Below are positions 1 to 64,000 of a stretch of DNA of 64,000 bases, one piece after another. Origin of the DNA: Actinomucor elegans (Eukaryota; Mucoromycota; Mucoromycetes; Mucorales; Mucoraceae); assembly GCA_026027325.1 (NCBI GenBank), contig JAMSLZ010000002.1, positions 62,001 to 126,000 of the forward strand. The letters run 5' to 3'. The notes below the pieces were generated by a model. It made no database searches and was not told the origin of the DNA. It worked only from the letters and a program-made list of their open reading frames with translations. Within the stretch, counting starts at the first letter, position 1. Each line of letters starts with the position of its first letter. A program made the position numbers and the translations under genes.

Positions 1-167
1 TTTTCATGCAAAATGGAACAGTTGCCTTCTTGATAATGTTTATTATACTTAATAATAATTTTAATTCATGAAAAAAAGTTATAAATTATAAAATATATGG
101 ATATATTAAAAAAAAATAGGACATATACAATAGATTTAAAAGATATATTAATTGTAGATATCCGTCT
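1..167. repeat. long direct repeat, left copy
   Basis: This AT-rich stretch is repeated almost perfectly at 2108-2273; the only difference I see is one A in a poly-A run. Both copies end in gatatccgtct. In the left copy that end is also the first 11 bp of the inverted repeat of the DDE-chromodomain element, while in the right copy it abuts the gypsy pol reading frame. The repeat starts at or before the window edge, so its true left limit is unknown. Confidence 0.85.
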
Positions 168-2051
168 ACTATAACCATAGAGAAATGTTTCTGTTGCTAT
201 AAAATTCTGAATTATAAAATCAGCTTAACACTACAATTCTTTTCAAATTATCAATTTGTTTGTCATTCCATGAAAATTAAAAATGTTCACAATTTGTGAA
301 CTTTTTATATTTTCTATTTCTTTAAAACAATTAGGATTTATTATATTTTGTGTAACACAAAATATTTATAAATCTGTCTATTAATAAAAAGTTCAAAAAA
401 AATAATTGATTTTACAATTTTGCTGACTAAGCAAAATATAAAATTAATAAATTTTAGAATTACTTCAAACTTTTCAAAATAAAAAATGTTTTCTAAAACA
501 TAATAATGTATATATATTATTATTAATTTTATTTTAAGTTATAAAAAATTGAATTTATCTCAATATAAAAAAGAACAAATGGATAATATTAATAATGTTA
601 AGGATACTTTATTAATGGAGTATCAGATTCTAACAAATGATTATTGGAAATTTTTAAATTATGGTTGGCCAGAGATTGAACAAAAAAAATATCACACTAA
701 AAAGATTATATCTATTAAAAAGATCAAAGAAATTAAAAAGATTTTATTAGAAAAGTTAGGAATAATACCTGTTTATTTCTTCCTAGTTATATTATTTGGA
801 GATAGAGATTATAGAGGACCATATAATAATATAGAAAAAGGCTTATTGATATTATATTTTATAGTAGAGAATATATCAATTGAAGATATGGATGATTATA
901 TATCAAAAAGTACTTTTCATCAAATATACAGACAATTTTATTCATCAGATAGAATGTTAAAATTAAATAAGATTTTAAGTTTTTCTTTACAAAACATGTT
1001 TTCAAATATAAAAATTAGACTTTTAAATGGAATGATAGAGAATCCAGATTTGTTTAATCAAGTAACAATACATTTAGACGGCCATGATAAAAGAGGTATG
1101 GTATATGGTGCAGAAGATAAATCCATATATTATAGTTACAAACTTAAAAAAATGGGTTTAGAACACAAGTTGCAATAGATACAAATGGTATGGTATTATT
1201 TGTATCAGACAGTCAACCATGTAGTACTAATAATGATGGATCTATGCTTATAAATATGAATATTGAAAATAAACTAAATTTGATGGATTGTATTGCATTA
1301 GATGGAGGATATAGCCTATACGTAGATAATATAATAAATAGTTCTGATCTAAATGACTATAACTTCGTATATCCTATCAGAAAAGATAAAAATATAAACT
1401 TAAATGAAATTGAAATAAATTATAACGATCAATTTGGAAGTTTTCGGTCTAAAATGGAAAAAACTTTCTCAGATTTGGGATGTATCTTTAAAAGATTAAA
1501 TAACAAAAAACCTTTTTTAACTACTAATATAAATATATATAATATTCAACTAAAAATTGCATGTGTCCTTTTTAATTTAAAAAAATATATTAAACTAAAC
1601 AATATAGAACATAGTGATTTTCATTCATATTGGATTAATGATAGCTTTGATTTTAAATACAAAAATGATATTTTGAATAATAATGAAAATTATAAATCAC
1701 TTCCAAAGTTAAATGAAAGAATAAACAATTTAGATAAAATGAAATTATTACAGCAACAATTTTTAGGATTAGAATTATCAAATATTGCTCATTTTAAAAA
1801 TAATAATATTTATAATAATGAGAAAATGGACTTGGAAATAGATATAGATAATAATGAAAGTTATGAAATTGAAACTATTTTGGATCATAAAGGGTTAATA
1901 GTCGAAGATAGTTATTACCTTGTGAAATGGCAAAACTACAGTGATGAGGATAATTCATGGATACATTACAGTAAATTTAATAGTTTTGATTGTATTAATA
2001 TATATTGGAATAGTAAGTAACTAATTTAAAATGTTATAGAAGACGGACATC
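157..2051 (+). mobile_element. AT-rich DDE transposon with chromodomain transposase (copy 1)
   Basis: The gene at 579-2020 is bracketed by an imperfect 19-bp inverted repeat, gatatccgtctactataac at 157-175 and its reverse complement with 17/19 matches at 2033-2051. I take these as terminal inverted repeats of a 1.9-kb element. No clear target-site duplication was found, and the long direct repeats just outside confuse the boundaries. Base composition is far more AT-rich than the gypsy and Tc1 sequences nearby, as in the Merlin elements of this window. Family: Harbinger/IS5-like DDE superfamily, inferred from motif layout. Confidence 0.6.
579..2020 (+). pseudogene. DDE (Harbinger/IS5-like) transposase with C-terminal chromodomain, one frameshift
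   Basis: Two overlapping open frames read as one transposase. The first part (579-1178) has a helical N-terminal region and ends with the first catalytic Asp in IHLDGHDKRG (codon 1077). A -1 shift at a run of seven A (1146-1152) restores the frame FRTQVAIDTNGMVLFVS. The second catalytic Asp is in CIALDGGY (codon 1301) and the catalytic Glu in RSKMEKTF (codon 1457), the D-D-E layout of DDE_Tnp_4 enzymes. The last 50 residues (about 1861-2011) are a chromodomain: YEIETILDH, YYLVKWQNYSDEDNSW and a C-terminal helix ending NIYW. All three aromatic-cage positions (Y, W, Y) are kept. The shift may be a decay lesion or slippage on poly-A. I know of no well-described DNA transposon family with this fusion. 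Copy 2 at 24672-25555 has the same order of domains. Confidence 0.8.
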
Positions 2052-2107
2052 TTGTTTCATATAAATTTGGTACGTATATTAGGAGAAAGCATAAATATAA
2101 TATTGCT

Positions 2108-2273
2108 TTTTCATGCAAAATGGAACAGTTGCCTTCTTGATAATGTTTATTATACTTAATAATAATTTTAATTCATGAAAAAAAGTTATAAATTATAAAA
2201 TATATGGATATATTAAAAAAAATAGGACATATACAATAGATTTAAAAGATATATTAATTGTAGATATCCGTCT
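2108..2273. repeat. long direct repeat, right copy
   Basis: Second copy of the 167-bp sequence at 1-167. Its right end joins the gypsy reverse-transcriptase frame at 2273/2274. Together with agacggacatc at 2041-2051, the segment 2041-2273 also looks like a 233-bp unit with inverted ends, so a MITE-like insertion is an alternative reading. The 56 bp between 2052 and 2107 show no feature I recognise. Confidence 0.8.
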
Positions 2274-4740
2274 CACAAACGCAAATCTTCAACTTTCTCC
2301 AGAAAAGATTGTACTTGCTCAGAAAAGTATTCACATTTTGGGTTGGTCAATTGTAGATGGTAAATTGATGCCTGATCCAAGAAAAGTATCAAATGTACAC
2401 ACCTGGCCTCTTCCTCAGACGGGTAAAGACATTATGCGATACTTGGGTTACTTCAATTACTTTCGTTCTGCGATTCCTGGATACAGTCGTTTAGCAGCTC
2501 CACTTGATGAGTTACGCAGTAGTAAATCACTTGCAGCTATATGGTCTGACAAACACACGCAAGCTTTTCGCAACTTGCAAGCAGCCTTGTCGTCTGCTCT
2601 CGTGTTATCTCCTCCTGACTTTCGTTACCGTTTCCATGTCGCAACTGACGCGTCTAAAACTGGTATTGGTGGAGTCATTTACTATATCAAAAATGATACG
2701 GTTCATTATGTGACTATGGCTTCTCGCAAGCTATCTACCTCCGAAATGAATTACAGTACAACAAAACGAGAATTACTTGCTATTGTCTACATGTTGACTA
2801 AGTATCATAAATGGTTATTTGGTATTAAATTCACTTTGCATACTGATCATAAAAGCCTTATCTTTTTACATGATCAAAGCACCCCCAACACCTTGATGCT
2901 GACTTGGTGGGACACTATTTTTTCTTTTACGTTCGATGTTGTTCATATTCCTGGAATTAAGAACATCATTCCCGATACTCTTAGTCGACTGTTTTCTGAT
3001 GACGAACCCAACAGTCTGGAGGAGGGTGGAAATATTGTTAACCATCAAAACATATTTGAGAACCATAAGAAAAGATATAATACCACGCGTTCTGAACGTA
3101 AACTGCAAATACGGTATCCTACAGATAAAAACAAGTCACGCAAAAGAATACTATCTGCTAGAAACGGGACTGAAAATAAAACAAGAGGAAATTACGCCTT
3201 TTCATCTTTCCCAACAGTTTCTACAAACTACGATGATAATACCAATACATCATCCAACCACATTGACTCATCCAATACTACATCGTTCGATAGTTACAAT
3301 AAGACACCTCTTATTTCTCGCGCAATGCAATATGCTGATTATATGACACCACCTGAAAAGGATCGCGTTTCTATTATTATGAAAGCACACTTGCTTGGCC
3401 ATTTTGGCGTAAATGCAATTGAGAAAACTATTCACAATGATTACAAATTACATTGGACTAATTTGCGACAAGACATTCAAAGAGTTATCAATGATTGTGA
3501 AGCTTGCCAAGCACATGGTATCTATCGAGTTGGTTATCACCCTCCTAGAAGCGTGTTGCCTGACGGTGTCTTCGATCATATCTGTATAGATCTCGGTGAT
3601 TTCAATACTACATCATCTCGTGGTAATAACTTTATGTTAGTTGTAGTAGATTACTTTAGTCGATTTACAATTCTACGTGCACTCCCTGACAAGAGTAGTT
3701 ACAGTGTAGCAAAAGAATTACTTCACATATGTTGTCAGTTCGGATTCCCTCGGATCATCACGCATGACAATGGTATGGAATTTGTGAATGAAGTGGTTAA
3801 ACAATTTATACAAATGAGTGGCATGGATAGACGGCTTAGCTTGCCCTATACTCCTACTGGAAACAGTGTAGTAGAAAGCTATGTTGGCATCTGTAAACGT
3901 AGTATTATCAAAGCGTTAACTGCTAATGCTGTTGAACCTGAATCTTGGGATTTGTATTTAGACGTGATCCAATACTCTGTCAATTGTCAGTATTCGCGAT
4001 TGCATAAATCTCGTCCTTTTGCGGTTATGTTCAATAGACAGCCTAATGACTTTATCGACTACACGGATGTAAAACCTACCATCAATATCGAGAAATCTGA
4101 TAGTAAACTCATTGATAAGAAGCTGAAATATGTCAAAGATGTCATTATTCCTTCTATTGCTAAACGCATTAAAGAGACACAATTAAACGATCATTTAAAA
4201 TTCCAAAAGAATAACAAGATCATTGAAACAAAGTACCCTCTTAATTCTAAAGTTATGATCGTGAACGTACTCAAATCATCTAAACTGCAGCCCAGATGGT
4301 TAGGTCCTTTTATCATTAAAGGCTACACCAAGCATGGTAGTTACATTTTAGAAGATCTCACTGGCTCTTTATTATCTCGTGATGTACCTACGCATCAGAT
4401 AAGACTGATTCAATCAGGAGATCAACGATCTGAAAGCGAACTTAACGAGAAACGTTATGAGGTACAAGCAATTGTAAACCATCGACTCTTGCCAGACGGT
4501 GAATACGAGTATTACGTGCATTGGGTTGGATACGATGACCAAGAAAAATACAATACTTGGCAGACGGTTGATACCTTCGATTCGAAGAAACCTATTCAAG
4601 ACTATTGGACACGTCGTCAAGCAACCATTGCAAGCACAACAAGTAGATCCCTGCCTAATACTATCAACAAGCGAAGAATACCTGCTCGTAATAAACACAG
4701 CAGATCGTTTGTACCTAAAGCATATAATACAAGATCTTGA
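2269..4740 (+). CDS. Ty3/gypsy chromovirus pol, 3' part (RT thumb, RNase H, integrase, chromodomain)
   Basis: The frame is open from 2269 with no own start codon, because the upstream reverse transcriptase is cut off by the repeat/transposon junction. In order: RT end and connection (ANLQLSPEKI, YLGYFNYFRS), RNase H (ATDASKTGIGGVIYY, LHTDHKSLIF), integrase zinc-binding region (GHFGVNAIEK to CEACQAHG), integrase core with Asp in ICIDLGDF, Asp in THDNGMEF and Glu in PTGNSVVESY, then a C-terminal chromodomain (YEVQAIVNHR, YYVHWVGYDDQEKYNTW, IQDYW). This order and a terminal chromodomain define chromoviruses. The frame is intact to the stop at 4740. A second copy at 20496-21946 is about 99% identical by eye over the shared integrase region, so the family moved recently. 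Confidence 0.92.
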   Translation, partial: RLTNANLQLSPEKIVLAQKSIHILGWSIVDGKLMPDPRKVSNVHTWPLPQTGKDIMRYLGYFNYFRSAIPGYSRLAAPLDELRSSKSLAAIWSDKHTQAFRNLQAALSSALVLSPPDFRYRFHVATDASKTGIGGVIYYIKNDTVHYVTMASRKLSTSEMNYSTTKRELLAIVYMLTKYHKWLFGIKFTLHTDHKSLIFLHDQSTPNTLMLTWWDTIFSFTFDVVHIPGIKNIIPDTLSRLFSDDEPNSLEEGGNIVNHQNIFENHKKRYNTTRSERKLQIRYPTDKNKSRKRILSARNGTENKTRGNYAFSSFPTVSTNYDDNTNTSSNHIDSSNTTSFDSYNKTPLISRAMQYADYMTPPEKDRVSIIMKAHLLGHFGVNAIEKTIHNDYKLHWTNLRQDIQRVINDCEACQAHGIYRVGYHPPRSVLPDGVFDHICIDLGDFNTTSSRGNNFMLVVVDYFSRFTILRALPDKSSYSVAKELLHICCQFGFPRIITHDNGMEFVNEVVKQFIQMSGMDRRLSLPYTPTGNSVVESYVGICKRSIIKALTANAVEPESWDLYLDVIQYSVNCQYSRLHKSRPFAVMFNRQPNDFIDYTDVKPTINIEKSDSKLIDKKLKYVKDVIIPSIAKRIKETQLNDHLKFQKNNKIIETKYPLNSKVMIVNVLKSSKLQPRWLGPFIIKGYTKHGSYILEDLTGSLLSRDVPTHQIRLIQSGDQRSESELNEKRYEVQAIVNHRLLPDGEYEYYVHWVGYDDQEKYNTWQTVDTFDSKKPIQDYWTRRQATIASTTSRSLPNTINKRRIPARNKHSRSFVPKAYNTRS

Positions 4741-4940
4741 GTTGCTTAATTGCACTCTGCAAGTGTAATTGTCTTTTCCCTTATGTTACTTTTTTCCTAT
4801 AATGGTTTTTTACAAGGTTTTTTATGACAGTTTACATTACACACGATCTTACATCTAACACAATGCTTACATCCTATCCTTTCGTTCTTATGATTATTAC
4901 ATCTTTAATACAAAGATACTTCTAAGGTGATGACCTCATC

Positions 4941-4953
4941 TGGAAGGGGGCAA
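4941..4953 (+). promoter_or_regulatory. polypurine tract of chromovirus
   Basis: tggaagggggcaa lies directly before the LTR start TGTTGTA at 4954. This is the expected plus-strand priming site. The same tract precedes the LTR at 22161. Confidence 0.75.
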
Positions 4954-5457
4954 TGTTGTATTCCACCTACTATTTTGCATCGACATAATAGTAAGGAATC
5001 AACTGTTCATTTATGTCATACACGGACTCTATCTGATAACCCAATCAGATTAACGAGGCCTGCATAAATACAAGCGATGTGTCATCCTTAGAACTATTAG
5101 CCAATAATCCTTACAAGAAACACGCGGCATCATACTATCGAGTAGTATCGAGTGTATCTCAAGATAAGACCTGAATATCGAATAACGCGTGGGTTATACA
5201 ATTACAACAATGCGTGGTTGAAAGGCTTATTAGTGGCTGCTGGGATTGGACTCCGTTGTACGGCCATGCGTGCTGATAGATATTGAATGCTACACTATCA
5301 AGCTCTGATGAAATGTATATAAAGAAGACTTGATTTTGAATTGTGAATAAAACATTAGAATAACTTTTACTATCAGGATAGCTGATTCCATTGACTGTCT
5401 ATTCTTTTATTATTGTATTTTAAATTATATCCTTCGTCTTTAGCACCGGATATAACA
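4954..5457 (+). repeat. LTR family 1, 3' LTR (504 bp)
   Basis: It begins TGTTGTATTCC and ends GGATATAACA, with the TG...CA ends of an LTR. Copies of the same 504 bp length are at 8769-9272 (solo) and 22161-22664 (3' LTR of copy 2). A truncated reverse copy is at 25816-26248. Confidence 0.93.
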
Positions 5458-5760
5458 CCTTCAAATATATGAAGTCCTTTAAAGAGGTTGATAAAATGGT
5501 AAAAAAGGATCGAAATAATGTGGTTCTTTTTATAGCTTTGACATCACTAACGTCATAGATTATCATAATCATGGAAAAAATGAAGCTATAATATGTAGAA
5601 TTTCGATTACATTGCTATTGTCGGAAACTTTGATATTTTTGCCTAACTTAAAAATCTAATTATCAGTTATGACGTTGAAATGACGTAAACAAACAAACTT
5701 AAAGGCTTATAGGGGTATCACAATCAAATTTGTAAATAGCTATAAAGTTATTTGAAAAGG
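5458..5760. other. AT-rich stretch without a gene
   Basis: No coding frame with recognisable similarity. It separates the chromovirus LTR from the broken Merlin copy. Confidence 0.5.
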
Positions 5761-6740
5761 TTAGCACCATTTTTCATGAAGATATCCCCGAATAAAGTTT
5801 TGTGCACCAGTTATTTCCACCACTGTATCATTGTGCCTTTTTTTTACATATTTTTTTATAATATTATCAATATTTACAGAATTTCTTACTTCGATAGGAC
5901 ATAAAAACAATTTCTTATTCTCATTTTGTATTTTATTTTTCAATATGCTTCTTTCTATACCACCTATTACCATGCACCTTCAACATTTGATGTCCTTTAT
6001 TGTATTTTCTTTTTGCAATTTTACTTTCATTGCGGTAAAAATTGAATAAAAAGCGAGTGAATCAGTTAGAACCGTTTTATGGGGTTTTATTGATTCAAAG
6101 TGAGTTAAGTTTTTCTATCTAGCTTGTATCTCTTGTATTTATACTTCCAAAGAAATGGTCTCTTAGTAACAATCAAAGGTCTTTTTAATCTATGTTCATT
6201 CTTCATTAATTGTATTTTCAGCGGTGATTCAAAACTCCCTCTTTTGATGGATAGTTATTAAATGAATCCCGTCTTTTTAATATAATGTAGAATGTTAAAT
6301 ATGTGGATTTCACCACATTCATCAATCTCTACAATTTTATTTTTTCCACCAATTTTATTATTTTTATTGAATTTTTGTTTATCTCGTAAATATTTTCGAA
6401 ATAATTTATTATATAATGTAATTGTATTTTTATCAACTTGTAAACTTGAATATATACTACTACATGGTGTTTTTTTAAGAAATTCATATAATATGTGTAA
6501 TTGTATATTTATAGGTAGTTTCATTTTACTAAAAATTGTACCTCGGAATGGTGAAAATCCTTTACGACATTTATAATTTCTGCATTTAAATATTTTTTCT
6601 TTAAGGTAAAATTTTGTGTCTGTATTACATATACTGCATTTTTTATATTTATCAATATAATCATTTTTCATTAAATAGTGTATGGCTTTTTCCTCATCAT
6701 TAAAAATATCCTTCAATATTTTATTTGGTTCAATTAACAT
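5761..6740 (-). pseudogene. Merlin (IS1016/ISXO2-like) transposase, broken copy 1
   Basis: Read on the minus strand from 6740. The N-terminal zinc ribbon (CSICNTDTKFYL, FKCRNYKCRKGFSPF), the helical linker GTIFSKMKLPINIQLHILYE and the first catalytic stretch KIVEIDE are present. The frame then breaks near 6290. After about 250 bp of unrelated sequence it resumes at about 6040 with SKIAKRKYNKGH, then GGIERSILKNK and NIIKKYVKK, and stops matching near 5845. The second half of the DDE domain is missing. Compare copy 2 at 8579-10477, which has the same motifs and can be read to its C-terminus. Very AT-rich codon use. Confidence 0.8.
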
Positions 6741-6844
6741 TTGACACTTTTATTTTTTTTGTATATAAAAAATTCAATTTCTGAATAAAATATATTCCAA
6801 ACTGAGTTTAAAACATATTCTGTCAACTATAATAGCATATATCC
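5761..6844 (-). mobile_element. Merlin element copy 1, 3'-deleted
   Basis: The 5' end of the element (right side here) ends at 6844. Reversed, it starts ggatatatgc and matches the left end of Merlin copy 2 through ttttaaactcagtt. It lies directly against an LTR family 2 fragment at 6845. The opposite end is lost. Confidence 0.65.
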
Positions 6845-6894
6845 GATTTTGAAAGATAGAAATACTTTTAAAACTGTGGATAGTTTCTTATTAT
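6845..6894 (+). repeat. LTR family 2, short fragment
   Basis: gattttgaaagatagaaatacttttaaaactgtggatag matches the start region of LTR family 2 (9895-9950 and the reverse of 26690-26750). It is trapped between Merlin copy 1 and Tc1-A. Confidence 0.7.
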
Positions 6895-6897
6895 GTA

Positions 6898-7110
6898 CAG
6901 TGGGTGGAAAAATGGTTCGGGTGTTTTCCAAAATTTTACAAAAAAAGGAATATACAGGGAACTACGAATCCTATCAACGCCAAACTAGCTTTATTAGAAA
7001 GCACAAACTATTAGTAATGTATCTTCTTAATTTCGTACTGATTGGATAACTGAGTTTGTATATATCAGAGAGTAAAAATATAAGGTACACCCGAACCATT
7101 TTTCAGGGTC
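6898..7110 (+). repeat. Tc1 5' end module (213 bp) with inverted inner repeat
   Basis: The outer motif ggaaaaatggttcgggtg (from 6906) recurs in inverted orientation at the inner edge as cacccgaaccatttttcagg (7088). The matching module of Tc1-B, reversed, is 12013-12225. Confidence 0.85.
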
Positions 7111-7287
7111 AAGCTTAGAAATCGAAACTTCTAGAAATCTCAGGATAAAAAGGCCCCAATGGATTACTAATTAATATTTGTGATTAATAATCACTATGTT
7201 GCGCCTCAAATTTAAAAAAAAGTATAAAAAGAAGCGTTTTTGTTGAGAGATAAGCTCACCAATTTTCAATTTTTTCACTTTTCAACT

Positions 7288-7475
7288 ATGACACGCTGCA
7301 TTCCCAAAGATACTCAAAACAACATCAAAAACTTGTTGGAATCTGGCTATTCTTACTCCCAAATCATGAAGCGTATCCCTGGGGAGTCAAAAAAACTACG
7401 ATCAATAGTTATAAACGCAAGTGGTTTCCAGATATGAAGCCATTGCCATCTGGTCGTCAGGCCATTGTAAATGCT
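7288..7475 (+). pseudogene. Tc1 transposase N-terminal fragment (element A)
   Basis: It starts MTRCIPKDTQNNIKNLLESG and holds the first helix-turn-helix (YSYSQIMKRIPG). A frame slip at ggagtcaaaa is followed by NSYKRKWFPDMKPLPSGRQA in another frame. It ends abruptly near 7475, where the closely related Tc1-B copy (11835 downwards) continues. The catalytic domain is missing. Confidence 0.8.
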
Positions 7476-7647
7476 GTAGTGGACATAACTACTTTACATA
7501 GCATAGTAATAGAAGTGGCCTGAATAGTTAACTTGTGTAATCGTGACTAGTTATATTTACTATATGTAACCACCACCCAGCCTATTAATAACAGAAGGCG
7601 GGCAGTGGTAGAATAAATCTCTCGCTTGTTTTCTGTCTCGTTAATTA

Positions 7648-7860
7648 CAGTGGGTGGAAAAATGGTTCGGGTGTTTTCCAAAATTTTAGATAATCTGGAA
7701 TAAAACAAGAACTACTAATCTGATCAATGTAAAGCTAACTTTGTTAGAAAGCTGAAGCCAATATCAATTATATGTCGGAATATGATATCCCTATATTAGC
7801 GGAGGTTTATTTAAATTGAGATTAAAAAAATAGTATGCACCCGAACCATTTTTCAGGGTC
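7648..7860 (+). repeat. Tc1 3' end module (213 bp) with inverted inner repeat
   Basis: The outer about 40 bp equal those of the 5' module. The inner cacccgaaccatttttcagggtc (7838-7860) is again inverted to the tip. The about 130 bp between differ from the 5' module. The reversed partner in element A is 12274-12486. Confidence 0.85.
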
Positions 7861-8768
7861 GATGCTAATCATAGCTAGTACTTAGTATATCCACCTTTTG
7901 CTTTAATAACTGCTTCGATTCTTTTTGGCATACTATCAATATACTTTTGGCAATCCTCTTTTGTAAAAGTATCCCATTCTTTTTCAACTCTTTCCCACAA
8001 ATCATGGACTCCTTTGGCCCTATCCGGATAAGCGCTAAGTTTGAGCTTTAGGTGATGCCAAACATGCTCGATTGGATTTAAATCAGGGCTTTGGGGTGGC
8101 CAACTATATGTCCAATCAATGTTAAAACCATTGTCCTTGAACCATTGCTTTGTAGCCTTGGCAGTATGCTTTGGGTCCTTGTCTTGTTGGAAGTAGACTT
8201 CTTTGGGGTCATATCCATACCACTCCATGGTGTCCTTTAAAGTTGTCTCTAGGATATGGATGTAGTCCTCCTTCTTCATAGTACCATCAAATATCTGGCA
8301 GGCATATCCAGGACCATCGTAAGTGATGCAACCCCACATCATTAAGCTTCCACCACCACATGCTTAACAGTAAGATCCAAATGATGGAACTGGAGCTTAT
8401 CATCAGGTCTTCTCCAGAAATACTTGCAGCCGTCGGAGCCCCAAACATTGATCTTGGTCTCGTCGGAGAAAATCATTCGCCTCCAGGGAGGTATCCAAAG
8501 ATAATGTACAGAATTAAATTTTAAACTCAGTTAATTAAATTTTTTAAAAAAATTGAATTTTTTTTATAATAAAAATAAATGTTTACAGAACCATATGTAA
8601 ATTTAAAAGAACTTTTTGATAGTTAAGATAAAGCTTTGCTCTATTTAATAGAAAATAATTATGTAAATAAATATGAAAAATGTAGATTTTGCGATAGTGA
8701 TACTAAACTTTATATAAATATAAAAGTATATAAATGTAAAAATTATAAATGTAGAAAATCATTTTCAC

Positions 8769-9272
8769 TGTTGTATTCCACCTACTATTTTGCATCGACA
8801 TAATAGTAAGGAATCAACTGTTCATTTATGTCATACACGGACTCTATCTGATAACCCAATCAGATTAACGAGGCCTGCATAAATACAAGCGATGTGTCAT
8901 CCTTAGAACTATTAGCCAATAATCCTTACAAGAAACACGCGGCATCATACTATCGAGTAGTATCGAGTGTATCTCAAGATAAGACCTGAATATCGAATAA
9001 CGCGTGGGTTATACAATTACAACAATGCGTGGTTGAAAGGCTTATTAGTGGCTGCTGGGATTGGACTCCGTTGTACGGCCATGCGTGCTGATAGATATTG
9101 AATGCTACACTATTAAGCTCTGATGAAATGTATATAAAGAAGACTTGATTTTGAATTGTGAATAAAACATTAGAATAACTTTTACTATCAGGATAGCTGA
9201 TTCCATTTACTGTCTATTCTTTTATTATTGTATTTTAAATTATATCCTTCGTCTTTAGCACCGGATATAACA
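8769..9272 (+). repeat. solo LTR, family 1, with TSD TTCAC
   Basis: 504 bp, the same as the LTR at 4954-5457. It is flanked by TTCAC at 8764-8768 and 9273-9277. With the LTR and one duplication removed, the transposase reads KSFSPLRGTIF across the join, so insertion and LTR-LTR recombination left the frame otherwise intact. Confidence 0.95.
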
Positions 9273-9875
9273 TTCACCATTACGTGGAACCATATTTTCT
9301 AAAATGAAATTACCATTAAATATACAATTACATCTTTTAAATTATTATATATTAAAAATGCCAAATAGTAGTATTGCTACTACATTAAAAATATCAAATA
9401 ATACAGTAACAAATTATAATAGAATATTTAGAAAATATATAAAAGATAAAATTAATTTTAGTAGAAATTTTAAAATTGGTGGTAGAAATAAAATTGTTGA
9501 AATAGATGAAACTAAAATAGCCAAAAGAAAATATAATAAAGGACATATAGTTGAAGGTGGTTGGGTAATTGGAGGCATTGAAAGGAGTATATTAAAAAAC
9601 AAAATGAAAAATGAAAATAAAAAGATATTTTTATTACCAATCAAAGAAAGAAATATTAATAATATAGATTTAATTATAAAAAAATATGTTAAAAAAGGTA
9701 CCACTATATATACAGATTGTTGGAAAGGATATAATAATTTAAGAAATATAGGATATAAGCATAAAACAGTTAATCATAAAAAATATTTTAAAGATCCAAT
9801 AACAGGTGTACATACAAATACAATCGAAGGTACATGGTGTGCATTAAAACAAAGTATTGTACCAAGAAATAGAAC

Positions 9876-10381
9876 TGTTGTAAAGGTGGTAGATAAAGAT
9901 TTTGGAAGATAGAAATACTTTTAAAACTGTGGATAGTTTTTTATTATAGATCAAGAATTGATTCACTGGTCAAAAGGTGATAAAACGCATCTCTTATATA
10001 CTTTTTCTCGATCGGCACTTGATTCTAAATTCATATTACGATTTGCCAGGAACAAGGTTGGACTGCGTATAAAGAAGACCAGGGATAATAACCAAATGAG
10101 CGGACCAAGATTAGCGGCGAGGAGTGTCGGGATCATTATATCCAAAGGTAATAGTATTGAATGTAATATTTGGTGTGAGAGATAGTATTTATCAATTAGC
10201 GTCTACTTGCTCAGAGTGATATATAAATAAAGATATTTTAACATAATCAAATACAGTCATTTACATTCTGGTTCTTGGTAATAATGCTTTATACACTTCT
10301 GCAGCTATATATAAGGATATCTATACGATTTTCTATCTGTACAGTATTCTCTTATTAATATAATTATGAGCGTTTACAACA
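9876..10381 (+). repeat. solo LTR, family 2, with TSD AGAAC
   Basis: 506 bp, beginning TGTTGTAAAGGTGG and ending GCGTTTACAACA, flanked by AGAAC at 9871-9875 and 10382-10386. A second full-length copy in reverse is at 26249-26757. Transcription direction is not certain. The 75-codon frame inside it (9958-10185) has its counterpart in the other copy but matches no protein I know and is probably incidental. Confidence 0.93.
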
Positions 10382-10546
10382 AGAACTAAAAAAGATTTAA
10401 TTTTATATTTGCGAGAATATCATTGGAGAAAAAAAAATCGAGAATATAATTTATGGAAAATGTTTTTAAAAGATTAAAATTTATATAAATAAAAAAAAAA
10501 TTGAATTTGAATATAAAAATAAATAAATTGATTAATATGAATTATC

Positions 10547-10807
10547 ATGTCTGAAATTAATCCATTTTTGAATAAAAAGTTTATAAAAGATTTGAAATGT
10601 TCATTTATACCACAACAAATATTTAAAAATAAAAATATGATTTTGATATAATGGATATAGATTTTAAATTAAAAAAAAAATGATATTGTTTTAATCACTG
10701 TAAAATTAATTAATGGAAAAAAATATGAATATGCATATATATTAAAAACTAATAATATAACAGAAAATATAATTAGTGAAAATGATATGATAATTGATAA
10801 TGATTAA
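10547..10807 (+). pseudogene. possible second small gene of Merlin copy 2
   Basis: About 70 bp after the transposase stop, an ATG opens MSEINPFLNKKFIKDLKCSF. After two shifts that cancel each other (near 10645 and in the poly-A at 10671-10680) the frame continues NDIVLITVKLINGKKYEYAY and stops at 10807, 87 codons in all. Base composition is that of the transposase. The C-terminal part has the alternating pattern of a small beta-barrel, but I do not recognise a family. It could be a decayed passenger or chance in AT-rich DNA. Confidence 0.35.
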
Positions 10808-11374
10808 ATTAAATATATATATAATGTCCTTTATATGACAATAAACTGTTGGTGGTAGGTGGAATAAAAAATAAATTAAGAATTAAATAATTGGAGGAAT
10901 TTATGGGATTCAACATGGCCATATAGACACAAATATTATATTTTTAAAATTTAACATTTTTAAAATGATATTTTTGGTAATATAATCCATTTTTTAAAAT
11001 ATAAAAATATATAATCACATGATCACAATAATCTTGTACACTATCTTGATAATGAACCCGCCTCCAGTCATCGCTAGTCCAACTTCTATGGGCTTTGGCC
11101 CAGTTTAACCTTTGAACCATGTGCTTTTTGCTAAGGAAAGGTTTTTTTTTTATCTCGGCTTGAAAATCCATCGATCTGAGCAACTTCAAGCATCCAGAGT
11201 AGCTTATTTTCATTCCCAGATCATCAAGGTGCCTTTCTACATCCTTGGCAGTTTTAAAAGTTCCAAATATAAGCTTCCTGCGAATGTAATTGCGACTTGT
11301 AGCATTTACAATGGCATGGCGACCAGATGGCAATGGCTTCATTTCTGGAAACCACTTGCGTTTATAACTATTGA

Positions 11375-11717
11375 GGAACAACCTAATATTAAAAAATTTA
11401 ATATTATATTTCAGATGGTGATTATTTTTAAAATTAATACTTTTTTTGATATAAATGTTACTCCAAATAAATATAATTTTATCAATCTATATATATTATT
11501 ATAATATGTCTATATTTATTACAATATATAAACTTTTTGGAAATTAAAAATTATTTATTTTTTTATGTTTTTTAAATAAAATGTTTTTTTCTATTACTAA
11601 TATATAATCAATATATAAATTCTAATTGTTTGTTTTTTCTGTTTTGGAATTATTTATTATTTTAATTATAAGGATTTTTTAATAATTTTTTATATTAATA
11701 ATATTAGATCGTACCTC
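11375..11717 (+). mobile_element. AT-rich MITE-like insert (343 bp) with TSD ATTGA
   Basis: The Tc1-A copy is continuous at this point (actacgatcaatagttat, reversed), whereas Tc1-B is interrupted. The insert is flanked by ATTGA at 11370-11374 and 11718-11722. Its ends are related inverted repeats: ggaacaacctaatatta on the left and gaggtacgatctaatatta on the reversed right. There is no coding frame. Confidence 0.75.
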
Positions 11718-12488
11718 ATTGATCGTAGTTTTTTGACTCCCCAGGGATACGCTTCATGATTTGGGAGTAAGAATAGCCAGATTCCAACAAGTTTTTGATG
11801 TTGTTTTGAGTATCTTTGGGAATGCAGCGTGTCATAGTTGAAAAGTGAAAAAATTGAAAATTGGTGAGCTTATCTCTCAACAAAAACGCTTCTTTTTATA
11901 CTTTTTTTTAAATTTGAGACGCAACATAGTGATTATTAATCACAAATATTAATTAGTAATCCATTGGGGCCTTTTTATCCTGAGATTTCTAGAAGTTTCG
12001 ATTTCTAAGCTTGACCCTGAAAAATGGTTCGGGTGTACCTTATATTTTTACTCTCTGATATATACAAACTCAGTTATCCAATCAGTACGAAATTAAGAAG
12101 ATACATTACTAATAGTTTGTGCTTTCTAATAAAGCTAGTTTGGCGTTGATAGGATTCGTAGTTCCCTGTATATTCCTTTTTTTGTAAAATTTTGGAAAAC
12201 ACCCGAACCATTTTTCCACCCACTGTAAACACGTACCTAACTAATTACGAACATCTCAGGAAACATCTCAATCGACCCTGAAAAATGGTTCGGGTGCATA
12301 CTATTTTTTTAATCTCAATTTAAATAAACCTCCGCTAATATAGGGCTATCATATTCCGACATATAATTGATATTGGCTTCAGCTTTCTAACAAAGTTAGT
12401 TTTACATTGATCAGATTAGTAGTTCTTGTTTTATTCCAGATTATCTAAAATTTTGGAAAACACCCGAACCATTTTTCCACCCACTGTA

Positions 12489-13115
12489 TAGCAAGTGTGG
12501 GACCATTGGAATCATCGGTAGTTTCCGCAATGGGCTGTTCAATGGTAACTGTGGTGAAATAGCCACATAATTGAAGTACAGACAGACTAGAGGCCTGTGC
12601 GCCCTAGCTGTAGCACATACATACTAAAGCATCATTGATTACCTTATACAGCGATACAGTCCTTAAACAGAGATACGTCCTTCTTATACTTCTTATATGA
12701 ACACAAGTAAATAACCTTCAGTCACAATTCAACGAGTATAAATACAAGCTAGAAAAACTAGTTAGAAAGAATTAATCAATTTAAGTTGAATAAGATATAA
12801 CCAAGTTATAATCGACTTACTACCTGCTTTTATCCTGTAATTTTACCGCAGTAACAATATCGACGGAGGTTTCTCGAGACACGGGAGCAGAGAAATCATC
12901 ATATTCTGGGGCATCCGGGAGATCATCATCTGGTCCAGGGGAAGGAGAAGACAAAGGAATACGAGATCTAGCATTGGGAAATGGTACACATGCTCCATAC
13001 AAACATGTTAGGGCTACAAGTCCATCTCTCCAGTGGATAACAGGTTCATGGCGTGTTAACCAGTCGCTACCGAGGACTATGGGATAAGCGGCACCTGGTA
13101 ATACACGTAGATCCA
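12489..13115 (-). pseudogene. Ty3/gypsy protease-region remnant, split by a solo LTR
   Basis: Minus-strand frame with VDLRVLPGAAYPIVLGSDWL and VIHWRDGLVALT, the C-terminal half of a gypsy aspartic protease (the LG-DWL stretch). After the solo LTR at 12550-12850 the frame continues VTIEQPIAETTDDSNGPTLA. The upstream part is cut off by the CACTA element, so the apparent start at 13146 lies inside that element's terminal repeat and is not a real start. GC content is higher than in the neighbours. Confidence 0.7.
12550..12850 (+). repeat. solo LTR, family 3 (301 bp), with TSD GTAAC
   Basis: It begins TGTGGTGAAATAGCC and ends TTTTACCGCA, flanked by GTAAC at 12545-12549 and 12851-12855. A second copy lies at 23875-24176. 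Confidence 0.93.
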
Positions 13116-13135
13116 CACTATGGCGAAAATATTGT

Positions 13136-13360
13136 GTGCTACCCATAATATTATGTGGTAAAACGACGATTTTATTATCATTTACCTACTAATACTATAG
13201 ATTTACCTACTAATAATAATCTGCGAACCAATGAAATTAGAGCAATTATTTTCTATGGCTGCGCAATTAACAGTGCTTTGCTCATTTATTAGTGGTTACT
13301 CCTAATATTAGTGGAAAGCAGACAATAATGTTATGGGTTTAGTCAATATTATAACATAAA
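13136..13360. repeat. left subterminal repeat region of CACTA element
   Basis: It contains TAATATTAT at 13146-13154, the doublet tttacctactaata at 13181-13215, and cctaatattagtgg at 13300. Subterminal motif arrays of this kind bind the accessory protein in plant CACTA elements; that role here is inference. Confidence 0.55.
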
Positions 13361-14731
13361 TTGACAATAAGAAAGAAAAGCCTGAACTCCATTTTATTTG
13401 CAAACAATTTTTATGTATTCTTGTCTTTTGCCGATGAAAGCCAAATCTTGCAAACTTCTTATAAATGAGTACATGAAATTCTGATGCTTGTACGCAACAA
13501 CATAATCCTCGTTTATTTTATTTACTAAAATGAACTCTGCTTTTCGTTTCAACGATCTTTTATGTAAATTCCTAGAAACGTTTAATTTCAACGTTTGTCA
13601 AAAATAATGTTGAACAATTGTCTTTCAAATGCGTTTATTATTCGTTGAAAAGTCTCTTATACAGGTCAGGTTGCAAAAAATTCTCTTGTAAATTACTCTT
13701 TTGGAAACAAGAACGAATCGCTAGTTCCATTTAATAAGCTGAGCACTTTCATTGCCGTGATTTAGCCTTTGGCTAATAGCTGTGTATTTAAAATGCTGAA
13801 TGACATTAAGAATGAGCTGCCATTAAGTGTCTAATTTACTCAATTTTATGTTTAGTAAAATTATAGAATAAAGAAAGAAAGAAAGAAAAAAAGAAAATAC
13901 ATTGCGTTAAAAAAAAAAGAAATACATTGCGTAAAAAAAAAGAAATATATTGCGTAAAAAAAGAGATAAATTATTGTGTAAAAAAAAAAATAGGTCAAGT
14001 AGCGATTATTAATTGCCAGTAATCTTAGTCATTATTGCTAGGCGGTTATTTAACTAGATGATTTATTGTCAAAATCATATATCCACTTCTCAAACTACAA
14101 AAAAACGCGTTCGTTTTTGGACTTTCGAGTAATTGATGATTATGATAGAATTCTTAATGACGATCGAAAGCTTCAAAAACATGCACGTTTTTTTAGGTGC
14201 TAGAAAACTACAATCGATGAACATTTTTGCTGTCTGTTGGAAAATTAATCCGCATTGCTTGATAATAAACTAATTTTACTATAAAGATAAACAAGAGCAT
14301 TAATCATATTTTACATTTGGTTTTAAAGATTAACTGGAGCAACTAAATAGTCAATTAACATTATTGAATGATGAATATAGAACTGTATAACTTGGGTTAT
14401 CCTGGTTCTATATTTCTGATATTATGAAATAATTTCTTAAACATCAGGGAAATGGGTTAAATTTTTGATTAAGAAATGTTTTTACATTCTGTTGCAAGAT
14501 TGCTAATACCTTTCTCTCGAATTAATAACATGATATATAAAAACGAGTTAAATTATCTATAGTTTATATCTACTACAGAAAGTGTAAATACCTATTTTAC
14601 TTTTGCTATATTATGATGAAGTCCTTTTGGAGGGAAGCTTTATATTATTTTCGGTGGTTTAAATACATAATCAATTCAGAGAACAATTTTATTTCAAAAT
14701 AAAACGCTTTTTGCTCTTGTCTTCATGCTAT
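13361..14731. other. non-coding interior of CACTA element with a short tandem repeat
   Basis: There are four to five copies of a unit of about 24 bp, aaatacattgcgtaaaaaaa, at about 13890-13995, preceded by a GAAA run. A 65-codon minus frame (13394-13591) has no recognisable motif. Nothing else is supported. Confidence 0.6.
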
Positions 14732-17704
14732 TTACAAACGACTTAATATGCCAGCATTTTGCTCTAGATCTTGTTTAAATATATGATGAGAGATGATCTT
14801 GAACTCTTTCTCATTAGATTCACTTGAACGCACAAGACCTACACTGGCAACAATATCTTCAAACCGACAGACAGCGTAACTGTGTGCACCGCTACTGTGC
14901 AGCTCAACCAAAGCAATAGTCTTGTCATATTTGGTAGTTGCATTCTTTTTCGCTAAATCAACCAAAGCCAAATACTGTGGTCTACCATTGAATGAATGCT
15001 CGAAAAAGAAAACGATAGAACCAATGAACCAGCTTTCACGAATGGAATTATTTCGACTATTAACAAAGGTTGGTTAATCAAAGAGGTTTTTGTTCTTGAG
15101 CTAATTACTTACTTCAAGTAGCTGGCAGTGATCATCACGTAATTGTTTCCTCGACGATATTCATTTATATGGCTTTTATACATGGTAGACGTATATACAT
15201 TGCCATATGCCCAGGCACGACCAGCGATGGAAATACTATTCAACGAATCAATTTCAGCAATATTTACACCATTTGCTTCAGTACGGCGATAGTAATGCAA
15301 TAGCGCCTTCAAAAAAGTTTGAGTGGAGACACCAAAGGGAAGAGTATCCACTGAAATATTACTAAAGGGAGCCCATAATTGTGGATCACTAGCATCACCA
15401 GAAGGGTTATTCCTGAAAGTGGATTCGCTGTATTTTCGAGGAGTGATCAGGTCAAGCTCAGTATGAACATCCCAAGTCTGGCTGTTTATATGATTACGCG
15501 TTATGAGTCTTTCCAAGATATTACCAGCGTTTGCGCCAGCATCAACCTTTGACTTGATGAGCTTTTTGTATTTTCCGATGCTTCTTTCCATTGATCGGGC
15601 GGAATATGCTCTCAACACACCTTGTTGTTTGATCATATAGACTATATGCGAAAGGTAGTGTTGAACAGGCTTGAATACACCGGAATGAATACGCTTTGCC
15701 TTGATTTCTGCCAACAAAAATTCTTGCCATTCTTTGATATATCTTTGGAAAGTATGTAAGTAAACTAGATTTATGAGTACAAAAAAAATATATTTACCTT
15801 TCCATCAGAATAAGGTCTTCAATAGAAAGTTCCCATTTAAGAGCCAATGCGACAGCTTTTGTCAGATGAATCAATGGTTTCTTAGCGGATTCTTGAATCA
15901 ATTCAGGAACGAACAAGGTGGGAATCATATATAAGAAAATATCAATCCAGTCAACAGCACGTTTGCCACCACTCTTGATAATTGGATCTTCCCATTTGGA
16001 TGAAAAGGATGTCGGTACAGTGGCTCTAGAAGCTTCAACAAGTTTACCAATTTTGATGAGCGATAATTTTGGAATATAGAAAGTATACGGCCATTCATCA
16101 GCAGACTTCAATCGGGCATCACTCAATTCATCTTCATTGGGCTTATATCGAGTTTTTCTTGCTGCATTGTACTCTTTACCCATGTCGACTGTCAGCATAT
16201 TGAATACGTGTTGAGCGATACCTTGTCCGAGAAGATGCATTTCGTCTAAACCAAAAAAAGTAGCGCCAGTAAAACTGGGAAGTATTGCAAATGGTGTTGC
16301 AGACTTGATACTGTAGCTCTATGAGGTAAAAAGAAAAAGAAATGTTAAAAACTTGTAAAGATTAATGCTGATTATAGTACTTACATTCGCTGCATCTGGG
16401 GAAATGAAATCGTTTCTGCTTCTGATCTCATTGTCGATCGTTAAAAAACAATTATGATAATCATGACGTTCAGCTTGGACACGACAAATACGGCAACCAA
16501 ACGTAGCCATATGACCAATATGATTTGCAAGCTCAGCTGCAGCAGGAAGATCACCAGTAGCCATCACCAAGTTGACTTTAGCTTGACAAACAATTACACC
16601 ATCCTTTTGTACAAGCATGCCTTTGGTAGACAGAGCATGAAACTCATCAATAATAGGCTTTAAAAAGGTATGCATGTACTTTGGGTAGTTTGGACCTGGC
16701 AAGATCGCCAATTGAAGCATGTATTCGTCTTGGTAGCGGTATTCTGGGGGAATGTTCATATTCAAGAGATGGATGATTGTTAACTTGTCCCCTTTATGAT
16801 TCTTGCTAGTACAGAAACCATCGACAAAAAGAACCATTGCGACATCATCTTCACCGGAAAACAGAATGCTATTATCCTTAAAGTACTTGTATGCTGCACC
16901 ATCAAAGTAATCTTTATATTCACCGTCAGTTGATTTATAGTTGTAGCGGTATTTCATCAAGTCTCTTGTCTTTGCATTCGCAAGCATTTGAGCGACTTGT
17001 TCACCAATAGGAAGCATCTTCATAGAGCGACGAGGTTTACCATGATCATCAAAGCGATTTTCTTTACAAGCAGGGTTTTTACATTGAATAGTCTCTATAT
17101 CTTCCTTTTCAAACAGCATGCAACCATTGACGCAGACATCATGAAAATGACATTGAATATTGGTTTTTGCTTTAAGAGTACGATCCAAGGTATCAGGGAA
17201 CATGAGAGTGGATGGTAGGTAACCTATATATAATGGGAATAAAAGCTGATAAGTACTTTTTTTTTAACTCTATTTGAATAGATACATACCCAATCCATCG
17301 GTTTTACGGCTCTCTTCATTGTTTTTGATTATGGTACGCATTAGATAGACAAGTTCTCTTTGAGCCTCTCGAGGAATACCATACGTGTCGCAAATATCTC
17401 TCAATTGGATGCTATTTAATTCCGTATTGGTGAAAAGGTTTTGATCCGAGGATTTGACGTTGTAAGCAATTGGAGTAGGCTCTATTTCAAACAAGGTATA
17501 TTGTTAAATTAAAAGCTTTAGTAATATATCTGTTAACTCACCTTGGACAGGAATGCTAGCTTCTTGCGTTTGGACGACCCTTTGTTTTCTATGATCACGA
17601 TTATGGCTATAGTGATTACTCCTAGCTTTAACAGTTTTGAATGGCCTCAAACAAGTAGCGCAAGTATATTTATATGGTGTAGCAGAAGAGGAAACTTTGC
17701 CCAT
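14732..17704 (-). CDS. Tnp2-family (CACTA/Plavaka) transposase, six exons, 889 aa
   Basis: Exons: 17542-17704, 17290-17481, 16385-17223, 15798-16318, 15113-15742 and 14732-15056, joined by GT-AG introns of about 55-85 bp in consistent phase (890 codons with stop). Residues about 15-40 form a zinc-finger-like CATCLRPFKTVKARSNHYSH. A second Cys/His cluster is at HFHDVCVNGCMLF...CKNPAC. The Tnp2 catalytic core carries FVDGFCTSKNHKG (first Asp), LAILPGPNYPKYMHTFLKPI, and MATGDLPAAAELANHIGH (second Asp) with FGCRICR, then EMHLLGQGIAQHVFNM. The C-terminal half is less conserved. It cuts and pastes the element by recognising its ends. There are no frameshifts or stops in the joined frame, so the element may still be functional, or was until recently. 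Confidence 0.88.
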
Positions 17705-18109
17705 TTAAAGATAAGTAAAAACAAGTAAATATATCGAATTAATGAATAGCGGTTTTGTTGTTTAGAAAAAGCAGGTCTTAAATACGTTTGCTTGGTCTAC
17801 AATTGACAGAGTTCTCAATGGTAATTCATTGTTTTAGGCTGTTGAATCCTTTGAACTAATCAGCTTTTCATATTACTCAGCCTTCCAGATTATTCAGATA
17901 TCGAATACATTTTAATGGATCCTTATGATTTCTAATCAAGCTAATTCCTTTCCAAGTCAGTCATACCTGTCAGTAAGCTTACTTTCCAGAAAGCTCTTTG
18001 GACATTAGTAAGGATTACTAATGGATAAATGGTAAAGTACGCTTATAAAACAGTTAAATAGCTCAAATCATTCAATCACTTTTCTTTATAATATATTTAC
18101 TTTATAGCT

Positions 18110-19192
18110 ATGTCAAACAACAACAACAATAATTGGAGCGTCTACTTTGAGAAGATTGAACAAGAAATCTTAATCAACCGTCGTTTAATTCAAGATTTGA
18201 TCCAAATATTAGCACCTCTATTTCCTCGAGAAGCTTCGAGGGTTTCATCTAACGAAGAAATTGAACAAGCACTTGACGATGGTACAATCATATCTGAAGC
18301 ATGTTACTACATTCAGTTTTATTAACCTCTTAGCTTGTCATATATAGCTGAACGAGAAGCAATTGCAAATGCTTTGAATCCTAATTTACGTAGTAAACGG
18401 TCAATCCCAAAAGTGCTAGAAGAAGCAAAAGTGCGTTATCAACAAAAGGCAACCAAGACAAATGTCACCCCTTCTGCACCATTAAGGTTATATGCCCTCT
18501 TGAAACACCTCAAGTATATAAAAGGCCAACAAAATGAACTGACCGATGATGATGTTCAACCGCAATACAATACGTTGAAATACTTGGCAAGAGATGTCTT
18601 GAAAGACATGGAAAGGGCAAATATAAATATTGTTGGTAAAACTTGGAGTGAAATTGGCGAAGAGGATACCAGCATTCAAGAACGTTATGCTTTGCTTTTA
18701 GAGAAACGTGCTTTAGATGTGGGCTTGCATCTGCATCTCTGTGTAGAGATGTGGGCTGCCAAGTTACTTTTATCTGAAGCACTCAAAAACAAGAAGACTG
18801 TACGTACCAGAAGTAATTCTGCTGAAGAAGGTGAAAGTCAACAAAATCAAGAATCTGTTGAAGACAATGAGATTGAATCGTTCTTCAGGTTAGATGCTTT
18901 TTTATTTCTGTTTTTATATCTTTATTAATATGCTTGTTATGCAAATAGTGTGGATAATCAGCATATCCTTGTTGATCGTCTAGCTACTTCTGTTGCTCCA
19001 GTTGGTCTTGCATCTCCAATTGCTAGCTTGTTGGATCTACATTCTGCTCGCTCATCAACGAAAAGAAAAGCCATTACGGTTCAACCTGACGTTGGTGAAG
19101 ATGAGGAGGCTGGATCTGACAATCGTTCCAAAGAAGCGGATTCCAATAAGCGTAAACCACGCTCTAAGAAAAATACAAAAAAAACGAAATAA
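18110..19192 (+). CDS. second gene of the CACTA element, three exons, unknown function
   Basis: It is transcribed divergently from the transposase. Exon 1 starts at 18110 (MSNNNNNNWSVYFEKIEQEI) and ends at 18281 or 18302; both donors keep the frame. Exons 2 and 3 are 18348-18888 and 18949-19192, giving about 318 or 325 aa. The middle is helical (LRLYALLKHLKYIKGQQ, TWSEIGEEDTSIQERYALLL, CVEMWAAKLLLSEAL). After an acidic linker the C-terminus is very basic (KRKPRSKKNTKKTK), a likely nuclear signal. No family is recognised. By position it could match the accessory DNA-binding protein (TNPA-like) of plant CACTA elements, but I see no sequence evidence for that. Confidence 0.7.
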
Positions 19193-20260
19193 ATATAGAC
19201 GTTTTTTTATTGGTTTAAGTAGCTGACGTAGCATTTTTCTGCGGCTTTTCAGTATTAAGAAAAACTTTTTTACACCAATCTTGAGTTTCTTTCTTTTTTT
19301 TCGTTTGCTAAATTGGCACATTAAACGTAAGGTTTCTTGACATTTGTCACTCTTATTGCGCACAACACTTTAACTGAAGCTTCTGTATAATAGGAATTAA
19401 CCTCAATGTCAGCTTGTAATTGTGTTTTTTTTTCCAAGCTTTCGAATATTTCCCTCGTTCTTAATGTCGTAATTATCTATAAATACGTCGTCATTCATAC
19501 TGCTTATATTCTTATACTGACTTGTATTCTTAAATACTTATACCACTTCAGTAATACTTATAGCCAGTAATGCCATATAGCTTTTGAACCTTTACTATTA
19601 GTTTTAAAGCTAATAACCATTAAGTAAGTGCAATGATTACTAATCCATTAATTTCTTTGTATATTAATCTAATACTGTTATAATAGATTTAGTTGTGTAT
19701 ATATACAAGACGAAGACTATTAAAACTGTAGCCCAGTGAATTATAATTGATTGTGTCTGATATAGTGTTGGTAAGTCTGTAGCAATAGCGAGTTTCATTC
19801 AAGAATCTAATCATTACTTACTTTAGGAAAAGATGATTAAAATATGCTATTATACAAGCGTGGGCCATTCTTCTAAAGGTTAGTTCAAATATACTCTTAA
19901 AATATTGTTTCATCAACGATAACTGACATTATTTATACAGTTATTTGCTTAATTCATTTACCTGTTACTTGCCAGTGGGACATAAATTCTTTTATACTTG
20001 TATGACAATAAGGTAAGTTAAATACTGTTCGTGTGTGATAGAAAGCTGGTTATTGTATATTCAGCTATTGAAGGCTAGTGTGTATTAGAGTAATATCTGT
20101 TGAAGTTATATATTATATAAATAAAAAAAATAGCAATTAAATTATTATCTGAATAACCAAAATGACTATAATATTATTAGTAGTGTATTGTGAATATATG
20201 ATAGAAAACTAATAATAATATTGATTATAAATCATCAATATGGAGGGATTAATCCATACT
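19193..20260. other. non-coding interior of CACTA element
   Basis: AT-rich, no coding frame longer than background. Scattered ataatattatt words become dense after 20260. Confidence 0.55.
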
Positions 20261-20475
20261 ATTATTGACTGGAAACCACTACTATTATACAATTTACCCA
20301 TAATAATATTGAAGGAAAACCCTTAATATTATAGTATTTACCCATAATATTATCGAATAAGAGTCACTAATATTATCAACCGCCGAAAAAACACTGCCTA
20401 GAAATTGACAATAATTATTAGCAGAACTATAGTCGATTTTACCCCTAATATTATCAACTTTTGGGCAAAAAACCG
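20261..20475. repeat. right subterminal repeat region of CACTA element
   Basis: TAATATTAT occurs at 20324, 20345, 20368 and 20446, mostly in the context (cc/ca)(c/t)taatattatc. Tttaccc(a/c)taat occurs three times. The spacing of 20-80 bp ends directly at the terminal repeat. Confidence 0.7.
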
Positions 20476-20495
20476 ACAATATTTTCGCCATAGTG

Positions 20496-21946
20496 ATAGT
20501 TACAATAAGACACCTCTTATTTCTCGCGCAATGCAATATGCTGATTATATGACACCACCTGAAAAGGATCGCGTTTCTATTATTATGAAAGCACACTTGC
20601 TTGGCCATTTTGGCGTAAATGCAATTGAGAAAACTATTCACAATGATTACAAATTACATTGGACTAATTTGCGACAAGACATTCAAAGAGTTATCAATGA
20701 TTGTGAAGCTTGCCAAGCACATGGTATCTATCGAGTTGGTTATCACCCTCCTAGAAGCGTGTTGCCTGACGGTGTCTTCGATCATATCTGTATAGATCTC
20801 GGTGATTTCAATACTACATCATCTCGTGGTAATAACTTTATGTTAGTTGTAGTAGATTACTTTAGTCGATTTACAATTCTACGTGCACTTCCTGACAAGA
20901 GTAGTTACAGTGTAGCAAAAGAATTACTTCACATATGTTGTCAGTTCGGATTCCCTCGGATCATCACGCATGACAATGGTATGGAATTTGTGAATGAAGT
21001 GGTTAAACAATTTATACAAATGAGTGGCATGGATAGACGGCTTAGCTTGCCCTATACTCCTACTGGAAACAGTGTAGTAGAAAGCTATGTTGGCATCTGT
21101 AAACGTAGTATCATCAAAGCGTTAACTGCTAATGCTGTTGAACCTGAATCTTGGGATTTGTATTTAGACGTGATCCAATACTCTGTCAATTGTCAGTATT
21201 CGCGATTGCATAAATCTCGTCCTTTTGCGGTTATGTTCAATAGACAGCCTAATGACTTTATCGACTACACGGATGTAAAACCTACCATCAATATCGAGAA
21301 ATCTGATAGTAAACTCATTGATAAGAAGTTGAAATATGTCAAAGATGTCATTATTCCTTCTATTGCTAAACGCATTAAAGAGACACAATTAAACGATCAT
21401 TTAAAATTCCAAAAGAATAACAAGATCATTGAAACAAAGTACCCTCTTAATTCTAAAGTTATGATCGTGAACGTACTCAAATCATCTAAACTGCAACCCA
21501 GATGGTTAGGTCCTTTTATCATTAAAGGCTACACCAAGCATGGTAGTTACATTTTAGAAGATCTCACTGGCTCTTTATTATCTCGTGATGTACCTACGCA
21601 TCAGATAAGACTGATTCAATCAGGAGATCAACGATCTGAAAGCGAACTTAACGAGAAACATTATGAGGTACAAGCAATTGTAAACCATCGACTCTTGCCA
21701 GACGGTGAATACGAGTATTACGTGCATTGGGTTGGATACGATGACCAAGAAAAATACAATACTTGGCAGACGGTTGATACCTTCGATTCGAAGAAACCTA
21801 TTCAAGAATATTGGACACGTCGTCAAGCAACCATTGCAAGCACAACAGGTAGATCCCTGCCTAATACTATCAACAAGCGAAGAATACCTGCTCGTAATAA
21901 ACACAGCAGATCGTTTGTACCTAAAGCATATAATACAAGATCTTGA
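20496..21946 (+). CDS. chromovirus integrase with chromodomain, 5'-truncated copy 2
   Basis: It matches 3290-4740 with only a handful of substitutions, including Arg to His in NEKRYEV and Asp to Glu in IQDYW. The integrase core residues (ICIDLGDF, THDNGMEF, TGNSVVESY) and the chromodomain are intact. The frame opens inside the neighbouring CACTA terminal repeat, so the apparent upstream start at 20405 is not a retrotransposon sequence. RT and RNase H are missing. Confidence 0.9.
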
Positions 21947-22160
21947 GTTGCTTAATTGCACTCTGCAAGTGTAATTGTCTTTTCCCTTATGTTACTTTTT
22001 TCCTATAATGGTTTTTTTACAAGGTTTTTTATGACAGTTTACATTACACACGATCTTACATCTAACACAATGCTTACATCCTATCCTTTCGTTCTTATGA
22101 TTATTACATCTTTAATACAAAGATACTTCTAAGGTGATGACCTCATCTGGAAGGGGGCAA

Positions 22161-22664
22161 TGTTGTATTCCACCTACTATTTTGCATCGACATAATAGTA
22201 AGGAATCAACTGTTCATTTATGTCATACACGGACTCTATCTGATAACCCAATCAGATTAACGAGGCCTGCATAAATACAAGCGATGTGTCATCCTTAGAA
22301 CTATTAGCCAATAATCCTTACAAGAAACACGCGGCATCATACTATCGAGTAGTATCGAGTGTATCTCAAGATAAGACCTGAATATCGAATAACGCGTGGG
22401 TTATACAATTACAACAATGCGTGGTTGAAAGGCTTATTAGTGGCTGCTGGGATTGGACTCCGTTGTACGGCCATGCGTGCTGATAGATATTGAATGCTAC
22501 ACTATTAAGCTCTGATGAAATGTATATAAAGAAGACTTGATTTTGAATTGTGAATAAAACATTAGAATAACTTTTACTATCAGGATAGCTGATTCCATTT
22601 ACTGTCTATTCTTTTATTATTGTATTTTGAATTATATCCTTCGTCTTTAGCACCGGATATAACA
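22161..22664 (+). repeat. LTR family 1, 3' LTR of copy 2
   Basis: 504 bp, TGTTGTATTCC to GGATATAACA, with only scattered substitutions relative to 4954-5457. Confidence 0.93.
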
Positions 22665-22745
22665 CTTGTGCGCAAAAAAAAAATTCGGGGACGCAAAAAA
22701 AAAAAATTCGGAGCGCAAAAAAAAAAATCTGATGCGCAAACCGTT
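22665..22745. repeat. short tandem repeat gcgcaaaaaaaaaattcgg
   Basis: Three to four units of about 20-22 bp, each a (g/a)cgc followed by 9-12 A and ttcgg or a variant, directly after the LTR. Confidence 0.8.
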
Positions 22746-22799
22746 TGGAAAAAACCAATACTGCTATTTCTTGTTTTATAATAAAGCGTAATAATTACA

Positions 22800-22930
22800 C
22801 AGTTGTTCATATTCTGGATTCGGGTAATAATGAGTTACATCTTCAAGCTATTCATAAAGGTGGGCATATGGCTACCAAAGCCTATACAACCTCTTCTTTA
22901 CTGATATAATCATGAGCGTTTACAACACTA
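22800..22930 (+). repeat. diverged relative of LTR family 2 (end portion)
   Basis: It shares the pattern attctggatt(c)gggtaataatg ... ctgatataatcatgagcgtttacaaca with the last 120 bp of LTR family 2 (10260-10381). The middle is diverged. Confidence 0.6.
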
Positions 22931-23059
22931 TCTATCACCGAATGGAAGTCATACCAGAGGAACAGATTATCATAAGCCCTTGTTAAATCCAGGTGAGCAG
23001 TCTTTGACTAACTCATCGACTATGATGTCAAGTAAAATCCAAAATTCAATTTTTTATAA

Positions 23060-23375
23060 GTGGCCTATGTTAAATAATAGAGACTACTATATAAATAATA
23101 ACTTATTCATTATATAATGTAGATACAAATTTATGAAGTATTGGAATTATTACACAAGAGCCAAGTGATCTTTGTTGTTATCTGTCTTTTATTGTTAAAT
23201 TCGAACTTGTACTACTAAAATATATATAAAAATAAAATAAAATAAACTAATTGCTCTTCATCTTCTTTTGTGAGATGGATAATATATAAATAATAAGGGA
23301 AGAGGTGGGTGGGAACAACAAAGATCACTTGGCTCTCGTGTAATAATTCCAATACTTTTCATAAATTCGTATCTA
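23060..23375. repeat. inverted repeats at the end of a tyrosine-recombinase element
   Basis: Arms of about 58 bp: acaaatttatgaagtattgg... (about 23115-23170) and its reverse complement at about 23313-23370. The arm motif gatctttgttgtg recurs at 23401. The sequence at 23060-23110 reappears inverted at 24548-24593. Such split, complementary ends fit DIRS-like elements. Confidence 0.6.
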
Positions 23376-23874
23376 TATTACATTACACTTCGAGCTTAGT
23401 GATCTTTGTTGTGTATCCAGAGTAATGACTTTAGTGAAATCAGTGGCCGTCGTAACCGAGATACGGTAGAATTGTTCAAAGAGATCTTTCGAAGACCAGT
23501 TTCCTTGTACCACAATATCATCCACAGAGATACCAGCTTGAGCAGCCAAGGTATAGAGCCTAAAGCCCGTGCTTTGGGAGGAGGTGTGCCGGCAGGGCGA
23601 GTGACAAATTGCATAATAGATTAAATATTCTTCGAGATACGTTCGTGACCGAGAGCAACAAATCGATTTTTGACGTGACGGAACAAAGCATTAATGGTAA
23701 TTTCTGGGAAGATAGGGTGTGGCGTAAGAGATGCGATATTAGCGATACGAGCCCGATATGCAGTGTATATGCGAGTACTGGACATAAAAGTTGATTTGAA
23801 TGTGGATGAATAGTAATGGCTTTGGTGATACGTGAACCAGATCGTTTTTCTTTTGGAGCAACTACAGTAGTTTT
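23376..23874 (-). pseudogene. tyrosine recombinase remnant (DIRS/Crypton-like)
   Basis: The minus-strand C-terminal part reads LYTLAAQAGISVDDIVVQGN, WSSKDLFEQFYRIS. This is the usual end of tyrosine recombinases of mobile elements (helix, then W-S, then FY). Upstream pieces KRSGSRITKAITIHPH, CPVLAYT, RIANIASLTPHPIFPEITIN and ALFRHVKNRFVALGHERISK lie in two frames, so at least two shifts have occurred. The upstream part is cut by LTR family 3 at 23875. Nearby complementary repeats favour a DIRS-like origin over Crypton. Confidence 0.65.
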
Positions 23875-24176
23875 TGTGGTGAAATAGCCACATAATTGAA
23901 GTACAGACAGACTAGAGGCCTGTGCGCCCTAGCTGTAGCACATACATACTAAAGCATCATTGATTACCTTATACAGCGATACAGTCCTTAAACAGAGATA
24001 CGTCCTTCTTATACTTCTTATATGAACACAAGTAAATAACCTTCAGTCACAATTCAACGAGTATAAATACAAGCTAGAAAAACTAGTTAGAAAGAATTAA
24101 TCACATTTAAGTTGAATAAACTATAACCAAGTTATAATCGACTTACTACCTGCTTTTATATTTTAATTTTACCGCA
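23875..24176 (+). repeat. LTR family 3, second copy (302 bp)
   Basis: It matches 12550-12850 with a few differences. Flanks (gtttt on the left, ataac on the right) do not match, so this copy has lost or never had a target duplication, or the site is rearranged. Confidence 0.9.
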
Positions 24177-24177
24177 A

Positions 24178-24455
24178 TAACATCTTCTTAAATCCTCTTC
24201 ACCACACTTAGATAGACGATTAGTATAAATAGGTTTAGTTTAGACATAGTTATAGGATCTTCATCTTTGTTAATAAAGCACAGTGTTGTGTTTGCACAGT
24301 GAATAATAAAGAAGACTAAAAAGAGTACTTTTTGAGACTGTGCTTTATTAACAAAGATGAATATAAAGATGAAGATCCTATAACTATGTCTAAACTAAAC
24401 CTATTTATACTAATCGTCTATCTAAGTGTGGTGAAGAGGATTTAAGAAGATGTTA
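24178..24455. repeat. large palindrome, arms of about 110 bp
   Basis: aacatcttcttaaatcctct... (24178-24290) is repeated inverted at about 24336-24455. The left arm lacks a small gatgaatataaa insertion present on the right. The central spacer starts with gttgtgtttgcacagtg. Confidence 0.85.
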
Positions 24456-24652
24456 TGTTATAGGTCTATGTTCTAGATATATATCCATCTGAGACATGAA
24501 TCTTAAACATATCAACTCATAAGTGATTCCGTAAAGATGAGATTGATAATGAATAAGTTATTATTCATACAATAGTCTCTATTCTATAACACACAGTCTC
24601 AAAAAGTACTCTTTTTAGTCTTCTTTATTATTTCACTGTGCAAACACAACAG
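24292..24652. repeat. second inverted repeat overlapping the palindrome
   Basis: The spacer sequence tgttgtgtttgcacagtgaa... to agtactttttgagactgtg (24292-24350) recurs inverted at about 24595-24652. So two inverted-repeat pairs interlock. The inner part includes the DIRS-like block gataatgaataagttattatt (24548). Confidence 0.8.
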
Positions 24653-24671
24653 TTTAAATACTCAATTTATC

Positions 24672-25555
24672 ATAGATTGTAATAATATATGTGTTTATAT
24701 ATCTAATTCTTTACCTTGTAAGATGAATAATGATGATAATATGTTTTTAGATATTAAATTAAATAAATTTTTAAAAGATACAGATTGTATTTGCTTTGAT
24801 GGTTTATACGAAAATACTGTAAATGAAGTAATTGATAAATATCAAAATATAGGTTTACCTATAAGTATTAATAATTTTTGTTTTCCTATAAAAAAGGAAA
24901 AAGAAATTGATTTAAAATTAGATGAAAAAAATTATAATAAACAATTATCTTCATTCAGATCTACTATAGAAACATATTTTGCCAATTTTGGGAAAAAATT
25001 TAAAAGGTTTGATGCGCAACATAAAATTAGAATAACAGATAATAATTTATATAATATACAATTAAAATTAGCAATTGTTTTATTAAATATTAAAGAATTT
25101 ACAAATATTGCCAATATAAATGAATCAGAATATCATAAAAAATGGGTAGAAGAAAATTATAATTTTATGTTTTTAGACCCTAATATTCAAGATATAAATG
25201 AAAATAATCTTTCATATAAAACTCAATATAAATTAGATAATATAAATAATATAAAAAATCATCAAAATAATATATTAAACGGATTAATATTATCAATAAA
25301 TAATGATATGGTATTAGATGAAAATGTTAAAAATAATATACTTGATATACTCCAAAAAAAGATGAAAATAAAGAAAAAAATGATAAAACTTATGAATTAC
25401 AATATATTATAAAACATAGAGGAAATATAGAAGATAGAGAATATTATGTGAAATGGAGAAATTATAGTAAAAATTATAATAGTTGGGTTAAAGAATGTGA
25501 ATTTGTAAACAAAGATATAATAGATAATTATTGGGATACTATTAATATTGAATAA
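24672..25555 (+). pseudogene. DDE transposase with chromodomain, 5'-truncated copy 2
   Basis: Homology to copy 1 starts at about 24672 (IDCNNICVYISNSLPC against IDTNGMVLFVSDSQPC), so the true frame begins upstream of the ATG at 24723. The second catalytic Asp is in CICFDGLY (codon 24798) and the Glu in RSTIETYF (codon 24969). The first Asp is lost with the 5' end. After a frameshift in the A-rich stretch at about 25357-25390, the frame gives a chromodomain: TYELQYIIKHRG, REYYVKWRNYSKNYNSW, IIDNYW, stop at 25553. Cage residues Y, W, Y are kept. The protein is clearly diverged from copy 1, yet the domain order is the same. Confidence 0.8.
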
Positions 25556-25815
25556 GAGAAACAATTTAAAGACTATTAAATTACTAAATATGTAGAAAAT
25601 AAAATTATAAAAGCATTAGTTTTAATATTTAAAATTTAAAAAAACATTAGAAAGTTAAAATAAATTTACAAAATTAATTATTTTTCCAATTTTTTATTAA
25701 CTTCATAATTTATCTCGAGAATGAACCCTAAAGTTTTCAATAAAAGTAACAAACAATTTTTAATTTTTTTTATATTTTTTTTTTAATCATTTTTAAAATG
25801 GATGAATTGATTCTC
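25556..25815. other. AT-rich 3' flank of DDE-chromodomain copy 2
   Basis: No gene. I could not find the terminal repeat gatatccgtct of copy 1 here; the element appears cut by the LTR at 25816. Confidence 0.5.
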
Positions 25816-26248
25816 TATATCCGGTGCTAAAGACGAAGGATATAATTTAAAATACAACAATAAAGGAATAGACAGTAAATGGAATCAGCTATCCTGATAG
25901 TAAAAGTTATTCTAATGTTTATTCACAATTCAAAATCAAGTCTTCTTTATATACATTTCATCAGAGCTTAATAGTGTAGCATTCAATATCTATCAGCACG
26001 CATGGCCGTACAACGGAGTCCAATCCCAGCAGCCACTAACAAGCCTTTCAACCACGCATTGTTGTAATTGTATAACCCACGCGTTATTCGATATTCAGGT
26101 CTTATATCTTGAGATACACTCGATATTACTCGATAGTATGATGCCGCGTGTTTCTTGTAAGGATTATTGGCTAATAGTTCTAAGGATGACACATCGCTTG
26201 TATTTATGCAGGCCTCGTTAATCTGATTGGGTTATCAGATAGAGTCCG
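25816..26248 (-). repeat. LTR family 1, truncated at both ends, reverse
   Basis: Reverse complement of the LTR from near its end (tatatccggtgctaaagacg) to the cacggactctatc region. The first about 70 bp of the LTR and the terminal TGT are missing. Confidence 0.88.
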
Positions 26249-26757
26249 TGTTGCGGTAAACGCTCATGATTATATTAATAAGAGAATACTGTACAGATAG
26301 AAAATCGTATAGATATCCTTATATATAGCTGCAGAAGTGTATAAAGCATTATTACCAAGAACCAGAATGTAAATGACTGTATTTGATTATGTTAAAATAT
26401 CTTTATTTATATATCACACTGAGCAAGTAGACGCTAAATTGATAAATATTATCTCTCACACCAAATATTACATCCCATACTATTACCTTTGAATATAATG
26501 ATCCCGACACTCCTCGCCGCTAATCTTGGTCCGCTCATTTGGTTATTATCCCTGGTCGTCATGATACGCAGTCCAATCTTGTTCCTGGCAAATCGTAATA
26601 TGAATTTAGAATTAAGTGCCGATCGTGAAAAAGTATATAAGAGATGCGTTTTATCACCTTTTGACCAGTTAATCAATTCTTGATCTATAATAAAAACTAT
26701 CCGCAGTTTTAAAAGTATTTCTATCTTTCAAAATCTCCATCTACCACCTTTACAACA
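26249..26757 (-). repeat. LTR family 2, full-length reverse copy
   Basis: It begins TGTTGCGGTAAACGCTC and ends CTACCACCTTTACAACA, the reverse of 9876-10381 with scattered differences. No matching 5-bp flanks, so the junction with the LTR family 1 fragment is a rearrangement. It marks the right edge of the transposon cluster. Confidence 0.88.
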
Positions 26758-28667
26758 AATGCTGTGCCTGTTGTTGTATTTTATTTTAAAAAAAAATATT
26801 GTTGCATGCAAATGTCTCAAATGAAGCTTAATCTTTTATGCCCAAGATAAGCTACCCAAGCGATGAAAGTAGTCCTTGCAATATAATCAGTATATAATAC
26901 TAGATCCACAATTAGTAGTAAAATAGTTTGTATTATGATCAAATGATTTTCGCTAACATATCGCTGCTAATCATCTTGAAATGTGGCTTGAAATGTTAAG
27001 TAGCAAGTTGTGAGACTATGGTTAACTACAGTAGCCTCAATAGAGCCGAAAAGGACTCATACCAATGCTTTTATGCGCGGCTATGCTCCAGATCAGCGAT
27101 ATTGCGCCTAATCCCATGGTTAAATATTTCTTAACTCAGAACCTTGCTAACATTTATGCGACAAACAAAACATCGATATATACGTTGCATTGTGTGTATT
27201 AAAGTTACACTAAACACTATGTCTCTCAAGTGCTTCTGGTAGCGTCAAATAATGCTTTAGATGAATACCGCCATTATGAACTATCCTTTGATTTCTATTG
27301 GACACTAAAATGTGTAACAACTGAAACGTTTAGAATTATGAGTACCCATACCAGGTGTAAAGTTTGATCTTCCCCTTCCCCTTTTTTTATACTAAATAAT
27401 TACTGATAGTAGCAAACAAGGTTTAATAAAAAAAACGATGTGCGTGTTTTAATGGAGAACTGAATAACAGAGAAGGTAACTCTTATTTCCTTGAGCTGAT
27501 TGAGTTATTTGTGGTAAAAGATAATTTTTTGTAATTTCTCTATACTAGTATTATAACCTGAGTATTTTATACTCAAAAATACATTAAAATCCTTTGGCAA
27601 AAGCCCTACTTGTGTTTGTTATGAACTAGACCTCGAAAATAATCTATGCATACTCCACAAAAAGACTAATTTTGATATAATGAAGCCCCAGGAATTTTTA
27701 TCTTGGAATCAATTTTTAACATCTTGACATTACTTGTTTGATTCAAGCTTAGCATCGCATGTGATGGCGTGCACATTCACAATGAATGACTACGTTGAAC
27801 AGGCTTTTTATTTGGTTAAACCACGATGAGTGTATATATATAATATTTTAATGATTGAAGTAAATGACTTACTTTTCATATATATATATATATATATATT
27901 GCATTTAGAGATTGCTAGATTTTTTTCAATCGATTTCGGCTTAATACTACTTTTGATAATTATATAGTAGGACATGCTTAAAATAAAACTGTTGCGACTG
28001 TCGAGAACACAATCTGGGTTCAGCAGGTTTGTTTTATGAATTGCTTTATTTATATTCATTAATCAAGTTGTTTGTTTCTTTCGCCTTTTAAAATTTGTGC
28101 AAGAATTCTATAAGATGATCTTTGTGTAAAAACTACCCTTTCAGTGGCATTAAATTGGTTCTATTGATAGGTTAATTTATTCACTGTGGAAATCATCTAA
28201 AGCTTATAAAAAAAAATTTGCTCTGCAGCCAGTTTTAGGCATACTGTGTGCGTGTGTTTTTTTTTTTAGTGTGCCGTTGCTACACTTTATTGTGCGAAAC
28301 GTGGATGATCGTAGGCTGTATAAGCATGGTAATGGAACACATTTTTAGAGGAGTAATATTGCTTGTATAAGGTATGCAAGCCCGGTATATGAGTGTAAAA
28401 AGCGACTAATATAATAATCAAATTAAGAGATACACTTTACTGCAAGCTAGTATCATATCGGCTGTGTGCCGGTATCTGCATGAGATGCAAGAACCCTTTC
28501 ATTTTATGTGTAACCTAGACCTAGACGCGCATTGTAGCACCAGCAAGATGTAACAGAACCAACCGATAAAGCTTACTCCGTTTTTTTTTTATTTTTGCCT
28601 TTTTTTTTTTTTTCTTCCTTAAAAGATTGACAAGACCGAATGCAATGACGATTGAATAGACATCAAC
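26758..28667. other. intergenic region between transposon cluster and host genes
   Basis: No supported gene. It contains an (AT)n microsatellite at 27877-27898. T-rich tracts at 28580-28615 just before the ATG at 28668 are likely promoter or 5' leader of the SMP-domain gene. Confidence 0.6.
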
Positions 28668-30725
28668 ATGTTTACGTATTTCATATCTATATTTCTAGCA
28701 TATATTCTTGGCGGCATCACTTTATTACCTATACTAGTAGTATTCTACTCTTATTATCAGTCAGCACAAGGCAAGCGTAGCACAGTTTGCAAAACAATCG
28801 AATTAACGTCTGATACTTTGGAGCAAGATTATCACAAAGACACCGAAACACACCATAGTCAATTTTACAAAGTCGGCTGGCTTCATGTGAGTCGAGGTAC
28901 GCCCATTACTGGTAAAAGTGCGTCTATTGGAGGTATTGTCAAATCGTATTTGTCTGGTACAGGTGGCAAGTCTTCTTCCAGCACAACAACCACTATTGTA
29001 TCAACCAAACCTACGAAAACTGCTTCTCTTTATGAAGAAAGCCACACTTTATCTTCATCACCAAATTCTGCATCATCACCGCCGTCCATTTCTGGCGTTT
29101 ATTTTGATCAAAGCAACCAGGCACCACTGTCATTTCACTATTTTGCAGTTTTGAAATTCAATACACTTTATCTGTATGATTCTGAACTGCAACTGGATTG
29201 CAAAGGCATCATCAACGTAAGTCAGCATTCAGTACATATATACCCCTATGGGCTCAAAGACCATGAGCTCTTTTCAAAAGTCAACTATATCCAACTTAAA
29301 AAGAAAGACAAAAAGCCGTTTGCTGAAGAGGATTACTATTTTAATTGTAGTAGATGCGTGGATAAAGAAGATTGGTACTTTGCTTTGATGCGAGCCAGCA
29401 AACTTGACGCTTCACACGGTGAACCGCCATCGCAAGACTTGCAAAACTGTTTGCACAATACTACTCATTTTGATCAAGATGCCATGAACCATTTGATATC
29501 AACCATTCATAGTGATGCCAGTCATTTTGAAATGCAGTGGTTTAACGCCTTATTGGGCCGTATTTTTCTTGGTATCTACAAGACTGAATCAACAAGATCT
29601 TTCTTTTACAACAAGATTTTAAGCAAAATTGACAAGTTGAATGCTCGTCGTCCCCCTTTTCTAGAAGAGATATCGCTACGTTCTGTAGAAGGAGGACATG
29701 GACCGCCGCAAATTACTCAACCACGGCTCATTCATTTAAGTCCGCAAGGGGAATATACGGGTGATGTACAAATATTTTATGATGGTCATTTTCGTGTCGA
29801 GTTGGAAACAGTGTTGACTTGGAAATACTCAGATCGATTACCACCCATCCGTATTGACCTTGTGTTGGCCATTACGCTCAAGTCAATTGAAGGCAAAATG
29901 AGGATCAAGATTAAGGAACCGCCCACCAACCGTGCTTGGATGGGCTTTTATAAGAAACCTAAGATGGAATGGATTGTGGAGCCAGTCGTATGGGAGAAGC
30001 GTATTGGATATTCTGTGGTCAGTAAAGCGATTCAAACCAAAATCGAAGAAATCTTTACCGAGACAATGGTACTACCCAACATGGACGACATCGTATTCTT
30101 TCAAGCGGGTGGAGTGGGCGGCATATTTGGAAAAGAAGATCAATTAAGCAACCAAGGTCCCGTGGATGTAACCAATGTGTCATACCAATCGTTGCCTGAA
30201 CTTTATTCGGCACCATCTAAAGTTGTAGTGACAGCTGACCCCTTCCCATTGCTCAGTACAGGTGTTTCTTCTACTGTCACTATACCGCCCAAGAAACGTT
30301 GGTTTAAACGAAAAGAATTGAACAATGATACTTTATTATCAGAACTTGATACCCCGTCTCAAAAGACACTAAAATCCGTTATGATTTCCAACAGCCCCAA
30401 GCCTATCAGCAAGCGCAAGAAATCACTCATTAGTAAAGCGCATCAACAACAGTTTTTGGCTGCCAATGTCGATCATTCTATTCTTGATTTTAACAAGCCA
30501 GAGCAAACTCCCACGATAGAGGCTATCTGGCAGGAAATCGACAAAGAACGCATCAATCATCCAAAAAATGCGCTTCATTCAGTTCGTTTAAGTAAAAAAA
30601 TGCTTTCTCTTTCAGATCAACGACAAGCTTCAACTTCAAGGTTAAGGTCCAAATCATTGCCTAGTACAGGCCTATCACAAATTAGTGTCATACAAGATAT
30701 GGATGACTTGAGAAATGACAGATAG
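28668..30725 (+). CDS. NVJ2: ER membrane-anchored PH/SMP-domain lipid-transfer protein (Nvj2/TEX2-like), 685 aa
   Basis: Intronless. An N-terminal membrane helix (residues about 4-28, FISIFLAYILGGITLLPILV) is followed by a split PH-like domain (FYKVGWLHVSRG near 65; FHYFAVLKFNTLYLYDS and DWYFALMRAS at about 165-250, with a Ser/Thr/Pro-rich insert between). The SMP lipid-binding domain is at about 270-470 (FEMQWFNALLGRIFLGIYKT, RIDLVLAITLKSIEGKMRIK, VLPNMDDIVFF). This order is that of yeast Nvj2 and animal TEX2, which move lipids at ER contact sites. The C-terminal about 200 residues are low-complexity and basic (KKRWFKRKEL, SKRKKS). It is convergent with GLY1, stops 229 bp apart. Confidence 0.88.
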   Translation: MFTYFISIFLAYILGGITLLPILVVFYSYYQSAQGKRSTVCKTIELTSDTLEQDYHKDTETHHSQFYKVGWLHVSRGTPITGKSASIGGIVKSYLSGTGGKSSSSTTTTIVSTKPTKTASLYEESHTLSSSPNSASSPPSISGVYFDQSNQAPLSFHYFAVLKFNTLYLYDSELQLDCKGIINVSQHSVHIYPYGLKDHELFSKVNYIQLKKKDKKPFAEEDYYFNCSRCVDKEDWYFALMRASKLDASHGEPPSQDLQNCLHNTTHFDQDAMNHLISTIHSDASHFEMQWFNALLGRIFLGIYKTESTRSFFYNKILSKIDKLNARRPPFLEEISLRSVEGGHGPPQITQPRLIHLSPQGEYTGDVQIFYDGHFRVELETVLTWKYSDRLPPIRIDLVLAITLKSIEGKMRIKIKEPPTNRAWMGFYKKPKMEWIVEPVVWEKRIGYSVVSKAIQTKIEEIFTETMVLPNMDDIVFFQAGGVGGIFGKEDQLSNQGPVDVTNVSYQSLPELYSAPSKVVVTADPFPLLSTGVSSTVTIPPKKRWFKRKELNNDTLLSELDTPSQKTLKSVMISNSPKPISKRKKSLISKAHQQQFLAANVDHSILDFNKPEQTPTIEAIWQEIDKERINHPKNALHSVRLSKKMLSLSDQRQASTSRLRSKSLPSTGLSQISVIQDMDDLRNDR

Positions 30726-30954
30726 TGGTTTGTATATAATAAAAAAAAGAGTATTTAATATGAATGATATGAAAAAAAAAGAGAGAGAGAGAGAGAAAGA
30801 AAGAGACTGGATTATTCTATACTTTGCAAATAACAATAATAAAAAAAAGAACTCCAAATGGCTCTATTTCCCTATAGTTGAGTGAATGGAGTTGTTTTGC
30901 TACAATAGAAAAATGAATGTGTGTGTGTGTGTGTGTGTGTGTGTGGGAAAAACT
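30726..30954. other. short convergent intergenic gap with microsatellites
   Basis: (GA)n at 30780-30800 and about 14 copies of GT at 30917-30944, between the 3' ends of the SMP gene and GLY1. Confidence 0.7.
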
Positions 30955-32216
30955 TTATACAGTGGCTGTAGGATAAGCAGATTCGGCTGTTTGCTCTAGT
31001 GTTTCAACAGCAGTATTGAGAGCTGGAGGAGGAACAAATCCAGACTTCTTTTTGGTTTGAACCAAATCAGTTGCTACCTGAATAAAGTCATTGACTGCTT
31101 CTGAAGTGATTTGATAATGAAACACAAGACGGGTTGTTGTACCATTGTTACTGAAAATCTTGATGTTTCGGGCTTTGAGAGCATCTGCTAAATCAGCAAC
31201 AGTAAGACCAGTACGGGATGTATCAATGAAAAGCATGTTGGTATCAACAGGCAAAAGCAACTTGAAACCAAGAGCCTTCAAGTGATCACCAAGTTTACGA
31301 GCCAAAGCATGAGTCTCTCGCATGGTGGGAACAACAGTGTTGATACAGTGACGAGCAGCGACAGCCAACATACCAGCTTGTCTCCAACCTCCACCCATCA
31401 TTTTACGGATATGACGAGCGCGAGTAATCAGTTCCTTGGTACCAGTCAACATGGAGCCGATAGGAGCACCGGCGCCTTTGGATAAACAGATGGAAATAGT
31501 GTCGAAACATTTACCGTATTCACTCAAGGGAGTACCTGTCTCTTGGCTAGCATTCCAGAGACGAGCACCGTCCATGTGCATCTTGAGGTTGTTAGCCCGA
31601 GCTACATCATGAATCTTGCGAATTTCTTCAATAGGCATAATAGTACCATTCATGGTATTCTCGAGAGACACCACTATGATGATATAAGATGTTATTGGAT
31701 AGGCTTTTATCATACAGATAACATACATTACCTTTGGTAATAGCACCACATAAAGTATCTTTATTGATACGGCTTTCGACTTCTTCTGCAGTCATATAGG
31801 TACCCTTGGCAACGACGGGCACTACATTAGCTTGAGAATGATAAGCAATGCCACCACATTCATAATTGAATACATGAGAGCGAGAATCACACAGGACAGA
31901 GTGAGGAGGCTGGAATAAGAGACATCTAAGGCCAAGTTGGTTAGACAGAGTACCGCTGGTACAGAACAAGGCAGCTTCATGGCCCATAAGTCCTGCAACA
32001 TAGTCTTCTAATGCTTTGCAATCATCATCCGTCTACATATGTAATCAGTCACTGCGGATGGATCTCAATTAAAGCACTTACCTGATATACATCATCGCCG
32101 CGAGTAGCAGTTTTCATAATGTCAAACATTTCATCCGTAGGAATGGTTGCAGTGTCACTAGTTAAATCAAAGATGAAGGGCTTTTCAGCATGGATATGAG
32201 TAGCAAGAGGAGACAT
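30955..32216 (-). CDS. GLY1: L-threonine aldolase, three exons, 384 aa
   Basis: Exons 32082-32216, 31732-32032 and 30955-31673 (GT-AG, 385 codons with stop). It starts MSPLATHIHAEKPFIFDLTSDTATIPTDEM. Family signatures of the fold-type I PLP enzyme: GHEAALFCTSGTLSNQLGLR, VVSLENTMNGTIMP, HMDGARLWNA and the PLP-lysine stretch CLSKGAGAPIGS. It cleaves threonine (and allo-threonine) to glycine and acetaldehyde, a main glycine source in fungi. Cytosolic, no targeting signal seen. Length fits the family (about 385). Confidence 0.95.
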
Positions 32217-34074
32217 TTTTTTGTGTAGGGAAATAGAGAGAGGGAAAAATGTTAAAGAAAGAAGAAAAGCATCGGAATAAGGCGGGATTTCATATATAAA
32301 AGAAAAAAAACCTTCCGTGACTTGACAAAGAACCTCTTCTTTGAAGCCATTATCATCATTGACAGACCTAACCGTTAGTCTATCGATTCTCATTTTTCTC
32401 ACGCTTTGCAACACACAGCATACACAAATAGTCAACAACGAGTTTTTTTTGTAATACTACTGCTTATAGAAGATTAAGTTCCCGTCAGGTTCAAATGGTA
32501 AAAAGTTGACTTTTTGGTTTCTTTCTACTCAACAAAAAAAAAAAATTTTATAGTTCTGGAATCCAACTAAAAGTTGGCCAATCATGCTACGAACTCGTAA
32601 AGATTGACCATCCTATAAAGAAATGGTGAAAAAGCACCATTTTTATTCGACACTGAGAGTGATTGGTGGTGTAAAACTATCATATCCTGAGCTCTATTCT
32701 TTCTCTTTTATTTTTTTTGTTTCGGATGCTTCTGCTTCATTGGTTGGCGAGAATTTAATATCTGCATCGACAAGTCATCTAAAATGAAACAATAGCATCA
32801 CAGTTAGATAAATACTCAAGATGTTGCTTTTATTTCCGGGAAATAAAGAGAACAAAATATGGTTTTTTTTAAACGAATACAGTTTTATAACTGTAGTTTG
32901 CTACAGAAAAAAGCTCTACAATTCCGGTTATGAAGTAATTCTCTGCGCTGCAGCAGCATTTCTCGGTTTGTTTTCTTCCAAAACTACTATTATTCAAAAG
33001 ATTGTCTCATTTTATACAACTTACATTAGCAAATTGATACGCTAATAGCAACAACTAGTCTTGTAGGACGATCATATTCAATTTTCAGATACAAGCTTTT
33101 ATTTTCAGGATCGAGAAAACTACATGAAATATTTCTATTGGCTGCAATGTTGGAATTTATATGGATTGCTTAATTCAATAATGAACCAAGACACAGCTTG
33201 ATTACTTGTACATCCGTAGACCACACATGTGTACTTTTGGACAGGCGCATTGAAACTAGCACGAAGAAGCACATTAAGACAACAGCTTCGGCCATGTATA
33301 GATTTAAATTATCTCTGGACAGTTATTTTGCATGCGAATGAGAGAAAAACTGCGTTCTGCAGTTTTACAAAAAGCAGATTTCCAACTATTAACTTTTATG
33401 CCATGATTTCTAATTCGTTAGTATCGATGGGGTTCCCAATAACATTCTTACGGAGAAAATTGATGTATATAATTATTGCGTAGTTTGATGTATGCGATCT
33501 CGGCCGATTTCGGTCAAATGTCGCATCTGGTTAGTAATGCATGTTGAGATCGGAGTGCCCCACCTACTGTAAATGTGATATAATCTCAAATATTTTTATT
33601 TTAATTAATGCCCTGTTTGTAATTGTTATAACATTCATCAATGAATTGGTTGGTAGGTAATGTTCCATTAATAATGGATATTTGAGTCTGTATAAAACGA
33701 GTTTTTAATGGAGGCTTTTAAGTAAACACTGGATGAAACAAAGAAGGGCTTTATCCAGATCTGTATTGAATGGCCATACCATTTTGGTGGAGCTCCTCAG
33801 ACACCTCGCATCTATTTAACTATTAAGTCAGAACAAGTAAATAGGATCGAACAACGACATATAATTGACACATGTCGGATACTTGTACAGACTCTCTGTG
33901 CAAGTTGTTCTTTATTATCTCGAGTCTCTTGCCATGTAAGTAGGATTCACTGTTCAGATCACATGCGGGGTCAATTGGATTCTAATACTGCGGGCTTTTT
34001 TTTCATTTTCGTATCCCTCTATTTACTTTTCTCTCCCTCTCTCTTTTTTTCTCGAGATTTTATTAAAGGCCAAC
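32217..34074. other. intergenic region, no gene seen
   Basis: A pyrimidine-rich stretch follows the GLY1 start (32217-32450). A frame of 74 codons at 32821-33045 has no recognisable motif. The segment 33490-33560 resembles one unit of the degenerate repeat at 46150-46930 (gatttcggtcaaatgtcgcatctggttagtaatgcatg). Confidence 0.55.
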
Positions 34075-34360
34075 ATGAGCAAATTACTCCATTATACTTT
34101 TGACGCTATCTTAATATCAACCGTATTAGCGGGTATACGAAGATCGACAGGGTTACAGTAAAGTATTATACCATGCAATGAAAGGTGAAAGAATCCCGAA
34201 ACTAATATGTGTTTGTTAAAGCCCAGCAACCTCCAAAATTGAAAGCAGCACTATTCGAGGATACGTTGACAAGTATCTCGGTTTTGGTGAATGGGTACTA
34301 GACATGAGTGTTGCGTATTTCAATCATTCTTCGTATTTCACCAAAGACGCTAAAAAATAA
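34075..34360 (+). CDS. ATG44: mitofissin (Atg44/Mdi1, DUF1748 family), two exons, 73 aa
   Basis: Exons 34075-34157 and 34222-34360, intron GTAAAG...AAAG, 74 codons with stop. Exon 1 gives MSKLLHYTFDAILISTVLAG, IRRSTGL, the diagnostic start of the DUF1748 family. Exon 2 ends with IRGYVDKYLGFGEWVLDMSV. In yeasts Atg44/Mdi1 lies in the mitochondrial intermembrane space and drives membrane fission needed for mitophagy. Length matches the family (about 73-80 aa). A CT-rich stretch directly upstream (34020-34055) may be part of the promoter or leader. Confidence 0.85.
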
Positions 34361-34539
34361 GCCAGTAATCCACCAATAGTATGTATTATAATAAAGTCTA
34401 TCGTTGTTCATCGTTTAACCTGTCCCTTTTGCCGTGATCTTTTTATGGATATCCGCATACTATGTGGTAAACCAATCGGTTGAAAACTCTCCCTTTTTGA
34501 AAAGAAATATTAAACTTTAGTTTTACTGTCAAAGAAAGC

Positions 34540-34574
<35 letters not shown>

Positions 34575-35820
34575 TTGTTCGTGTTACTGATATATGACTC
34601 GTTGATTCAAACTTTACTTTACAACTGATAATCGTGGCTTACCAATGTTCTTACATATTGATAGAAGAACGGAAATCTAGATACAATCATTGACTAATCA
34701 AGAAAGTTTGAATTCAACCTATTAGTTCATGCTGGAGAAGCAACTATAACTAGATACACTGAGCTATAGTTTTTACGTTTCAAGAACCTTAATTTTGTGC
34801 ATAAATCTACTCGGAGGCTTTTCAGGTAAACGTCTGAATTTAACTTTACATTTCAGGTACAAACGTTAATCGATTAAGTGATACGTTTCTTTGTGAAAGC
34901 TGTTACCCTATCAAGTTGGTTTTGATTTTGCTATATCTTAAGAAATTGCTAAGGTGAGGCTATCTAAAAAGGACTTGTATGAAGGTTTTTAGTTTGCATA
35001 CATGGAAATTAAAATGACAAAGGTATCGAAGATTGATTGATTTTACAAGATGTAATGGTTCAAGCTGAGCATGGGTCATCCATTTGATGCGAGATTGGTT
35101 GGCATTTTTCGAGCTGATTGGGTGCACAGCCAAATGTCGATATTTTGATTCTTAATGGTTGCTTAATCATCGGATGCGGATCATTCTTGTAAATTTCAAA
35201 AACTCATTAGAATTAAAGTTATGGAAAGCAAGAGCTGCAAACTCGTATATTGTTGATTAATCATATGCATTGATTGATTATTTATTATTCTATTATTATC
35301 ATTCTTATTTTTTTTTAAAAAAAAAAGTGCATTAGCCTAGAGATTAAAAGCGCTGTATGACCAGAATCGCATAGGTCCTTATAGCCATAATAAATTTGCA
35401 TGTAAAGAGATTATTTTTCTCCAGTACCCAGGCTGCAATTTATTTTAGTTACTGAGCTAGAATAATTGTAAAGTTTGAGGCATTTTCGTCTAGAAAATCG
35501 CACGGACCAACTGTCGTTTAATAAAAACGGCATTCAGCGCACCAGTATAGTATAGCTGGACATAACTCGCTTAAAACAAGGCGAGATAAGTATAATCAAT
35601 GGTCGAAGTACTATTATATATTACGTGTATACTGGCACCCTTGATATGTGGATTTGATGGACTAAAAGTTGGAGAATGCCTCTCTTAATTATAACCTTGC
35701 ATGTCGTACCTGAGTAATAATCCTATTTTCTGCAGTATACCTTCTGTATCCCCCCCCCCTCCTTGTACAATTAGGGCTCTGTTATAATTCTATCTATTTT
35801 TATTTTTATTTTTATACACT
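34361..35820. other. int~ergenic region, no gene seen
   Basis: It contains a T run of about 29 at 34543-34571, and ccccccccct at 35751. A tRNA-like fragment at 35332-35395 was examined and rejected. Confidence 0.5.
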
Positions 35821-37866
35821 CTATAAAATTAAGGCAGTTTTATTGCCACGGTTCTCTGTTTGGTCCTCTACCTTAGCCTGCTTCTTTTTAGTCCAATTCA
35901 GCTTGTCCGCCCACTTGACACCAAACTGGTATAGCCATAGCGCATAAGCCAATCTTTCATACTGCCACCATGCAGCAAATAATTGCTTCAACAAACTAAA
36001 ATTCAACCCAACCGATCTAATTTTATCCAGGATATACTTTTTGGTATCCAACCAGACAGCCTTTGAACAGTAAGAGCCCATGATCACATATGTAATGCGA
36101 TCGTCAGCCACCGTATTCAACTTTTCGTCTACATGCCTCAGGAGATCATTGGTTTTTAAGAGTAATAATACAGGTCGAGGTAGTTTACCAAGAATATCCG
36201 CTACTTCCACCAAATAGGTCATCGCACCATCTGAGATACGGCCTACTTCATCTGTTTCACGCACACTGCTCAAGTCTGATTGACTGATTTTATCCCATTC
36301 ACGGCCTGTAAGCATGCAAGCAAACAATTGGTAGATATCTGTTCCACCCACACGATAAGAGTATTTGCGAATACCCTCTTCATCTGCCTTGATAAGGGAT
36401 GTCCATAGTTGTGCGTAATTGGATCGAAGATCTTCTGATAGTTCTCGATAGAGACCATGGTCAAGAAGAACAAGATCAAAGTTGTGTTTGGATTTTTTGG
36501 GATTTTTTGAAGGTCGAATGAATACATTTCCTGGATCTAAATTTGGATTCAAAATGAGTTAACAGTACAGGATTTCTTGCTCAACTTGACTTACGAGGAT
36601 CGCAGTGAACAAAGCTGGAAATTAATCATTTATGAATAAGTTATACCTTTAGATTACACAATATAAATATATATATATATAAATAAAAAAGCTTACCCAT
36701 GCAAAAAGATCATTTCTGAAAAGACTTTTGTGAGCTCTGTAGACACTTGTCTTGGATCAATATTATGCTGTTTCATGTATTCTAAATCGTCCACTCTGGA
36801 TCCATTGATAACTAATTCAGTGTATATCAATATCTTGGGTTTAAAGTCACCGCGCAGTAATTCACTTACATTCCATGCACATAATTCTTCGCTTTGCCCA
36901 AATAACTCGAGGAATCACCAACGAAGTCTTGTTCTTTGAACTATCTTCGGCAAAATTGGCTTCTACCCTCTTGGCATTCTGTGTTTCATGTACAAAATCC
37001 AGTTCTTTTGGAATAGACTCTCTCATTTCTTCAGCAAACCATTCAAATCCAAAGTTAGGAAAGACACGCTTTACAATCTCAAAGATAAATGATACTGTAT
37101 CCATATCGATCTGACAGTAATTGTCCAAGTAAGGATGCTGTAGTTTAACAGCTACCCAACGGTCTTCTTCATCGATCCATCCATCCTTTCCATTCTGCTG
37201 CAAAAGTTGTGTGCTTTTTCTGGATAGTCTGGCTCGATGCACTTGCGCCAAAGAAGCGACACCCAAAGGCGTCCAGTCAAACTCTTCAAAGATCTCTTCT
37301 ACAGGCAGTCCAAAATCTGAAATAAACAGTGCTCGAATGTCTTCTGGTGAAGTAGGCTCGCAACGGTCTTGAAGGACACGCATTGTTTGGCACCATTCGT
37401 TAGGAAGCAAGTATTGCATGACCGAGATATGTTGGCCTAATTTGACGTAGACGCCGCCCAAACGCTGGATAGCTACTAAGACACGGTTGGCACAGCGTTG
37501 GTGACAAGCATGTTTGGCTTCTTCAAAGCTGGCTTCATCTGCATACTCTTTGGATAGTGTTTGTTGGTAGTCAAAGGCCACTTTGGCACCTACGACGCCT
37601 GCAATACCACAGCGCTCTAATGCATTGGTAACATGGCGAAACTGATCGCTTGTTTGGTAGAGCAAGGTACCACCAATACCTACAGTGACTGTAGTAGCTA
37701 GTGTCATCATGGCTGCACCATGAACAATACGTCGAGCAATACTCTTTTTTTTGATAATTGGGTCATGAAGTGTTGCATAGTATCGAGATTGAGTCGGTAG
37801 ACAAGATCTAAACGACGATCGACCAAGGATGCTCGACCGATGCAGAAAAAGTCGACCTTGGTTCAT
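35821..37866 (-). CDS. ABC1/UbiB-family atypical kinase, mitochondrial, four exons including a 20-nt exon, 615 aa
   Basis: Exons 36870-37866, 36697-36811, 36595-36614 (20 nt) and 35821-36536, total 616 codons. The start at 37866 (MNQGRLFLHRSSILGRSSFR) gives an Arg/Ser-rich mitochondrial presequence; an upstream in-frame TTG is not used. A membrane segment follows (AAMMTLATTVTVGIGGTLLY). UbiB hallmarks: QRLGGVYVKLGQHIS (KxGQ), PLGVASLAQVHRARL, WVAVKLQHPYL, ELDFVHETQNAKRVEANF, MEFINGSRVDDL, FVHCDPHPGNVF and LLDHGLYREL. The group resembles ADCK1 and yeast Mcp2/Cqd2, inner-membrane proteins acting in coenzyme Q and lipid balance; which orthologue is not certain. It is divergent from the chitinase gene, 587 bp apart. 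Confidence 0.9.
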
Positions 37867-38453
37867 AGTTAAAATAGGTTTAGCAACCAACAGGGGTGAG
37901 GGGAGGGAGGACGAAGTTCAAAGAAATATAAAAAAAATAAAAAATATAGCTAGTTGATTACCATAAACTGAGGTTTTGTGCTTGTATCTGCCCTTAGACG
38001 CGATTGGGTCGGATGCAAGCGGACCCTTTTTCTCCAGAATTGTACCCCAGATTTCGGTTAATTTCTAGTTGAGGGAGAAGACTTCTTCTCACGAGGTCAG
38101 TGCTGATCTGGTTAGACTACAGGCGCCAGAAATGCTTGGATTCATAGCCTCCTGCAGGTTCCCGCTTGTTTCCCTACATTTGAGCTGTTCGCTATGCACT
38201 TTCTTTTTTTTTCGATCCTCTACGTCAAATCTATGGTTGATAATCCAAAACGACCTCACGTGTAGGCAGTATCCAAACTAAACATTTGTTTGCTTAGATT
38301 GTTTGAAACAAGAGTTATTGTACAAGTATACTTGAGACGATTATAAAAGCTTATATACAATTATCTAAGAATGTTACAGCCCCAAAAGTCGATCATTCAG
38401 TATAAAAGCATTCTTCGATTACGTACTTTCTTTTTCTTGGTTTATCTCATCAA
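37867..38453. promoter_or_regulatory. shared divergent promoter region (kinase/chitinase)
   Basis: 587 bp between two divergent starts. No further element can be assigned from sequence alone. Confidence 0.5.
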
Positions 38454-40039
38454 ATGCTCTTTTGGTTACTTTGTCTAAGCAGTAGTTTTCTATTTAGTTT
38501 GGTCTACAGTCAAACAGGCCCTGCTTATGGTAAACATCGATTGATAACTTATATAGTAGATTGGGTACGTATATGTGATGTATTTATACATTCCGCAATA
38601 TGCTAATGGAAAAAAAAACACATTGGTTTTATAACAGGATATACCAAACACGATTCCTTGGAACAAGTTGGATCATGTAGCTTATGCTTTCGCTGTGCCA
38701 GACAAGAGTGGTGAACTGACTTTGTTTAAAAAGGATCAGCTTTTAAAAAGTATGCTTTCAAATTTTTCAATATAAAAACTATCTAACATTAAAATGTATT
38801 GCCCATTATTGCAGTTGCGAAAGAAGCTCATAGTCATGGAAAAGGCGTGAGCCTTGGAATTGGAGGGTAGGTTAACATATGACCGAGTTTTTACTATAGT
38901 GGTCATCCATCAACTCATGTTGAACTGATGTGTGTTATACGTAGCTGGACTGGTTCGGTTTATTTTAGTTCTTTATTAAAAACCCCAACTTCTCGAAAAT
39001 CATTTGCAACTAAACTATTGAATGCCGTTGAAAAGTATGGGTTAAACGGTCTTAACATTGACTGGGGTAAGTAATATGTTCTCCTGCCTGATGCTAGCTA
39101 TAAAATAAAAAGACTAAACTCTTACGATTAGAATATCCTAATGATCCTAATGGTATCTCCTGTAATCAAAAGTTAGTATACTCCAAGTCAAGTCAATAGA
39201 AACTAACGTTATCCGTGAATAGGCATCCTCAAGACACAGAAAACCTGTTGGATTTTATTCGACTCCTTCGCCAGATGCTGGATACCAAGTACCCAAATGA
39301 ACACAAATTGATAACAGCTGCAGTGAGCGCTTATGTATTCAAAGGTTCTGATCAAAAACCAATCACTGAACTAGACAAAGGCTGGGCTACTTATATGGAT
39401 GCATTCTATATTATGGTAAATATATAAATAGTTGAATATTGCTGTATACATACATCTGACGTGCATCAGGCTTACGACCTCAATGGCGTGTGGAGTAATA
39501 CGGCTGCATCTAATGCTCCTCTTCGTTTTGGGGCTACAGGTCAGCAAGTAAGCGGTGAATCCGCTGTTCAGGCTTGGATTAACGCAGGCATTCCTTCTGA
39601 TCGTATTTATCTTGGCGTCCCTTTCTACGGCTACACGCATAAAACCCTCAAGCCCATTACGCGTGAAACAGGTATGGATGTGCCTTTTGATCGAACCATT
39701 CCTCAAATCAAAGGAGACAATCACGACAGTTATGCTGCTGATCCATGTCCTGGTGCTAAGCCTTCTTTCTCTGGAGAATATCAATGGAGGTCCATTGAGA
39801 CATCTGGAGTTTCGCGTAATGCGTCTGGATGGTCAACATATTGGGATCAAATGACTGAGACCCCCTTTGCCTACAATAAACAAACCAATCAATTTGTTAC
39901 GTACGATGATCCAGCTTCATTGCGTATCAAGACTCAATTTGCCAAGGAGCACGGATTAGGTGGTATGATGCTTTGGTCACTGGAGATGGATGATACTAGT
40001 CATTCTTTATTGAACGCACTCCAAGGTGTCCGTGCTTGA
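38454..40039 (+). CDS. secreted GH18 chitinase-like protein, seven exons, 399 aa
   Basis: Exons 38454-38564, 38638-38749, 38815-38866, 38945-39066, 39132-39171, 39223-39415 and 39470-40039 (400 codons with stop, all GT-AG). Signal peptide MLFWLLCLSSSFLFSLVYSQ. GH18 barrel: LITYIVDW, LDHVAYAFAVPD, GVSLGIGGWTGSVYFSSLL, GLNGLNIDWEYPND, AYDLNGVWS, YLGVPFYGYTHK and GGMMLWSLEMDD. The family active-site line is DxxDxDxE; here it reads NGLNIDWE, so the first two Asp are Asn while the last Asp and the catalytic Glu remain. It likely acts on wall chitin, with reduced or altered activity possible. Its stop is one base from the stop of the convergent methyltransferase. Confidence 0.92.
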
Positions 40040-40040
40040 T

Positions 40041-41323
40041 CTATTTTTTTTCTATCCAATAAACTTCACAAACCAAATGGTCATCGCCCTCTACTCTATT
40101 ACATTTCCAACCTTTAGAGTTTACTTTTGTAAAAAATTCGCGTTCATCAGGATTACGCTCTTTATAAGTGAGTAGCGCTTTACAATCCTTATTATCCAAA
40201 AGCCAATCCAGAGTGTCCAGCAGCAAGTCATGAGAAGATTGGTTATAAAGCACGTCTGTCAAAAGCACAAGATCGACTTGATTATATCTCTCTTGTTTTT
40301 TAGGACCCCATGCCAGTTCAGCAACTATCATTTCTGTTGAACCCTTTTTCATCAAGTCTACATTTTGCTGCATGATTTCTAAGGCGTCGTCCAAATCAGT
40401 CAAATATACTTTCTTAGGCTTTAATAATGCTGCTGCATAAATTCCAACTAGACCTGTACCGCTTCCTAAACACACTCGGATTAATCATTGAGAACAAGAG
40501 AAAAAAACACGGCCTTTTTTTTTTTTTTTTTTTTTTTTTTACCAAGTTCCAATAAGGTGTTATACTTGGTATCGATATCGGATTCTGTTAGGAATTGACA
40601 CATGCCCAGACCGCAATCCCTTGATAGTGCACTGTTAGTCCTGTCTGGGTGTATGTTCTCGATTTTTTATAATGCAACATACCAAACATGCCTGGCTATA
40701 CTTTGTACTGCATCTTCTTGGATACGTACCTGTTGTGCGTTCCCTACGTTAAGCATTCTCTCTGCTTGATCGCCGCTCTCGCTTACATCGCCATGTCTTT
40801 GTTTTGCCACAGAGGCCGTGATAGGAACAGACCAGGTAGGTAGTAGCCATAATTGTGATTGAAACTGGTAAGCGTTCTGCCAGACCAAATGACTTGCTGT
40901 TGATCGTGCTGTAGGCGCCAACATCATACTCAGTTGAATGGATACGTTTGTACCGATAGGCAATGGCTGTCCTGGCAATTGCTCAATCACTAGTTTGGAA
41001 ACAATACCACCGCCACGGAGCGGATCAAACACAAGAGGGATATTGCGTGATAGACCTACTTTTGAATCCTGTCGCATATAGGGTTTGGCGATGGCAGCTG
41101 CTTTCTTCTTGGACGAATTGCCTTTGGGATCTGAATTGAGTTCACGTAATCCAAGTTGTGACGAACCCTCAAGGGATATGGTAATAGGTACTGCTTCCCA
41201 ATATGTTTGATCGCCCAGATCGCTTTCAATAGTCCATACAATAGTAAAATGTTGACCAACAAGGCATTGCGTAGGTGGTGGTTTCAGGAATCGAATGTAA
41301 TAAAGTGGGACATTGTTGATCAT
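40041..41323 (-). CDS. METTL21-like protein methyltransferase with N-terminal beta-rich domain, three exons, 387 aa
   Basis: Exons 40683-41323, 40543-40640 and 40041-40465 (388 codons). The start MINNVPLYYIRFLKPPPTQC lies just inside a 38-nt poly-A (41351-41388, plus strand) that would sit in the 5' leader. The first about 210 residues form a domain (FTIVWTIESDLGDQTYWEAV) often seen before fungal methyltransferase-16 enzymes. The catalytic part has LLELGSGTGLVGIYAAALLK (SAM binding), VYLTDLDDALEIM, and VDLVLLTDVLYNQS, where the family DxxY position reads DVLY. It probably methylates a protein lysine; the substrate is unknown. The second intron begins GTAAAA and contains about 26 A in a row (transcribed strand). 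Confidence 0.85.
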
Positions 41324-41350
41324 GGTGATTGTATTTAGTAAAAAACCACA

Positions 41351-41390
<40 letters not shown>

Positions 41391-44085
41391 GGATACAACA
41401 AAGCGTAGTTTAGAAATGTTATGTTGTATATAGAATGTGCTCATCCTTCAAATAAAAGGGTAAAGAGAAGTGATGCGATCAAAATAGTAAATATAAGGCG
41501 TGCGTTATTACAACATCAGTAGCCTCTAAATATATATTAATGTACTTTAATGGATACTAACACCCTTTTTCTTAATGTAGACAGTATGATATGTGCTTCA
41601 TGGCCTAAGATTAGATTCTGTTGTACCCAGATGAACTTTAGTTTTTTTTTTATATGAACTACTGATATAGGCGCTTTAAGAGTAGCTTTAGAGTTGATAA
41701 ACAGGTCAACAGGCAACTAATAACAGGAATAAATGTAATGCAATTGAAAAGAGCTCATAAAATAGCTACTATGACACGTTCAACATCTAATAGCGGCTCA
41801 CACCTAATATGGAGACTGGGCGACCTCTCATTTAAACTTGATATATCAGACCTTCCTGTTGGTTTCTATGCAACAGAACAACATCAGTAAACATACCAAT
41901 AAAGAAAAGACATGTTTTTAATGTAAACTATGCTTTTACAATGTTTCGAGTGCACAGATAATACTATTATAAATATTCGCCCCTATGAGAATCTGTGATC
42001 TCAGCTGATAAGCGGAAAATGAAAAAAAAATTTTGAGGAACCAAAAATTGATTTGATCTTTAATCCCCTCTTTCCGTAACAAAAGATCGCTGATCCACGG
42101 CAGATGCCTTAATATAGTTCATGCAAAAGCGGATGGGCCATCTAGTGTAGCAAAGATGAACGCATATTCCCATTATTTGGTCCAACTATCATTGGCAAAT
42201 GATGGTTTTGTTGAGCCGTTCGTAAACTGAGCGACAACTTGAAAATGCTGATACTTGCAAAAATGTGACAAAAATGTATTAAAGTATTCTCAAATGTGTA
42301 CTTGCTGGAATTCTAAATTATACCTCGAGGATCTTTAATTTCGTGCTCCACAAAAAATTGGATTTTGAGGGAACGCCTCCTGGGAATTTTTCTAAAATCC
42401 GGCCAACTCTGATGTTTGTACGATCTTTGAGCAATTCTTTTTTAATGTCACATTTGTTGATTGGCACATGTCCAGATTGAATCAGTATAACTAGTTAGAC
42501 TATGATTTGGTCAAAGTATAATGACTGGCACATTTTAATGGATGTTGTAAAATACATGGAATTTCATACAAGCTTTAATGATCAATAGATTTCATTACCG
42601 ATCCTGCTCTAATATTGCATTTTTTTTTTTTAAAAAAAAACCAAATTATATTGTGAATGAACTGCTGCATCCCATTAGAGCAGTTTTTGGCTGAAATATG
42701 ATTTCGTATGATAATCCTCTGCTTGCAGTGATTCAATGCTTTGGTCATTTCTCTGCAGTTGTAAACAACATTAATGAACTATGATTTCTATTATAGAGCA
42801 CTTGCATATGTTAAACTCTGTATGCTGAGATATATGTTTTTTTTTCTGTAATATAAAAAAGAGCTGCTTGTTGCACGCGCATAAATGACAAGGCTTGAGA
42901 AATTGCTTATAAATCAAAAATGTCCAACATTTGCTAATAGGTTTTTCCTGGTTTTTGCACCATTCAATGCACGATGAAAATCTCTACAAACCTTGTTAAT
43001 ATACTTTATAATGATCTAGACACTTTTATAATATAAAAAGCGCATTAGAATAAATTAAAGTTGGTCTGATTGATCTCAGAATCAGCTTGATTTATAATAT
43101 TAATTATTTTGATCGCCGCAAACCAATCGAAACAAAGACCAAAAAAGGGCCGATACCCGAAATTGCCGGCCCGATCGCTGTGTTTGAAACAAGAGTAACA
43201 TTGCATGTTCCGACTGCCAATCAAGAATGAATTCATAAATTCAAGAGCAAATGACAGAAGAGTATACCTTTTTTACTAGTAGAATCAAAATATAACTTAC
43301 TTTGCTACATTGTTTTGATATTATATAGATGGTATTTTGAAGATTCTAATTGAGCAAAATGTGCTACATCATGCAACTGTTTTACTCTCACCAAGCTTGG
43401 CATCAGGCCACAAAGCCAAGTCTATATGCATCCATATCTCGAGCAAACGTATATGATGTGCGACATGACGCTTACACCATTGGATAGACAAGAATTTTCT
43501 GCTAATATTCGAGCATGCCTTCCAAGGGAAATCAGGCTGTTATTGCAGTGGGAAATACTGGCTTCCCTGTACAACACAGTTTACCTATGTTTGGGAATCT
43601 TGTCAGCTGTGAAGTTGGTGTTGCATCCCAAGTTGAATTCACCGCCATTGAGTTCTTTGACTTGTAAAGATATCATCATTGCAAAAAAAAGGTATCAATA
43701 AGTAACAAAACTGATCGGCACTGAAGCTATAACGTATTATTATGGTGATACCAAGTTAAACTTTCTCATTTGTATACAATCACTTTTTAATATCCTCTTT
43801 CCCTTCAGAACCAAATGATGTTTTTTGTACCTTGTGTTACAGTTTCGTTGGTGCAATTATACATGAACTGGTTTTATAACATATTCACCATAGATCATCA
43901 GTACACCATTCGTTTTCAATGAAAGTTGCAACAAGTAGATAGTAAAAATTTCTTTTTCAAGATGCAGTTGAAAAAAAATTGAATAGGCCATAAAAAACAG
44001 AACCTATTGGTGTAACGCAAAAGTCTTAAAAGAAAAATACATGGGGAACTTTTTTTTTTCCTCTTCTTCTTCTTTTCACTTCACA
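41324..44085. other. intergenic region with a coding-like patch
   Basis: No complete gene. At about 43524-43676 a 50-codon plus-strand frame (MPSKGNQAVIAVGNTGFPVQ...) has codon-like composition richer in GC than its surroundings, but I recognise no family. At 42350-42405 a short imperfect inverted repeat surrounds ggattttgagggaacgcctcc. Confidence 0.4.
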
Positions 44086-45192
44086 ATGGGCAATCAAGTT
44101 TCATCAACGAAAAAAAGAAGACTAGCTGATAAAAAGACCACAGCTTCGATTGTATCAAAAACATTCACAGATAGTTTCACTGGCATCGGTTCAACAGTTT
44201 CTTCGAGTCAACCAAAGTTTACTGCAGAAGTATATCCTTGCACCTTGACTGAAGCCAATAGACAGCAAGGCGAGCATTATCTATTGAAACATTTATTTCA
44301 AATCAGCTATTTTGCACCAGTGGACGAAGTGTTATCAAAACCTGGCTCAGCCGTGCTAGATATTGCATGTGGACCTCACGCTTCTTGGATATTGGATGTA
44401 GCCAATGATTTTCCCGACTGCACGTTCTATGGTTTTGACATCATTGAGCCATTTTCTGTAGAAGAAGGCAGCATTTGTCATATACCCGCGAATTGTAAAT
44501 TACGGCAAATGGACCTTTTTGAAAGCGGATTGGATTATCCAGACAATACCTTTGATTTCCTACACCAACGTATGGTGCATTTGATATACCAACAAGATAA
44601 GCTGCATTGGTTAATGAGTGAAGTCTTGCGTGTGACAAAAGATGATGGCTGGATTGAATTCATTGAACCCGATTTGGCCCCAAAAAGAGCTGGACCAATC
44701 TTTGGCAAACTAACCCTTGGAGGTAAATATCTATATGGTTTACTATTATACAATATACTCATTTGAATAATCCAGTACGTACCTATGTAAGAGATAGACT
44801 AGGTGGTTTATTTGAAGGATGCGTATTGGCGAAAATCATGAAAGAAGCTGGTCTAGTGGACGTTAGATCGGATTATGGTTCTCTTCCCGTTTGTTGGGGT
44901 GGTTATGTTGGAAAACTAGTATACGAGGTAGATATTCAATACCCAATAACCGTTACATTACTAACTTTCTTTTCATTTATAGGATATGCTCACAACGCTT
45001 CGCCATATGGGACCTCTGCTATACGAATATGTCGACATGGAAGAGTTTGATCAAGAGGTTTATGATGCCTTGCTTGACAAAGCTTGTGACGAATGCGTGG
45101 AATACCAAACATTCTTCAACATCAGATGGGCTTATGGCAGAAAACCAGCAAAAACCTCCACCTCCACCATCTCCACCACCGACAATCAGTAA
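44086..45192 (+). CDS. class I SAM-dependent methyltransferase with N-myristoylation signal, three exons, 332 aa
   Basis: Exons 44086-44722, 44776-44927 and 44983-45192 (333 codons). I chose the ATG at 44086 because it gives MGNQVSSTKKRR, a strong N-myristoylation motif followed by a basic patch. The in-frame ATG at 44041 would put a homopolymeric Phe/Ser stretch in front. SAM-binding core: VLDIACGPHASWILDVANDF, FYGFDIIEP, CKLRQMDLFESGLDYPDNTF, DFLHQRMV and ITKDDGWIEF-type VTKDDGWIEFIEPD. The C-terminus is helical (LRHMGPLLYEYVDMEEFDQE) with a Ser/Thr tail. Related proteins are numerous in Mucoromycota; the substrate is unknown. Membrane tethering is inferred. Confidence 0.85.
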
Positions 45193-45422
45193 TACTTAAT
45201 AATAATAGAAATAACCCTTTTATATAACACTATGTAGATAATACCATTAATAAACAAGAGAGGAAGAGCCTCTCCAATATGAAAACGATAGTGGTGATTT
45301 TACTGATCAACAAATGTGAACATATATGCATTTTTGCCTACTAATAGAATATATCTTTTTGGTAGAGTGGATGTAAGGGTTTAAGTTATAGTCCGGTTTT
45401 TAATAATGAGAACGTGCTGTAT

Positions 45423-45456
<34 letters not shown>

Positions 45457-45836
45457 AAGTTTATTAGCGGTAATTATACTAAAACTACAAGCGTATCGAA
45501 AGGTGTTGCATTGCGCCCAATTTTCTTTTGGCAAAATATTTGCATATGCTTTACTGTTGTACCATCACCTAATAAAATTTTTGTATGAAAAATAAAATAA
45601 AAAAATATCAAATTATTCAAACATTTACTACAACATAGTCACTACATAGACTGTGCATCTAGAATATGAGTTACATGGGCAAAGATCATGCTAAATGTAT
45701 ATCATCACCATCATGCTATCTCGTTTATCATTGGCTGATAGAAACGCAGTAAAAATTATGGCTGAGTTTTTTACTGCAAATTCTTTTCCCGACATTGAAT
45801 TTATCAAGACTTTTAGTAGTCAAAATGAATCAATAC

Positions 45837-45867
<31 letters not shown>

Positions 45868-46140
45868 CTTAGCCATGTTTGTGAAGAATTAGATTGTGCA
45901 TTTAATTCTCTAAATACCCCTGCGCAAGTGTTTGATTTGAAAAGTATACTTTCTTCTATTTTAAAATACAGCTACAGCACGTGTATCGCCGAGAAAAATA
46001 TAGTTAAAAATAAAAGTAGATGCTATTCAGTATACTAAACTTACGTTACTGCCTACCTTGTCTTTAGAGTATTATATAGTCTTCATTAGCTATTACGGAG
46101 CTTAAAATGATCCTGATGAGGTAATATCTTCCAAAAGTGT
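45193..46140. other. intergenic region with homopolymer and (AT)n
   Basis: A30 at 45425-45454 and (AT)n at 45837-45862. No gene supported. Confidence 0.55.
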
Positions 46141-46149
46141 CGCAAACTT

Positions 46150-46930
46150 TGATCTTCAGATTTTTTGATAGTAAAATTCGGTCAAATGTCACATCTCATT
46201 TGTATGTAGTCCATGCCAACAATAAATTCCTGCATTTACTATGATCATTGTATATGTGTTGATAATAAAGTGAACGTATAAATATTTGTAATAAGAAAAA
46301 GTAACCATATATTTTATATAAGCTATAGTTAATCATTCTTGTTAGATGTCACGATCGATCTTGATCAAATATTGCATCTAATTAATATTCATGCTCTGAG
46401 AAAACCGCTACTTTTACTATAATTATTGATTAACTATATTACAACAAGTATACGAGTATTGCTAATGAAAAAGTTGGGTCTTGTATATTTCTTTCAATTA
46501 ATGCCTCTTCACCGTTAGATCTCTTAACAGATTTTGGTCAATTATCTCATATTGATATATAGCTCATATTCTGAATGGACTTGTAAATCTACTTTAATCA
46601 TTATTTAGTTGACTTGAGATTCATTTATAAATATCGTTAGTCAAGGAGTTGCAATCATACATATGACGACCAATACTTAGTTGTCATTTTTAGATTCCTT
46701 CTTGACAAATCTAGAACAAATGTCCCATCAGATCAGTGCTCCATTTCTAGAATGAACTACTGTATTTACTGAATCCAAAGTTTAATAGATATATGAATAT
46801 AGTATGGACTATATACGCTTATCATAACCGATTTCTCATAATGATCTATTATAGATCTCTCAACTAATCTCAATTCAATACCTCATTTGATTAATAACTC
46901 ATCATGTCCAAGTTGAGTAGTTGCATCGAT
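46150..46930. repeat. degenerate tandem repeat, unit about 170-185 bp
   Basis: At least five diverged units each carry a line like (t)agatctc..gattttggtcaaatgtctcatctgattaatattcatgctc..gaatgaactactg.atttactataatcatta. Recognisable starts are near 46150, 46345, 46515, 46690 and 46850. A related single unit lies at 33490-33620. No coding potential. Confidence 0.65.
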
Positions 46931-47153
46931 GTAAAACATTAATATAAGCCGAATAGTATCACTGGATTAAATGCTTCGTTGGTAAGCATCGTCTTTTTCC
47001 AGTTATTGGATCGAGAATTAATAATCTGTGCACCTGAAACAACTTGCTATTCTTGTAGCACCAAGTGACGCGCTTCATATCTTGGAAATATCTAGCTTTC
47101 CCCCCTTTTCTTCTCTGTTTCCGGTTCCTTTCGCTATTCTTTAGTATTTCAAA

Positions 47154-49366
47154 ATGAACAGCAACGTTACTGGTGTGTAAGATATACATAAATGATAACT
47201 ATAAACAAGTTTCGCGTTATATTAAAAAGGGCTTCTTATTAGTGACTACTTCATTTTCTCAGGGCGCAACATTTTATGCGGGAGAAACAGTCGCTTGCAC
47301 CATATCTTTCACTTATTCCGTTCAAGCTCCAACGACGGAAGCTAATGGCATGCCTATCAAAAATCAATCGAGACCGCATTCTTGGTCCGCACTTGAAAAG
47401 GCTCACGATCAGCGCCGAAAATCGCTTATCAATAGTAAAACTTTTGTGTATGAAGTTGAAAGTTTGGCCTTGGCCAATATACCTCCGTCACGGAAACTGT
47501 CATTGAACTCCTTAGCTTCGTCTACCTTTTCATATTTGACTGGTTCCACTGCATTGACTGGAAAAGAATCCAATTTTTCAACTGACATGAATGAACGTAA
47601 AGGTAGTGTATGTCTCATCAAATTGAAAAAAAAGGCCTGTTTACAGTATATATTACGTAGAATTGGTGGAAGACACCCCAATGGACGATATTGACCAACC
47701 GTACAAAACTATTGAAATAAACGACGATAGTAATGATGATAATGATACACAATCAAGCATGGATCAATATGCGGAAAGTCGGCGTAGTTCAATAGATTCC
47801 GCTATATCGAACGTACCTTTACAGCAGCAACTGCAGCGTTCAAACAGAGCGCCTCTCCATCGACTATCCGCAGGGATATATCAATCCTCGTCTCTTATAT
47901 ACAGCCAAAAGAATGTTTCCGAGCATTTACTCTTGGGCTATGTGCAAGTGATAGGGCAATTTGCCTATGATCCAGTGCTGTTGAATAGTAACGTGTTTGC
48001 GCCACTCAAGTCAAAGACGATGTATTATCCATTTGGAAGGTCCTCTATAGGAGGCGGAGGTGGAGGTATGATGCTTGCTCATTCAGATCCGTCATCAGCT
48101 TTCAGAAAAGGTATATATATATATATAAATAAATGGACGTTTACATAGTTACTGGATGAGCTTAAACGCGTTATAGAGTCAGCGAATGTTCCTGTATTTT
48201 CAACACCACCATCTATTCTGTTTGTCGATTTGAATTTAGCACCAGGAGAAACAGTCAAATGTAGGTAGTTCATAAGCACATACATATTAGACACTCACTA
48301 CTATGTAACAGATTCATATAAACTAAAACTACCAAAGAATATACCACCTACTTATCGAGGAAAGTCCATACGGTTCAATTATTATCTTGTGATAGGCTCA
48401 CAAAGATCTCCAAAACAGCCCGGTAGTACTACACAAGGTCAAGTTGTACAAATCCCGTTCCGTGTATTCAATCATGTTTCTGGTAAGCACTTTGAATAGA
48501 CAGAGTAAGCTGAGTAATTCATGCCTTCAAAAGAGGATGGAAATAGGCTAATTTACGATCTCATGAACCCTGAGGTTTATTATGCGGATAAGGCTATCGT
48601 TGAAAGAATTTGCAGCAAAGAGTCGGCTATTTTTGATATAAAAAAACCATCTATATCACCCAGTAAGTTTTGCCATTTCACCATGTAAGTTAGAAACTAA
48701 CGTATCAACTCAAGTCGATGATAAAAGTCGTTCAGAGTTTATAGGATACATAGATGGGTTAATGGAAAGAGCCGCGCTGGATAAACCAGTACATCAGATT
48801 ATGCAAAGAGAAAACGATCTATATGAACCCCAAGAGGATTTAGTAAAAGACATTGCTTCATGCCGTCAAATAATAACTCGTGTTACGAATACAAGTAAAA
48901 AAGGTAAGGGGCCTATTTCGTAATATGATCAAAAAGAGACTTACGCTATTTTTTAAGCTACCTTTGATATCTGTAAAAACAACCAAAGGGTAGCACAACT
49001 TTGTCTTGTGAAAACGATTTATAGACTAGGCGAACCCGTTCAAGGAATCATTGATTTCGAGGGTGCTGTTATACCAACATTCAAGGTACGTAACTTTCAA
49101 GTGTAGTAGTAAAGCTTCTTATTCGACGTAGGTTTCTATATTACTGGAAAGCAATGAAGTCGTGGATCCCTCAATCACATTAAGACAGCCTCAATCTATT
49201 ACTCGTCTCTCAAGAAAAAGACACGCTGAACATCACGCATTTTGTAGATATAATCAGCACACTAGCTTCTCTTTGACTGTACCTACATCTGAATCTCCAG
49301 AATTTCAAACCTCTGGAAGTGAGTATATATTGCACTTTTTTTTGTTTATATCGTGAAGCTTACCTA

Positions 49367-49399
<33 letters not shown>

Positions 49400-49617
49400 C
49401 AGTGAAACTACGGTATTACCTAAAACTAGAGTTCATCACGGGGAATAATAACTTACAGGCTAATACTACAAGTGACAAGTTTCATCGCTATCACCCAAGC
49501 CCGAAGGAAATCAACGTAAACTACTTTGAATGTCAAATCCCAATCCATATCTTTGGTTCCGCCAACAACAGTAGTTGTAATAGATTTGGTATTCCGCATG
49601 TTTTCGCTGTACAATAA
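47154..49617 (+). CDS. RGP1: Rgp1 homologue, Rab GEF subunit, ten exons, 635 aa
   Basis: Exons 47154-47174, 47263-47596, 47661-48110, 48177-48260, 48312-48482, 48534-48662, 48715-48903, 48958-49085, 49132-49318 and 49403-49617 (636 codons). The first exon is only seven codons. The arrestin-like start GATFYAGETVACTISFTY, the central HLLLGYVQVIGQFAYDPVLL with a Gly run, LNLAPGETVKYSYKLKLPKN, RGKSIRFNYYLVIGSQR and the C-terminal VNYFECQIPIHIFG are typical of Rgp1. With Ric1 it activates the Golgi Rab Ypt6/Rab6 for retrograde transport. The acceptor at 48176 is chosen because the nearer one (48149) would give a stop. The last intron carries about 27 T as polypyrimidine tract. Confidence 0.9.
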
Positions 49618-49828
49618 AACCTAAAAAACTTGTTTGGGATTGATTGGCTTTAGACATAGTGTGACAAGGGCTCCATCTATCATATCAGATAGCGCTTCAT
49701 GCGTATAGATTGACCCCACCCTTTTGAACAATTGACTGCTTATTTCACGTGCGCTCCATCTATACATCTATATTGACATGAACTTATCCTTCTTTCTTTC
49801 AATTAACCTTTTTTTCAACAAAAAGACC

Positions 49829-52800
49829 ATGGACTCAGAGCTTCGTCACCGAGACACAAAGACGACTGCAGTAGTAGAAGACGATACTAGCAGTGATACT
49901 CTATCTCTAAATGATGAATATAATGGTGATCTAAAGAAAGACATGCGATACTCTTATGGAAAGACGCCAGATGGCAAAGGTAATATTAACAAAAAAAAAA
50001 AAAAAGCACAGACATTTTTTGAACAAGTAACTAAACCCAAACACCGCTTTGTATTTAGTTTTTCGAGTTCCTCTGACGCGTGAAATGGTATCTAATCTGC
50101 TAAATCCAAAGCAAAAGAAAAGTATCTTTGACTGGATTACGCTAGGCACGATGGCTATTGAGATTGTCTTGTTCTTTGTACTGCCCGTCTGGGCGAAGCG
50201 TGCCTTGTTTCTGTTTATCTTTTTCTTTTGGCGTTTAGCATACAATGCAGGTCTCGGTGCCTTGTTGAAATATCAAAGTGATAATCGAGGCCTAGTTCGA
50301 TTAGCCAAAAAGTACCAACTCTTTGATCGAGAAGCCAATCCCAGCGCTTATCATTGGCTTCAACACCAACTAAGCATCAACATGGGCGATGATTATGATT
50401 TTGCTGTAAGTTTGACAGACAATGATTCATATCAATATGTTACTGACATGGTTAGCACATTATAGACAGCTCCAATTGAGTATAATACTTGGATGCTATA
50501 TAGACAGTTGGTGGATCTAATTTTAATGAACGACTTTACTTCCTACATGTGCTTTGCTCTCTCTTGGTTCAATACAACACCTCAATCTTCCATCTTCTTG
50601 GGTGACGCTTTGAGATGGGGTGGCGGTTTGTTTTTGATAGCTTTCAATATCTGGGTCAAAGTGGATGCACAGCGAGTCGTGAAAGACTTTGCTTGGTGTA
50701 AGTTTTGATACAGTGTAACGCATATACTTTATAATAACTAGTTATATAGACTGGGGTGATTTCTTTTTCTTGATCGAACAGTCTCTCACGTTTGATGGTG
50801 TGTTTGAAATGGCACCCCATCCAATGTATTCTATCGGGTATTTTGGTTACTATGGTGTTTCATTGATGTGTGCAAGCTATACAGTTTTGTTTGTTAGTAT
50901 TGCTGCTCATGCACTTCAATTTGCTTTCCTCATCCTCGTCGAAACTCCACGTAAAGTTTTTTCTTATCAACTGTATTTGATTCTCTTATTTACATCTATA
51001 GAATAGACATTGACAAGATCTATAACCCTCCCGCTGTTATCAAGCGCCGTCAACCCATTTCAACAACTGACAAAGAACAATCCTCTCTAAACGATACATT
51101 CGATCAACAAGCCAGTCGAGACTATTATTCAAACTACTTCCGTCGCGACTTGATCGTTTTCAAGAATTTCGATCTCTTCAGATCCACAGACCTTGTGGCT
51201 GCAATGATTATGATTTATGCCATCATCACTCCACTCTTAGTTCCTGGTAAAACTGGTACTCTGATTGGCATTGCTCAAGCGTTCTTTTGGAGAGCCATCC
51301 ATTCCCTTGGTAATGGTGCTATTCTTCGTTCTCAATCAAACCACAAGTTCTTTACGCGTCATTTTATCAAATGGGGTGGTAATGTTCAAGAAGCATTTCA
51401 AAACTGGAAGAGGTAAACTGGAGTGCCAGTACATCCAATGTATATAAACTAAACTATTTTGTTTGCATCTAGTATCTATAATCTTACGCTCTGTATGACC
51501 TATGTTACTTTTTTTATTGCTTGTTGGAAGACGTATACCTTGCCTGCTGAATGGGCTTATGGAACAACCTTACTTAGACATATTTTGGGCTTGACTTTTA
51601 TCTCTCTTCATATCTGGACGTCTGTGTCTATTTATGAAGTGATTGGTGATTTCGGATGGTATGACGATTGCACATTATATTTTAATATTTTACTGATTCG
51701 CTTTGTAGGTTCTATGGCGACTTTTTTATGGATGAGCATCCATCCGAGTTACTCTACACTGGTATTTACAGGTAATGACAGTTGTTTTGTTATAACACCA
51801 CCAATATTCATCAATCTTTTGTATTACATAATCTATAGATTTTTGAACAACCCCGAGAAGATTATGGGCCATGCAGCATTCTGGGGTATGACATTAATTG
51901 CTAATAACGGTACTATCTTTGTATTGGCTCTCTTTTCGCAAATCTGTAACTTTTTGTTCCTTCATTATGTCGAAAGGTAAGCATCTTGCAAACAGATCAA
52001 GATCTGATAACTGATAGATTCATTTAAAACAGTCCTCACATGCGCAAGCTGTATGGCGATCAAATCCGTAAGGAAGCTGGTTTAACAAAGACATTAAAGA
52101 CTGCTGCTATTGCTCTTCCTAAGCAAATTCCAGAGAAGCTCCAGCAAGAAATTGCCAAGCTCATCCATGAAAAGCAAGACAGTACCAAGAGCGTTGAACG
52201 CATTGTCAAGGAAACTGTAGAGAAGGTCGAGAAAGCTGTAGAGGATACCAAAGACGCTGTTGGAGATATCGTTGACGCTGCTCGTCCTCGCTTGCAAGAA
52301 GTTTTATCGGAAACTAAACAATTACTCGAAGCCTCTCGTTCACGTGTGATTCCATTGACAGCAAGCGATATTGAAATGTTTGATTTATCGCGTTATTCTG
52401 TCGGTGTTTCCTCAACAAAGAATGTGTTTGAGATGGGTCAAAGTATTCATGTTACATGGAAGGCGCCAGAATATCATGGCGCTCAAGATTGGATTGGTAT
52501 TTACGAAGTGAAGGCCAACAAGAGCAGACATATCACCAATGTGAGCTCTCGCGGCTTATGGCACTGGACGAATGCTGCTAAGCATCCAGAGTCGGGTGAT
52601 ACTGTCTTTCCACCTGAAACTGCTGTGCGCACTGAAGGTACTATCGAGTTTAATGGATCCAAGCTACCTTGGAAAGTAGGTACTTATGAATTCAGATATC
52701 AACACGATAACAAACATAATGTCATGGCTGTATCTGCGCCATTTGAAATCAAAGCACCAACGATACCTAGTGTCATTGATATCGATAGCACAAAGCAAAC

Positions 52801-53184
52801 TTTGCTAAGATGGATTCAAAACACATTGGGTAACAATATCGATATTATGCCTCAAACAGCCGAAGAAGAATATGTTGGTATGGGCGAAATAGAATCCAGA
52901 CATTTAGTCAAGTGTATCAAACTCACTTACAAGGTCGAATTTGCTTGGGAAGTCGTAGCTACTGATAAAACTGCTGCTCGATTGGCGAATAGAGTAAGTT
53001 TCATTTTGACAAGGCTTGTTAACCTATACTCACCTTATTATTACATTAGGTTCTGCATGCCAGAGAAGCATTATCACCCTTTACATCAGAATCCTCACGC
53101 AAATTATCCTCTGCCTCTTTACATTTGTCTTCCAATACTTGCTCAACACCTTTGATTACCAAAGTCTCTGCTGAAGCAATATAA
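49829..53184 (+). CDS. CHO2: phosphatidylethanolamine N-methyltransferase, ten exons, 939 aa
   Basis: Exons 49829-49979, 50059-50405, 50466-50697, 50750-50950, 51007-51412, 51473-51658, 51709-51771, 51839-51976, 52033-52993 and 53050-53184 (940 codons). An in-frame ATG at 49778 is an alternative start. Many membrane helices; two methyltransferase repeats as in yeast Cho2: [20 protein letters not shown] with [20 protein letters not shown], and [20 protein letters not shown] with [20 protein letters not shown]. The C-terminal soluble part has [20 protein letters not shown]. It catalyses the first methylation step of phosphatidylcholine synthesis in the ER. It lies 211 bp downstream of RGP1 on the same strand. 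Confidence 0.95.
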
Positions 53185-53732
53185 ATATATATATATATAA
53201 GCTTTTTTTTTCTTTGTCCATCTTTTTCGTAAATAACGTATGTACAAATCTAATAAAAATAATGATCTCCCTTCTCTTCCAAATTAATAGTATCGTTTAG
53301 GTTCATTCATCGGACAGGATAGGTGTTTATTATATAATAACATGCCTTTAGTCTTAGGTCTACCAGTCTGACGCCGTACTTGAAGTCCAGCTAGCAGTTT
53401 TCATCATCCCATGACGGGGACATTGGAACACACTGATCGTTATAGATAATACAGGGCTCTTCAAAAGATAGTTTTCATCTTCCAACAACAAAAATTGGTC
53501 TTTGCCGTTGCTCGCATAATTAAATTATGCGTTTCATCTATGACTATGGTACTATCAATTGAGCGAATGTTAGGAACACTATCTATTATAATAATAATTG
53601 GTCTTTTATTGACACACATATACACATACACACATATATATATATATATATTTGATGATGAACAGAATAAAATAAAACAAAAAACAAGCAAATCAAAGAA
53701 TACATGGCAAAGATGGTAAACAGATACTCAAA
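53185..53732. other. convergent intergenic gap CHO2/UBR1
   Basis: (AT)n at 53190-53202 and a CA/TA-rich repeat at 53610-53655. No gene. Confidence 0.6.
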
Positions 53733-54100
53733 TTACAAGGTAGTCCATCCACCAATATCGTAATTAGCTTCGATCTGTCGAGCAACGTAGATAGGAATGT
53801 TGTGTTGCAACCATAACTTACGAATTTCAGAATATCTCTTTAAATTCAAGTACTGAGGTCTACCATGTCTATAATAAAAACAGAGCTATTAGTTGAATGG
53901 ATTATAAATCACACTACAAGCCATTTATACCTAAGGCCTTGGTCTACTTCGCCATGTGGATCAAGATAAGGCGCATTCATAAACCAACCATTACCATTAT
54001 GTAACAAGATCAACACACATCTCTTGACAGATAGAAAAGCACCAATTTCACCACCACATCTATTCATAAAATGTATAAGTATCTCTAGATTACCATTCGT

Positions 54101-54137
<37 letters not shown>

Positions 54138-57100
54138 AACTTACTCCAAGGTATGAAGGTTACATTCACCTTCTTCGTCTTCTGCACAACAAAAGCTTTG
54201 AGAACAAACAAAGGTACCGCAAAACAAACACAGTGCGGGGTCACTAGGTACAGTGCCACATTTTTGGCAGACACGTTTCATACTTTCATCAAACAAACGG
54301 TCCAATCTTTTGGGTAGTGCTACGAGGAAGATAGGAGTCGGCAGATTGAGCGAGATATGAATCAATCGATTTGCTGACATGCAAGTTAATGCGCCTTCTT
54401 CCACTTGAATACGACGTTCGGATTCTCTCACATGTTGTGAGCACCAGTAATGCAAGAGTGACTCTGTCATGGGCGTTGGCTGTAAGAAATCAGCAAAACT
54501 AGGTAGATGCAATATGTTCAAGAGACGTTCAAACTCGTCTGCAGCCATCTCGTCCACTTGAGAAGCAGAGCTAGGGACAATCAAACCAAATCGAACAATC
54601 ATCAGGATCAAAGTGCGACGCAAGAAGGGCAATACAAAGAACTTGAGTAAAGCACAGAACGATGCCTCGCTCTCAAACCTTTGGAAAGCATGTTGCGCTT
54701 CTGCTGATGTGAAACGTAATTTGCTCATTAATGAAAAGGCAAACGATTTGGCAGCAGCAATATTGTGTGAAGATTCACTAGGCGCTGTTTGATGTATATC
54801 TTGTTCAGCCTCGCGTGATAGACGATCTTGCAGTAAGCCGACTGCCGCTTTGGCAAATTCAGCCAAGAGCAAGGTGCGTACAAAGGGGAATATATCAGTT
54901 TGTGTCATAGGAATCAAATGAAGAGATAATTCGGTAAGAATCATAAATGGGTCATCTTGTAATATAGGCGCATTATCATACAAAACGATCTTTTGTGAAG
55001 GCCCAGCAGGCAAATTCACTACATCATCTACCGTGATCTCGAACATTTGGCGCATACGGCCCAAAGAAAACATACTGACACGTGCCATAGAAATACTTGT
55101 AGCCGAAGTAGACTTGTTACTATCGGTTCCAGCGCCAGGGCACATCAAGGTGGTATAAGCCATCACAGTATCACTAAAGATACGAAGTAGCATTTGAGTT
55201 TGAGGTGGTATCTGGTCAAATAAAGTGTTGGTGGTTCTATGTTCTTGAGCAACTGAAGATCGACTAGCACCGCGGGATGCTATTTCTACACCAGCGATTG
55301 TATAGCCCATAATGCCCCATAACATGTCTACATTTTCAGCCGCAGTGGACATTTCGCGTTCATTTTCATCAGTACAGATTTCTTGATATATAATACCAAG
55401 GACATCCAAGAGACGTTGATAAGACTTCTTGATAAATGGAGCGCTTACCATAGCAGTGCTATGCAGAGTATCATTTTCAAACGGTCCAAGTTGACCATCG
55501 GGGAGTGGAAGCGAATCTGGATTAAGAGCGCTTTGCATTAACATGGCTTCTACATCGCGTTCAGCTTCATCATCTTCGACATTGACATTCATCATATCGC
55601 CATCTTGAGGGGCTTGGGCCGGAGTTTCAGTTAAAGCAGCAGGTTGAATTGGATCCAAACCAGGAATAATATTGTTATTATCTAATGGAGTAGGAAGAGG
55701 AAGGCGAGCTGCGAGTCCAAACGCAGCCCAATCACGACCTGCACCAGCATTCATCGTGGCAGCAGTACCTCCAACGGCAGCAGTTGGATTTGCAGCTCCA
55801 GGGGCGCCCATCAGAGGCAAATTAGGTAATAAATGGGCCATCACATCCTTCATACGACTGGTTGAAGATGGTTCTCTACCTGTGGGTTTTTTCATTTGTG
55901 CATGGCGAGAAGAAGCTACAATAGTATGTTTCAGTTTGTTGGCAATATGAATCACACCTGTCTTGTAGAAATTAGCATAGTCGGCTTCGCGCGCTTTAGC
56001 AAGGACACCAGGGAATGATTCTCTTTTGCCTTTCCAAAATACGGGCAATAGAGCATTGCCAAGAGATTTACAAAGAGGACACATGAATTCCTTTCGAGAT
56101 CTATTTTCTGGATGATTACGTGTCAATTGAGAAGAGTGTCGAGAGTCGATGGAAGTACAATAAACTTCAAAGCATTTGATATGCATCAAATGGCCACAAG
56201 AAGAAGCATAGAGACCCGTTTTGTGAAGCTGAGCAGGGAAACCAGGTACACTTTCAGCATCATCAGGCAAACACTGTCTATCTTGCCAGTCAACATCGAG
56301 ATTGGGCCCCATATTATATATATCATTGAATAGCGAACTATCGTCCATAGGTGTTTCACGCATAATGTTTGACGTTTGAATCAAACCCAACAAACCGTAA
56401 GGCAAAGAGCGGTCATTTACATCTTCTTGACAAACAATACAGGTACCAGTTGGATAAGCACAGAATTGATGGAGGCTCTCAGAGTTTATACTGTCATTGC
56501 TACCGCCTTCATTAGCATGAGAGCCAGAAAATGTATCAGGTGCGTCCACAAAAGCATCGTCTTCTTCATCATCGTAAAGATACTCGTTCTTTTCCATGAA
56601 TTGAGATTGCGCTTGAGCAAACTGAGCCATAATTTTTAGTTGACGTTCTTTGGCCGCCAATTTCTTCTTTTCAACTTCTGATAATTCAGTTACACCACCA
56701 TTGCCTTCGTCTTGCTTCTTCTGAGCATTTCTTTGCATGCGTGCGTTATATTCATAGCGCCACTTTTTGACAAGGTCACGCGTGTTATCAACACCCTTTA
56801 CCTCGAGCTGTTCAAAGATCCAATTGAAACGACTCAACACCTCAACATATTGTTCTTCTTCGTAGAGAATTGTCATGACATCAAACAAAGATAAACGTCT
56901 TGTTTTGCCAGATTCATTGTTACCTGAAGAAGGTGGCATTTCTAGAGTAAAGTATAAGCTGCAGACATAATCGTAGAATTTTCCTTGGCCGTAATTTGAT
57001 ACATCTTCAGAATTTTCATCAGTAAGCGCTAACAGAATCAAATACATAATTTGATCCAAGATGGTATCACTTTTGTGGTTATCACCAGCAAATGTATTCC

Positions 57101-60100
57101 AAAGAGCGCTTGTCAGCATACGTACAAACACGGTGGATTGCAAGAAAGAGCCCAAATGACGGAAAGGACCGGGAGCAATAGGCACGTTCTTGGGCAAAAT
57201 GAAAAAGTCTTGTTCCTTTTCGTTAGGATTGGCCTTCTTCCATCTCGCTTTCAGAATGGATTCAGCTTCTTCCCGGTTATTACGACTGAAATGCCAAAAG
57301 TATGTGTCTACACTAGCAAAGTATTCATCCTTGAGTTCATAGCTACCGTGGTCATTGACGCCGTCAGGGCTCTTGAAATGAGCAACTTCAGCCAAGATAC
57401 GATCAAATTCGGGATGCTCAGTGATACGCTCAGGAATGCGTTTTGTTAGATCAGAATAAGCAGAGGAACTCAAACACAGATTGTGAATGATTTCACGACG
57501 AATCTTATCCAAGATGGACATACCAGAGACATTGGCTCTTTCGCAAGCAATGACGATTAACAAGTTGAGTATCTCTTCTACCATAAAGATAGTTTGGGAC
57601 GCATCATAATAGTCGTGTGTCTTTTTACCCAAAAACCAATCAACGAGGTCAAATCGATCAAGCAGCGTAGTCAAGAAACGATTGGGTGGCAAGGTAACAA
57701 AACCTAATTGCAGCAAAAACACATCGGCATCATAGGTATTTTCGCGTAAAGAGATGTCACGATAATGATGAGCCTAATGAAACATAATCCGTTAATAAAT
57801 GAATAGCATTTTTTGGCAGCTAAATATATATACATATATATATATTTTACCTGATTCCTAATACCATAACCATTACGGACCCATACACCAGCTCTGATTT
57901 GAGAAGAAAAGACAATCGTACGTACAGGGAAATCAAGAATACGTAACAGAGTATCCGATGGGTCATTATTATTAGTAAACAGGGTGATCACTTGCTTGAA
58001 TCCGCCATCCCAACCAGCTTGACGTAAGGCATTATCATCCAGTAGATATGCATACTCCAACAAACCAGAAAGTAACCAATGTAAAGGATGATGGAAAGAC
58101 ACAGGCTGTGTAGCTACATTATACTCGATAACTTCATAGGACTCATTATCATCCAAATCGACGGTATGGAAAACTTGCTCGCAAGCACCGTAGATCTTAG
58201 GTGCCGGAGGCTGTACCGTGCCTGAAAGTGAATTAACGCGTTTCTCTTGTTCAGCAGCCTCCTCTTCTTCATTCTTCTTGCCCCATTCTTCGATCTTCTT
58301 CAGGATGCGAGAGACTGCGCGTACAATTGTAGTAACCGCAACAAGTTTATCATCAGCCGTATTGTTGGGTAACATGGAGAAGCAATCCGAGAACTGACGG
58401 CAGCACTTGGCAATCTGCAGTGTCACGTTAAAGGCATTGACCCATATTTCAGATTCATATTCAACGTGGGTATCCTTTTGGCAGACTTGAGCGTTCATAC
58501 CTTGAAAGAGACTGATGAGATCCAAATATTGACGAAGATAAAGAGGATCTTGAGCGAGTACGCTTTTGATCATATCGACATTCATGATATAACGCAAGTC
58601 GTGAAAGGCGTTAAAATAACGGCGGGTACGAAAAGCACGCGATTCACAATTGATACGAGAAGAGTACTTTGAGCGTTCAGAAGGTAATAGGAGATAAAGA
58701 CGGTCGGTCAAAAAGAAGGCAGTCAGAGTAGAGCAAATCAAACCAAAGAAATAGTAATTGTGTACAAGCAAATCGGACACAGTAGGTACAGTAAGTAACT
58801 GCACAGAAAATAGTATAATTGAATTTTCTGGTTCGCGATCTCGCAGTAAAAAGGATTCAGCTAGGCGAGCATAGTTTCTGGCAAGTCTTTTACCGAGAAT
58901 CTTTTTAAAACGAGGACTGGATGCAAGTGAAGCAATGTAAAGCTCACGTAAAGAGATACGCACTTCTTTCCATAACTTGAGATCATAGAGCATAAAATAA
59001 TCCAAGCGTAACTTTTCTTCAAACTCTTTCTGCATACTCATTGCAGAGAAAGCGGTATCCTTTTCATCTAGACTATTATCGGTGACAGGTTTTTTACCCA
59101 ATGCAGTACTTCTACAAAGTGCTTCGCCAAATTCGACTTCTTGATTGCGCAAATGTTGATATTCTCGAACCATAGCTGCTGGATCCCATTCAATACTAGC
59201 TACATCACACTGATTTCGGTATATGATTGGGCTGGTGGATGAAAACGATTCTGGGCTGTCTTTTGTAGCAGTGTTTGCTTCTCGATCAAACATTTCAACA
59301 TCTTCTGTCGCATTATTTGGTCTACTGGTACTACTTGACATGGCCAAATCATCTTTCATTTCATATTCACTGTCTTCATCACCGTCTTCATGAGCAAGAT
59401 TAGTTGTACGTGATCCAGAGGTCAAGAGAGCTAAAGGTAATCGAAGTTCCCATTCAGCGCATAGTTCCTCACACAAAATGTTTCGAATCACAGCATCGCC
59501 GTTCTCGATATCAGTAAAGAATCGCTCTCTGCCGTTGACCAATTCGTTTAACCAATCCACTAGTAATCCACATACTTGTTCTCGAAAAGTTTCTTTAGCA
59601 GGTCGAATAGTAACACCTAGATTAATGGCTGATAAAGGCGCAGCAATCTTGCGCAGTTCAGTGATATCCTTTGATACTGCAATAATTTCTCGGCCATGAA
59701 CATGAATCACGTCTACGATTTGCTTTGCCTTTTCCCAATCCCAGCCAGTGGCTGTCATGATGGATTCCAACACATGAGAGAAAGCATGCGCTTCATCATT
59801 CCAAGCTATACAAGCATACAGCTCACCATCTGCTGCTGCTTCTTCTGCTTTTACGTGTAAACATTTATCTTCTTTCTTGAAATCGCCATTTTCTTTATCC
59901 ATGTCAACGTCTTCTTCCATTGATATTAACTGTTCTACATTATCCATAGGTGTATCATCTGCTTGCCGTTGCTCTTGTAACTGTGATGGAATGCCCATTC
60001 TGCTCAAGATTGTACGCTGTTCTTGATTCTCTCGAACGAGTTCCTCTGTGGATGAATTTAAAGCTACTTCCTCAGGTGCTAAAGCAAACGTATCCAGTAA

Positions 60101-60843
60101 AAAGTTCAGAACTGATGCTATTGTGCTTCTTATTGCGTTCACCAGTTGAGGATCAAGTGGTAGTCTTTCTAGGCCAGGCTCATTCTTAAAACGATTGGTA
60201 TCTTGCTGGTCTTCGCTGGTATGAATTTGACACTGTAAAGGCACTTTCCATGCTTCTTCATCTCCACAATCGCAACAGCCACCAGATCCAGGGCTAACAG
60301 AAAACAGAATATCGTGTCCATCATGATTGGTCGCATGAAAACATCTCGAACAAAACACACAGGTATCATCTAGTCCACAGTTTCTATTAAAGAGACAATG
60401 AGACACTCGTAGACTTCTAGTCGAGCTCATGTATCTTACCTGCATCGGTATACTGGCTCACCTTTTCTAAACACATGCCCACATTGTCTTCCTTTTTGAC
60501 TAGACACGTCTTGTTTAGGTAGTATACCATTAGTGTGCCATACAGAAGGATCAGTGACAATATTTTGTTCTTTTCCGTCGTGGCGATGCGTTTGGGCAGC
60601 CAATGACTCTTCCAAGTCCTGTCTTGAGTTGAAAAAGTATTGATTCATTAAATGTTCATTGTTCATCCATAGTGATTCATAACATCGTGACAAGATGGCT
60701 TGTTTAGCCGACTCATCAAAGTGGCAGTTGAATAATAAAGGCGATTGCCACAGGTAGTCTGATAGAGCAGTGTCGGTTGGTTTATTATTGTCCATTGTGG
60801 TTGACTTGATTCGACAACTAAAAGAAGAGCTCTCTAAAGTCAT
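53733..60843 (-). CDS. UBR1: E3 ubiquitin ligase Ubr1 (N-recognin), five exons, 2276 aa
   Basis: Exons 60440-60843, 57851-60383, 54145-57773, 53931-54059 and 53733-53868 (2277 codons). The UBR box spans intron 1: GRQCGHVFRKGEPVYRCR joins NCGLDDTCVFCSRCF, then GGCCDCGDEEAWKVPLQC, the zinc site that binds basic N-termini. A ClpS-like domain near residue 320 (LYACIAWNDEAHAFSHVLES) binds bulky N-termini. RING-H2 near 1420 (CIVCQEDVND, CGHLMHIKCFEVYC, FMCPLCK). The C-terminal cap has KRVCQKCGTVPSDPALCLFC and GRPQYLNLKRYSEIRKLWLQ. Acts with Rad6-type E2 in the N-degron pathway. Long acidic and low-complexity inserts make it longer than the roughly 1,950 aa of yeast Ubr1. Intron 3 contains about 28 T/A in a row next to its donor. 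Confidence 0.95.
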
Positions 60844-62925
60844 CTGTCTATATGGAAAAGTTTATATCTACCAGTAAGTGATTCGAGTGTAATTTTACTA
60901 TAGTCGGACGTCACCCCAACGCTGATATGCTCGTGTTTTAAGAGGGCGGTTAAATCCAGTTTAGTAAGGCATACCTTGCGATTTTCTCAATTTTTCGGCG
61001 TGTTCTTTGTGATATAAACAACCTTATTAATATATAAATCACAACAACAACAACAAACCTTTCTAATACATACTATGATTTTATTGGTCTTATTTCGTAT
61101 AAAAAGCTTAAAGCCACTACAGAAAAACTAAGATTATATAACCAAATCTAACTCGATGTTTTCTGGACACTTTGTTAATGAACCACATTATTTTTTAACG
61201 TCATTCTATGTACATCAATAACCCCCACGAGTGTTATTAAGCTATTGCTTATTAACTTATTTGTTTGCATTCAACAAGATCCATAAGGAAGCTACTTCGA
61301 TTATCGGGGTTAGCTTCCAGGTTTTAATGTCCAATGAAACGTTTGCATGAATTATGGAGTATGAATTGGAAGAGGCTATCGTTTGGTCTCCGTTAGCCCA
61401 TCAAGAATAAGCTGTATCTAGAAAATAACTTTGGTTCATCTAAGGATATTTTGACAAAATACTTTGCTATCGATCATTGCAAAGTGAGGTATTCAACCTC
61501 TACGAAGAGAAAAATAGTTGAAAAGAGGTAAATTAAGAGCCGCAAATAAACGAACAAAGTATACAGCACGTTTCCATATGTTCAATCCTTTTAGATTTGG
61601 CAATATAAAAATGCTATCATCTTTGAAGCGACATCTACGGTCATATGAAATAGTACTGTAAAGTTATTGTTATAAAGTGAATAATCAAATGACGGTACAG
61701 AGATGAGATATAATAATTCTACCATTCATAGACAAATCTCGATCAGCAAGCGCCAAAGAACCAGAAGTGAATTCAATTATTCTTGTTTTTAAGCCTTCAG
61801 TATCACTAAGCTTATTTCGATTCACGGATCTTTTTAGCACAGATCAAGATTGCTCATGCAAAGAATTGTTATTGACCAATAAATATCTTTAGAGCCTTTT
61901 ATGGATGATTTTATTGTTTTAAAGTAGAATAAAGCTCTCAAGATGTCTTCAATCCGGTATTCTTTATATATTTTCTATTCTATTTGATTATTTCTAACTT
62001 TGTTTGCTATTGTTATTGTCATTGTTGCTGTTATTATGTGCTTAGTTTAGGTTTCACACAGGATATAGAATAGGCAACTGTTTTTATATCTGCGTAGGTA
62101 ATATGTTTATATTTACCATAGCTCGATTGGATTGAGTACAGGTGAATAAGGTGGAAGGTGTGCACATTTCTAACTTCTACCAGTGGCTATTTTCTCAATT
62201 CCTTGGGGGTGTGATTACAGGCATATTGGCCATAGTAATGTAGAGCTCTTTCATTTCTGGAAATCTATCATAGTTTTGTGCACAAACTTCATATAGTGGC
62301 CTGTGACAATATCTTTAGAAGATAATTCTTTTTTTTAGACTCTCTCTATTTTCCTTTATGAGCGTTATTTTGTTAGGAATTAATGGCTCAGTATCTTCTC
62401 CCTGATCTATTGCTTCATTTACACTTTAAAGGTTTTATAACCATTTTCATAGAAAACACTAAATATATTTGCGCTGTTTAAAAGGTGAGCTTTAAGAAGT
62501 GAGCCAACTACTTTTTGGATTTGATATTATGCGCCATTAGAAAAATAAGAACTGTCAACTGAAGTTTGTAGCCTCCTCCTTCTCTCTCATTTAGCATTGA
62601 GGTACTGTGTTGAAGGCATTGGATTAAAGATAATAAGTTTTTTTTTATTTCAGAGCTGTCTGCTTCAATTTTTATTAGGACTTGAAATGGTGAGATTTAG
62701 AAAAATTCAAACGTTTATTTTCCGAAATCCAATAAAATCACTCAATAATTTTAAACACCTTTAATAAAAGCAATTCACTTCTTGTTTCCCTACAGCCGCA
62801 AGCCCAATAGAACTTCGTGACTTGTTTTTCTTTTTTCGCCGTACCTTCTAGATGTAAAAAAAACATGAATATTTTTTTTCCTAAACCTTTTCCTTTTCCT
62901 TATACTTCATATCAAGAAAACCGTC
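60844..62925. other. divergent intergenic region UBR1/FKBP
   Basis: Apart from a decayed transposase piece at 62116-62303, no gene is seen. A CT-rich stretch (62880-62905) precedes the FKBP start and probably belongs to its promoter or leader. Confidence 0.55.
62116..62303 (-). pseudogene. decayed Tc1/mariner-IS630 transposase fragment (DDE_3)
   Basis: On the minus strand, pieces GHYMKFVHKTM, RFPEMKELYITMANMP and CTPS/HLPPYSPVLNPIELW follow the order of the catalytic domain of IS630-type transposases (second Asp region, then PYSP-LNPIE with the Glu). In-frame stops and shifts show decay; the second catalytic Asp seems replaced by Ala (ITMANMP for ITMDNMP). It is unrelated to the Tc1 elements of the left cluster at the sequence level. 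Confidence 0.7.
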
Positions 62926-64000
62926 ATGAGTGTTCAAGGATTTTTCGGTATTGCTTTATATCCCGGTAAGACATACAGTCAAATTGTGTCTGCACCCTTC
63001 CGTATTGCTATGGTAAGTAGCGAAAAAAAGCTGTCACGTCTCACGAAACTAAATACAGTCATTATAGGCCTCTCTCACTGAAGAAGTCGCCGATAACAAG
63101 CGTACCTCTGTTTCCGTTAATGCTGACAAAAAGGAATTTGTTATCTGTACTTTGATTCCCAACAAGGTACACGTCAAAATGTCAACCTTATTCGAACATT
63201 AACTTACAATTTCTGTCTAGATCGAACAACAAGCTTTAGATCTTACCTTTGTTGAAGGTGAGGAAGTCACTTTCGCTATCCATGGTGGCAATAACGTTGT
63301 TCACTTGACCGGTAACTACGTTTTCAACGACGATGAAGACGAGGAAATGGGATCTCAATCCAACTCAGATGTATCTGACGATGAAGAGTTTGATGAAGAG
63401 GCTTTCCTCAAGTCTCTTCCTCCTGGTATCACTGCCGAAGAAGTACGCGACATGTTGAACCAACAAGGTGATTCCGATGATGAAATCGAAAGCGATGAGG
63501 AGATTATCTCTGCTGAAGAAGTTGAGGAAGACGAATCTGAGGAAGAGGAATCCGAAGAAGAGAAGCCTGTTGCCGCTACCAAGAAGCGCGCTGCTGAAGT
63601 TACCAAGGAACAACCTGCCAAGAAGCAAAAGGCTGCTCCTGCTGAAAAGAAGGAAGAGCCCAAGAAGAAGGAAGAGCCTAAGAAGAAGGAAGAGCCTAAG
63701 AAGAAGGAAGAATCCAAGAAGAAGGAGGAGCCTAAGAAAAAGGAAGAACCTAAGAAGAAGGAAGAACCCAAGAAGAAGGAAGAACCCAAGAACAAGATTA
63801 CCAAGCTTCCTAACGGTCTTATTATCGAAGATGTCAAGATTGGTGAAGGTGTCTCTTGTAAATCTGGCCAAAGAGTTGGTATGCGTTACATTGGCAAGCT
63901 TACCAATGGTAAGGTTTTCGACAAGAATGTCTCTGGCAAGCCTTTCTCTTTCCTCTTGGGCCGTGGTGAGGTTATCAAGGGTTGGGATATCGGTGTTGCT
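62926..64000 (+). CDS. FPR4: nucleolar FKBP-type peptidyl-prolyl isomerase (Fpr3/Fpr4-like), partial at window end
   Basis: Exons 62926-63012, 63068-63166 and from 63221 past the window edge. The N-terminal nucleoplasmin-like domain ([29 protein letters not shown]) is followed by an acidic stretch ([28 protein letters not shown]) and a tandem KKKEEP repeat (about eight units, 63650-63790). The FKBP domain begins at about 63790 ([53 protein letters not shown]). Yeast Fpr3/Fpr4 act as histone chaperones and proline isomerases in the nucleolus. The rest of the catalytic domain lies outside the window. Confidence 0.92.

Follow-up and report, generated by a model that had tools for sequence, protein, structure and literature searches.

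Results

Organisation of the unit and its gene

The window analysed here, 64,000 nucleotides of Actinomucor elegans DNA (bases 62001-126000 of contig C12), begins inside a single mobile unit of 2338 bp, which starts 66 bp before the window and ends at position 2272. Direct repeats of 232 and 231 bp, each with short inverted ends, frame the unit. The left long terminal direct repeat (LTDR1, + strand) occupies positions 1-166 of the window, ends in GATATCCGTC and is 232 bp as a whole (G000:C12:61935-62166); the internal region (INT; 167-2041, +) holds a single long gene, and the right repeat (LTDR2; 2042-2272, +, 231 bp) begins with GACGGACATC and ends with GATATCCGTC. The right copy of a 3-bp target duplication, TCA, is at 2273-2275 (+) and is followed by an interrupted gypsy element, while the left TCA lies just outside LTDR1, upstream of the window start. 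On their inner sides the repeats are bordered by TAC (after LTDR1) and GAA (before LTDR2), in contrast to the TCA outside. The repeats that bound the transposing unit were found by comparing copies; the preliminary description of the locus was silent on them.

The gene runs from an ATG at 579 to a stop codon at 2018-2020 and encodes a DDE transposase fused to a C-terminal chromodomain, as had been proposed for 579-2020. The window copy is broken because its reading frame is split, with a change between 1148 and 1178, into two overlapping open frames (507-1178 and 1148-2020, from the ORFs of window positions 1-3600). The first frame encodes, from 579 to 1178 (+), the N-terminal helical part and the first catalytic Asp (1077-1079), and gave no Pfam match over 507-1178. 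The second (1148-2020, +) encodes the rest of the DDE_Tnp_4 core (D at 1301-1303, E at 1457-1459), a disordered linker and the chromodomain, and includes the stop. Pfam searches with the second frame alone gave E values of 1.4e-7 for DDE_Tnp_4 (PF13359) and 3.6e-7 for Chromo (PF00385), and those with the intact copy L003 gave 3e-10 and 2.4e-7, respectively; all these matches are above the curated cut-offs. This profile search, which the preliminary description had suggested as a check, assigns the core to DDE_Tnp_4 and not outside the DDE transposases.

The catalytic triad (GAC at 1077, GAT at 1301 and GAA at 1457) is exactly where it had been predicted and corresponds to D167, D242 and E294 of L003. 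Both Asp residues are present in 110 of the 110 rows of alignment A2 and the Glu in 109, with one gap. The chromodomain (1862-2008, +; Pfam and alignment) starts at 1862 and has the complete Y-W-Y aromatic cage recognised earlier (Y1862-1864, W1928-1930, Y1937-1939). The cage is retained in divergent families: of the 110 rows, 95 have Y/F at its first position, 94 have W at the second and 94 have Y/F/W at the third. A three-residue cage on a chromo fold identifies the domain as an HP1-type chromodomain. Exact matches to the second frame number 19 among the matches listed, including the window's own, and 11 of these are inside open frames of 504-522 aa. The window element contains no further ORF of more than 65 codons wholly inside it (ORFs of at least 50 aa). 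Only DDE_Tnp_4 and Chromo exceed the Pfam cut-off in the unit proteins, with no protease, reverse transcriptase, RNase H or retroviral-type integrase.

Family A copies and insertion of the whole unit

The genome searched comprises 36.5 Mb. As 135 of 378 candidate protein matches were scored, and 40 of 111 in a second search, the totals are lower bounds. Nineteen loci with the identical protein were compared and define family A, in which the unit is 2338-2340 bp and the end repeats 231-232 bp. Pattern searches with the repeat ends identified 61 left and 59 right ends, which gave 56 complete repeats, and 18 pairs of these are spaced 2104-2108 bp apart. From reading the list, the remainder are three pairs spread by nested insertions (six repeats), three repeats in damaged copies and 11 solo repeats; no tandem chains were present among the 56.

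A 3-bp target duplication of their own was found for 10 of the 11 solo repeats and for 12 of the 14 complete family A copies with clean ends (L003 and L005 had none); the other five of the 19 loci (L001, L004, L006, L010 and L011), being nested or truncated with no complete end pair, are outside this count. All 22 duplications start with T or C, and two are TWA. Across the 14 complete copies there are 10 variable columns in 2340, which argues for recent amplification.

The empty site of the window unit, a 39-base join of the flanks with one TCA, has 27 mismatch-free matches in the genome. Because the right flank continues into a gypsy polyprotein, these are presumably uninterrupted copies of the target element. 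Such joins also matched the genome exactly 23 times for family E, 24 times for family G and 5 times for family D (49 times at up to three mismatches), in copies picked for flanks that are not AT-rich. Since the empty sites lack the whole unit, it is repeat-gene-repeat that moves and not the gene alone or the gypsy element. On the evidence of these joins, the whole unit inserts as a single piece, duplicating 3 bp of its target.

Seven further families

Further matches in the genome at 35-43% identity, many spanning the chromodomain, define seven more families (B-H), whose proteins, at 35-41% identity, are 467-502 aa with the chromodomain at the end. Eight representatives of A-H align over their full length with 32-50% pairwise identity; D167, D242, E294, Y429 and W451 are invariant, and both Pfam domains are above the cut-off in all eight. 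Direct repeats are present in seven of the eight families. Those of D, E, F, G and H are about 220-400 bp and 97.8-100% identical within a copy (family H being one copy only, L050), and those of B are about 282 bp; no clear homology was found between the repeats of different families. The repeats end in GAC...GTC in A and in GAG, GAA or GGA...CTC, ATC, GTC or TCC in the others.

Family C is built differently: its unit of 3064 bp (L036:444-3509, also L037 and L038), with 3-bp duplications, consists of two adjacent blocks, each with inverted repeats of about 200 bp and no direct repeats. Direct repeats are therefore not obligatory, as the same kind of protein occurs here without them.

Target duplications at the outer ends were found in 21 of 21 copies of B-H (3 bp in 19, 4 bp in two); the rearranged, internally deleted or truncated copies L030-L032 (B) and L035 (C) are outside the 21. 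TWA accounts for two of the 19 three-base duplications, and other targets seen in A-H include TTG, CTT, CAG, TAT, TAG, CAT, TCA, ACT, AAA, ATT and TAC. The window also has a decayed second member of the group at 24642-25543 (+), 50-55% identical to families D, E and F, in which a partial DDE domain is accompanied by a chromodomain read in a different frame; a search next to it for seven LTDRs detected none of them.

Family B has a partner gene, an ORF of 556 aa beside the transposase inside the unit (L033:754-2421, - strand). At L034 this second gene is interrupted by a family E element, and at L033 it is uninterrupted. The protein has no Pfam match at E values up to 10, 18 matches in this genome (95-100% identical) and 107 relatives at E ≤ 0.001, the named ones in Mucoromycota. 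A Rhizomucor gene model, P0207, unites a transposase and a protein of the 556-aa type with a chromodomain that falls slightly short of the Pfam cut-off (3.4e-5), and another, P0166, combines a chromodomain with such a protein. The predicted structure (pLDDT 93.8) is similar to TBP-like tandem folds and has a weak likeness to rolling-circle initiators, the latter offering a lead that the partner might be a rolling-circle-initiator-like protein.

Concerted change within repeat pairs

In family F, four single-base differences set the repeats of L045 apart from those of L033 and L046, and they are the same four in the left and the right repeat; the internal region has five other single-base differences. 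This joint change, together with the near-identical pairs of seven divergent families, indicates that some process keeps the two repeats alike. It calls for homogenisation of the pair by recombination between the repeats or for a one-repeat intermediate, the direct evidence being three copies of one family.

Relatives in other fungi

A profile search returned 231 relatives. Both Pfam domains are present in 103 of the 120 listed, and the other 17 lack the chromodomain in the precomputed Pfam column, so the fusion recurs elsewhere. The named relatives among those listed are from Lobosporangium, Mortierella, Entomortierella, Dissophora, Linnemannia, Gamsiella, Apophysomyces, Cunninghamella and Rhizomucor, all genera of Mucoromycota in the broad sense. 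Based on the intact copies, the seven further families and these database relatives, the fusion of DDE_Tnp_4 and chromodomain is not a chance junction.

The alignment and tree comprise the eight representatives and 102 of the 120 listed relatives. With a chromodomain profile made from the family itself, 98 of the 110 rows are positive and 12 negative, some of the latter probably truncated. Nine chromodomain-less rows form one clade (SH-aLRT 100; quick search, midpoint root) among chromodomain-bearing rows, a placement that points to loss or to a root elsewhere. The members of this clade (P0090, P0106, P0108, P0112, P0113, P0114, P0116, P0117 and P0120) mostly have a basic tail at the end. The chromodomain is thus dispensable in at least one clade, given the 12 of 110 relatives without a recognisable one. 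A 641-aa protein of Cunninghamella blakesleeana (P0062) has a retroviral-protease domain (PF00077) before the transposase and chromodomain and may be a gene-prediction fusion.

Genomic distribution and neighbouring elements

The window also contains a damaged IS1595/ISXO2-like transposase (9271-9912), a relative of which, from L043, has at least 134 matches in the genome. This chromodomain-free transposon was used as a control for clustering. The input was 130 of 151 chromodomain-element rows and 97 of 134 IS1595-like rows (second pieces of copies and a tail of short matches being omitted), and the rows used, on contigs of known extent, were 123 and 94, respectively, with 26 of the 27 gypsy sites. 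A neighbour of the same kind within 50 kb was found for 113 of the 123 chromodomain elements (random mean 37.5) and for 70 of the 94 IS1595-like copies (random mean 22.5). The chromodomain elements are gathered in transposon islands, which the IS1595-like transposon mostly shares: 74 of its 94 copies are in a 100-kb bin that also has a chromodomain element. Each of the four empty sites is in multi-copy sequence. The insertion pattern fits life in heterochromatin, with clustering that is not specific to chromodomain elements.

The insertion sites of L003 (A) and L047 (G) nearly coincide, the L003 flank ending no more than 2 bp from the L047 insertion point, and L044 (E) is about 35 bp from that point, in different copies of one repeated sequence. 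The target sequence has 23-24 empty copies, some in a row 4.87 kb apart on contig C22. It is possibly an insertion hot spot; the other side of L003 is without a matching duplication.

The window has two copies of a gypsy pol region, at 2276-4740 and 20402-21946; Pfam identifies a C-terminal chromodomain in the former. In families B, F and H the chromodomain region is 31-45% identical to both gypsy copies over 64-90 aa. A gypsy-like element may have been the donor of the transposase chromodomain, or both may derive from an HP1-like gene.

Discussion

Very probably the locus is a copy of a DNA transposon of PF13359 (Harbinger/IS5-like) type that was active recently and has LTDR-INT-LTDR organisation, in which one gene lies between near-identical direct repeats that have inverted ends of their own. 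In such an element the transposase would pair the outermost repeat ends (GAC...GTC), and its D-D-E site would cut there and then carry out strand transfer with a 3-bp stagger. Solo repeats could arise from use of the inner ends or from recombination between repeats, and exchange between the repeats (recombination or gene conversion) or a one-repeat circular intermediate could maintain the likeness of the pair. By analogy with HP1, the C-terminal chromodomain, on its flexible linker, would bind methylated histone H3 (H3K9me) and, as in chromovirus integrases, may tether the transposition complex to transposon-rich heterochromatin.

Near-identical direct repeats of 232/231 bp and solo repeats are also what would be seen if the unit were a non-autonomous LTR retrotransposon (TRIM- or LARD-like) with a captured transposase, its LTRs copied in trans by a gypsy reverse transcriptase; gypsy sequence is abundant (27 matching sites), and the concerted changes in family F would suit such copying. 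Yet the ends are GAC...GTC within longer inverted ends and not TG...CA, the target duplication is 3 bp, and a short look by eye at the 14 bases beside the repeats found no primer-binding site or polypurine tract. The sole gene, moreover, is a DDE transposase with its triad intact in eight of eight representatives, as expected if it acts on the element, and this origin is very improbable. No better are the prospects of two MITE copies having landed by chance around a transposase gene. Solo repeats with target duplications of their own look exactly MITE-like, but a matching duplication is missing on the inner side of both repeats; the build recurs in seven of eight families, whose repeats (about 220-400 bp) show no clear homology between families; and the two repeats move together (18 pairs; empty sites), so that chance landing is largely refuted. 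The split frame of the window copy and the gypsy element that follows it, with a chromodomain of its own and a frame to 4740, could have given rise to an artefact of frame joining, with a DDE relic beside the gypsy chromodomain. This is refuted and as good as impossible: D1301, E1457 and the chromodomain share the single open frame 1148-2020, and 11 of the 19 exact matches listed are in frames of 504-522 aa. The chromodomain is not that of the neighbouring gypsy, since the unit is delimited by repeats and a target duplication of its own, and the gypsy carries a separate chromodomain. Its origin from an adjoining retrotransposon, which the preliminary description had named as a way to be wrong, is also at odds with the relatives, those without a chromodomain being a minority nested among chromodomain-bearing rows.

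What the chromodomain does is a matter of less assurance. It may serve multimer contact, nuclear retention or regulation, or be neutral, with clustering caused by selection against insertions near genes; this has a real, if less than even, chance of being right, as clustering in common islands is also seen for the chromodomain-less IS1595-like transposon (74 of 94 copies in shared bins), and a chromodomain-less clade of relatives exists. Against it, the aromatic cage is conserved across divergent families (94-95 of 110 rows), and clustering is somewhat stronger for the chromodomain elements than for the control (113 of 123 against 70 of 94), although copy number and age differ between the two. 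A broader proposal is that this is a distinct Mucoromycota lineage of DDE elements with an independently evolved LTR-like life style, in which repeats would be renewed as a pair during or between transpositions, a histone reader on the transposase would steer insertion to transposon-rich heterochromatin, and some families (B) would use a partner, with faint signs of being a rolling-circle-type initiator, for copying or renewal; as a whole this is rather unlikely.

The elements, taken as recently active PF13359 transposons, constitute a real and apparently undescribed lineage, judged from the genomic copies. They would be a DNA-transposon counterpart to the chromoviruses, and steering of a transposase by a chromodomain is testable on a one-gene element of 2.3 kb, a test favoured by near-identical, apparently recent copies. 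A small fungal genome also gives access to how repeat pairs stay alike without reverse transcription. Repeat finders that equate direct terminal repeats with LTR retrotransposons would presumably misfile such elements.

Comparison with known systems

PIF/Harbinger elements target TWA (TAA/TTA) and have a second gene with Myb/SANT-like DNA-binding. The fungal elements resemble these and IS5-like elements in the DDE_Tnp_4 domain, the short inverted ends and the 3-bp target duplication, and differ in the rarity of TWA, the long direct terminal repeats and the chromodomain. No Myb-like second gene is present in the window element, and the second gene of family B is without a Pfam match. In the available part of one report, PIF/Harbinger targets fall into TNA or ANT groups (PMC12477816). 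The initial assignment as Harbinger/IS5-like thus holds for the PF13359 core and the 3-bp duplication, but with a target that is seldom TWA the elements are not strictly Harbinger.

Chromoviruses duplicate about 5 bp of target, and Maverick/Polinton elements are large and polymerase-bearing, with a retroviral-type integrase. The likeness to chromoviruses lies in a chromodomain at the C-terminus of a DDE enzyme, direct terminal repeats and residence in transposon-rich DNA; the fungal units differ in a transposase of another DDE family, a 3-bp duplication and GAC...GTC instead of TG...CA ends. Mavericks are similar as DNA elements with a DDE enzyme plus chromodomain, as the accessible text describes them (PMC10799480), and there is no likeness in size or gene content. 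The same text describes a C-terminal chromodomain on the integrases of chromoviruses and Mavericks, which bears out the earlier statement on chromovirus integrases (PMC10799480). Neither a chromodomain fusion nor the LTDR architecture was found described for PF13359 elements in the available portions of the literature, in agreement with the earlier remark that no well-described transposon of this superfamily has a chromodomain. The fusion has already been seen by annotation, 'Chromo domain/DDE superfamily endonuclease' being the name given to one relative in a database source.

The closest described build, as far as the available text goes, is that of KolobokP, which belongs to another superfamily and whose long terminal direct repeats are by its authors' account 'unlike any other DNA transposons' (Kojima & Bao 2022, PMC9587614). 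KolobokP is known from seven animal phyla, its repeats are about 450 or 660 bp with inverted ends of their own, and solo copies are frequent; common to both groups are the LTDR-INT-LTDR organisation, inverted ends on each repeat, solo repeats and a DDD/E transposase in INT (PMC9587614). KolobokP is a member of the Kolobok superfamily with a His-Me finger nuclease and multimers, and the available part of the report makes no mention of a chromodomain (PMC9587614). The fungal elements, in contrast, have a PF13359 transposase with a C-terminal chromodomain, repeats of about 220-400 bp and mostly 3-bp duplications. By Pfam the transposase is DDE_Tnp_4 and not of Kolobok type, and no nuclease family appeared in the Pfam scans of the unit proteins, the window element having a single long gene. 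The fungal elements would be a second case of the composite-like paired direct-repeat build in a eukaryotic DNA transposon superfamily, and this second occurrence suggests that the build is repeatable.
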